A stretch of 33,639 nucleotides of DNA from a virus, in the IMG/VR virus record IMGVR_UViG_3300033153_013534, positions 1 through 33,639 of that record; one strand, 5' to 3'. Shown one piece after another: positions 1 to 33,639 of this stretch; the first letter of the stretch is position 1; each line of letters begins with the position of its first letter. A program made the position numbers and the translations under genes. The notes under the pieces were generated by a model, which searched no databases, was not told where the DNA came from, and saw nothing but the letters and a program-made list of their open reading frames with translations.

Positions 1-225
1 ACAACCAAAAGCGCGATTCTTGAGCACTTGGGGGGCGTTTTTGGAGTTGCACTCATAAAATTAGCGGGGCGGGAAATGAGGGCAGGGCGCAAAGGGAGTG
101 GGGGAAAGGCAGGGGTAAAGATGTTGATATTGTTGTTAAAAATGAAGGGGGATAAAGGACGGGTTATTGTGGTGGGATTTCCGAAAATGGTGGGTGCAAC
201 CGGGTTTGCGGGGCGTGAGGATTAG
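1..225 (+). CDS. Open frame from window edge, uncertain
   Basis: Frame 1 is open from the first base to a TAG at 223-225, so this could be the 3' end of a gene that starts outside the window. The peptide is rich in Gly, Lys and Val (ends VGATGFAGRED) and resembles nothing I know. An isolated start inside it would have to be TTG at 28. It may equally be non-coding leader of the terminase operon. Nothing else is seen in 1-232. Confidence 0.2.
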   Translation, partial: TTKSAILEHLGGVFGVALIKLAGREMRAGRKGSGGKAGVKMLILLLKMKGDKGRVIVVGFPKMVGATGFAGRED

Positions 226-232
226 GGAATTT

Positions 233-1024
233 ATGGCGAATGAGTCTGATACGCTTTTTGATATGAGTGAATATGTCGGTGGTGAGAAGGTACGGAAAGC
301 GCCGGAGAATGAGGCAGAGAAGCGGTTGCGGGATATCCGGGAAATGGAGGACCGAGACTTTCGGAATTTGCAGCGCAAATTGAATGGCGGAAAAACCTTG
401 ACCGATGCCGAGGCGAAAAGATTGGAGGGATATAAATATGGCTATGAAGCCGAAGCCGGGAATAATCTGCCTGACAATATGGTGAGGACGGCAAAGGATG
501 TGGGAAAATATGTTGGTAAAAGTCTTAGGACAATTCGGAATTGGATTAAGAGGGGGATGCCGACAAAATTTGAGGGTTATGATCTGGCTGATATAGAGGC
601 ATGGGCATTAAGAGAGGGTCTGCTCAAGCAGGCGATTATCAAGAATGATGAATCAAGAGGGAACGGAACCCGGGATTATGGGGATAAAAGCGAAACGGGC
701 GATGTTGGTACCGGCGAAATCGAACCCAGGGACCGGGCGTATTATGAAAAGCAAATCAAGAAGCTGGACGCGGCGCTCAAAACTATCAAACTGCAAAAGG
801 AGCGCGGGGAGTTGGTGCCCAGAGAGGATATTGCTAGGGAGTGGACGGCCCGTGCCAAGGAGTATGCGAACACGCTCGATTACATGGAGACGCGGTTTCC
901 GCCTTTGCTTGAGGGGAAGGCCCGGGATGATATGAGGGTAATTATTCACAGGGAGTGCCGACGAATAAAAGACAACCTGTTCAGAATGGGCACGTTTTGC
1001 CCTACTCCGGAGGAGGCCATATGA
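233..1024 (+). CDS. Terminase small subunit (Nu1-like)
   Basis: Probable DNA-recognition subunit of the packaging motor, 263 residues. It marks the phage DNA and hands it to the large subunit. Residues about 84-122 read as a winged helix-turn-helix of the Nu1/MerR sort (TAKDVGKYVGKSLRTIRNW, then RGMP, then DLADIEAW). A charged, helical C-terminal half would dimerise and contact the large subunit. I chose ATG 233, behind AGGATTAGGG; an upstream in-frame start at 167 adds a Trp-rich stretch that looks non-coding. The stop overlaps the next start (ATATGA), as expected for translationally coupled terminase genes. The call rests on the HTH and the position directly before a GpA-type terminase. Confidence 0.75.
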   Translation: MANESDTLFDMSEYVGGEKVRKAPENEAEKRLRDIREMEDRDFRNLQRKLNGGKTLTDAEAKRLEGYKYGYEAEAGNNLPDNMVRTAKDVGKYVGKSLRTIRNWIKRGMPTKFEGYDLADIEAWALREGLLKQAIIKNDESRGNGTRDYGDKSETGDVGTGEIEPRDRAYYEKQIKKLDAALKTIKLQKERGELVPREDIAREWTARAKEYANTLDYMETRFPPLLEGKARDDMRVIIHRECRRIKDNLFRMGTFCPTPEEAI

Positions 1025-3021
1025 ACGAACCCGCCGTTAATTGGTTTCCTGAAGAGCTTGAGGCGATCCGGCCACCGGAGGAGATTAGAATCTCGAAATG
1101 GATGGGCGAGAATGTCATGTTGGGGCAACACTCCGCCATAAAAGGACCATATAGCCTGGAAATGGTCCCTATCATGGTATCGGTAATCGATGCGTGCCAG
1201 GATTGGGATACCGATGAAGTGGTGTTTTGCAAACCGGCCCAGTTCGGAGGGACCACGGCTTTCCTGGGCGTGGTGGCATATTTTGTGGCCGAGGAATCGG
1301 CGTCCGTCATGGTGGTATTGGCAGATCAGTTGACGTCCCAATATATCAGCAATAAGCGCCTCAAGGGAATTTTCAGGGATTCCGCAAGCATCAAACACCT
1401 GTATAACCCTAATGAATTTTCCCGTAATGAAATCAACCTGCCTAACGGGGGGTATATTGCATTAGCCTGGGCAAGCAGCGTGGCCATGATTGCCACACGC
1501 GATATACGCATTGTTTATGGTGATGAGATCGACAAGCCGGGGTATAACGTTACTTCCGAGGAGGCGGACGCGCTTTCGCTGATGAGGGAGCGCACCGAGA
1601 GTTATCCCGAGGGACATTCAAAGCACATCTTTTCCTCTACTCCGACCACGGAAGATGGAAATATTACGAGGGAAATGAATTTGTGCGATATCATCTATGA
1701 CCGTCATGTGCCGTGCCCGCATTGCGGGCAGATGCAGCCCTTGAGGTGGTCTGAAAAATATATGTATGGATTTGAAGACGGGATGTACCGGGCTGAAGAC
1801 GGATCCATGCACAAGGTCGGCGCGGTGGTATGGGACGGGGGACGGGAGGCTACGAAGGATCAGATCCGCAAAACCGCCCGGTATGCATGCGGGGAGTGCG
1901 GGGCATTGTGGAATACACAGGAGAAAAACGAGGCGGTAAGGAAGGGCCGGGAAGTGGGGAGGACAGAGCCGGGCGAGTATGACCGGAAAAAGGGTTTTCA
2001 TGCAAATCGCATATACTCGCTGTTCGATGGCGGCAACCTGGAGACTCTGGTAGGCCGGTGGGTGGGTATCTTTAAGTTTACCGGCATAAAGAGACAAAAG
2101 AGATTGCAGGGCTTCATCAATGCCACTTTGGCCGAGCCATACAAGCAGATCATGGTGTCCTCTACAAAACTTACGGTGCTGAAGGCAAAATGCTCTTTAC
2201 CGCCCCAGACCGTGCCGGAGGAGGCGGTGGCTTTAACGGCGGGCGTGGACGTGCAAAAACATGGATTCTGGTTTGCGGTGCGGGCATGGGCGAGGGATTT
2301 TTGTTCATGGCTGATTCATTACGGCTTTCTTGGTACATGGGAAGAGGTGGAACAATTGCTTTTTATGTCCCAGTATCCCGTGATGGAGTCTGAAAAATCT
2401 ATGGGTATATGGCGGGCCGCGGTCGATACGGGAGGGGGAAAGGCGGAGAGCGGCCTGAGTATGACCGAGGAAACCTATTGGTGGCTGCGTAAAAACGGCA
2501 CGGGCCGGGGTTGCAGAGTGTGGGGGACTAAAGGGGCCAGCCGGCCTTTGGCCGGAAAGATACACATGGGAAAGGTTTTAGACAAAACGCCTTCCGGAAA
2601 AGCTATCCCGGGCGGGTTGCAGGTAATTTTATTAGACACACTGGATCTCAAGGACATGGTGGCCTACAGATTAGGCCAGGCCGTGGACCGGGGAGACATG
2701 GCAGCTTATCTTCATGCGGAAACGGATAATCAATACGTGCGGCAGATATTGGCTGAGCAGAAACAGCGAAATGCAAAGGGTGTGGAAGAGTGGGTACAGG
2801 TGGGAGCGGATAATCATTTGTTGGATTGTGAAGTAATGTGCCAGGTAGTGGCGGAACCGGAATGGCCGGGCGGCGGGGTGAACCTGATCCGTTCGCCTTT
2901 GAGGTTGCAGGTAGTGGGAGGCGATGTTGAGCAGGAAACAAAAATCAAAACAGTTACGCCTCGGGCCGGGAACTGGCAGCAGAGGGGCGGATATAAAAGA
3001 CCGAGTTGGTTGGACAGATAA
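1021..3021 (+). CDS. Terminase large subunit, GpA family
   Basis: ATP-driven DNA translocase and nuclease that cuts concatemers and fills the prohead. 666 residues, close to lambda gpA (641). A Walker-A-like segment FCKPAQFGGTTA lies near residues 69-80 (the family uses a variant P-loop). Walker B is YGDEID near 166-171. Two Cys pairs (CPHC near 232, CGEC near 290) suggest a zinc-binding insert. The nuclease half starts at GVDVQKHGFW near 408, with a further acidic motif AVDTGG downstream. ATG 1021 sits behind GGAGGAGG and overlaps the small-subunit stop. An earlier in-frame start at 955 would overlap that gene by 70 bases and is unlikely. Confidence 0.95.
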   Translation: MNEPAVNWFPEELEAIRPPEEIRISKWMGENVMLGQHSAIKGPYSLEMVPIMVSVIDACQDWDTDEVVFCKPAQFGGTTAFLGVVAYFVAEESASVMVVLADQLTSQYISNKRLKGIFRDSASIKHLYNPNEFSRNEINLPNGGYIALAWASSVAMIATRDIRIVYGDEIDKPGYNVTSEEADALSLMRERTESYPEGHSKHIFSSTPTTEDGNITREMNLCDIIYDRHVPCPHCGQMQPLRWSEKYMYGFEDGMYRAEDGSMHKVGAVVWDGGREATKDQIRKTARYACGECGALWNTQEKNEAVRKGREVGRTEPGEYDRKKGFHANRIYSLFDGGNLETLVGRWVGIFKFTGIKRQKRLQGFINATLAEPYKQIMVSSTKLTVLKAKCSLPPQTVPEEAVALTAGVDVQKHGFWFAVRAWARDFCSWLIHYGFLGTWEEVEQLLFMSQYPVMESEKSMGIWRAAVDTGGGKAESGLSMTEETYWWLRKNGTGRGCRVWGTKGASRPLAGKIHMGKVLDKTPSGKAIPGGLQVILLDTLDLKDMVAYRLGQAVDRGDMAAYLHAETDNQYVRQILAEQKQRNAKGVEEWVQVGADNHLLDCEVMCQVVAEPEWPGGGVNLIRSPLRLQVVGGDVEQETKIKTVTPRAGNWQQRGGYKRPSWLDR

Positions 3022-3037
3022 CGGAAAGGAGAGAAAC

Positions 3038-3376
3038 ATGGAAGATAAGAGATTGGCGGAAGTGGTGGGTATGACTTGGCGGGACATGATGAATTTAGCT
3101 GATGAGTGTTTGGGACCGGATGAGGCGAGGATTGAATCCGGGATTATTGCGGCCCGCGAATATGATGCGGTGGATGCCTGGAAAATGTACGTGGCGGCAA
3201 AGCTTTTGAAAACCCGAATTGTAAACCGTGCCGAGATTAAAGAGTTATTTCCCAAAATTCCGGGCCTGAATGATCAGAAAGGCTGGAAGATTAAGGTTGT
3301 TGATTTTGTAAGCGTTAATGTCAATATGACGAAATTAAAAAAGCAGTACATTGATGCTTTCATAACCAAACGCTAA
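3038..3376 (+). CDS. Hypothetical protein in packaging module
   Basis: 112 residues, starting at ATG 3038 behind GGAAAGGAGAG. I do not recognise it. It is acidic at the N-terminus (MEDKRLAEVVGMTWRDMMNL), contains no membrane segment, and ends in a basic KLKKQYIDAFITKR tail. The open frame runs back into the terminase gene, but the ribosome site fixes the start. Its position between the large terminase and the W/portal genes suggests a small head or packaging accessory; that is inference from place only. Confidence 0.65.
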   Translation: MEDKRLAEVVGMTWRDMMNLADECLGPDEARIESGIIAAREYDAVDAWKMYVAAKLLKTRIVNRAEIKELFPKIPGLNDQKGWKIKVVDFVSVNVNMTKLKKQYIDAFITKR

Positions 3377-3380
3377 ATTC

Positions 3381-3599
3381 ATGCCCGCCGTCAACAATAA
3401 CAGGCTTTTGAAATCCAGCCAGGAGATCATGGAGGCATATGATCTTTCCCGCCCGGCGTTTCAGAAATTTATCGGGCTGGGCCTGCCCGCCCGGCGGATA
3501 GACGGCAAATGGTATGCCCATATGGATAATATTGATGATTTTTTCCGAAAGCTGACACGGGTATCGACTCGCATAGTGCCAGAGGATGTGGCGGAATGA
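3381..3599 (+). CDS. Small helix-turn-helix protein
   Basis: 72 residues. The core (SSQEIMEAYDLSRPAFQKF, then GLPARRIDGKWY and IDDFFRKLTR) looks like an excisionase/MerR-type winged helix: a helix pair, then a wing carrying the typical R-x-D/G-x-W/Y pattern, then a helix. It could be a second DNA-binding packaging factor or a regulator. No good ribosome site precedes ATG 3381, and the previous stop is only 4 bases away, so reinitiation is likely. Its stop overlaps the next gene's ATG, which couples it to the radical-SAM gene. Confidence 0.6.
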   Translation: MPAVNNNRLLKSSQEIMEAYDLSRPAFQKFIGLGLPARRIDGKWYAHMDNIDDFFRKLTRVSTRIVPEDVAE

Positions 3600-4345
3600 G
3601 CGTAATTTATGAACCAAAGGGAAGGGCCAGGGAGTACAGCCCTTTGGCTTTGAATCTTTTCAGGGGTTGCGGGCATGGGTGCAAGTACTGTTATGCACCG
3701 AATGCCACTTTTACTCAGAGGGAGCGGTTTGTTCAGCCTGAGTTGAGGAAGGACATTGTCCGGCAGATTGAAAAAGACGCCGTAAAGATGGCCGGAGATC
3801 CCCGGCCCATATTACTCTGCTTTACCTGTGACCCTTACCAGCCGATTGAGGCGGAGAGCAAAATCACGAGATCTGCCATTAGGGCAATAAACCTACATGG
3901 CATGTCCGTACAAATATTGACCAAGGGCGGCACAAGGGCTATCAGGGATTTTGACATTCTTGCGCGTTATCCCGCAAATACATTTGGTTCAACCTTAACA
4001 TTTATGGATCCGGCAAAGTCCCGCTATTGGGAGCCGGGCGCGGCCCTGCCCGAGGATAGGATTGAGGCGATCCGGCTGGCCCATGATGCAGGCATAAGGA
4101 CATGGGTGAGTCTGGAGCCGGTCCTGGATTGTGATGAGGCCCTGAAGATTATCCAGGCAACTCATGAGTTTGTTGATCATTACAAAGTCGGAAAGTTGAA
4201 TTATCTGGACCTGGGGATTAACTGGAGCGAGTTCGCCGGCCATGCCGTTGAAATGTTGCGCTCCCTAAATAAATCGTTTTACGTGAAGGAGGACCTCCGG
4301 CCTTTTTGCCCGGCGTTGAATCCTGTTGAAATGGAGGGGGTGTAA
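3596..4345 (+). CDS. Radical SAM protein, SPL-like family
   Basis: 249 residues. The [4Fe-4S] motif CxxxCxxC is present as CGHGCKYCYAP near residues 24-34. This is the arrangement of the spore photoproduct lyase-like / COG1533 radical-SAM family, in which the cluster binds S-adenosylmethionine and makes a 5'-deoxyadenosyl radical. Further family marks are CFTCDPYQPIE, ILTKGG and WVSLEPVLD. True spore photoproduct lyase repairs thymine dimers; relatives of this size have no fixed function, so a DNA-repair or RNA/DNA-modification role is a guess. It overlaps the preceding HTH gene by four bases and is the last gene before a 270-bp intergenic island. It is out of place in a head operon and may be a lysogenic-conversion cargo gene. 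Confidence 0.85.
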   Translation: MSVIYEPKGRAREYSPLALNLFRGCGHGCKYCYAPNATFTQRERFVQPELRKDIVRQIEKDAVKMAGDPRPILLCFTCDPYQPIEAESKITRSAIRAINLHGMSVQILTKGGTRAIRDFDILARYPANTFGSTLTFMDPAKSRYWEPGAALPEDRIEAIRLAHDAGIRTWVSLEPVLDCDEALKIIQATHEFVDHYKVGKLNYLDLGINWSEFAGHAVEMLRSLNKSFYVKEDLRPFCPALNPVEMEGV

Positions 4346-4537
4346 GCTACGATTCTCTGTCTCTTCGGTCGGCACAGTGTTCGATTTTCCTGGATTCCGG
4401 CTTTCGCCGGAATGACGGAAGAAAAAAACCTTGTCAAGGTAATAAATGCGTACAAAATACGTATTTCTCATGTCATAAATGCGTACGTTTTGGTTTTTGC
4501 CAAAAAACCCATGATATAAATCAGGCACATTTATCAT
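4265..4537 (-). CDS. Doubtful minus-strand ORF with strong SD
   Basis: A 90-codon minus-strand frame whose ATG (4537) follows AAGGAGGT with a 7-base spacer, a near-ideal ribosome site. The first 40 codons (MINVPDLYHGFFGKNQNV...) are unique, but the frame then runs through the ATTCCGGC hairpin and antisense into the radical-SAM gene, where the peptide is clearly repeat-derived. It may be the start of a gene whose 3' part was lost to a repeat insertion, or chance. No family recognised. Confidence 0.18.
   Translation of the reverse strand: MINVPDLYHGFFGKNQNVRIYDMRNTYFVRIYYLDKVFFFRHSGESRNPGKSNTVPTEETENRSLHPLHFNRIQRRAKRPEVLLHVKRFI
4391..4416. repeat. ATTCCGGC/GCCGGAAT dispersed hairpin
   Basis: ATTCCGGC (4394-4401), loop TTTC, GCCGGAAT (4406-4413), followed by GACGG. 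This is the common proteobacterial dispersed hairpin. Relatives in this window lie at 13409-13428 (ATTCCCGC/GCGGGAAT, loop GAAG) and 30270-30319 (with an insert in the loop), and a core-only version lies at 31573-31590. Confidence 0.8.
4442..4486. promoter_or_regulatory. Paired ATAAATGCGTAC repeats, possible operator
   Basis: ATAAATGCGTAC occurs at 4442-4453 and again at 4475-4486, 33 bases start to start, so both lie on roughly the same face of the helix. Each holds the near-palindromic GCGTAC. A TTGTCA at 4431-4436 could be a -35 element, but I see no convincing -10. The layout suits a regulator-binding site controlling the head operon that begins at 4616; binding is inference. Confidence 0.35.
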
Positions 4538-4554
4538 TACCTCCTTATTCGATA

Positions 4555-4581
4555 GGGACCGGTCAATTGGTGACCGGTCCC
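4555..4581. repeat. Perfect 11-bp palindrome, 5-base loop
   Basis: GGGACCGGTCA (4555-4565), loop ATTGG, TGACCGGTCCC (4571-4581). Every arm base pairs. No T-run follows on the plus strand, so it is not an ordinary terminator in that direction. It lies 35 bases before the W-like gene and just upstream of the minus-strand AAGGAGGT. It could be an RNA hairpin in the head-gene leader or a protein-binding site. Confidence 0.6.
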
Positions 4582-4615
4582 GCCACTCTTTTAAGACGGG
4601 TGAAAAGGAACTTTT

Positions 4616-4831
4616 ATGGCAGTCAGGACAACATTAGAGCAGTTGGAAGAGGTTCAGACGGCCATTACGGCGGTTATGTCCGGGCAGGATATCACTCTTG
4701 ACGGCAAACGTATAGCCCGGGCCAACCTTGATATATTGCACAAACGGGAGGAGATTTTGCTGGCCCGGTATAAGACCGAGCAGGGGACCGGGGGGCTTAG
4801 GGTGAATGTGGTTATACCTAAGAGACTTTAA
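4616..4831 (+). CDS. Head-tail joining protein, gpW-like
   Basis: 71 residues (lambda gpW is 68). The protein is two helices with a short hairpin between them (LEQLEEVQTAITAVMSGQ, then DITLDGKRIARANL, then LDILHKREEILLARY), the gpW fold pattern. gpW sits under the portal after packaging and is needed before the tail can attach. ATG 4616 follows AAAAGGAAC. Its place directly upstream of the portal gene matches lambda W-B order. Confidence 0.75.
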   Translation: MAVRTTLEQLEEVQTAITAVMSGQDITLDGKRIARANLDILHKREEILLARYKTEQGTGGLRVNVVIPKRL

Positions 4832-4868
4832 ATGGGACACAGATTTCACAGATGAACACAGATAAAAA
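4832..4868 (+). repeat. Half copy of ACACGGAT-type repeat over portal start
   Basis: GGGACACAGATTTCACAGAT followed by GAACACAGATAAAA is one arm of the dispersed repeat described at 10526-10644. It replaces the normal leader of the portal gene, and the portal ATG (4852) lies inside it. Confidence 0.7.
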
Positions 4869-6462
4869 CCTGCAAATAAGAGAGGACCTTTTTTCAAAAG
4901 CCATCGGGGCGTTTGTGGCCGCTTCTAATCAGCGGCAGGCGGTGCTTTACGATGCGCGGGGGAATGTACTTCCCCGGTCCGCTTCGACATATCAGTATCA
5001 GCGCACGGCGGGTAAGCGCGAGGGGAGCCTGAAAAACTGGATTCCCCGCCGGCTTTTCTCTCATCAACAGGAGAGTATGCAGCGTGAGAGGATAGTCGAG
5101 CGCTCCATTGATCTGACCAATAATGATCCCCATGCAGCGGGGATTGTCAACTCATTTGCAACTACGGTCGTTGGGGCCGGCCTGCAACCTCAGCCATCTT
5201 TAGATGCGGATGTCTTAGGCATGGAAAAAGAGGCCGTACGGCGGTTGCAGCAACAACAGCGGGCCATATATGCGGCATGGTCTCCATATGCGGATGCCGG
5301 GGGTCGCATGACGGACGGGGCCATTCAATTTCTCCTTCAATGTTGCATGCTTCGTTTCGGGGAATTCTTAGTATTGCTGCCCATGATAAAAGACGGGGCC
5401 GGGCCCTATTCATTGGCCGTTCAGGTTATACACCCGTTGCGGCTCAAAACCCCTACCGATCTGACACAGAACAAGAATATCCGGGACGGCGTGGAAGTAG
5501 GCAAATACGGCGAGCCCGTGGCCTACTGGATAAAAAAGGCCGATGTCTCCACGTCTCTCTACTCACCTGACACGTCAAAAAATTTCCTCAGAATTACTGC
5601 CAAAAAGGGGCACAGGTGGAATGTGCGTCACTGCTTTATCCAGGATGACCCGGATATGGTGCGCGGTATGCCCTTTTTTGCGCCTGCCATGAAGTTTTTC
5701 CGAGACCTTAATGATTATTTAGATGCCGAGTTGGTGGCAAACGTAGTGACGGCTGCGTATGCCCTTTTTATCGAAACAGGGTCCAGTGACCCATGGGACA
5801 CGGCGGAGGGTATGGCGCATCACGATAATGACGAGACGGGCGTTGACCGCGTGCGTTATGAGGAAATCATACCAGGCTCTGTCATGTACGGCGCCAAGGG
5901 CCAGAAGCCCCATGCCTTAGGCAATACCCGGCCCGGCACTACGTTTCAGGTTTTTGTGAAGGAGATCAAAAAGGCATTAGCCATGAGCTTAGGTATGCCT
6001 TACGTAACGCTTTTCAAGGACGTGGAAGAGACGAATTATGCGGGGTTTCGCTCGGCCATGTTAGATGCATGGCGGGTGTTTACACATCGCCGGACCTGGT
6101 TGGGGACAAACTACTGCCAGCCTGTGCGTATCATGCTTATGGAAGAGGCATGGCTTCGCGGGCATATGGACGCCCCGAAATTTTACGAACGCATGCACTT
6201 TTACACGGTCTGCAACTGGGTCGGTTCGCCAAAGGGCAACATTGAGCCTATCAAGGAAATCCAGGCCGATATTTTGGCCATAAAGAATAATCTCAAGACC
6301 CGTGCCCAGACTATCAGCGAGCAGGGAAACGGCGAATGGCGGACGAATATAGATCAGTTGGAAGAGGAAAAACAGGACCTGGAGGCCAAGGGCCTGGACC
6401 CCAACCCGGATACCAAGATGGATACGGCGGCAAAGGAGGACAAAACCGATGAACCTGATTGA
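4852..6462 (+). CDS. Portal protein, lambda family
   Basis: 536 residues, the same as the lambda gpB scale (533). Forms the dodecameric ring at one capsid vertex through which DNA enters and leaves. Family-typical stretches include IDLTNNDPHAAGIVNSF, GEFLVLLPM, VIHPLRLKTP, FIQDDPDMVRGMPFFAP and MSLGMPYVTLFKDVEETNYAGFRSAMLDAWR. The first residues MNTDKN are encoded by a dispersed DNA repeat and there is no Shine-Dalgarno sequence, so the start is less sure than the rest; an alternative non-ATG start further in is possible. The C-terminus is a charged helical tail (EEEKQDLEAKG). It overlaps the protease gene by 14 bases. Confidence 0.93.
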   Translation: MNTDKNLQIREDLFSKAIGAFVAASNQRQAVLYDARGNVLPRSASTYQYQRTAGKREGSLKNWIPRRLFSHQQESMQRERIVERSIDLTNNDPHAAGIVNSFATTVVGAGLQPQPSLDADVLGMEKEAVRRLQQQQRAIYAAWSPYADAGGRMTDGAIQFLLQCCMLRFGEFLVLLPMIKDGAGPYSLAVQVIHPLRLKTPTDLTQNKNIRDGVEVGKYGEPVAYWIKKADVSTSLYSPDTSKNFLRITAKKGHRWNVRHCFIQDDPDMVRGMPFFAPAMKFFRDLNDYLDAELVANVVTAAYALFIETGSSDPWDTAEGMAHHDNDETGVDRVRYEEIIPGSVMYGAKGQKPHALGNTRPGTTFQVFVKEIKKALAMSLGMPYVTLFKDVEETNYAGFRSAMLDAWRVFTHRRTWLGTNYCQPVRIMLMEEAWLRGHMDAPKFYERMHFYTVCNWVGSPKGNIEPIKEIQADILAIKNNLKTRAQTISEQGNGEWRTNIDQLEEEKQDLEAKGLDPNPDTKMDTAAKEDKTDEPD

Positions 6463-7867
6463 TATTGTACAGGGCCAGAGTTGGGCGATCATACCGGAAA
6501 AGCTGGATGCCATACATCAGATCCTCTGGAACCATGTACAGGGAACCAAAATTGATTTGGCCGCGTTGGAGGCCCAGTTAGGCAAGCGCCTGGAAAACAG
6601 CTATGACGTGAGGATCATGGATGGCGGTTTGGCGGTCATACCCGTGACGGGGGTTTTAGCCAAACGGATGAACATGTTTATGGCCATAAGCGGGGGCACG
6701 TCCACCGAGCTTTTAGCGCGGGATTTTCAGTTGGCCGTGGATGATGAGGATATCCGGGCCATTGTCCTTGATATCGACAGCCCGGGCGGGACCGTGGACG
6801 GTACCGAGGCATTTGCCGACCTGATTTATTCGTCACGCGGCATAAAACCGGTTGTAGCGTTTGCAAACGGCATGGCCGCATCGGCTGCATTATGGATAGC
6901 GTCGGCGGCAGATGTGATCATCACCGAGGAAACCGGGGAAGTGGGCAGCGTGGGCGTGGTTCAGGCACACTATGACTATTCAAAAGCAGACGAAAAGGAC
7001 GGGGTCAAGCGGAGCTATATAGTTTCGGGTAAGTATAAAGCCATGGGAAACAATGCGGAACCCCTTTCCCGTGAGGCCGAGGATTATATGCAGGAAGGGG
7101 TTGATTACCTTGCCACTATCTTTGTAAATACCCTGGCCCGTAACTTAGGTGTATCGGTTGATACGTTGGTTGAGAATGATGTAATCGATGCCCGTATGTT
7201 CATAGGCAGGCAGGCCCTTGACGCCGGCCTGGTACATGAGATGGGGAATTTTGAAACGGCAATGGAGACGGCCCTTGATATGGCTGATCAGGGCGCAAAA
7301 TATATCACGACAACCGGGGCAGCGGCCCCTAAAAAACGGGAGGATAATACCATGTTTAAACCAAAAATGAAAGAAGGGGACACCCCATTAACCCTTGAGA
7401 TTCTTCAGGCCGATTACCCTGATCTGGTAGGGCAAATCGAAAAGCAGGGGGCCGAGGGCGTGGATGTTGAGACGCCGGTGAATGAGGCCGCAACGGCAGA
7501 GAGAGACAGGATCTTAGGGCTTGCAAACATCCAGTTCGGAGCCGATGCCGGGGAAAAGTTTAAGGCCGTGGTGGATTCGGGCGTGACGGTAAAACAGTTT
7601 CAGGCCGTGAGCGATGCGGGGCCGGAAGGGGAGGCACCTGATGATGGCAAAATAGGCGAGATGCTTGAAGCCATTCATGATGCCGGGTCCGAAAATCCGG
7701 GCCAGGGCGTAACCGTAGGAGGGCCTGCGGATTTCGTGGAAGCGTGGAAGGCCATACAAAAAGAGACGGGTTGCACTGTGCAGGATGCCATCAAAAAGGC
7801 GGTGGACGCATACCCGGATCTGCACAAGGCGTATCTGGAGAAACAGAAACCCGAGGGAAATGCGTAA
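6449..7867 (+). CDS. Prohead protease, S49 family (gpC-like)
   Basis: 472 residues (lambda gpC 439). The N-terminal 290 residues are an SppA/ClpP-fold serine protease: IVLDIDSPGGTVDG, then NGMAASAALW with the likely nucleophile Ser145, then IVSGKYKAMG with the likely general base Lys195. The 50-residue Ser-Lys spacing fits the half-length S49 enzymes. It would mature the prohead and degrade the scaffold. The C-terminal third (from residue 302) is an acidic, helical scaffold domain that can also be made alone from an internal start (see 7352). ATG 6449 follows AAAGGAGG and overlaps the portal stop. Confidence 0.92.
   Translation: MNLIDIVQGQSWAIIPEKLDAIHQILWNHVQGTKIDLAALEAQLGKRLENSYDVRIMDGGLAVIPVTGVLAKRMNMFMAISGGTSTELLARDFQLAVDDEDIRAIVLDIDSPGGTVDGTEAFADLIYSSRGIKPVVAFANGMAASAALWIASAADVIITEETGEVGSVGVVQAHYDYSKADEKDGVKRSYIVSGKYKAMGNNAEPLSREAEDYMQEGVDYLATIFVNTLARNLGVSVDTLVENDVIDARMFIGRQALDAGLVHEMGNFETAMETALDMADQGAKYITTTGAAAPKKREDNTMFKPKMKEGDTPLTLEILQADYPDLVGQIEKQGAEGVDVETPVNEAATAERDRILGLANIQFGADAGEKFKAVVDSGVTVKQFQAVSDAGPEGEAPDDGKIGEMLEAIHDAGSENPGQGVTVGGPADFVEAWKAIQKETGCTVQDAIKKAVDAYPDLHKAYLEKQKPEGNA
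7352..7867 (+). CDS. Nested scaffold protein (Nu3-like internal start)
   Basis: ATG 7352 is in frame with the protease gene and preceded by GGGAGGATAATACC, a strong ribosome site inside coding sequence. Translation from it gives a 171-residue acidic protein (MFKPKMKEGDTPLTLEILQ...), the expected size and character of a capsid scaffold. Lambda makes Nu3 the same way from the 3' part of C. The protein would line the growing prohead and then be removed by the protease whose C-terminus it shares. The internal site and frame are seen; independent expression is inferred. Confidence 0.75.
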   Translation: MFKPKMKEGDTPLTLEILQADYPDLVGQIEKQGAEGVDVETPVNEAATAERDRILGLANIQFGADAGEKFKAVVDSGVTVKQFQAVSDAGPEGEAPDDGKIGEMLEAIHDAGSENPGQGVTVGGPADFVEAWKAIQKETGCTVQDAIKKAVDAYPDLHKAYLEKQKPEGNA

Positions 7868-7918
7868 AAAAATTAGGACACAGATCAAAACAGATTGACG
7901 CAGATTAAAACTTTTCAA
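7868..7918 (+). repeat. Degenerate ACACAGAT-type repeat arm
   Basis: AGGACACAGATCAAAACAGAT followed by TGACGCAGATTAAAACTTTT is a decayed arm of the dispersed repeat family. It fills the gap before the decoration-protein gene, which regains a normal ribosome site (GGGAGGAAATAGAG). Confidence 0.6.
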
Positions 7919-7935
7919 AAAGGGAGGAAATAGAG

Positions 7936-8940
7936 ATGGGAAAACAAAGCACACAGATCGATGGGCCAAAAACCTTTTTGGCCGGTGAAGACCTTGAGGC
8001 ATATCGCAGGGTAAAGGTTGAAACGGGGACAACTACTTCCCCGCCCGAGGTGGTATATGCGGACGCGGGCGAGGCGTTTATAGGCATTACCATGTATCCG
8101 GTCAAAGACGGCGATGAGATTGCAGTGGCCATGTTTGCCAAGGAGGGCACCTTTTTGGCGGAGGCCGCGGATTCCTTTGCCGTAAATGCGGATATTTACG
8201 GGGCAGCGGACGGCAAGGTGAGCGATACGTCAAACGGCACGGCCTATCTCAAGGCCCTGGGAGCGGCTGCAGCGGCCGGCGATGTGGTTGAAGTATGCGT
8301 GCATCCTTTTGCTGCCACGGCGGCTGGGTCCATCTCCATAGCGGACGCGGGTGCTTTTACGGATGCCGCGACCGTGGAGGCGGCTTTACAGGAGATTTAT
8401 CAGCACATTGCCAGCGCACAGGCAATTGTCAATTTACCTTTAGGTGCATGGACCGAGCAGGACGGAACCGCTTTGGCCGATTTTTCGGATGGTGCTTCGC
8501 CTACGCCCGGATGGAGCGCGGGTGATGAGGGTTTCGGTATCCGGTGGAACAATCATGCCAACCCTGACCCCATAGCGACGGGCGTGCCGATCCCGCCCGA
8601 CCTGGATGCATCTTCGGATGTGATTGTGCATATACTGGCTGCAAAGGTGGGCGCAACCGTGGGGGATGCGGTTACGTGGCTGATTGAAGCGTTTAACAAT
8701 GTCGATGGAGCCCTTTATGATGCGGACGCGGATTTCGGCGGCACATCTTCGGCCATGACGGGCGATGCCGCAACCAAGACCTGCCAGGAAGAGACTCTTA
8801 CTTTGGCGGCTGCAAATGTTGCGGGATCTCCGTGCGTGCTTAATCTGACACTGCAACCCACGGACGGGACATTGGGCACTGATGACGTGATTCTTCTGGG
8901 CGTATGGCTTGAGTACACGAGGAAGATTTTGACGGCATAG
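7936..8940 (+). CDS. Capsid decoration-like protein with extra domain
   Basis: 334 residues at the lambda gpD position, between the scaffold and the major capsid gene. Residues 1 to about 130 (FLAGEDLEAYRRVKV, VVYADAGEAFIGITMYPV, VEVCVHPFAAT) resemble the small beta-rich capsid-cement proteins (DUF2190 / gpD type). A linker (AGSISIADAGAFTDAATVEAALQEIY) leads to a second beta-rich domain of about 170 residues (LPLGAWTEQDGTALADF ... VILLGVWLEYTRK) that looks like a jelly-roll. gpD alone is 110 residues, so this is a fusion; the extra domain would project from the capsid surface. The linker pattern (TDAATVEAALQEIY) is common in phage structural proteins. Good ribosome site GGGAGG. Confidence 0.7.
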   Translation: MGKQSTQIDGPKTFLAGEDLEAYRRVKVETGTTTSPPEVVYADAGEAFIGITMYPVKDGDEIAVAMFAKEGTFLAEAADSFAVNADIYGAADGKVSDTSNGTAYLKALGAAAAAGDVVEVCVHPFAATAAGSISIADAGAFTDAATVEAALQEIYQHIASAQAIVNLPLGAWTEQDGTALADFSDGASPTPGWSAGDEGFGIRWNNHANPDPIATGVPIPPDLDASSDVIVHILAAKVGATVGDAVTWLIEAFNNVDGALYDADADFGGTSSAMTGDAATKTCQEETLTLAAANVAGSPCVLNLTLQPTDGTLGTDDVILLGVWLEYTRKILTA

Positions 8941-9015
8941 ACGACAGACGACGGACGGCAGAGGACGGAATACAACCTCTGAACCGTGAACCGCTGAACC
9001 TTGAACCTTAAATTT
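8941..9015 (+). repeat. GAACCNTGAACC-type short repeat
   Basis: ACGACAGACGACGGACGG followed by tandem GAACCGTGAACC / GCTGAACC / TTGAACCTT units. A related run lies at 19360-19390 (CCGTGAGCCTTTGAACC, then CTGAACCGTGAACC). This is a second, non-palindromic dispersed repeat family between structural genes. The capsid gene's own ribosome site (CGGAGGAAATTAAA) follows it. Confidence 0.55.
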
Positions 9016-9029
9016 CGGAGGAAATTAAA

Positions 9030-10025
9030 ATGAGACCAACAAGCGATACCGCATTACAGAGACCGGATCTCGGGGCCGCAGTGTGGGAGACAATGCAGAA
9101 TGCGCCCGAATTAGGATATATAGGCCAACTCGTTATGCCGGTTTTCCCGGTGGCCAGGACCTCGGCTGAATATCCGGTTATCCCAAAAGAGGCCCTATTC
9201 AATCTTTTGGAGACCAGGCGGGGACCCAAAGGGAATTACAACCGGGGTGAAGAGGAGTTTGAGAGCGGCTATTACAGGACTGTGGAAAACGGCCTTGAAC
9301 GCCGCATCGATGACCGGTTCGCGGCCATATACGGCACTATGTTCAATTACGAGATGGCCATTGCAAACATCCTTTTCAACAATATTTTGCGGTCATGGGA
9401 GTACAGGATAGCGGCAATGATCTTTAATGCCACAAACTTTACGGCCCATAACGCGGCCACCAACTGGGCAACCTATGCCAGTGCCGAGCCCAAAGAGGAT
9501 GTCGAAGCCGGCGTTGTCTCGCTTCGTGCCAACGGCATTGTGCCTGATACTCTTATCCTGAATTGGACTGCGTTTCGGAATGCAAGGCTTAATGCGGATG
9601 TCCAGGAAAAGGTATATCAGATCTTCCCGGATGCGGCCAAGTCCGGTCAGATTACAATAGAACACCTCAAGACCTATTTTGACGTTGCCAAGCTGTTTGT
9701 GGCGGGTGCCCTGTATAACACGGCGGCACGCAACCAGAATGCATCTCTTTCGGATATCTGGGGGTCCCAGTACGCCATGTTGTGTAAGACTTCGGACGGG
9801 GACATTACCGAGCCTTCCATAGGCCGGACGTTTCTCTGGAACGAAGGGGCAGCAGAGACCATTATCGTAGAAGAATACTATGATGATGCGGTCAGGAGCC
9901 GGGTCCTGCGTGTCAGACACGATACGGATGAGGCTTTCCTCACATCCTATGATGAGGATAAGGCCGCAAAGAGCGAGATCTCCAAGGCGTGCGGTTACCT
10001 GATCGATTGCACGGCAGGTTCGTAA
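9030..10025 (+). CDS. Major capsid protein, gpE-like
   Basis: 331 residues (lambda gpE 341), HK97-fold shell subunit. Typical features are the N-terminal arm (DLGAAVWETMQNAPELGYIG), a P-loop/E-loop region with RRGPKGNYNRGEEEFES, the spine helix region FNYEMAIANILFNNI, and the A-domain (VPDTLILNWTAFRNARLNAD, then GSQYAMLCKTSDGD, then IGRTFLW). It has a strong ribosome site (CGGAGGAAATTAAA) and directly follows the decoration gene, as in lambda D-E. ORF length and context agree; no protease site can be located with confidence. Confidence 0.88.
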   Translation: MRPTSDTALQRPDLGAAVWETMQNAPELGYIGQLVMPVFPVARTSAEYPVIPKEALFNLLETRRGPKGNYNRGEEEFESGYYRTVENGLERRIDDRFAAIYGTMFNYEMAIANILFNNILRSWEYRIAAMIFNATNFTAHNAATNWATYASAEPKEDVEAGVVSLRANGIVPDTLILNWTAFRNARLNADVQEKVYQIFPDAAKSGQITIEHLKTYFDVAKLFVAGALYNTAARNQNASLSDIWGSQYAMLCKTSDGDITEPSIGRTFLWNEGAAETIIVEEYYDDAVRSRVLRVRHDTDEAFLTSYDEDKAAKSEISKACGYLIDCTAGS

Positions 10026-10040
10026 GAAAGGGGGGACGCA

Positions 10041-10367
10041 ATGTCCTTAAGAGACGACATCCAAATTATTACGGATAAGTCCCAGGCGGATGGTCATCAG
10101 ATCATCACGCCTGAGGACCGGTCGGCAAGGTCGCATCAAATCCAATTAGATGTGAGCGGCCCGCCGTCCGGGGGGACTTTGGGCGTGGAGATAAGAACGG
10201 CGGGGGCATCCGAATATATTTCCATAGGCAGTATGGATATGACCAATGCCTCGGAATACGCACAGCAATTTATCGGGTTTGTGGATTCCATACGCCTGAC
10301 GCCGGTCGGGTTTGATGCGGGTCTCACCTATTCGGTTGTGGTCTATTCAACGGACGGTGTGAGATGA
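10041..10367 (+). CDS. Hypothetical head/connector protein
   Basis: 108 residues at the FI position after the capsid gene, but not FI-like in sequence. It is beta-rich, without Cys or membrane segment: SARSHQIQLDVSGPPSGGTLGVEIRTAG ends in FDAGLTYSVVVYSTDGVR. It may be a second surface or accessory head protein. Start ATG 10041 follows GAAAGGGGGGACGC. The stop overlaps the ATG of the next small gene. Confidence 0.65.
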   Translation: MSLRDDIQIITDKSQADGHQIITPEDRSARSHQIQLDVSGPPSGGTLGVEIRTAGASEYISIGSMDMTNASEYAQQFIGFVDSIRLTPVGFDAGLTYSVVVYSTDGVR

Positions 10368-10522
10368 CCGTAGAAACGCACCCCACTTTGAGAAAGGTGA
10401 TCCTGGAGCCGGTCTATCTTTCCCCTCCGGACATGATAGAGGCCGATGCCCAGCCCTTGTTGGATGAAACGGGAAATTTTATCCGCGATGAGCAGGGACT
10501 TATCATTTACGGGGAAATATAA
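10364..10522 (+). CDS. Small acidic phage protein
   Basis: 52 residues, MTVETHPTLRKVILEP ... DEQGLIIYGEI. Its ATG overlaps the upstream stop (GAGATGA), which argues for translational coupling. Not recognised. It falls between capsid and FII-like genes. The inverted repeat begins directly behind it. Confidence 0.6.
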   Translation: MTVETHPTLRKVILEPVYLSPPDMIEADAQPLLDETGNFIRDEQGLIIYGEI

Positions 10523-10525
10523 TAA

Positions 10526-10644
10526 TTGGACACGGATTACACGGATAAACGCGGATAAAGAATAAAAGTATGGGCACATTGCAATGTGCCCATACTTTAA
10601 AGTTTTTAATCTGTGTCATCTGTGTAATCCGTGTCCCAAATAAA
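10526..10644. repeat. Long inverted repeat with internal 34-bp palindrome
   Basis: Outer arms: TTGGACACGGATTACACGGAT (left) and ATCTGTGTAATCCGTGTCC (right), imperfectly complementary. Between them lies a perfect palindrome at 10565-10598, half-site AAAGTATGGGCACATTG. The same architecture recurs at 17041-17163 and 21025-21146. It ends two to four bases before the next gene's start. As RNA it folds into a long rod; as DNA it could be a cruciform. Confidence 0.85.
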
Positions 10645-10647
10645 AGA

Positions 10648-10959
10648 ATGACCGATATTACAACCATATTCGACCAGGCCGCGGTCGACATCTTCAACAC
10701 AATGGGTGTCGATGCCACTTTTACGCCCTCGGTCGGGGATCCGGTATCCTGCAAGGCGGTCCTTGAAAAGGACGTGGAAATGCAGCCCTCCGGTTATGAT
10801 GCCCAGGTTTACGCCATGGGAAATACTATCGAGTACTTGCTTGCCGAGGTGGGCAAGGAGGCGGACCGGGGAGAGACTTTTTTAATCGGGTCCGATACCT
10901 GGACCGTGCAATCGGTAAGCAGGAATGACGGCAGGTTCGTAAAGGTAATAGTGAAATGA
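10648..10959 (+). CDS. Head-tail connector, FII-like
   Basis: 103 residues, N-terminus FDQAAVDIFNTMGVDATFTP, then VGDPVSCKAVLEKDVE, ending DTWTVQSVSRNDGRFVKVIVK. The helix-then-beta-barrel pattern and place fit gpFII / Gifsy-2-type head-tail joining proteins, which complete the connector where the tail docks. ATG 10648 is preceded only by CCCAAATAAAAGA, the tail of the inverted repeat, with no Shine-Dalgarno sequence. An upstream frame through the palindrome encodes repeat peptide and is rejected. The stop overlaps the next ATG (AAATGA). Confidence 0.7.
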   Translation: MTDITTIFDQAAVDIFNTMGVDATFTPSVGDPVSCKAVLEKDVEMQPSGYDAQVYAMGNTIEYLLAEVGKEADRGETFLIGSDTWTVQSVSRNDGRFVKVIVK

Positions 10960-11579
10960 CCTCTCTAAGCATATCCATAAACCAGGCCGATCTACTCAAA
11001 GTCGAGGCTATGCTGTCCGGCATAAAAAACGCCGTGCCAAGGGTGATATCCCGGTCGGTAAATAAGACCTTAGTCGGCGTTCGCACGGATTCGGTCCGGG
11101 AAATAGGGAAAGTCATTACGCCAAAGGCCAAGGTGATCCGAAAGAGCTTTAAAGTTTACCGGGCCAGTGTGAGCAACCTATCCGCAAAGGTAGAGAGCAA
11201 GGGAAAGCCCCTGGGCCTTATCCATTTCGAGGCCAGGCAAATCAAGCTTTCCCGGGGGAAGATCAAAGCGGGTGTAACTCTAAAGGTGAAAAAGAAAAAG
11301 GCCAGGTCTAATATCCCACATGCCTTTATTCGTAGTGTCAACGGGGCAAAAAACGTGTGGATGCGTTTCTACTACGGCCCGCGAAAACCCGTGAAGCCGG
11401 GCCGCAAATACGGCGCCATGCCAAAGAAGTACAGATATTCCATATACCGCATGGTAGGCCCCCGTGTCCCGGACATAATGAGCAACAAACCCGTAATGAG
11501 GGCCATACAGGAAAAGGCGGATAAACGCCTTGATAAATCTTTCAACCATGAATTGGAGTTTATGTTAAGCCGCTTATAA
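10956..11579 (+). CDS. Minor tail protein Z-like
   Basis: 207 residues, strongly basic. It matches the gpZ pattern: SRSVNKTLVGVRTDSVREIG, TPKAKVIRKSFKV, GLIHFEARQ, GVTLKVKKKK, a PHAFI(R) segment, then the repeated Arg/Lys-Pro stretch GPRKPVKPGRKYG. gpZ is needed for correct positioning of DNA in the tail and head-tail joining. Start overlaps the FII stop by four bases; order FII-Z is that of lambda. Confidence 0.85.
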   Translation: MTSLSISINQADLLKVEAMLSGIKNAVPRVISRSVNKTLVGVRTDSVREIGKVITPKAKVIRKSFKVYRASVSNLSAKVESKGKPLGLIHFEARQIKLSRGKIKAGVTLKVKKKKARSNIPHAFIRSVNGAKNVWMRFYYGPRKPVKPGRKYGAMPKKYRYSIYRMVGPRVPDIMSNKPVMRAIQEKADKRLDKSFNHELEFMLSRL

Positions 11580-11580
11580 A

Positions 11581-11674
11581 TTGGACACGGATTACACGGA
11601 TGACACAGATAAAGAATAAATAAAATAAAATTAAAAGTTTTTAATCTGTGTCATCCGTGTAATCCGTGTCCCAA
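11581..11674. repeat. Long inverted repeat, no internal palindrome
   Basis: TTGGACACGGATTACACGGA at the left pairs with TCCGTGTAATCCGTGTCCCAA at the right, across an A/T-rich centre (AAAGAATAAATAAAATAAAA). Same family as 10526-10644 but without the GGGCACATTG insert. The next gene starts 9 bases on, after AATAAAAAA, with no ribosome site. Confidence 0.85.
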
Positions 11675-11682
11675 ATAAAAAA

Positions 11683-12141
11683 ATGGCAGATACGATTCGA
11701 GAACAAATAATCCAGAACCTCATAACCCGTGCCGGGCTTATCCTTATTGCAAGCGGTTACAATACGGACATAGGCGCAAACGTTCAGCGGGTCCGGCAAA
11801 ACCTGGATCCGGACGAACTCCCGGCCACGGTCGTATGGCCCGGCGAGGAAGAGGCAACCAAAAAACCATACGGCGCAAGCAGTCAGGAAATGCCTGTAAA
11901 ATTTGAGGGCTTTGCCATATTCGGGGCCACAAACCCCTCCGTGATATCGGAACAGATTTTAGGCGACCTGATCAAGGCCATGACCTCATCCGATCCCACG
12001 GGCGGATTAGCCGACTCGGTCACATACGCGGGCGGGGGCACGGAAGAATATCCCTCGGACAAGGAATTAGCCGTGGGATGCGCGGCCACCTTTAACATAA
12101 TCTATGAAACCGTCAAAGGAGATCCGTATTCGCAACCGTAA
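11683..12141 (+). CDS. Tail terminator, gpU-like
   Basis: 152 residues (lambda gpU 131). N-terminal helix (IREQIIQNLITRAGLIL), a beta segment TVVWPGEEEATK, the pattern MPVKFEGFAIF, and EQILGDLIKAM, then LAVGCAATFNIIYET. This agrees with the U/DUF3168-like fold that caps the tail tube and stops polymerisation. Position after Z and before the tube protein is lambda order. No Shine-Dalgarno sequence: the start directly follows an inverted repeat. Confidence 0.7.
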   Translation: MADTIREQIIQNLITRAGLILIASGYNTDIGANVQRVRQNLDPDELPATVVWPGEEEATKKPYGASSQEMPVKFEGFAIFGATNPSVISEQILGDLIKAMTSSDPTGGLADSVTYAGGGTEEYPSDKELAVGCAATFNIIYETVKGDPYSQP

Positions 12142-12149
12142 AGGAAATT

Positions 12150-12293
12150 TGGGACACGGATTACACGGATGAACACAGATAAGGACTAAGCAGAGTAAAA
12201 GAAAAAACACAACCATGCTGCATCTTCCGAAGTCTTTTTGTTTTTAACTTTTAATTTTTTTAATCTGTGTCCATCCGTGTAATCCGTGTCCAA
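12150..12293. repeat. Long inverted repeat with central insert
   Basis: Left arm GGGACACGGATTACACGGAT, right arm ATCCGTGTAATCCGTGTCC. The centre holds GACTAAGCAGAGTAAAAGAA and CTGCATCTTCCGAAGT, also found in altered form at 21314-21462, so these two copies form a subfamily distinct from the palindrome-bearing copies. Confidence 0.85.
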
Positions 12294-12327
12294 ATATCAA
12301 TAATCAATAACAAAGGGGGACTAAATC

Positions 12328-13335
12328 ATGCCAAGCGCAGAAGATGGAATAATGTATTACGAGGCGGGCCAGAGCTCGAATGCCATGACCGAGCTTTCCG
12401 ATTCCGGGGACCACATCATTTTTAATTCCGATGACGATCTCTGGTCGGATAAATCAGGCTATGAGTGCAATGTAAAGCCCAATGGCCTGGCAACGGGCGG
12501 GGCCGTGAGCCCGGCTGCGACCGGAACAGATGATTTGATAGATGTAGCGGCTCTTACCTGTTATTTAGCCGGTGTGCTCACCGAGGTGGGAGCGGCAGCC
12601 GATGAAACCGTATTAAGGGGGGTCACCACGGATACGCACAGGAAAAGCTCCGTGACCATCACCTCGGCAGGGGCCGTGGCCATTGTGGCCGGTACTGATC
12701 ATACTGCCTTTTCAGATGTAAGAGGCGCAGACGGAGGACCTCCATACATCCCGGTGGGCAGCATCGAGATAGCCCAGATACACCTCACGAGCATAGCGGC
12801 GGCGCCTATTACGGCGGATGAAATCAAGTCCGTGATCGGCTCGCACGTTGAGCGGTTTGATTTTCCAACATGGGAAGTCAAAAGGGTGCGCGTGACAAAC
12901 CAGGTTATCGGTTTGGCGGGCGTGGATTTCAACTCCGCCCTTCCCGTCATTCACACGGGCGATGTGCCCAAAAAGGTTTATGCCAGTTGGTATGAACCGT
13001 CATTTGCCGAGGTCCCCAGGTCGGTCGATTTTGTTCCGGCAGGCGAGAGCCATTCGGTGTCGTCCAAGGAGATTTACGGCGGCACTATCGGGGCAACGAG
13101 TAAGAGCCTGGGCCAGGGGTCTTTTACGACCTATTTTGAGGACGGCATATCAGACAACCTGTTGACCTTAGACGGTGAAAAGCTCTGGTTCAAGTTCAAG
13201 CAGGATAGGCTAAAAACCCCATACATCCTGGTTCAAGGGAAATTAGGCATTACACAAAGCTTCCCGGCGGGTGATTCCATCTCCGGCGCATGCACCATAA
13301 CCGCAGAGGAAAAAGCCGTAAGGGTTGTTTCTTAA
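12328..13335 (+). CDS. Major tail tube protein, gpV-like
   Basis: 335 residues. Acidic, Gly/Ser/Thr-rich and beta-rich with no Cys-rich or membrane segments, as expected for tube subunits. There is an N-terminal domain to about residue 70, a repeat-like linker (AATGTDDLIDVAALTCYLAG, GTDHTAFSDVRGADGGPPYI) and a C-terminal domain with VKRVRVTNQVIG, KVYASWYEPSF, and SFTTYFEDGISDNLLTLDGEKLWFK. Good ribosome site (AAAGGGGGACTAAATC). Identification rests on position between U-like and G/T-like genes, plus size and composition. Confidence 0.65.
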   Translation: MPSAEDGIMYYEAGQSSNAMTELSDSGDHIIFNSDDDLWSDKSGYECNVKPNGLATGGAVSPAATGTDDLIDVAALTCYLAGVLTEVGAAADETVLRGVTTDTHRKSSVTITSAGAVAIVAGTDHTAFSDVRGADGGPPYIPVGSIEIAQIHLTSIAAAPITADEIKSVIGSHVERFDFPTWEVKRVRVTNQVIGLAGVDFNSALPVIHTGDVPKKVYASWYEPSFAEVPRSVDFVPAGESHSVSSKEIYGGTIGATSKSLGQGSFTTYFEDGISDNLLTLDGEKLWFKFKQDRLKTPYILVQGKLGITQSFPAGDSISGACTITAEEKAVRVVS

Positions 13336-13353
13336 TCCATTGGGGAACATTAC

Positions 13354-13395
13354 GGCATGGGCATCTTTTTCGATCATAAAAAAGATGTCCATGCC
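13354..13395 (+). terminator. Stem-loop behind tail tube gene
   Basis: GGCATGGGCATCTTTTT (13354-13370) pairs with AAAAAGATGTCCATGCC (13379-13395), one G-T wobble, 8-base loop. This strong 17-bp hairpin lies 19 bases after the tube gene's stop. The T-run is inside the stem rather than after it, so it may act as a partial terminator or as a 3' stabiliser that lets the abundant tube message accumulate. Confidence 0.5.
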
Positions 13396-13403
13396 TCCAT
13401 TTG

Positions 13404-13508
13404 TCGTCATTCCCGCGAAGGCGGGAATCCAGGTTTTTTATTTTGCGTCTTTTGCGCTTTTTCGCGGCCATTTTTTATCAGCGTTAATCCGCGTAAATCC
13501 GTGTCCAA
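13404..13508. repeat. GTCATTCCCGC hairpin plus repeat arm
   Basis: ATTCCCGC (13409-13416), GAAG, GCGGGAAT (13421-13428) is a dispersed hairpin. It is followed by GTTAATCCGCGTAAATCCGTG (13484-13504), a single right-hand arm of the ACACGGAT family. Two unrelated repeat families are therefore stacked in one leader. Confidence 0.7.
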
Positions 13509-13518
13509 TGGAGATAAT

Positions 13519-13980
13519 ATGCCCTTTGACCCTAAAAAATTCACAAAGACAAAATTCGAGCCCCGCACGGAATCCGTGCCCGTGCCCGACCTCAAAGAGT
13601 TTTTCGACAAAAAGGAAAAGCCCGTTTGGAAGGTACGCGGATTAACGGGCACTGAATTGGGCAGGGCCAATGAGTCGGCAGAGCGCAACAAGAATATTGC
13701 CGCGGTCATAGAAGGGTTATTAGCGGCCTCTGCCCGCAAAAAGACGGATTCCATGCGCAAGCTTCTGGGCATTGATGACAGCACGCCCCCGGACATTGCA
13801 AAGCGAATTGACATGCTGGTTGCCGGCAGCATCGAGCCTGTCTGTGATCTGGACCTGGCCCTAAAGCTCTGTGAGGCTTTCCCCGTGGAGTTTTTCCAGA
13901 TCACAACCAAAATCCTGGAACTCACGGGAAAGGGCCATATGCCGGGAAAACCGAGGCCCTCTGGCAAGACTCCGGAGTAA
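13519..13980 (+). CDS. Tail assembly chaperone, G-like
   Basis: 153 residues. Start ATG 13519 follows AATGGAGATAAT; upstream in-frame codons from 13357 translate repeats and are rejected. The protein is charged and helical (VPDLKEFFDKKEKPVWKVRG, LTGTELGRANESAER, DLDLALKLCEAFPVEFFQI), as in gpG-type chaperones that coat the tape measure during tail assembly. Its last codons contain two slippery heptamers, and most ribosomes would stop at TAA 13978-13980. See the G-T fusion at 13519-14111. Confidence 0.75.
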   Translation: MPFDPKKFTKTKFEPRTESVPVPDLKEFFDKKEKPVWKVRGLTGTELGRANESAERNKNIAAVIEGLLAASARKKTDSMRKLLGIDDSTPPDIAKRIDMLVAGSIEPVCDLDLALKLCEAFPVEFFQITTKILELTGKGHMPGKPRPSGKTPE

Positions 13981-14111
13981 GGGCAACCCTTGCCCTGTGT
14001 TACGCCAGAGGGCAATTCCTGTACCAGACAAGGCCGGACCTTTTCCCCCAGGGCTTCTTGACCGACACGGAACTTGAGCTGTGGGCACTCTATTATGAAA
14101 CACTGAAATAA
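13519..14111 (+). CDS. G-T fusion by -1 frameshift
   Basis: The -1 frame is open from before the G stop to TAA 14109-14111 and adds a well-formed domain (TEALWQDSGV, then LALCYARGQFLYQTRPDLFP, ending LWALYYETLK). The short T frame has no start of its own. Two heptamers sit in the correct phase: GGGAAAG at 13926-13932 (read G GGA AAG, the heptamer used in lambda) and GGGAAAA at 13944-13950 (G GGA AAA). A slip at the second gives a 197-residue fusion with 53 T residues; a slip at the first gives the same length. gpGT recruits tube protein to the tape measure. Slippage itself is inferred. Confidence 0.85.
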
Positions 14112-14130
14112 ATTGTCCCAAATAAAAAAA

Positions 14131-16665
14131 ATGGCATCTCTCGAAAAAACAGTAGCCATAATCTTCAAAGGTGACGACCGGATCACCAAGACCCTCAAGA
14201 ACATCAAAGGGGGCTTAGGCAGTCTGAATTCCGTTATTCAGGATATTGCCGCTCCCTTAGCCTCTTTGGGGGATGGAATTCTAAAAGCCGATGCGGCCCT
14301 TGGTGCCATGGCCGTGGGTAGTCTGGCATATGCCTATGCAAAATCCATGTCCTTTGAGACTGCCATGGTCGAGCTTAAGAAGGTTGTGGGTGACTATCCC
14401 GAGATTCTCGATGCGGCTAAGGTGGCCGCGTTTGAACTCTCCGATCAATACGGCGAGAGCAGCTCCGAGATCCTTCTAAGCACGGCCAATTTCAAGCAGG
14501 CAGGCTTCGACATAGCCGACTCCCTTACCCTTACCAAAAACGCCCTTGACCTGGTCATAGCCGGTGACATGGAGGCGGCCACCGCGAGCGAGGTCTTGAT
14601 TGCGGCCCTCAAGGGTTTCAAGGCCCCTGCCTCCGAGGCGGGCAAACTCATAGATATCCTGAACGAGGTATCAAACAACTATGCCACTAATGTAGAGCAG
14701 TTGGCCATAGGCATGTCAAAGATCTCGCCCATTGCCAATAAAATGGGCTTTTCCTTTGAGGAGACGGCCGGCATTTTAACACCGGTCATTGAGATTTTCC
14801 GTTCCGGTGATGAGGCAGCCGTGGCCCTCAAGACGGGTCTTTTAAAACTCATAGACGACAGCAAGCCAGTAAGAGAGGCCCTCAAATCCATAGGCGTATC
14901 CCAGAAAGACGCAAACGGCAACCTGAGATCGGGCAGGGATATCCTCTTTGACGTGTCAAAGGCATTTCAAACCCTGTCCCAGGACAAAAAGCTGTTTCTT
15001 ACACAGCAGTTGGTAGGCATCCACCAGGCAGGCCGAATGGTAGAGGTTTTTGACTCCCTGACCAAGACCACGGAGATCACGTCCGTTGCGCTCAGGGCAG
15101 CCGGATCGGCAGCAAAAGAGGTAGAGGCCCGACTTGAAAGCTCCGAGGTACAGGTGAAGCGTTTTAAGGCAGCGTTTGAAAACCTCGCCATAACCGTGGG
15201 TGATCAGTTTAAAATGGCGGCAAATGAGGCCATAGCGGGCGGCACGAAAATAGAAAACACCCTTAAAGACATGATAAACGACGGCACGTTTGAACCGTTG
15301 TTCGTGGCCCTTAATGAATTCAGCACCCGCCTTGGAAATTTTCTCGACGGCGTGGCAGAGGCCATGCCAGAGGCATTTGAAAAGGTGGACTGGGACGGGC
15401 TTATCGATTCATTGGGCTCGTTAGGAAAGGAGATCTCCGGCTTTTTCGGTGCCCTGGATCTCACGGATCCCGATGACTTGGCACGGGCCATACAGGGCGT
15501 GGTGGATGCCATCGAGAGCATGATCACCGTCACGGAAGGGATGCTCGAGTACTTCAAGCCCATGTGGGACGCCATAAAGGAGAGCATTTCCCGGTTCGGG
15601 GAGATGGATGAGGGTGCGCAGAAATCTTTCGGAAACATTTTAGCAGCGGCCCAGATGGTTGTTCATGCGGGCGTGTTGATAGCAGGTGCAATGGCCGGGA
15701 TCAAGGAGTCGGGTGTTGAAATAGAAAACGTGTTTAATGTCGTAGTGGGCTCCATCCGTTTTATATGGAATACCCTGCAGGTGGCCTTTGACAGCGTTGT
15801 AAAATTAGTTGTGTATCACGCTCTCAATATGGGCAAGGCCCTTGAGATGCTGACCCGCTATATTCCTGGTCTTTCCGCGCTTAATAAGGAATTCAAGGAC
15901 GGTGTTGAATCCCTGTCCCTGTTTAATGAAGGGCTTAAAGTCCATCAGATGGAGCAGATGGAGGATGCCGTCAACGGCTGGAACCAGGCCATGGCCGGGT
16001 TCAGTGATGAAACATACGAGGCCACCGACTCCATAAGAAAAATGCACGAACGCTTAGACGCCCTTCAGGATGCCGGTGACCAGGGCGTCAAAATCACAAT
16101 GAAGATAGATCCTGATGCGGAGGTGGAAAAATACTTAAACGATAAAACCGAGATTGCGAAAACCGTAACCGTTATGCCCCAGCTTGATAAAACTTCAGCG
16201 GACCTCACAAAAGAGGCCCTGGAAACGGCCCTGCCCGACAAAAAGAAGTTAGAAATAAAACCCGAACTCAAAACCGACCAGCTCAAGAAAGATACCGAGG
16301 TGGCCAAAGAGATGCTGGAATCATTGAGTGCCGGCATGACCAGCACGGGCAACCTGCTTTCAGACCTTTTCGGAGAACTTGGCAAAACAACGGACTGGGG
16401 TAAGGAAAGGGATATAGATCGTCAGATCAGACAGGAAAATAAGAACCGTAAACAAGAGCTTGAAATGCAAAAAGAACTCACTGAGGCTCAGGTGGATTAT
16501 ATGAAAGCCCGCACAGAGGCATTGGAGCGGGGTGATTCCATTATCACGGTCCAGGGGGACGGCCTTGCGCCCCATCTTGAGGCGTTCATGTGGGAGATAC
16601 TTTCGGCCATCCAGGTAAAGGCCAACGAGGACGCAGCGGAATTTCTCTTAGGTGTAAATGGATAA
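14131..16665 (+). CDS. Tape measure protein
   Basis: 844 residues, the longest ORF here. The N-terminal 350 residues match the TP901/PhageMin_Tail type (FETAMVELKKVVGDYPE, AAFELSDQYGESSSEILLST, AATASEVLIAALKGF, GMSKISPIANKMGFSFEETA, GLLKLIDDSKPVREALKSIG). Weak hydrophobic segments lie near the middle (VVHAGVLIAGAMAGI). The C-terminus is coiled-coil and highly charged (EKYLNDKTEIAK to RQIRQENKNRKQELEMQ). Length would set a tail of roughly 125 nm at about 1.5 angstrom per residue. The ATG follows a CCCAAATAAAAAAA remnant of the inverted repeat and has no Shine-Dalgarno sequence. Confidence 0.93.
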   Translation: MASLEKTVAIIFKGDDRITKTLKNIKGGLGSLNSVIQDIAAPLASLGDGILKADAALGAMAVGSLAYAYAKSMSFETAMVELKKVVGDYPEILDAAKVAAFELSDQYGESSSEILLSTANFKQAGFDIADSLTLTKNALDLVIAGDMEAATASEVLIAALKGFKAPASEAGKLIDILNEVSNNYATNVEQLAIGMSKISPIANKMGFSFEETAGILTPVIEIFRSGDEAAVALKTGLLKLIDDSKPVREALKSIGVSQKDANGNLRSGRDILFDVSKAFQTLSQDKKLFLTQQLVGIHQAGRMVEVFDSLTKTTEITSVALRAAGSAAKEVEARLESSEVQVKRFKAAFENLAITVGDQFKMAANEAIAGGTKIENTLKDMINDGTFEPLFVALNEFSTRLGNFLDGVAEAMPEAFEKVDWDGLIDSLGSLGKEISGFFGALDLTDPDDLARAIQGVVDAIESMITVTEGMLEYFKPMWDAIKESISRFGEMDEGAQKSFGNILAAAQMVVHAGVLIAGAMAGIKESGVEIENVFNVVVGSIRFIWNTLQVAFDSVVKLVVYHALNMGKALEMLTRYIPGLSALNKEFKDGVESLSLFNEGLKVHQMEQMEDAVNGWNQAMAGFSDETYEATDSIRKMHERLDALQDAGDQGVKITMKIDPDAEVEKYLNDKTEIAKTVTVMPQLDKTSADLTKEALETALPDKKKLEIKPELKTDQLKKDTEVAKEMLESLSAGMTSTGNLLSDLFGELGKTTDWGKERDIDRQIRQENKNRKQELEMQKELTEAQVDYMKARTEALERGDSIITVQGDGLAPHLEAFMWEILSAIQVKANEDAAEFLLGVNG

Positions 16666-16687
16666 AAAAGAAGGAAGCGGAGCAAAT

Positions 16688-17035
16688 ATGATCAGTATTT
16701 CAACCATATCCCAAAACACCTCCGGCGACCTGGTTATTTACGAGTTGCCCGCGTCCAAATTCCATGACTCGGAGGCCCGGGTAAACCGCATGTCCACATT
16801 GGACGGCGGATGCGTGATCACACATTCCGGGTTTTGCGATGCGGACCGGACCTTTGACATAAAGGCCAGGCTTAATGAAGCGGACACGGAAATACTGAGG
16901 GATATCTACAGGGATGAAACCTTAATCAACCTTGCCACTCCGGAGGCATTTTTCAGAGCAGCAATCGAGCACCTGAAATCGGATAACGGCGATATCCGCT
17001 TAACCCTGTTGATCAAGGAACGATTATCAACATAA
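16688..17035 (+). CDS. Tail protein after tape measure (gpM position)
   Basis: 115 residues from ATG 16688 behind AAGGAAGCGGAG; an alternative ATG at 16658 overlaps the tape-measure stop and adds ten residues. beta-strand pattern GDLVIYELPASKF, CVITHSGFCDADRTFDIKARL, then a helix and IRLTLLIKERL. The location corresponds to lambda M, which joins the tip to the tube, but no clear sequence kinship is visible. The inverted repeat follows at once. Confidence 0.6.
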   Translation: MISISTISQNTSGDLVIYELPASKFHDSEARVNRMSTLDGGCVITHSGFCDADRTFDIKARLNEADTEILRDIYRDETLINLATPEAFFRAAIEHLKSDNGDIRLTLLIKERLST

Positions 17036-17040
17036 ATAAA

Positions 17041-17163
17041 TTGGACACGGATTACACGGATGACACGGATAAAGAATAAACAAAATAAAAGTAGGGGCAC
17101 ATTACGATGTGCCCCTACTTTGAAGTTTTTAATCTGTGTTCATCCGTGTAATCCGTGTCCCAA
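17041..17163. repeat. Long inverted repeat with internal 34-bp palindrome
   Basis: Outer arms TTGGACACGGATTACACGGA and TCCGTGTAATCCGTGTCCCAA. Internal palindrome 17088-17121, half-site AAAGTAGGGGCACATTA. Compared with 10565-10598 the stem base pair at the fourth GTA-position is changed on both sides (GTATGGG/CCCATAC becomes GTAGGGG/CCCCTAC), so pairing is preserved. The centre has ATTACGAT in place of ATTGCAAT. Confidence 0.85.
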
Positions 17164-17185
17164 TATTTAAAAAAGGAGTCATATC

Positions 17186-17767
17186 ATGAAATCAAATTTC
17201 AAAATCGGAGACAGGGCAGAGGCAATCCTTGACCGCCGCCCGGGCATAAGCGAGGGCATGAAGCTTTTCTCCACATGGGAATGGGAGCAATGGCGCAGGG
17301 CAAGCGTCAGATCCGGGGCCTATTATCTACATGAATCCTGGAAGACAAAAAATATTGTAGTAGATGAGGGCATTGAATACGCCCTGGACACGGCCCTTTC
17401 GGGCGGCACGGCAAAGAGCACCTGGTACATTGCCATCTTCAATGACAATCATACGCCGGTTGCGGCTGATGATTACGCGGCCCCCGGATATACCGAATCG
17501 AGCGCCTATACAGAGTCCAACCGTCCCCAGTGGCAGGAAGCCGGCGTTTCCTCAAAGGTAATAACAAATACTGCAAACAAGGCCAGCTTCACCATGAACG
17601 CCACTGTTACTATTTACGGGGCAGCCCTTGTCAGCAACAACACAAAAGGCGATACGGCCGCATCCGGTGAAAAGATGTTTTGTTCCAGCAAATTCGACTC
17701 AGCAAAACCATGCGAAAACACCGATGTCTTAAAAGTGACTATCACAATAACCGGCAGTAACGTTTAA
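17186..17767 (+). CDS. Putative tail protein
   Basis: 193 residues behind AAAAAAGGAGTCATATC, a good ribosome site. N-terminal basic part (FKIGDRAEAILDRRPG), then a beta-rich body that resembles a family of small phage tail/virion proteins (GIEYALDTALSGGTAKSTWYIAIF, then VITNTANKASFTMNATVTIYGAALVSNN). No enzymatic motif. The position in the tail-tip block suggests a structural role. Confidence 0.6.
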   Translation: MKSNFKIGDRAEAILDRRPGISEGMKLFSTWEWEQWRRASVRSGAYYLHESWKTKNIVVDEGIEYALDTALSGGTAKSTWYIAIFNDNHTPVAADDYAAPGYTESSAYTESNRPQWQEAGVSSKVITNTANKASFTMNATVTIYGAALVSNNTKGDTAASGEKMFCSSKFDSAKPCENTDVLKVTITITGSNV

Positions 17768-17773
17768 AAGACA

Positions 17774-17797
17774 AGGAAAGAGCTTTTATTCTTTCCT
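17774..17797 (+). terminator. Weak hairpin followed by pyrimidine tract
   Basis: AGGAAAG (17774-17780) and CTTTCCT (17791-17797) pair across a 10-base loop and are followed by ATTTTCCCTTTCCTCTTTTC. A possible weak intrinsic terminator; only 7 pairs, mostly A-T. Confidence 0.3.
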
Positions 17798-17838
17798 ATT
17801 TTCCCTTTCCTCTTTTCTATTTTTTATGAGCGAAGCGA

Positions 17839-19344
17839 ATGGGTTATCAATGGGTGCAACATTTTGACAATGCCGACTGGTCCCCGAATAACGGGACCTG
17901 GGACGGCACCAAATGGCTCTTAGGGAGTGATCTCAATATCGAGCTTGTACCTATCGGCACATGGGCCAACGGATACAGACCCACAAAAATGCGTGTCACC
18001 TTTGAGGGCGGCGGCACGGTCAACATGTGCATACCCGATGGAGTACCCTATCAATTTATCGTTGAAAATTCGTCATACAGTTCGGCAGGGGAGGAAACCT
18101 GTGCTTTCAGCAGCTATGATATCAGCAAATATGTTCATACCGGCGCCGGCGCCAATATCACAAATATAGAATTTGAGGAATACACCTCCGACATCGAGGC
18201 CGAAACCTCCGAGGGCATCGGCTTTGCCGACCAGGTTGATGGTGTAAGCCTCACAGATACGCTGGAAGAGGGCATCGGCTTTGCCGACCAGGTTGACGGT
18301 GTAAGCCTCACTGATACGTTGGAAGAAGGAATCGGTTTTCAGGATGAGCTTTCACCTGCAGGCAGTACATTTTCCGTTACCCTGAACGAGGGAATAGGCT
18401 TTGATGACGCCCCGGAATTTGTCCTTGAAATATTCAGGAGCCTTGCAGAGGGAATAGGGTTTGATGATGCCAATGAACGGTTTATTGAAATTTGCAGGGA
18501 GACCTCCGAGGGCATCGGCTTTACGGATGCGGATGAAGGTTTCAACTGGACCAAATGGCTTGAGGCCAACCGGAACCGGGCCAAGACCCGGTTTTATCTG
18601 ACCCTCACGGGAGCGGAGGACGGGGAAGATGACGTTGAGATCCCCATGTCTTCTTTTCAGGGCCGGTTCAGAAGCGGGGACCCGTCTTACATGGCCGCGG
18701 TGGTACCGGGCATGGATTATGTATCAGAGATAAACGCCAGGCCGAACGGCGAACTGATCATAGAAATGGCCTTTGTGGTGGCCGATCAGGAATCATTGAG
18801 GGAGGAAATAGCCCGCGTCAATTTTGAGAATGTCCGCATAGACGAAGGGGCAAAACAAAAGACTTTAACCTTAACCGGCCACAAGACCGAATCATATGAT
18901 GCGCAGATTGTAACATTAACGGGCAACAATTACCGGTACCTTTCGGAAGGGGCCCTGAGATACAGGGGCTTCCCGGACCTCTATTTGCGGCCCGGCAATA
19001 CTGTCATAGCCGGTGATGATGAATTTATCGCAGGCTATGTGTGGCTTTCCGTGGGCGCAAGGGAACAGATAATGGAGGTCTCACAACAAATGGACGGCCT
19101 GGACTGGGATATGCCTTTTACCTCCGGCGGCACATACCAGGTAAAGGTTGGGGATATCATAACCGGCGCAGTAAGCGGGGAGACCGCCACAATAGGCGGG
19201 GTCCGTCTAACATCCGGATCATGGGCCGCCGGCGATGCCGCCGGCACGTTCGTAATCGGAGATCTCACCGGGGACATAGGAGCCGAAAACCTGAACGTAG
19301 GAGCAGAGACCAACGTAGCCACAACCACAGGGGTTGTGTGTTAA
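17839..19344 (+). CDS. Tail-tip protein with EGIGF repeats
   Basis: 501 residues. Residues 1-115 form a Trp/Gly-rich beta domain (MGYQWVQHFDNADWSPNNG). Residues about 120-240 hold six EGIGF(x)D units. Two of them are tandem 19-residue copies, EGIGFADQVDGVSLTDTLE, and the rest are diverged. Residues 240-420 form a larger domain (FYLTLTGAEDGEDDVEIPMSSFQGRF) and the last 80 are a small barrel-like module (GDIITGAVSGETATIGGVRL). EGIGF-type repeats are common linkers in phage tail fibres and baseplates. The start follows GAGCGAAGCG, a poor ribosome site. It probably builds the tail tip that carries the DGR protein. Confidence 0.7.
   Translation: MGYQWVQHFDNADWSPNNGTWDGTKWLLGSDLNIELVPIGTWANGYRPTKMRVTFEGGGTVNMCIPDGVPYQFIVENSSYSSAGEETCAFSSYDISKYVHTGAGANITNIEFEEYTSDIEAETSEGIGFADQVDGVSLTDTLEEGIGFADQVDGVSLTDTLEEGIGFQDELSPAGSTFSVTLNEGIGFDDAPEFVLEIFRSLAEGIGFDDANERFIEICRETSEGIGFTDADEGFNWTKWLEANRNRAKTRFYLTLTGAEDGEDDVEIPMSSFQGRFRSGDPSYMAAVVPGMDYVSEINARPNGELIIEMAFVVADQESLREEIARVNFENVRIDEGAKQKTLTLTGHKTESYDAQIVTLTGNNYRYLSEGALRYRGFPDLYLRPGNTVIAGDDEFIAGYVWLSVGAREQIMEVSQQMDGLDWDMPFTSGGTYQVKVGDIITGAVSGETATIGGVRLTSGSWAAGDAAGTFVIGDLTGDIGAENLNVGAETNVATTTGVVC
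18211..18324 (+). repeat. 57-bp tandem duplication in coding sequence
   Basis: Units 18211-18267 and 18268-18324 differ at three bases, all synonymous (GAT/GAC, ACA/ACT, CTG/TTG). They encode identical 19-residue peptides. Confidence 0.85.
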
Positions 19345-19359
19345 CTAATTGTCTTTAAC

Positions 19360-19392
19360 CGTGAGCCTTTGAACCCTGAACCGTGAACCCCC
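19360..19392 (+). repeat. GAACC-type short repeat
   Basis: CCGTGAGCCTTTGAACCCTG followed by AACCGTGAACCCCC. Same family as 8941-9015, again placed directly before a structural gene, here without a clear ribosome site. Confidence 0.5.
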
Positions 19393-19395
19393 TAT

Positions 19396-20703
19396 ATGGG
19401 CAAAGCAACCATCATAAGCGGCGGCACAGAAGGCCAATACCAGGTAAAGCTGGCCCTGGACACTCACCGTGTCAAGGAACGCATCATTTATTTAGATTGT
19501 CTTATAGCCGATCTCGCCGTGCGCATTGCGGCCCTCCCCTCAGGAGCCGAAAAAGACCGGCTTGAATTAGAGCAGCTCTCCCTTGAGAAACAAAAAGATT
19601 ATCTAATTAACAACACGGAGGAAGATCCAACCGTGTCCGCATGGTGCGCCGATTATACTGAAGACCTCTCAGGCCAGGTGGGTACCGTAGAGGTCCCCGG
19701 ACAGAGGGATATTGTGCAGATCAGGCCCGGGTATGATGGAAACGCCGTGTTCAGCGCGGCCAGGGACGGCCAACTGCAACCCTCCATAGCGGGCGTGCCG
19801 TCCACGGTTTTCTGGAACTGGGCCATGATGGCAGGCTGGCAAAAATGGAAACCCACATTCCGGCATGGCCAGATCACATCCATAAACGGGGACACATGCA
19901 ATATAGCACTCGAACCCGCTTTCAGTGACGTCCAGGCCCTTAATATAAACCAGGCCGATAACCTTTCGGACGTGCCCATTGAGTACATGGAATGTAACGG
20001 CGATATATTTGAAGCAGGCGATAATGTCCTGATCGAATTCGAGGGCCAGGATTGGAGTACCCCCAAGGTTATAGGTTTTAAAATAGAACCTCAAAAATGC
20101 TGCCCGCCGGATGTGCCCCTGGCCTTTGATGACGACAACACGCCCGAGCAGATTGCGCCCGGCGGTTTTATCACTGTGTATGTGACTGAAGATACAGGCG
20201 CCGGCCCGTTTAGGTATGAAGTGAGCGGAAAGGGCTACACATGGCATGACAGCGGAACCGGCACGCTTGAGACCGCCGACAGAAACGCCCGTCTGGATTG
20301 TGCGGACGGCACATGAGGACCTGATTTTTTCGCGGTCGCGGAAATCACTATCACGGACGCCTGTGGGGATTTTGTAACCATACAGATACTCAATACGGTC
20401 GGGTCATGGGCAATCGCATGGTTTCATTTCTGGCAGGGGTGCGAGGAAACCGAATGGGTTGAATTGAGTAGATCCGTAAAATGGGGGTCCGAATGTTGTG
20501 ACCCTGATCCCAAGGTGGGTCATTTCGCTTGGGTGGAAGCCGGATGCAGACGGACATATGAGGGTTGGACGGATATTTATAGGCTATATCGTTATGAATT
20601 AGGCTGCCCGGATATTGATGACTGGAGATGGAATGTTAAATTTATGAGTTTCGGATGCCCGGGCGGCTGTGCCGAATGGCACATTGATTGGGAAAATTTA
20701 TAA
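19396..20703 (+). CDS. Tail protein with in-frame TGA, candidate selenoprotein
   Basis: 435 codons in one frame, interrupted only by TGA at 20314-20316 (codon 307), then open for 128 more codons to TAA 20701-20703, which overlaps the next ATG. Residues 1-100 are a helical part with long coiled region; 110-230 an OB-like domain (GQITSINGDTCNIALEPAFS, NVLIEFEGQDWSTPKVIGF); 245-340 an Ig-like domain in which the TGA falls (LDCADGT-stop-GPDFFAVAEITITDACG); then a Cys/Trp-rich tail. The TGA occupies the spot where a Cys is expected. A hairpin with GGTC loop lies 17 bases behind it (see 20327-20344). The alternatives are a nonsense mutation or a sequencing error. Confidence 0.7.
20327..20344 (+). 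promoter_or_regulatory. Possible bacterial SECIS hairpin
   Basis: TTTTCGC (20327-20333), loop GGTC (20334-20337), GCGGAAA (20338-20344): seven pairs including one T-G wobble, 17 bases behind the TGA. As I remember it, the E. coli fdhF element has a three-pair upper stem closing a GGUC loop, a U just 5' of that stem, and 18 bases between UGA and loop. The spacing, loop and the T at 20330 match that plan. It may be coincidence. Confidence 0.45.
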
Positions 20704-21020
20704 TGGAACAACTTTTATCCTCATATGAAGGCCGCGGCAAAGACCTGCAGGGCATTGTCACCCTATATCACTGGCTCAAAAAACACGGCAAAACCATTGA
20801 GGACGTGGAGGAATATCTTAAAACGGCGGACCTGCAAAAACGGAGAACCGGGGAACCGGGGGAGGTAGTGCTGACAGATGAGAAATGCCCGGAATGCTCG
20901 GCACGGTTGATACAAAGGACCATCAGGATACCCAAAGGCCCGGCAAACCTGTACGGCCACAAGTGGCACAAATACTGTTCAAATAAACAGTGTTTATATG
21001 AGCAGTATGGAAATCTTTGA
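20703..21020 (+). CDS. Small zinc-ribbon phage protein
   Basis: 105 residues from ATG 20703, which overlaps the previous TAA. N-terminal helical part (LQGIVTLYHWLKKHGKTIEDVEEYLKTADL), then a zinc-binding pair of cysteine knuckles: CPECSARL and, 30 residues on, YCSNKQCLYEQYG. Similar short CPxC...C proteins are common next to tail-tip genes; function unknown. An earlier in-frame ATG at 20688 would lie inside the upstream gene. Confidence 0.7.
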   Translation: MEQLLSSYEGRGKDLQGIVTLYHWLKKHGKTIEDVEEYLKTADLQKRRTGEPGEVVLTDEKCPECSARLIQRTIRIPKGPANLYGHKWHKYCSNKQCLYEQYGNL

Positions 21021-21024
21021 TAAA

Positions 21025-21146
21025 TAGGACACGGATGACACGGATGACACGGATCGAAGAATAACAAAATAAAAGTAAGGGCACATTGCAATGTGCCCTT
21101 ACTTTAAAGTTTTTAATCTGTGTTCATCCGTGTAATCCGTGTCCAA
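21025..21146. repeat. Long inverted repeat with internal 34-bp palindrome
   Basis: Left arm TAGGACACGGATGACACGGA, right arm TCCGTGTAATCCGTGTCC. Internal palindrome 21072-21105, half-site AAAGTAAGGGCACATTG: again the variable base pair is changed on both sides (GTAAGGG/CCCTTAC). Third member of the palindrome subfamily. Confidence 0.85.
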
Positions 21147-21167
21147 ACAAAGGAGGTTTAATAACCC

Positions 21168-21311
21168 ATGCCGAAATTCGACACCGACAACTACGAAGCC
21201 GTAACCAGCGTAAACGATACCGACCTGTTCCTGATCGTACAGGACGGCGAAACAAAAAAAATAACATCCGAGCAGCTCCAGGATGCCCTTATGCACCCTG
21301 ATGATTTGTAA
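21168..21311 (+). CDS. Short paralogue of the DGR target N-terminus
   Basis: 47 residues. MPKFDTDNYEAVTSVNDTDLFLIVQDGETKKITSEQL parallels residues 1-38 of the DGR target protein next door (MPKFDKYAAVITPAGTDLFLVKQGDSTKILTLSQIEEF). Both have strong ribosome sites (AAAGGAGG). It is either a stand-alone copy of the module that anchors the target to the tail, or the leftover of a duplicated target gene that lost its lectin part. The stop is genuine (TAA 21309-21311), and the dispersed repeat follows. Confidence 0.7.
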   Translation: MPKFDTDNYEAVTSVNDTDLFLIVQDGETKKITSEQLQDALMHPDDL

Positions 21312-21313
21312 AC

Positions 21314-21462
21314 ATAGGACACGGATCAAGACGGATGACACGGATAAAGACTAAGCAAAGTAAAAGAAAAAGAAAAAATAAAACCAGGCTGTATCTTGCG
21401 AAGTTTTTTGTTTTTAATTTTAAAAGTTTGATCTGTGTCATCCGTGTAAATCCGTGTCCCAA
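21314..21462. repeat. Long inverted repeat with central insert
   Basis: ATAGGACACGGATCAAGACGG left, CATCCGTGTAAATCCGTGTCC right, centre with GACTAAGCAAAGTAAAAGAA and GGCTGTATCTTGCGAAGT. Pairs with 12150-12293 as a subfamily. Confidence 0.8.
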
Positions 21463-21477
21463 TAAAGGAGGCCTGAC

Positions 21478-22383
21478 ATGCCGAAATTCGACAAATACGC
21501 CGCCGTTATCACCCCAGCCGGAACGGACCTGTTCCTGGTTAAGCAGGGAGATTCAACGAAGATTCTGACCCTCAGCCAGATTGAGGAATTCTACCCCCGT
21601 TGTCTCCCCCTCAAAACCGGGCAGGAAACAAGCTACCATGCCGACGATGACGGGGATTTGGAAAAAGGAGTAGCCCGATCCTATACGGTGCTCACGACCG
21701 GGGACCAGTCCGGGACTACAAATATCACAATCAACGGCAAAACCGGGGCAGTTAGCAATAATGTCGTCAAGGACAACAGGACCGCCCTGGATTGGCAGCG
21801 ATTTGTCGCGCAATCGGACATCGGTCCCGGTGCCGACGGAAAACTATTCTGGGATCAATGGACGTTAGAGAATAAAACGGACATCTCGTTTATAAATGCA
21901 ACCGGTAAAATACACAGTGTAGCCGGTGAATTTAGCGCGGATGCATTATGTGTGGGCCGTAAATTTACAGTGACCGGTAGCGGATCGAACGACGGCACAT
22001 ATACAGTGAGTGCCATTGATGCCAACGACATTACTACGGTCGAGGGCGTAGCCGACGAAGCGGCGGGTGATACGGTTACAATCGCCACGGTCGATGATCT
22101 AATTTGGGATTTTTTGGCACAGGCGAACGCAAATAGCTTAGGTGGATACGCTGATTGGCAAATCCCGAACAAGAATCAATTGAACAGCCTCGTCGATATC
22201 GTCAGATACAACCCCTGCATTAACACGACGGCCTTTCCGTCGACACCGTCAACCTATTTCTGGACATCATCTACGAGGCCGGGCTACACGTCCAGCGCGT
22301 TCCTCGTGGTCTTCACCAGCGGTCACGTGTACGACGGCAATAAGGCGCGGTATAGGTGGTGTGTCCGCCTGGTCCGAGGATAA
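21478..22383 (+). CDS. DGR target protein, DUF1566/C-type lectin
   Basis: 301 residues, displayed receptor-binding protein whose last 39 codons are diversified by the retroelement. Residues 1-40: short anchoring module shared with the upstream mini-gene. From about 44: DUF1566 start (LPLKTGQETSYHADDDGDLEKGVARSYTV). Residues about 137-205: an inserted small beta domain (ATGKIHSVAGEFSADALCVG ... DGTYTVSAIDANDITTVEG). Then the lectin-fold C-terminus: YADWQIPNKNQLNSLVD, YFWTSST, and the variable repeat ending VRLVRG-stop. The final VRLVRG is the fixed C-terminal strand of the fold. The ribosome site is AAAGGAGGCCTGAC. Confidence 0.93.
   Translation: MPKFDKYAAVITPAGTDLFLVKQGDSTKILTLSQIEEFYPRCLPLKTGQETSYHADDDGDLEKGVARSYTVLTTGDQSGTTNITINGKTGAVSNNVVKDNRTALDWQRFVAQSDIGPGADGKLFWDQWTLENKTDISFINATGKIHSVAGEFSADALCVGRKFTVTGSGSNDGTYTVSAIDANDITTVEGVADEAAGDTVTIATVDDLIWDFLAQANANSLGGYADWQIPNKNQLNSLVDIVRYNPCINTTAFPSTPSTYFWTSSTRPGYTSSAFLVVFTSGHVYDGNKARYRWCVRLVRG
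22266..22382 (+). repeat. Variable repeat (VR) of the DGR
   Basis: 117 bp, collinear with the template repeat at 22918-23034 without gaps. It differs at 17 positions; 16 are adenine in the template (9 to G, 4 to T, 3 to C) and one is T to G at 22359. The last 21 bases are identical to the template and GC-rich at GTCCGCCTGGTCCGAGGA, the place of the homing-initiation element. Identity stops within the TAA stop codon: template TAC, VR TAA. Confidence 0.96.
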
Positions 22384-22432
22384 GTTATTTTATTATTTAA
22401 TTCTTTTTTTATCATTTTGGTTGTGGAGGACA

Positions 22433-22777
22433 ATGGCACATTATGAGCATTTACCGATTTATAAGGCTGCTATGGATTTATGTGTTTATTTTGAGAAAAT
22501 AGTACGGAATTTTGACAGGCACCATAAATATATCCTTGGCAGCGATTTGCGGAAACGTGCCATTAGAGCCGCGACCTTAGTAATCAAGGCCAACGATGCA
22601 AAAAACAAGTTGCCTTTGCTCCTGAAATTAAAGGATACATTAGACGAAATGAAAATATTAATCAGGATAGCAAAAGAGGTGAAGGCATTCCACAGCTTTA
22701 AGAGCTTTACGGTTTCGGTAAGATTGTTAGATAGCATTACAAGACAATGTATGGGTTGGATAAAATCGCAAAAGTGA
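22433..22777 (+). CDS. avd: Accessory variability protein Avd
   Basis: 114 residues, basic, all-helical (HLPIYKAAMDLCVYFEKIVR, GSDLRKRAIRAATLVIKAND, LKDTLDEMKILIRIAKEVKA, VRLLDSITRQCMGWIKSQK). It has the four-helix-bundle pattern of Avd and of the S23/intervening-sequence proteins. Avd forms a pentamer that binds the RT and template RNA and is needed for mutagenic homing. ATG 22433 follows TGTGGAGGAC; an earlier in-frame start at 22361 lies in the VR and is rejected. It lies between VR and TR, as in Bordetella phage BPP-1. Confidence 0.9.
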   Translation: MAHYEHLPIYKAAMDLCVYFEKIVRNFDRHHKYILGSDLRKRAIRAATLVIKANDAKNKLPLLLKLKDTLDEMKILIRIAKEVKAFHSFKSFTVSVRLLDSITRQCMGWIKSQK

Positions 22778-22792
22778 TCATCTTAGCCGGAA

Positions 22793-22816
22793 TCAATATC
22801 CGCGGATGGATATTGA
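22793..22816 (+). ncRNA. Stem-loop in template RNA leader
   Basis: TCAATATCC (22793-22801), loop GCGGAT, GGATATTGA (22808-22816): perfect 9-bp stem in the avd-TR spacer (22778-22917), which has no gene. In the best-studied DGR the RNA that flanks TR contributes to priming and RT binding, so this may be part of the functional template RNA. The RNA's real ends cannot be read from the sequence. Confidence 0.5.
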
Positions 22817-22917
22817 GAGTGCCATGATTATCCTGCGCTTGCTTCGCCATGTTGGCATAGAATTATTCCGGGTTCGTACTCTATGAGATCGGGACCGGAA
22901 TTTAAAGAGAGCAAGTT

Positions 22918-23034
22918 ATCATCTACGAGGCCGGACAACACGTCCAACGCGTTCAACGTGAACTTCAACAACGGTAACGTGAACAACAACAATAAGGCGC
23001 GGTATAGGTATTATGTCCGCCTGGTCCGAGGATA
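22918..23034 (+). repeat. Template repeat (TR) of the DGR
   Basis: 117 bp holding 37 adenines. Read in the target's frame it is a string of AAC codons (P-D-N-T-S-N-A-F-N-V-N-F-N-N-G-N-V-N-N-N-N-K), the usual design that lets A-mutagenesis reach up to 15 amino acids per codon without making a stop. Sixteen of the adenines (43%) are replaced in the current VR. It lies directly upstream of, and in frame with, the RT gene. Confidence 0.96.
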
Positions 23035-23041
23035 CCCAAAG

Positions 23042-24103
23042 ATGATCACTTTTCGACAAATTTTTGACAGTTATACGATGTGCCGCAAGAATAAGAGAAA
23101 CACGATTAATCAGTTACGATTTGAAGTCAATGCGGAACAGAATCTATTGGCATTACAGTCCGAACTCAACGACAGAACATATCGGCCTCGCAGGTCCATA
23201 TGCTTTGTCGTGAATAAACCAAAGCTGAGAGAAATATTTGCAGCGGATTTCAGAGACAGGATAGTGCATCACTTGCTGGTATCGCATTTAGAATTAATGG
23301 CAGAGCCGATATTTATCCATGATAGTTACGCATGCCGCAAAGGAAAAGGTACACACGCGGCGGTAAAGAGGTTGCAATCATTTATGCGAAGTATCACTGA
23401 AAATAATTCAAAAATGGCATATTGCCTGCAATTGGATGTCAGGGCTTTTTTCTTTTCAATAAACAAAGGTATCCTTTTTAAAATTGTCGAGAAATATATA
23501 CGTAATGCAGACATGATGTGGATTGCCAGGGCCGTCATTTTTAATGATTGCACCAGAAACGCAATAATAAAAAAGGGTAGAAGTTTGCTGAAATATATCC
23601 CAAGTCATAAGACTTTGTTTGGTCAGGCAAGCAATAAAGGTTTGCCCATTGGGAATCTTACCAGTCAGTTTTTCGCAAATCTTTATCTGAATCAACTTGA
23701 TCAGTTTATAAAGCACACTTTGAAATGTAGATATTATCTTAGATATATGGATGATCTCTTGATCCTTCATCGTGACAAAAGGATGCTGGAAAATTGGACT
23801 GAAGATATCTCGGACTTTTTAAGAGACAAGCTTGACCTGTTCCTCAATGAAAGTAAAACAATCATGAGGCCGGTTTCAGACGGGGTTGATTATTTAGGGT
23901 ATATAGTCAGGCCCTTCTATATTTTGGTGAGACGGCGCGTTGTGAGCAATATCAAATCAAGACTTTATTCCGGGACGTTGGATAAAAAAGCGTATGCCTC
24001 ATACATGGGGCACTTCAAGCACGCAAATACATATAATTTACGACAACACATTAACCAGTCGATTATGGATCGATATCGAGCTAAAGGAGCATGCAATGGA
24101 TGA
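23042..24103 (+). CDS. DGR reverse transcriptase
   Basis: 353 residues. Copies the TR RNA into adenine-mutagenised cDNA. Motifs: RPRRSICFVVNKPKLREIFA and DFRDRIVHHLL (fingers), YCLQLDVRAFFFSI (first catalytic Asp), LPIGNLTSQFFANLYL with the DGR signature IGNLTSQ at about 203-209, YMDD at 235-238, and DYLGYIVRP from 283. No protease, RNase H or maturase domain. I place the start at ATG 23042 with GAGGA nine bases upstream; that ribosome site lies in the conserved tail of TR. A start at 22883 would translate TR into a 53-residue N-terminal extension. AT content is higher than in the tail genes. Confidence 0.95.
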   Translation: MITFRQIFDSYTMCRKNKRNTINQLRFEVNAEQNLLALQSELNDRTYRPRRSICFVVNKPKLREIFAADFRDRIVHHLLVSHLELMAEPIFIHDSYACRKGKGTHAAVKRLQSFMRSITENNSKMAYCLQLDVRAFFFSINKGILFKIVEKYIRNADMMWIARAVIFNDCTRNAIIKKGRSLLKYIPSHKTLFGQASNKGLPIGNLTSQFFANLYLNQLDQFIKHTLKCRYYLRYMDDLLILHRDKRMLENWTEDISDFLRDKLDLFLNESKTIMRPVSDGVDYLGYIVRPFYILVRRRVVSNIKSRLYSGTLDKKAYASYMGHFKHANTYNLRQHINQSIMDRYRAKGACNG

Positions 24104-24446
24104 GAAAATAACGACGGTTGCGGAGTTGAAGAAAAGCTACCCCATCCTCACGCGACAAATAGAAAAGGAAGCACGAGAAGAAACGGAAAATCAAACGTCC
24201 ATACAGGTTGAAAAGGATAAAGCCGGGAATGTCACGAAATGGACGGAAGAAACAAGAGATGCCGAAGGGATACTGATTGGAACGAGGGTTGATACCTACA
24301 CCTATCACCCGACCGGTGAGGTGGAGAGCATCACCCAAAAGGTATTTGACGGCGCCGATAAGCTGACCAACGAAAAAGAGATCAAACACACATTGGACGG
24401 CAAACAACCGACTGTCACGGTCAAAAAGTTAAAGGTCGTCTTGTGA
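24096..24446 (+). CDS. Hypothetical protein downstream of DGR
   Basis: 116 residues. ATG 24096 follows AAAGGAGC and overlaps the RT stop, so it is coupled to the retroelement genes. N-terminal helix (TTVAELKKSYPILTRQIEKEAREE) and a beta-strand C-terminal part of two YD-like strands (TRVDTYTYHPTGEVESITQK). No family recognised. Composition is closer to the tail genes than to the RT. It may be a tail-tip accessory rather than part of the DGR. Confidence 0.6.
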   Translation: MDEKITTVAELKKSYPILTRQIEKEAREETENQTSIQVEKDKAGNVTKWTEETRDAEGILIGTRVDTYTYHPTGEVESITQKVFDGADKLTNEKEIKHTLDGKQPTVTVKKLKVVL

Positions 24447-24480
24447 GGATGCTTTTGTTTTTTCAATATTCAATTAAAAA

Positions 24481-24828
24481 ATGGACCCAATACTAAAAGC
24501 CATAGAAGATCTGAAAAAACAGATCGACAAAAACCATGGCGAATTTCACCGCGTCATGTTCGGCCCTCATGATCAGGCCGGCCGTGGCGGTATTGTTAAG
24601 TGCCTTAACGACCTTGAAACGACTGTCTGTGGTATTCCTGGATCGGCTGATGATAGGGGCATCATAGGTGACTTAAAGGACCTGGATAAAAAGGTCAACG
24701 GCGATAAGGGCTTGGCCCAATGCGTAACCCGAATGAAAGAGCGCCAACGCATGTGGAACAGCGGCCTCACAGTAGGCCAGGCCGGGGCCCTTATCCTGAC
24801 ATCTATTAAGGGTTTATTCGGGGTTTGA
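24481..24828 (+). CDS. Small protein, possible holin-like
   Basis: 115 residues. Amphipathic N-terminal helix (MDPILKAIEDLKKQIDKNHGEFHRVMFGPH), a middle with CLNDLETTVCGIPG, and one hydrophobic C-terminal stretch (SGLTVGQAGALILTSIKGLFGV) that could be a membrane segment. Its place directly before the endolysin (stop TGA, then ATG with no gap) makes a holin or spanin-related role plausible but unproven. Ribosome site is poor (CAATTAAAAA). Confidence 0.5.
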   Translation: MDPILKAIEDLKKQIDKNHGEFHRVMFGPHDQAGRGGIVKCLNDLETTVCGIPGSADDRGIIGDLKDLDKKVNGDKGLAQCVTRMKERQRMWNSGLTVGQAGALILTSIKGLFGV

Positions 24829-25263
24829 ATGTCTTCTCTCAATATGAAAAGGTCCATTGCCGTTCAGATTGCATTTGCCATGAACGGAAAGCCATACATC
24901 TGGGGCGGTGATGACCCGATAAAAGGATTTGATTGTTCCGGCCTGCAAATCGAAGTGCTGAAGTCGGTCGGCTTATTGCCGAGGAATGGCGATTGGACGG
25001 CTCACGGTCTCTGTAATCTGTTCAGTGCCCGTGGATGCACAGTTAATGAACCAAGGGCAGGATGTTTAGCCTTTTACGGAACCCCTGAAAAGATCGTTCA
25101 TGTCGAGATGTGCGTCACGGATGATTTAACCATAGGGGCCTCCGGCGGCGGTTCGGGTACATTATCAGACACGGACGCGGCCCGACAAAATGCATATATC
25201 AAGATTCGCCCTTTAAGGAAAAACAGGCTTGTAGGCTATGTGGACCCGTTTTTTAGCCCTTAA
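24829..25263 (+). CDS. Endolysin, NlpC/P60 peptidase
   Basis: 144 residues. Core YIWGGDDPIKGFDCSGLQIEVL places the catalytic Cys at 36, and KIVHVEMCV gives the catalytic His at 91. These are the two fixed residues of C40 peptidases, which cut peptidoglycan stem peptides. No signal peptide, so export would need a holin. The start abuts the preceding stop. It may lyse the host or act on the tail tip during entry; the place after the tail-tip genes allows both. Confidence 0.85.
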   Translation: MSSLNMKRSIAVQIAFAMNGKPYIWGGDDPIKGFDCSGLQIEVLKSVGLLPRNGDWTAHGLCNLFSARGCTVNEPRAGCLAFYGTPEKIVHVEMCVTDDLTIGASGGGSGTLSDTDAARQNAYIKIRPLRKNRLVGYVDPFFSP

Positions 25264-25270
25264 CTTTAAA

Positions 25271-25306
25271 AGTTTGATCCGTGTCATCTGTGTAATCTGT
25301 GTCCCA
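25271..25306 (+). repeat. Right-hand arm of the dispersed repeat
   Basis: AGTTTGATCCGTGTCATCTG followed by TGTAATCTGTGTCCC. Only the right-hand arm is present, as at 13484-13504. It fills the gap between the endolysin and the lipase genes. Confidence 0.7.
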
Positions 25307-25316
25307 TGGCTTCTTT

Positions 25317-26231
25317 ATGAAAAAAGCACTCTCCATAAAAGGCGGCGGTATCCGGGGCGTGATCCCCGGTCTTGTTCTCGGTTACATCGAGAGCATAACC
25401 GGAAGACCCATCTCCGCCCTTTTCGACCTTATCGCCGGCACATCCACGGGCGGCATCTTAGCCCTGGGCCTTACCATACCGGATTTATCTTCCCCCTCCC
25501 CCAAATACACCGCCGAACAAATGACCGACCTCTATGCGGAGCGAGGCCATGAGATATTCACCCGCCCCTGGCTCAAGGGCCTGTGCGGTCTCACTGATGA
25601 ACGCTACCCCCATGAACCCTTAGAGCGGATACTGAACGAGTATTTCGGAGACACATTTCTGCAAGACGCCCTGACAAACATAATGATCACGAGCTATGAA
25701 TTCATAACCAGGCGTCCCGTAATATTCAAATCCTGGCACCCGGACACCGGAATCATAAAAATGACCTCGGCGGCCCGGGCCACCTCCGCGGCCCCCACAT
25801 ACTTTGAGCCCTGCCAGGTAATCTTAAACGGAACCCTTTTATCCCTCATAGACGGCGGCCTCAAATTCAACCACCCGGCCATGTGCGCCTATGCGGAGAT
25901 GCGCCGGCTCTGGCCGGATGAAACAGAATTCATGATTGTGTCAATAGGCACGGGCAGGCCCACCCGCGAGATAAGCTTTGCAGACGCAAAGGACTGGGGC
26001 ATAGGCTGGCTGCCCCATATAATAGAGATCACCATGGACGGCACGGAAGTGGATTATCAATTGAAATGGATACTCGGAGAGAACTATCACGCCCTTGACA
26101 CAAACCTTGAAATCGCAAGTGATGACATGGACGATGCCACCCCGGAAAACATCAAAAACCTCAAAAGAGAGTCCGCCAAACTAATCATGGAAAATGTGGA
26201 AGAGATTGACGGGATATGTGAAAGCCTTTAG
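25317..26231 (+). CDS. Patatin-like phospholipase
   Basis: 304 residues. Has the full catalytic set: oxyanion loop KGGGIRGVIPG near residue 8, nucleophile Ser43 in GTSTG, and Asp179 in LIDGGLKFNHP. Such enzymes hydrolyse acyl chains of membrane lipids. No signal peptide. I chose ATG 25317 (MKKALSIKGGG); a GTG at 25299 and an out-of-frame ATG at 25305 lie in the repeat arm. No Shine-Dalgarno sequence. It sits next to the endolysin, so it may help membrane lysis. It could also be a defence effector, as CapV-type patatins are, but no nucleotide cyclase is nearby. Confidence 0.88.
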   Translation: MKKALSIKGGGIRGVIPGLVLGYIESITGRPISALFDLIAGTSTGGILALGLTIPDLSSPSPKYTAEQMTDLYAERGHEIFTRPWLKGLCGLTDERYPHEPLERILNEYFGDTFLQDALTNIMITSYEFITRRPVIFKSWHPDTGIIKMTSAARATSAAPTYFEPCQVILNGTLLSLIDGGLKFNHPAMCAYAEMRRLWPDETEFMIVSIGTGRPTREISFADAKDWGIGWLPHIIEITMDGTEVDYQLKWILGENYHALDTNLEIASDDMDDATPENIKNLKRESAKLIMENVEEIDGICESL

Positions 26232-26473
26232 AGATAGCTATAAAATTCCTTTTTAGTCATGCCGGATTGCTGTATCATCTTCCCTAACAATCGTGGACCG
26301 TATTTCTCTTTCTTGCTCTTAAGATGATCGACCGTTACAATACGGCGCTGATCCTTAGTATAGCCCTCCCACTGAACGTGACTTGTTCCTTTGCGTGGTT
26401 TGGGTACAAAATCCAACTTTTTTAAAACAGACTCTACCTGTATTCGATCTAAGGCAGGGAATTTATTTCCCAT
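26228..26473 (-). CDS. HicA-like mRNA interferase toxin
   Basis: 81 residues from ATG 26473. HicA double-stranded-RNA-binding-like fold: VESVLKKLDFVPKPRKGTSHVQWEGY with the conserved G-T-S-H (catalytic His), then RIVTVDHLKSKKEKYGPRLLGKMIQQSGMTKKEFYSYL. HicA cuts mRNA during translation. The start overlaps the partner's stop (TGATG). Codon use is more AT-rich than in the tail block. An alternative GTG start at 26479 adds two residues. The toxin gene's end abuts the lipase stop on the other strand. Confidence 0.75.
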   Translation of the reverse strand: MGNKFPALDRIQVESVLKKLDFVPKPRKGTSHVQWEGYTKDQRRIVTVDHLKSKKEKYGPRLLGKMIQQSGMTKKEFYSYL

Positions 26474-26814
26474 CAGCACCCATGGGCGAGATGGATCGGT
26501 AATGCCTGTTTAAAGGTAAAGATGTTGTTTTTGAAATGGTCTATTAGAACAAGAGACGCTATTCCATAATATTTCAGCCAGTCTAACAAAGGAGCCCGGC
26601 GGCAAAGTAACGAGGGGATGGACTGTTTATCATCAGTATCGAGCACTGTTTCGATGTAGCTTAAAATAACCTCATCCATTTTAATTCCCAATTCCCTGGG
26701 AGAGTCAGCCTCAACGGCTAAGTCCAGATCTAAACACAGCCCATACCACTTACCCTTGCCCGTTTGATGACCATAGCACCGCAATACAAGATCATTTGGG
26801 GATATATTAGCCAT
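26473..26814 (-). CDS. HicB-like antitoxin
   Basis: 113 residues. The N-terminal half (KGKWYGLCLDLDLAVEADSPRELGIKMDEVILSYI) has the HicB partial-RNase-H pattern, in which this domain neutralises HicA. The C-terminal half (LLCRRAPLLDWLKYYGIASL) lacks an obvious DNA-binding helix pair, so self-regulation is unclear. The start has a fine ribosome site (minus strand AAGGAGGTCCATC). Antitoxin precedes toxin. It would stabilise the prophage or act against other phages. Confidence 0.65.
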   Translation of the reverse strand: MANISPNDLVLRCYGHQTGKGKWYGLCLDLDLAVEADSPRELGIKMDEVILSYIETVLDTDDKQSIPSLLCRRAPLLDWLKYYGIASLVLIDHFKNNIFTFKQALPIHLAHGC

Positions 26815-27001
26815 GATGGACCTCCTTGGTTTATGTTTTATCGTGGCTAAATCCTGAAATTGTTCAACCAGTTATTTGTGAAATTTATTACAATGTGAAT
26901 AATTTAAACAAATGACACATTTAATTCATCCTGTCAACCACTATTTGACAAATTATTCATCGACAATTCATACTAATAACTTAAGCAAAATCCGTGCCAC
27001 C
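26815..27001. other. AT-rich intergenic region, hicBA promoter side
   Basis: No gene is supported in this 187-base stretch. It is AT-rich, with TTTGACA-like boxes on both strands (for example TTGACAGG on the minus strand, near 26936). The minus-strand promoter of the HicB/HicA pair should lie here, but I cannot choose a -35/-10 pair with confidence. Confidence 0.4.
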
Positions 27002-27169
27002 TTACCGATTAAAAATATAAACCACAACAATAATGAAAACAAAGATCACCGCCAAACACCCATACGCCAGGTTAATATTCTTGGATATCCTCTTAGCCCC
27101 GCAATGCGGGCACGCCTTGGCCGTATCGCTGATTTCCTTCCCGCATTCTTTACATTTCACCATGGCCAT
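27002..27169 (-). CDS. Small zinc-ribbon membrane protein
   Basis: 55 residues, MAMVKCKECGKEISDTAKACPHCGAKR then a hydrophobic helix (AYGCLAVIFVFIIVVVYIF) and a short basic end. The double CxxC makes a zinc ribbon on the cytoplasmic side of a single membrane anchor, a very common bacterial small-protein plan. Minus-strand AGGGG lies eight bases before ATG 27169; a second ATG at 27163 is possible. Likely cotranscribed with the two genes upstream on the minus strand. Confidence 0.75.
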   Translation of the reverse strand: MAMVKCKECGKEISDTAKACPHCGAKRISKNINLAYGCLAVIFVFIIVVVYIFNR

Positions 27170-27171
27170 GG

Positions 27172-27330
27172 TCAGCACCCCTCTTTTTTGGACCGAGGCG
27201 TCCGTGACGCCGGATCATTTATTTTTATGTCCTTTGCCATAAGCCACGCCAAAAACCTCTGCCAGAGACCCTCCGTGGACCTTCCCGTTGCCTTTTCAGG
27301 GATATCCTTCAAAACCATGCCCTCCATCAT
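27172..27330 (-). CDS. Small basic hypothetical protein
   Basis: 52 residues from ATG 27330, five bases after the stop of the secreted protein gene and ending two bases before the zinc-ribbon gene. Peptide MMEGMVLKDIPEKATGRSTE ... LWQRFLAWLMAKDIKI. Tight spacing and sensible composition argue for a gene. The only ribosome-site-like sequence (GGAGGG) lies inside, suitable for a TTG start near 27312. Confidence 0.45.
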   Translation of the reverse strand: MMEGMVLKDIPEKATGRSTEGLWQRFLAWLMAKDIKINDPASRTPRSKKEGC

Positions 27331-27335
27331 ATTCG

Positions 27336-27929
27336 TTAAGGATTACATATTTTGCATGGTCTGTAACCTGCGGCAATAGCACGTTCTCTTGTGTTGAATA
27401 TTGCTGTGCAATTTTTACAATTGTAATATCGGCAATCGGGTTGATGAAATATATGACTTTTTATATTCCCATGATAAATTACTGTTTGACCAACTATTAC
27501 ACTGGGGGCAATTGATTTTGTAATCCCTATTGCTTTGCCATTTACTGCCTTTACCCTGCCCTTTGAATCCACATTCCAACGATAAATCAGTTTCATTGTT
27601 CCCAATAGCAACATTCGCTCAACTTCAAATCCCTTTTGGTATGGCCGTGTAGTCCAACCCAAATCCTCAACAGCCGGAACACTTGCTTTTTTGTTAAGAA
27701 ATTGTTGAATAGTTCCGCCTTTTACAGCAGGAAGACTTTTAACTTTTTGCTCTGCATCATAGGCATTTTTATACATCGCCTCCATGACAGGGGATTTATA
27801 TTTATCCGGAAGTTTAAGGTAATCTTTGTACCCCTGGGTGTCTTTATAACCCTCAGCCGCTACAGTTGAAACGGCCATAAAGATACAACAAACCAGTGCG
27901 AATGAAATTTTGGTAAAATATTTTTTCAT
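27336..27929 (-). CDS. Secreted protein with Ada-like zinc domain
   Basis: 197 residues from ATG 27929 behind AGGGGGACATAATC. Signal peptide MKKYFTKISFALVCCIFMAV ending near VAAEG. Middle domain of unknown fold. Residues about 150-197 form an Ada-type metal-binding domain (YHGNIKSHIFHQPDCRYYN, CKNC, F(N)TRERAIAAGYRPCKICNP) with the expected Cys set. In Ada this domain binds zinc and methyl-phosphotriesters; the secreted version is common in nucleases and periplasmic proteins, where its job is unknown. Likely a lysogenic-conversion gene. Confidence 0.75.
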   Translation of the reverse strand: MKKYFTKISFALVCCIFMAVSTVAAEGYKDTQGYKDYLKLPDKYKSPVMEAMYKNAYDAEQKVKSLPAVKGGTIQQFLNKKASVPAVEDLGWTTRPYQKGFEVERMLLLGTMKLIYRWNVDSKGRVKAVNGKAIGITKSIAPSVIVGQTVIYHGNIKSHIFHQPDCRYYNCKNCTAIFNTRERAIAAGYRPCKICNP

Positions 27930-27994
27930 GATTATGTCCCCCTGCGCCAGTTCCAATTAAAATTTAATATAAATTACATTTGCCTGTTTGCGGA

Positions 27995-28603
27995 TTATCC
28001 TTTGCTTTCTGCATCTTCCGCCTTCTCCGCAGACCCACAATCGAAATTTTCAGCTCGTTTCAAACCCTTTTCAAGCGTTTTGATTTTCTCCTCCAATGCA
28101 AAAATACGCTCCTTGTCCTGTTTATGCTCTTCCCTTTCCTCTATCATGTCATGAAACTGATCTATGTTTGCTCTCAGAGCAGCGGAAACGGACGTGTACT
28201 GACTTTTAAGGATTTCTTTGACCTTTGCTATATATACTTTATCCGGGGGCGTTACAGTTTCAGTAACCCTCTGGTAACCAGCGTCTGTTTTTCCCACTTC
28301 TACCCAATTGCTGTCAGCAGGGCCGGAAATCCCCGGCCCCCCGTCCATGAATTGCGAGTCTTGTTGATACTGAGGGTTAATATACCATTGTGAGATCGGG
28401 AATTTAGTATTATCTTCAATATAGACTCTCCAATTTTCAGGAATATCACCTCTGTTTCTCCACGAATATAGAAAATCACGGTCAATATCGAGTTCTTTAG
28501 CTAAAAGAGTTATCCATGTCCCTTTTAATGGCACATTGAGCAAATTAGCTAAATTTCTAAGGCTTTTTCTGGCCGCATTATTTTTTTCTATCTTTTCTTG
28601 CAT
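27995..28603 (-). CDS. CI-type phage repressor with coiled coil
   Basis: 202 residues. The N-terminal helix-turn-helix of the CI/CP-933 type (VPLKGTWITLLAKELDIDRD, then FLYSWRNRGDIPENW) is followed by a Pro/Gly-rich linker and a long coiled coil (IDQFHDMIEEREEHKQDKERIFALEEKIKTLEKGLKR). It lacks the LexA-type peptidase domain, so RecA-triggered self-cleavage is not expected. It is divergent from early genes on the plus strand and probably binds the intergenic region at 28604-28654. Only GTCAAGTAAAAA precedes the start, without a ribosome site, as in leaderless repressor mRNAs. Confidence 0.75.
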   Translation of the reverse strand: MQEKIEKNNAARKSLRNLANLLNVPLKGTWITLLAKELDIDRDFLYSWRNRGDIPENWRVYIEDNTKFPISQWYINPQYQQDSQFMDGGPGISGPADSNWVEVGKTDAGYQRVTETVTPPDKVYIAKVKEILKSQYTSVSAALRANIDQFHDMIEEREEHKQDKERIFALEEKIKTLEKGLKRAENFDCGSAEKAEDAESKG

Positions 28604-28654
28604 TTTTTACTTGACAGATTTGATAGATTAGTTTAGGAACAATTCTAACACACC
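28604..28654. promoter_or_regulatory. Divergent control region with candidate operator
   Basis: Contains a plus-strand TTGACA at 28611-28616 and an imperfect palindrome TTAGGAACAATTCTAA at 28633-28648. Its place directly upstream of the repressor gene fits an operator/promoter pair. The -10 elements are weak, so the call is tentative. Confidence 0.4.
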
Positions 28655-28954
28655 ATGAACAAGATCATTCAAACAAGGAACTTTGTGGAAATCCAGGACA
28701 TAAACGAAAGAATACAAAAGCTCCACGAAGGAAACACCCTTATTTCTCTAAATCCTTCTTTTCAACAAGATGAAGTCGAAAAGAAGATGTGGGAGATTCT
28801 TGAACGACTGAACCACAAACGGCAGAAAGTAAATTCTTTGCCTGTTTTTCAAAGTCGCCGGGCAACTCATGCTTGTACTCTAAGAGTTGTTCTAATGCGA
28901 GGCGTAAAGAACTTTTTAAACTTTTTGACGCGGAAGCGAGGCAGCCGACAATAA
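28655..28954 (+). CDS. Weak plus-strand ORF facing repressor
   Basis: 99 codons. The N-terminal 60 residues (MNKIIQTRNFVEIQDINERI, QQDEVEKKMWEILERL) look protein-like, while the rest is Arg-rich and antisense to the minus-strand gene at 28740-29102. It has no ribosome site. It could be a small cro-like early protein, cut short, or a shadow; only one of the two overlapping frames need be real. Confidence 0.25.
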   Translation: MNKIIQTRNFVEIQDINERIQKLHEGNTLISLNPSFQQDEVEKKMWEILERLNHKRQKVNSLPVFQSRRATHACTLRVVLMRGVKNFLNFLTRKRGSRQ

Positions 28955-29102
28955 TACTGTTAAGCATTTTTAATGCAGCAAGATTCCCATTGATTTTAAT
29001 AAGTTCGGCTTCAATAATTTTGAAGTTTTTTTGATGTGTTTCAACAGCATCAACGGTCTTGTTTAGTAGTTCATTTATTGCGTCAATTGTGTCTTTATTC
29101 AT
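28740..29102 (-). CDS. Hypothetical coiled-coil protein
   Basis: 120 residues. Long amphipathic helices (IDAINELLNKTVDAVETHQK, IIEAELIKINGNLAALKML, KSSLRLALEQLLEYKHEL). No recognised family; reads as a phage-encoded helical bundle. Minus-strand GGGGAT lies 12 bases before the ATG, a weak ribosome site. It would be transcribed toward the repressor gene. The overlapping plus-strand frame is less convincing. Confidence 0.5.
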   Translation of the reverse strand: MNKDTIDAINELLNKTVDAVETHQKNFKIIEAELIKINGNLAALKMLNSIIVGCLASASKSLKSSLRLALEQLLEYKHELPGDFEKQAKNLLSAVCGSVVQESPTSSFRLHLVEKKDLEK

Positions 29103-29154
29103 TTTTTGATCACTATCCCCGTATCATTCAGGAACGAACAAAAGGAGAAACCCA

Positions 29155-29427
29155 ATGGCGAACAAACTAACACTTACTGTGGCTCAAAAGATGGAACTTC
29201 TTCAAATTGCGGTAAAGAATTCACACGATACTGAAGATCTTAAAAAAGAATATAAAGGCATGCTTGATCTCATTACCAACGATAGCATTTCAAACACTAC
29301 AAATGACCATAAAAACCCCCGCGAGTTAGAGGTAGAAATTCTTGAATGCAAGGCAACCCTCTATAGACTAAAAGCCGATTCAATTAAGGCAGAACTCTTA
29401 AACCGTCAAACCAGAGGCGGTCCATGA
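29155..29427 (+). CDS. Small helical early protein
   Basis: 90 residues behind AAAAGGAGAAACCCA, a good ribosome site. N-terminal helix (LTVAQKMELLQIAVKNSHDT) and a second helical part (LEVEILECKATLYRLKADSIKAELL). No family recognised. Start of the rightward early operon. Confidence 0.65.
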   Translation: MANKLTLTVAQKMELLQIAVKNSHDTEDLKKEYKGMLDLITNDSISNTTNDHKNPRELEVEILECKATLYRLKADSIKAELLNRQTRGGP

Positions 29428-29738
29428 TGTCAGAAAACATGATCACCCTCACTGCAAACACGGATGAATTGACCCACGCTCTTTCAGATATCAAGCTTCA
29501 TATTGCCAATGCTCCGCGTGAGGTCATTGATTTGTTTCTCCGCCGCTTTAATGCTCTTAGCAAAATCTTTCGTCTTGAAACGAGCACCGCACCCGGGGCA
29601 CGTATTGCCGTTACGTTTAAACCAACCGACGGTCTTCTTAATTTTATGGGAGCAATGAGGGCAGGAGAGTTCCAGCGGCTCATTGTCGAGAGTGAATTTG
29701 TTCATGATAATCCCTTTTTCGAGGTAGACCCCTCATAA
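29424..29738 (+). CDS. Doubtful plus-strand ORF opposite zinc-ribbon gene
   Basis: 104 codons, starting at the stop of the previous gene (TGATG). The N-terminus (MSENMITLTANTDELTHALSDIKLHIANAPREVIDLF) is plausible, but most of it lies antisense to the zinc-ribbon gene at 29484-29705. Lower confidence than that gene. Confidence 0.3.
   Translation: MMSENMITLTANTDELTHALSDIKLHIANAPREVIDLFLRRFNALSKIFRLETSTAPGARIAVTFKPTDGLLNFMGAMRAGEFQRLIVESEFVHDNPFFEVDPS
29484..29705 (-). CDS. Zinc-ribbon protein
   Basis: 73 residues, LELSCPHCSHKIKKTVGWFK then TCPGCGARF and a C-terminal helix (FAKSIKAAEKQINDLTRSIG). CPHC...CPGC gives a zinc ribbon, and the KKTVGWFKRN spacer is the pattern of a widespread small protein family in Proteobacteria. 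Minus-strand AAAGGGATTATC before ATG 29705. It overlaps a less convincing plus-strand frame. Confidence 0.65.
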   Translation of the reverse strand: MNKFTLDNEPLELSCPHCSHKIKKTVGWFKRNGNTCPGCGARFKTKDFAKSIKAAEKQINDLTRSIGNMKLDI

Positions 29739-29742
29739 CAGA

Positions 29743-29916
29743 ATGGTAGACAAAGATGAAAACCGTGAAGCCCTTAAGGATGCAATAGACCTGGCCAAAG
29801 TGGCAGCACAGGCCGGGCACGATAAACCCCATATTGTATTAAGAGATGTTTACAAACAAATTGTCAGTATTTTAAGCAAGATAGATAATGTAACAGATAA
29901 AGATGATACCCAGTAA
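29743..29916 (+). CDS. Small acidic early protein
   Basis: 57 residues, MVDKDENREALKDAIDLAKV ... RDVYKQIVSILSKIDNVTDKD. Helical, unrecognised. No clear ribosome site (ATAACAGA). Codon use matches neighbours. Confidence 0.5.
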   Translation: MVDKDENREALKDAIDLAKVAAQAGHDKPHIVLRDVYKQIVSILSKIDNVTDKDDTQ

Positions 29917-29963
29917 GACCCATGAATAAAATTAGCCAACCCTGAACATGGACACTAAACACC

Positions 29964-30257
29964 ATGAAATTTATCAACAATCTTAAGCATATCAGCCTGA
30001 ATAAATTATTTCAAGGCGAAAAAAACGGGAACCGGAAGGCCCTCAAGGAGCTTAAGTCCCTGGATTTCAGCCCGCCTGAAATAAGAAAGGCCCTTATAGC
30101 CATAAATGGCATCAACGTGAGCGCCCTGAAAGACGGCCACAACATATCGGTAGGCACATTACACAACACCTTGAACGGCACCCGTGTAAATGAACTGGCA
30201 AAGGATCTGATAGCCCGGGCCCTGAACCTGAAAGTGCCCGAGCTATTCCCGGAATAA
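29964..30257 (+). CDS. Ner-like regulator
   Basis: 97 residues. The C-terminal half (IRKALIAINGINVSALKDGH, NISVGTLHNTLNGT, DLIARALNLKVPELFPE) follows the Ner/SfsB winged-helix plan: two helices, a recognition helix with S-x-x-T-L-x-N-x-L, then the typical ending L-x-x-x-P-E-L-x-P-E. Ner-type proteins turn down early and repressor promoters in Mu-like phages. The N-terminal 40 residues are extra. Start lacks a clear ribosome site. Confidence 0.65.
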   Translation: MKFINNLKHISLNKLFQGEKNGNRKALKELKSLDFSPPEIRKALIAINGINVSALKDGHNISVGTLHNTLNGTRVNELAKDLIARALNLKVPELFPE

Positions 30258-30269
30258 CCTCCCTCCGTC

Positions 30270-30319
30270 ATTCCGGCCCGTCCTCCGCAATGCTATGGAG
30301 GGTGGACGAAAGCCGGAAT
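30270..30319. repeat. ATTCCGGC hairpin with insert in loop
   Basis: ATTCCGGC (30270-30277) and GCCGGAAT (30312-30319) flank 34 bases in which CCGTCCTCC and GGAGGGTGGACG can pair. Compared with the simple copy at 4394-4413 this is a nested hairpin. The gap 30258-30402 also holds an A/T-rich leader and AAGGAGAAAAATTATC before the next gene. Confidence 0.65.
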
Positions 30320-30402
30320 CCAGTTTTTTAAAGAGAGGGTTTAACCAATATTAAAACAAATTTTTTTGCAGCAAACCATGATTCTTAAGGAGAAAAATTA
30401 TC

Positions 30403-30900
30403 ATGATACAACCTCCGATCGTAAGATTAGACTATGAGGAAATAATGGCACAGCTCAAGATAGCGGTCTTGGCCTACCCCATGAAGGCAATTGCCCCCGA
30501 AATAGGCAAGGAGTACCAGACCCTTTCCAACGAGCTGGGCCACCGCGAAGATTTCAAGTTGGGTTTTATCTCCGCTCTTCAAATCCTTTCCGTAACACAA
30601 CATCCCCACGCAAACCAGCAGAGCAGAGCAGCAGGCATTCAAGCCCTGGACAAAATAGAGGAGGGCCTGGGCCGTGTGGCCTTTGTCATACCCAGGGCTA
30701 AGGATACCGAAATGCAGCCCATTATGGAACTCGTGGCTAAGGTATCAAAAGAATTCGGGGAGAACATGCAGGAATTAGCCACCGCCATACAAGACGGCAA
30801 GATCACGGAACAAGAGGCCCGGGATTGCAGCAAAGAAACCCAGGACCTCATAAACGCCTGCATCCGATTGCAGGCATTCCTTGAGCAATACTATAAGTGA
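30403..30900 (+). CDS. CII-like phage regulatory protein
   Basis: 165 residues with a good ribosome site (AAGGAGAAAAATTATC). The N-terminal part (RLDYEEIMAQLKIAVLAYPM, AIAPEIGKEYQTLSNELGHR, FKLGFISALQILSVTQ) fits the phage CII/CP76 family of early regulators with a helix-turn-helix. C-terminal part is helical and acidic. Likely decides or supports the early transcription programme. Confidence 0.65.
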   Translation: MIQPPIVRLDYEEIMAQLKIAVLAYPMKAIAPEIGKEYQTLSNELGHREDFKLGFISALQILSVTQHPHANQQSRAAGIQALDKIEEGLGRVAFVIPRAKDTEMQPIMELVAKVSKEFGENMQELATAIQDGKITEQEARDCSKETQDLINACIRLQAFLEQYYK

Positions 30901-30906
30901 GCAAAC

Positions 30907-31077
30907 ATGCCCCTACCCAAATACATAGTGCAAAACGGAACCCTTCTCAGGGTAAAAGACGGCCTTGAAGCGGCAAAGACATATCACCTGATTCTGGAGG
31001 GAATAAGGGGAATTGTAAGAGTACGGAAAAACGGCAAAGACTGCCGGTTCTATAACCATAAACCGAGGACCTGGTAA
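30907..31077 (+). CDS. Small basic early protein
   Basis: 56 residues, MPLPKYIVQNGTLLRVKDGL ... RVRKNGKDCRFYNHKPRTW. Starts six bases after the previous stop. Unrecognised; beta-rich and basic, so possibly nucleic-acid binding. Confidence 0.55.
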   Translation: MPLPKYIVQNGTLLRVKDGLEAAKTYHLILEGIRGIVRVRKNGKDCRFYNHKPRTW

Positions 31078-31087
31078 GGAGGTCGCA

Positions 31088-31204
31088 ATGTACATCCTGA
31101 TAGCACTACTCATATTTTACGCCGGTGTGGCCGCGGGCCTGTTTGTGGCGGCGTTACTCAATGCCACCAAGGAATTCAACGAGAGACCGGAGGTGGGAAT
31201 ATAA
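31088..31204 (+). CDS. Small membrane protein
   Basis: 38 residues, MYILIALLIFYAGVAAGLFV then AALLNATKEFNERPEVGI: one membrane helix and a short charged end. Good ribosome site (AAGGAGGTCGCA). Its TAA overlaps the ATG of the next membrane-protein gene. Confidence 0.65.
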   Translation: MYILIALLIFYAGVAAGLFVAALLNATKEFNERPEVGI

Positions 31205-31464
31205 TGCCGCCATTAATCGCAATACCCGATAATCCGCCCATATCGTTTAGACCGCTCTTTATCGCCCTGGCCGGTGTCGTCACCTTTTGCCTCATAATGA
31301 TCGGTGCCCTGGCCATTGACTGGTACATGGGCACAGCCGATTCCCGCGAAGCTCGGATCACCCTTTTGGAACAAAAGATGCGGGAAAAAACCCGGCCCGT
31401 CATCAACGTCCAACGGGCCACCATATACAACACGGATGGAGAGATAGTGATTGAGGACAAATAA
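31204..31464 (+). CDS. Membrane-anchored small protein
   Basis: 86 residues. One membrane helix (PLFIALAGVVTFCLIMIGALAI) followed by a charged helix (SREARITLLEQKMREKTRPV) and a short beta end (IYNTDGEIVIEDK). The start overlaps the upstream stop. Function unknown; the pair could modify the host envelope or be involved in superinfection exclusion, which is conjecture. Confidence 0.6.
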   Translation: MPPLIAIPDNPPISFRPLFIALAGVVTFCLIMIGALAIDWYMGTADSREARITLLEQKMREKTRPVINVQRATIYNTDGEIVIEDK

Positions 31465-31474
31465 AAGCTAATCT

Positions 31475-31590
31475 CACGCAGAGCCCGCAGAGCACACAGA
31501 GAAAAACCTTTTTTTATGCTTTTAATAATGAAATTTTTTGCTCTTCTCTGTGCCCTCTGCGTGCTCGAACGACCCCCGCGAAGGCGGGGG
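31475..31590. repeat. CACGCAGAG inverted repeat plus CCCCCGC hairpin
   Basis: CACGCAGAGCCCGCAGAGCA (from 31475) and TTCTCTGTGCCCTCTGCGTG (31544-31563) are imperfectly complementary across an AT-rich centre. Then CCCCCGC (31573-31579), GAAG, GCGGGGG (31584-31590) repeats the loop and core of the 13409-13428 hairpin. The gap 31465-31616 contains no gene. Confidence 0.75.
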
Positions 31591-31616
31591 GAGTGGGCGT
31601 GAGGAAAGGTTTTAAA

Positions 31617-32120
31617 ATGAAAATAGGCATCACCGGCACACACGGCACAGGCAAGACAGGCTTTGCCCTTCGTATGGCAGCACACCTCAAATCAGATCAC
31701 CCAGGCGAAAATGTCGGCATCCTCACCGAGGTAGCCCGTACTTGCCCTTTACCGATAAACAAGGAAACCTCCGAACTGGCCCAGTCCTGGATATTCCACG
31801 GCCAGCTCGTAAGGGAAATCGAGCTTGAAGCCCGGAACGAAATCCTCATCTGCGACCGCACCATATTAGACAGCATAGCCTATTCAGAAAGGGCCGGATT
31901 CAAGGCCCAGGCCCTGATGCACCTGTCCATAGCCCTTGACTGGATGTCGTCATACGATGAACTCTACTTCCTCCGTCCCTCAATCGCCCCCGCAAATGAC
32001 GGTTTCCGTGACACGGACCCCGACTTCCAAAAAGACATCGACCGGATCTTAGCCGGGTATATTGAGACATACGGCATATCAGTGGCCCAGGTGATTGTAG
32101 GTAACCCAAAAACCCAGTAG
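31617..32120 (+). CDS. P-loop NTPase / nucleotide kinase-like
   Basis: 167 residues from ATG 31617 behind GAGGAAAGGTTTTAAA. Walker A GTHGTGKTGFA at about 6-16; ILICDRTILDSIAYSERAG near 79 is the second conserved block (DR-x-x-x-D) of NadR/AAA_28-type kinases. Substrate cannot be told; phages carry such enzymes for nucleotide or NAD metabolism. A longer start at 31593 would lie in the repeat. Confidence 0.75.
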   Translation: MKIGITGTHGTGKTGFALRMAAHLKSDHPGENVGILTEVARTCPLPINKETSELAQSWIFHGQLVREIELEARNEILICDRTILDSIAYSERAGFKAQALMHLSIALDWMSSYDELYFLRPSIAPANDGFRDTDPDFQKDIDRILAGYIETYGISVAQVIVGNPKTQ

Positions 32121-32142
32121 GGACGGGCCACCGTGCCCGTCC
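32121..32142 (+). terminator. GGACGGGC hairpin behind NTPase gene
   Basis: GGACGGGC (32121-32128), loop CACCGT, GCCCGTCC (32135-32142). It starts on the base after the stop codon. The following TTGTAGG is not a T-run, so intrinsic termination is uncertain. Part of a dispersed AATCCGTGTCCC arm follows at 32165-32177. Confidence 0.4.
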
Positions 32143-32192
32143 TTGTAGGAATTAATGCAAAATGAAATCCGTGTCCCATTTAAGGAGGTCCC

Positions 32193-32681
32193 ATGAATCA
32201 AAATGACCACATCGCATGTAAATCCCTCTGGGCCTGTGTGCTGATCAATGCCATTGAGGACGCCACGGGCAACCCGAAAAACTGCAATTATTACAAGACC
32301 CGCAAACAGCATGTCAGGACGGCCCGCGACTGGTTTAAAAGCAACCGTGATGAAATAGGTTCTTTTGTCTTTGTATGCCAGGCATTGAACCTCAACTCCG
32401 GGGCCGTACGGAAAAAGGCATTAAACGGCCAACCCATATTTTTACCTCCCGACATGGATTTTGAATCACTCCCATACAAGATGATCTTTTTTCGTAAATT
32501 GCACCGTATGACACAAACAGCCCTGGCCGTTAAAACCGGGCTATGCCCGACAACCATCTCCAATATAGAGAGAGGCAAAATCCCGGAACACTCCATGCGC
32601 AACGGAAACCGCAAACGCATACTCGATTTTATTGCAAACAGCAAAGGAGATTATGAGCCTGTACTTGATCTTATGGCTTAG
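32193..32681 (+). CDS. XRE-family regulator with extra N-domain
   Basis: 162 residues behind TTTAAGGAGGTCCC. N-terminal 90 residues are a domain seen in phage proteins (ACKSLWACVLINAIEDATGN, TARDWFKSNRDEIGSFVFVCQALNLNSGAVRKK). The C-terminal 65 are an HTH_3 domain (MIFFRKLHRMTQTALAVKTG, LCPTTISNIERGKIP) with typical Q-T-A-L-A and T-I-S-N-I-E-R-G. Early-operon transcription factor. Confidence 0.75.
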   Translation: MNQNDHIACKSLWACVLINAIEDATGNPKNCNYYKTRKQHVRTARDWFKSNRDEIGSFVFVCQALNLNSGAVRKKALNGQPIFLPPDMDFESLPYKMIFFRKLHRMTQTALAVKTGLCPTTISNIERGKIPEHSMRNGNRKRILDFIANSKGDYEPVLDLMA

Positions 32682-32787
32682 CCATAATTGGTTCTGGTTA
32701 GGGCCGGTTTTCGTTGTGTGCCTGACTTTTATCGTTATCATGGTTATTGATCATGTCTTATGCAAGATCAAAAGAAGCGCAATTTAA
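32653..32787 (+). CDS. Small membrane protein overlapping regulator
   Basis: 44 residues, MSLYLILWLSHNWFWLGPVF then VVCLTFIVIMVIDHVLCKIK. Strong ribosome site (AAGGAGATT) inside the end of the XRE gene. One or two membrane helices and a basic end. Overlaps the following gene too. Unrecognised. Confidence 0.55.
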   Translation: MSLYLILWLSHNWFWLGPVFVVCLTFIVIMVIDHVLCKIKRSAI

Positions 32788-32989
32788 ACGAAATTTAACA
32801 ACGAGGTTTGACGTGTTGGAAGCCATAAAAACGGACAACGGATATATCCTGACCGTAGACACTTACAAAGGCCCACAGCGTCTTAACACCCCGAAATGGA
32901 TCAGCGTTTATCATTGGTCCAAAAACGGCCAAAAAAAGTGCGAAGCCTGGATCCCCGATTGGCTCTGCCAAAAAGCGGGGTTGATTTAA
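32753..32989 (+). CDS. Hypothetical early protein
   Basis: 78 residues from ATG 32753 (MSYARSKEAQFKRNLTTRFD ... WISVYHWSKNGQKKCEAWIP). beta-rich, basic, no known family. Weak ribosome site. Overlaps the membrane protein gene by 35 bases. Confidence 0.5.
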   Translation: MSYARSKEAQFKRNLTTRFDVLEAIKTDNGYILTVDTYKGPQRLNTPKWISVYHWSKNGQKKCEAWIPDWLCQKAGLI

Positions 32990-32991
32990 TG

Positions 32992-33061
32992 TGGACACGG
33001 ATTTACACAGATGACACGGATAAAGAATAAACAAAATAAAAGTTTTTTAATCTGTGTCCCA
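32992..33061. repeat. Short inverted repeat copy
   Basis: TGGACACGGATTTACACAGA left, TTAATCTGTGTCCCAA right, AT-rich centre AAAGAATAAACAAAATAAAA. Reduced copy of the family; the next gene's ribosome site (AAAAGGAGGTTTTAA) follows. Confidence 0.75.
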
Positions 33062-33083
33062 ACTCAAGAAAAGGAGGTTTTAA

Positions 33084-33437
33084 ATGTACACAAGTGAAGA
33101 AAGTCTGAAACTCAGCAACCTGGGCAATGGAGGCGTGGAGGAACTTTTCGGTATCGAGCTGCAACGTGTCCTCAAGGACGTCATGAACCCAAACACAAAT
33201 GCGGAGGCCAAAAGATCAATAACCCTGAAGGTAGACTTTGTGCCCGATGAAAACAGGGATATCGGAGAAACAATCATAAACCTGTCGTCAAAATTGGCCG
33301 GTTCAAGCTTTTCAACCAGAGTCGCCTTTGGCCGGGACAAAACAGGTAAAGTAGAAGCACGGGAACTCTTTTCCGGCCAGCAAACCCTATTCGATGATGA
33401 CGGCAAGGAAAAGGTCGTACCCATAACAGAATCATAA
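33084..33437 (+). CDS. Conserved phage protein, RTP-like
   Basis: 117 residues with a strong ribosome site. Pattern NGGVEELFGIELQRVLKDVM, NPNTNAEAKRSITLKVDFVP, then a Gly/Lys-rich end with LFSGQQTLFDDDG is that of a widespread phage protein sometimes annotated as replication terminator protein. Its true job is unknown. It is typically followed by the kind of gene that starts at 33499. Confidence 0.6.
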   Translation: MYTSEESLKLSNLGNGGVEELFGIELQRVLKDVMNPNTNAEAKRSITLKVDFVPDENRDIGETIINLSSKLAGSSFSTRVAFGRDKTGKVEARELFSGQQTLFDDDGKEKVVPITES

Positions 33438-33498
33438 ACTGTTTTTTTCAATATTCGATCTTCAATATTCAATCTACAATTCTAAAGGGAGGCTTATC

Positions 33499-33639
33499 AT
33501 GATAAACGCCGCAATCCAAAAAATTCTGGACATCAACAAACCGCAACACCTCACGGTCAATGACCGCTGGTATTTTGACAGGGCACTTATCCCGGTCAAA
33601 GAACCCGAGCCCTTACCTTTATCAATCCACACCCTGACA
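33499..33639 (+). CDS. Partial phage protein at window edge
   Basis: First 47 codons of a gene that runs off the right edge (MINAAIQKILDINKPQHLTV, then RALIPVKEPEPLPLSIHTLT). Strong ribosome site (AAAGGGAGGCTTATC). The N-terminus resembles the partner gene often found after the RTP-like gene in phages. Only the start can be described. Confidence 0.6.
   Translation, partial: MINAAIQKILDINKPQHLTVNDRWYFDRALIPVKEPEPLPLSIHTLT

Follow-up and report, generated by a model that had tools for sequence, protein, structure and literature searches.

A complete diversity-generating retroelement with a covarying structured RNA 5' of its template repeat in a probable temperate siphophage

A covarying structured RNA lies between the avd gene and the template repeat (TR) of a complete diversity-generating retroelement (DGR) in a phage genome, and its subtype is absent from Rfam. 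The genome, hereafter the window, is 33,639 nt long and makes up an entire IMG/VR record. The DGR itself is another member of a known family, and candidate newness sits, provisionally, in the RNA subtype and in a proposed clamp between the flank of this RNA and the TR 3' end. We consider it probable that the reverse transcriptase (RT) and Avd are recruited by the 5' RNA, and that the TR is looped by the clamp so that its 3' boundary is offered for priming. As far as we are aware, only for Bordetella phage BPP-1 has the initiation of cDNA synthesis by a DGR been worked out in detail, and there the priming spacer lies 3' of the template.

The window is the genome of a probable temperate siphophage, because it contains terminase, portal, head protease, major head protein and tape-measure genes together with a CII-like regulator. 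An earlier note on this DNA had listed all DGR parts in order, and the same arrangement was confirmed here: target with its variable repeat (VR), avd, TR and RT, all on the + strand (21478-24103; Table 1). The structured RNA 5' of the TR was absent from that note.

Table 1. Features of the DGR cassette in the window
Feature	Position	Strand	Description
Target gene	21478..22383	+	301 aa; Lcl_C (C-type-lectin-like), PF07603, E = 2.4e-22; VR at 3' end
VR	22266..22382	+	117-nt ungapped repeat of TR; final two bases inside stop codon
avd (accessory variability determinant)	22433..22777	+	114 aa; ATG at 22433; PF22296 (bAvd), E = 8.8e-13, above curated cut-off
Structured avd-TR RNA (putative 5' scaffold of RT-Avd)	22786..22917	+	model match 22788-22921
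Hairpin 1 of RNA	22793..22816	+	22793-22801 pairs with 22808-22816; from folding; helix 1 covaries
Proposed clamp, 5' strand	22829..22834	+	TATCCT, just before P2; complementary to TR 3' end
Outer helix P2 of RNA	22837..22916	+	22837-22844 with 22909-22916; encloses two hairpins; ends directly before TR
TR	22918..23034	+	117 nt; 37 adenines; 11 AAY codons in VR frame
Proposed clamp, 3' strand	23029..23034	+	AGGATA, final six TR bases; would pair with TATCCT
DGR RT	23042..24103	+	353 aa; LPIGNLTSQ and RYMDD; RVT_1, 1.2e-23

The stretch between avd and TR is conserved in the closest relative, L003 (IMGVR_UViG_3300033148_006939), and in L100-L103, with compensatory changes in the outer helix and the hairpins. 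In an alignment of 12 loci from a sister subgroup, 23 of 30 pairs had both partners substituted, and pairing was formed in 96.4% of cells. Slid versions of this alignment reached at most 51% pairing, and none of 500 shuffles was as good. A model named R2, built from these 12 loci alone and without the window's group, found the window RNA at the 5' border of the TR (E = 7e-8, 628 kb searched; 6.7e-10 in a local unfiltered search). R2 also matched L073, L050, L071, L025 and L009, each immediately 5' of TR or RT. Across all 23 R2-matched loci, 26/30 pairs covary, and 8/9 pairs of P2 changed on both sides; this alignment was fitted to R2, and the independent covariation count is the 23/30 of the 12 loci. 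Folding of the window RNA as a single sequence was mildly better than that of shuffles (z = -1.5).

Rfam gave no credible match to the window. RT-15 (RF03018) showed no match to it at E up to 10, and its gathering score was not reached. Conversely, R2 matched neither the RT-15 loci nor BPP-1, and none of the loci run against both R2 and RT-15 was matched by both.

The complementarity that we propose as a clamp is present in the window, L003, L100, L101 and L103. It is almost invariant in the window's own subgroup, and covariation was seen in other subtypes only; the clamp of the window rests largely on analogy. For its TCC, an invariant GGA located 40 nt upstream is an alternative pairing partner. 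Among the RT-15 types, several of which have the clamp TTGAATCTG/CAGATTCAA, pair 7 was formed in 62 of 65 loci with six pair types (expected 29.9; reached by none of 5,000 permutations). In a sliding control, the five variable positions were 77.7% paired, compared with at most 49.2% when the partner was slid. The third subtype has clamps GACACT/AGTGTC, GATACT/AGTATC and GAAACT/AGTTTC, in which one position is C-G, T-A or A-T and is paired in 13/13 loci. Clamp covariation is strong in two subtypes. In subtype C2 the clamp has only 4-5 bp, and permutation gave it no support.

Such permutation tests can be inflated by shared descent, although descent does not readily account for the number of pair types seen. 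The clamp stretch was picked by eye before testing, and a blind scan of 105 loci was used as a guard against that choice. Complementary runs of at least 7 were found in 30% of loci versus 13-14% in controls, most of them at the clamp site. Furthermore, loci outside the preset classes yielded more compensated clamps (L055, CAACCTG/CAGGTTG; L074).

The TR and VR are the only two repeat copies in the window. They differ at 17 of 117 positions (9 A>G, 4 A>T, 3 A>C and 1 T>G), which reproduces the earlier count of 16 changes at TR adenines. Given 37 A among 117 TR positions, this concentration has a hypergeometric p of 9e-9. The sole non-adenine difference, T>G at the 94th TR base, adjoins a mutated A. 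A recount of the altered codons also gave 13, as claimed before: D>G, N>Y, N>S, N>L, N>V, N>T, N>S, N>H, N>Y, N>D, N>G, Y>W and Y>C. The earlier note had proposed that its reading would fail if differences in relatives were not confined to TR adenines. In 212 TR-VR pairs from 122 relatives, found by ungapped repeat search, 2,813 of 2,986 differences (94%) were at TR adenines, and the reading held.

The TRs of the window and L003 differ at 24 sites, 14 of which are framework sites. At all 14, the VR of each phage has the base of its own TR. Such concerted sites are what repeated copying between TR and VR predicts, and the direction of copying is not given by them. The claim that the system has worked in the past is borne out by these concerted changes and by the adenine bias of 16/17. 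In a DNA search of a phage collection, the sole match was a 65-nt TR-like segment in Bacteroides phages, which we set aside as probably reflecting the common AAC-rich make-up of TRs.

The DGR RT has the motifs noted earlier (IGNLTSQ and YMDD) within LPIGNLTSQ and RYMDD, which fit the DGR-type patterns [I/L/V]GxxxSQ and xxDD; it is intact, and its profile matched PDB chain 8ub7_A (3.9e-55), which we take to be the BPP-1 RT. Its identity to homologues is 97% in L003, 65-66% in L100-L103 and 51-57% in a further subgroup. Although the open reading frame extends upstream across the TR to 22883, the start was placed at the ATG at 23042, 7 nt 3' of the TR, which the relatives share. The first ~95 nt of the gene are nearly identical between the window and L003. 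This 5' end was considered as an RNA element and discarded, because nucleotide conservation is absent in L100-L103. A tblastn search of phages with the window Avd gave no match.

By its sequence match, the target appears to be a lectin-fold protein, encoded beside tail genes and diversified by this DGR. Its orthologue in L003 is 74% identical. The Lcl_C match (21607-22119) covers 205 residues of the target on a 117-position profile, which suggests that some 80 residues are inserted in the lectin domain. An AlphaFold model was unusable (mean pLDDT 41), and the fold assignment rests on the sequence match. In the 68 nt scanned 3' of the VR, no inverted repeat of at least 5 bp with a 3-10 nt loop was found; the same scan recovered the post-VR hairpin of BPP-1. 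The segment directly 3' of the VR (22383-22430) is AT-rich, with ATTATTT common to L003, L100, L101 and L103, and could be an alternative target mark at the place of the BPP-1 DNA hairpin.

Several other observations concern the surroundings of the cassette. A short ORF at 21169-21312 (47 aa) has similarity to just the N-terminal part of the target (MPKFD...DLFLI) and is possibly a remnant of, or an attachment module for, a second target; two VR-bearing targets are present in many relatives. In the structural gene at 19396-20316 the stop is an in-frame TGA, beyond which the frame stays open and protein-like to 20703. The L003 homologue has no stop there, but its C-terminal part is unrelated, and the TGA may be a nonsense mutation, a readthrough site or a sequencing error. 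Dispersed intergenic repeats based on GACACGGATKACACGGAT occur at 10529-10618, 11584-11653, 12153-12273, 17044-17142, 21028-21126, 21328-21431, 25277-25286 and 33004, and they often form inverted pairs that face each other across a short spacer. They are also found between the target and its upstream neighbour, and in L003. Just 3' of the DGR, a patatin-like phospholipase gene (25299-26231; PF01734, 8.6e-20) lies near an NlpC/P60 gene (24829-25263).

In the mechanism that we favour, RT-Avd would be recruited by the RNA 5' of the template rather than by a 3' spacer as in BPP-1. Pairing of TATCCT with AGGATA would loop the template and offer its 3' boundary for priming, which may start from RNA residues immediately 3' of the 5' clamp strand. 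If the strand geometry matches that of BPP-1, the primer would lie between the clamp and the outer helix. The error-prone cDNA would then substitute for the VR. The distance from the TR end to RT homology is 58 nt or less in all 122 loci, in a search that permitted up to 400 nt.

The 5' RNA could instead belong to an ordinary DGR as a leader for translation or stability of the RT message, outside the template RNP, with priming from the RT 5' coding region. The position of the RNA upstream of the RT gene and the almost unchanged start of that gene between the window and L003 agree with a leader. However, the RNA ends at the TR rather than at the RT start, the strand flanking it shows covariation with the 3' boundary of the TR, which a leader does not need, and the RT 5' coding nucleotides diverge in L100-L103; we regard this explanation as unlikely. 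Similarly improbable is that the complementarity between the pre-P2 strand and the TR end serves some role other than a priming clamp, for instance as a DNA- or cDNA-level signal, for termination of cDNA synthesis or target choice, or as a transcription attenuator. Covariation indicates that the pairing matters, but neither in which molecule nor when, and the paired TR end occurs in the VR as well. Nevertheless, the clamp strand has a fixed place beside P2 in three clear subtypes, as expected of an RNA architecture. The whole cassette may also be a relic, intact through recent descent yet inactive now, as the window record is a single consensus sequence. This we consider very unlikely, given the intact RT, Avd, RNA and A-rich TR, and the TR/VR framework that has stayed concerted since the split from L003.

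L003 shares the cassette, the RNA and the clamp of the window, but its TR (L003 4877-4993) has 28 adenines compared with 37. Its TR and VR differ at 15 sites, 9 with A in the TR and 6 with A in the VR only. At all 15 the window TR has adenine (p = 3e-9). VR-only A was found at no more than 3 sites in every other one of the 212 pairs, and 6 of 15 at the background rate has p = 2.7e-8. The L003 TR looks adenine-mutagenised, and both repeats look like products of an A-rich template resembling the window's, because of the 15 window-TR adenines and the six VR-only A. Non-A substitutions have been reported in 46% of TR-VR pairs (PMC6642488); the L003 pattern is uncommon, though it need not be without precedent. 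Among other candidates, L089 was rejected as a second self-mutated TR, since it differs from L090 chiefly in framework and its adenines are kept. L046, L005 and L086 have several VR-only A, fewer than L003, and those of L046 and L005 are at the alignment end.

The L003 TR may have been overwritten by a mutagenic cDNA or through recombination with a VR, two routes that are alike in these data. Mutagenic self-homing, in which adenine-mutated cDNA is written into the TR, has in our judgement slightly less than an even chance. The adenine pattern just described fits it. Furthermore, discrimination between TR and VR may be weak, because the two repeats share the same 3' end and the VR is not followed by a long hairpin that could mark the right target. 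On the other hand, plain VR-to-TR recombination would give the same pattern, the repeats being 655 nt apart in direct orientation, and the case is a single locus.

A wider reading is that a large group of phage DGRs has a mirror topology, with a 5' recruiting and priming RNA, a long-range clamp and a closed template loop, represented in the window by a non-Rfam subtype, and with a template that can be overwritten as in L003. We judge the chances of this full reading to be evenly balanced. None of the 122 relatives examined has room for a BPP-1-like 3' spacer. The covarying 5' scaffold and the TR-end clamp offer a concrete priming model for this large and little-studied group. The model would also indicate which sequence must accompany the template if such cassettes serve directed protein evolution. 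The state of the L003 template suggests that natural DGRs can fail to keep template and target apart. The literature searched, from which the likeliest sources were missing, gave no description of a 5' scaffold or a TR-end clamp in DGRs, and their newness is provisional.

The window and BPP-1 (NC_005357) share the order of target with 3' VR, avd, TR and RT, as well as adenine-specific change. They differ in spacing: avd-TR and TR-RT distances are 0 and 144 nt in BPP-1 and 140 and 7 nt in the window. The window thus lacks a structured TR-RT spacer of ~140 nt as in BPP-1, and its own structured segment of 140 nt is 5' of the TR. It is also without the DNA hairpin that follows the VR of BPP-1. 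The TR end and spacer of BPP-1 have a short complement, CACCT/AGGTG, which we take to lie a few bases before the adenine that serves as primer. RT-Avd recruitment and cDNA priming in BPP-1 are both functions of the 3' spacer (PMC12875486).

The RT-15 RNA is closer in layout. In related DGRs it lies between avd and TR, its outer helix adjoins the TR and the stretch before the helix pairs with the TR 3' end, as proposed for the window. It occupies this place in more distant relatives of the window; its internal hairpins and sequence are different, and the window RNA, in the same position, is not classed as a member. Pseudomonas phages Haboob, VB_PaD_phPA-G, LPPA56 and Cruim01 have RTs that are 38-43% identical to that of the window and the TR directly before the RT. 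These four phages also carry a structured RNA between avd and TR, but of the RT-15 type, and each has two VRs compared with one in the window.
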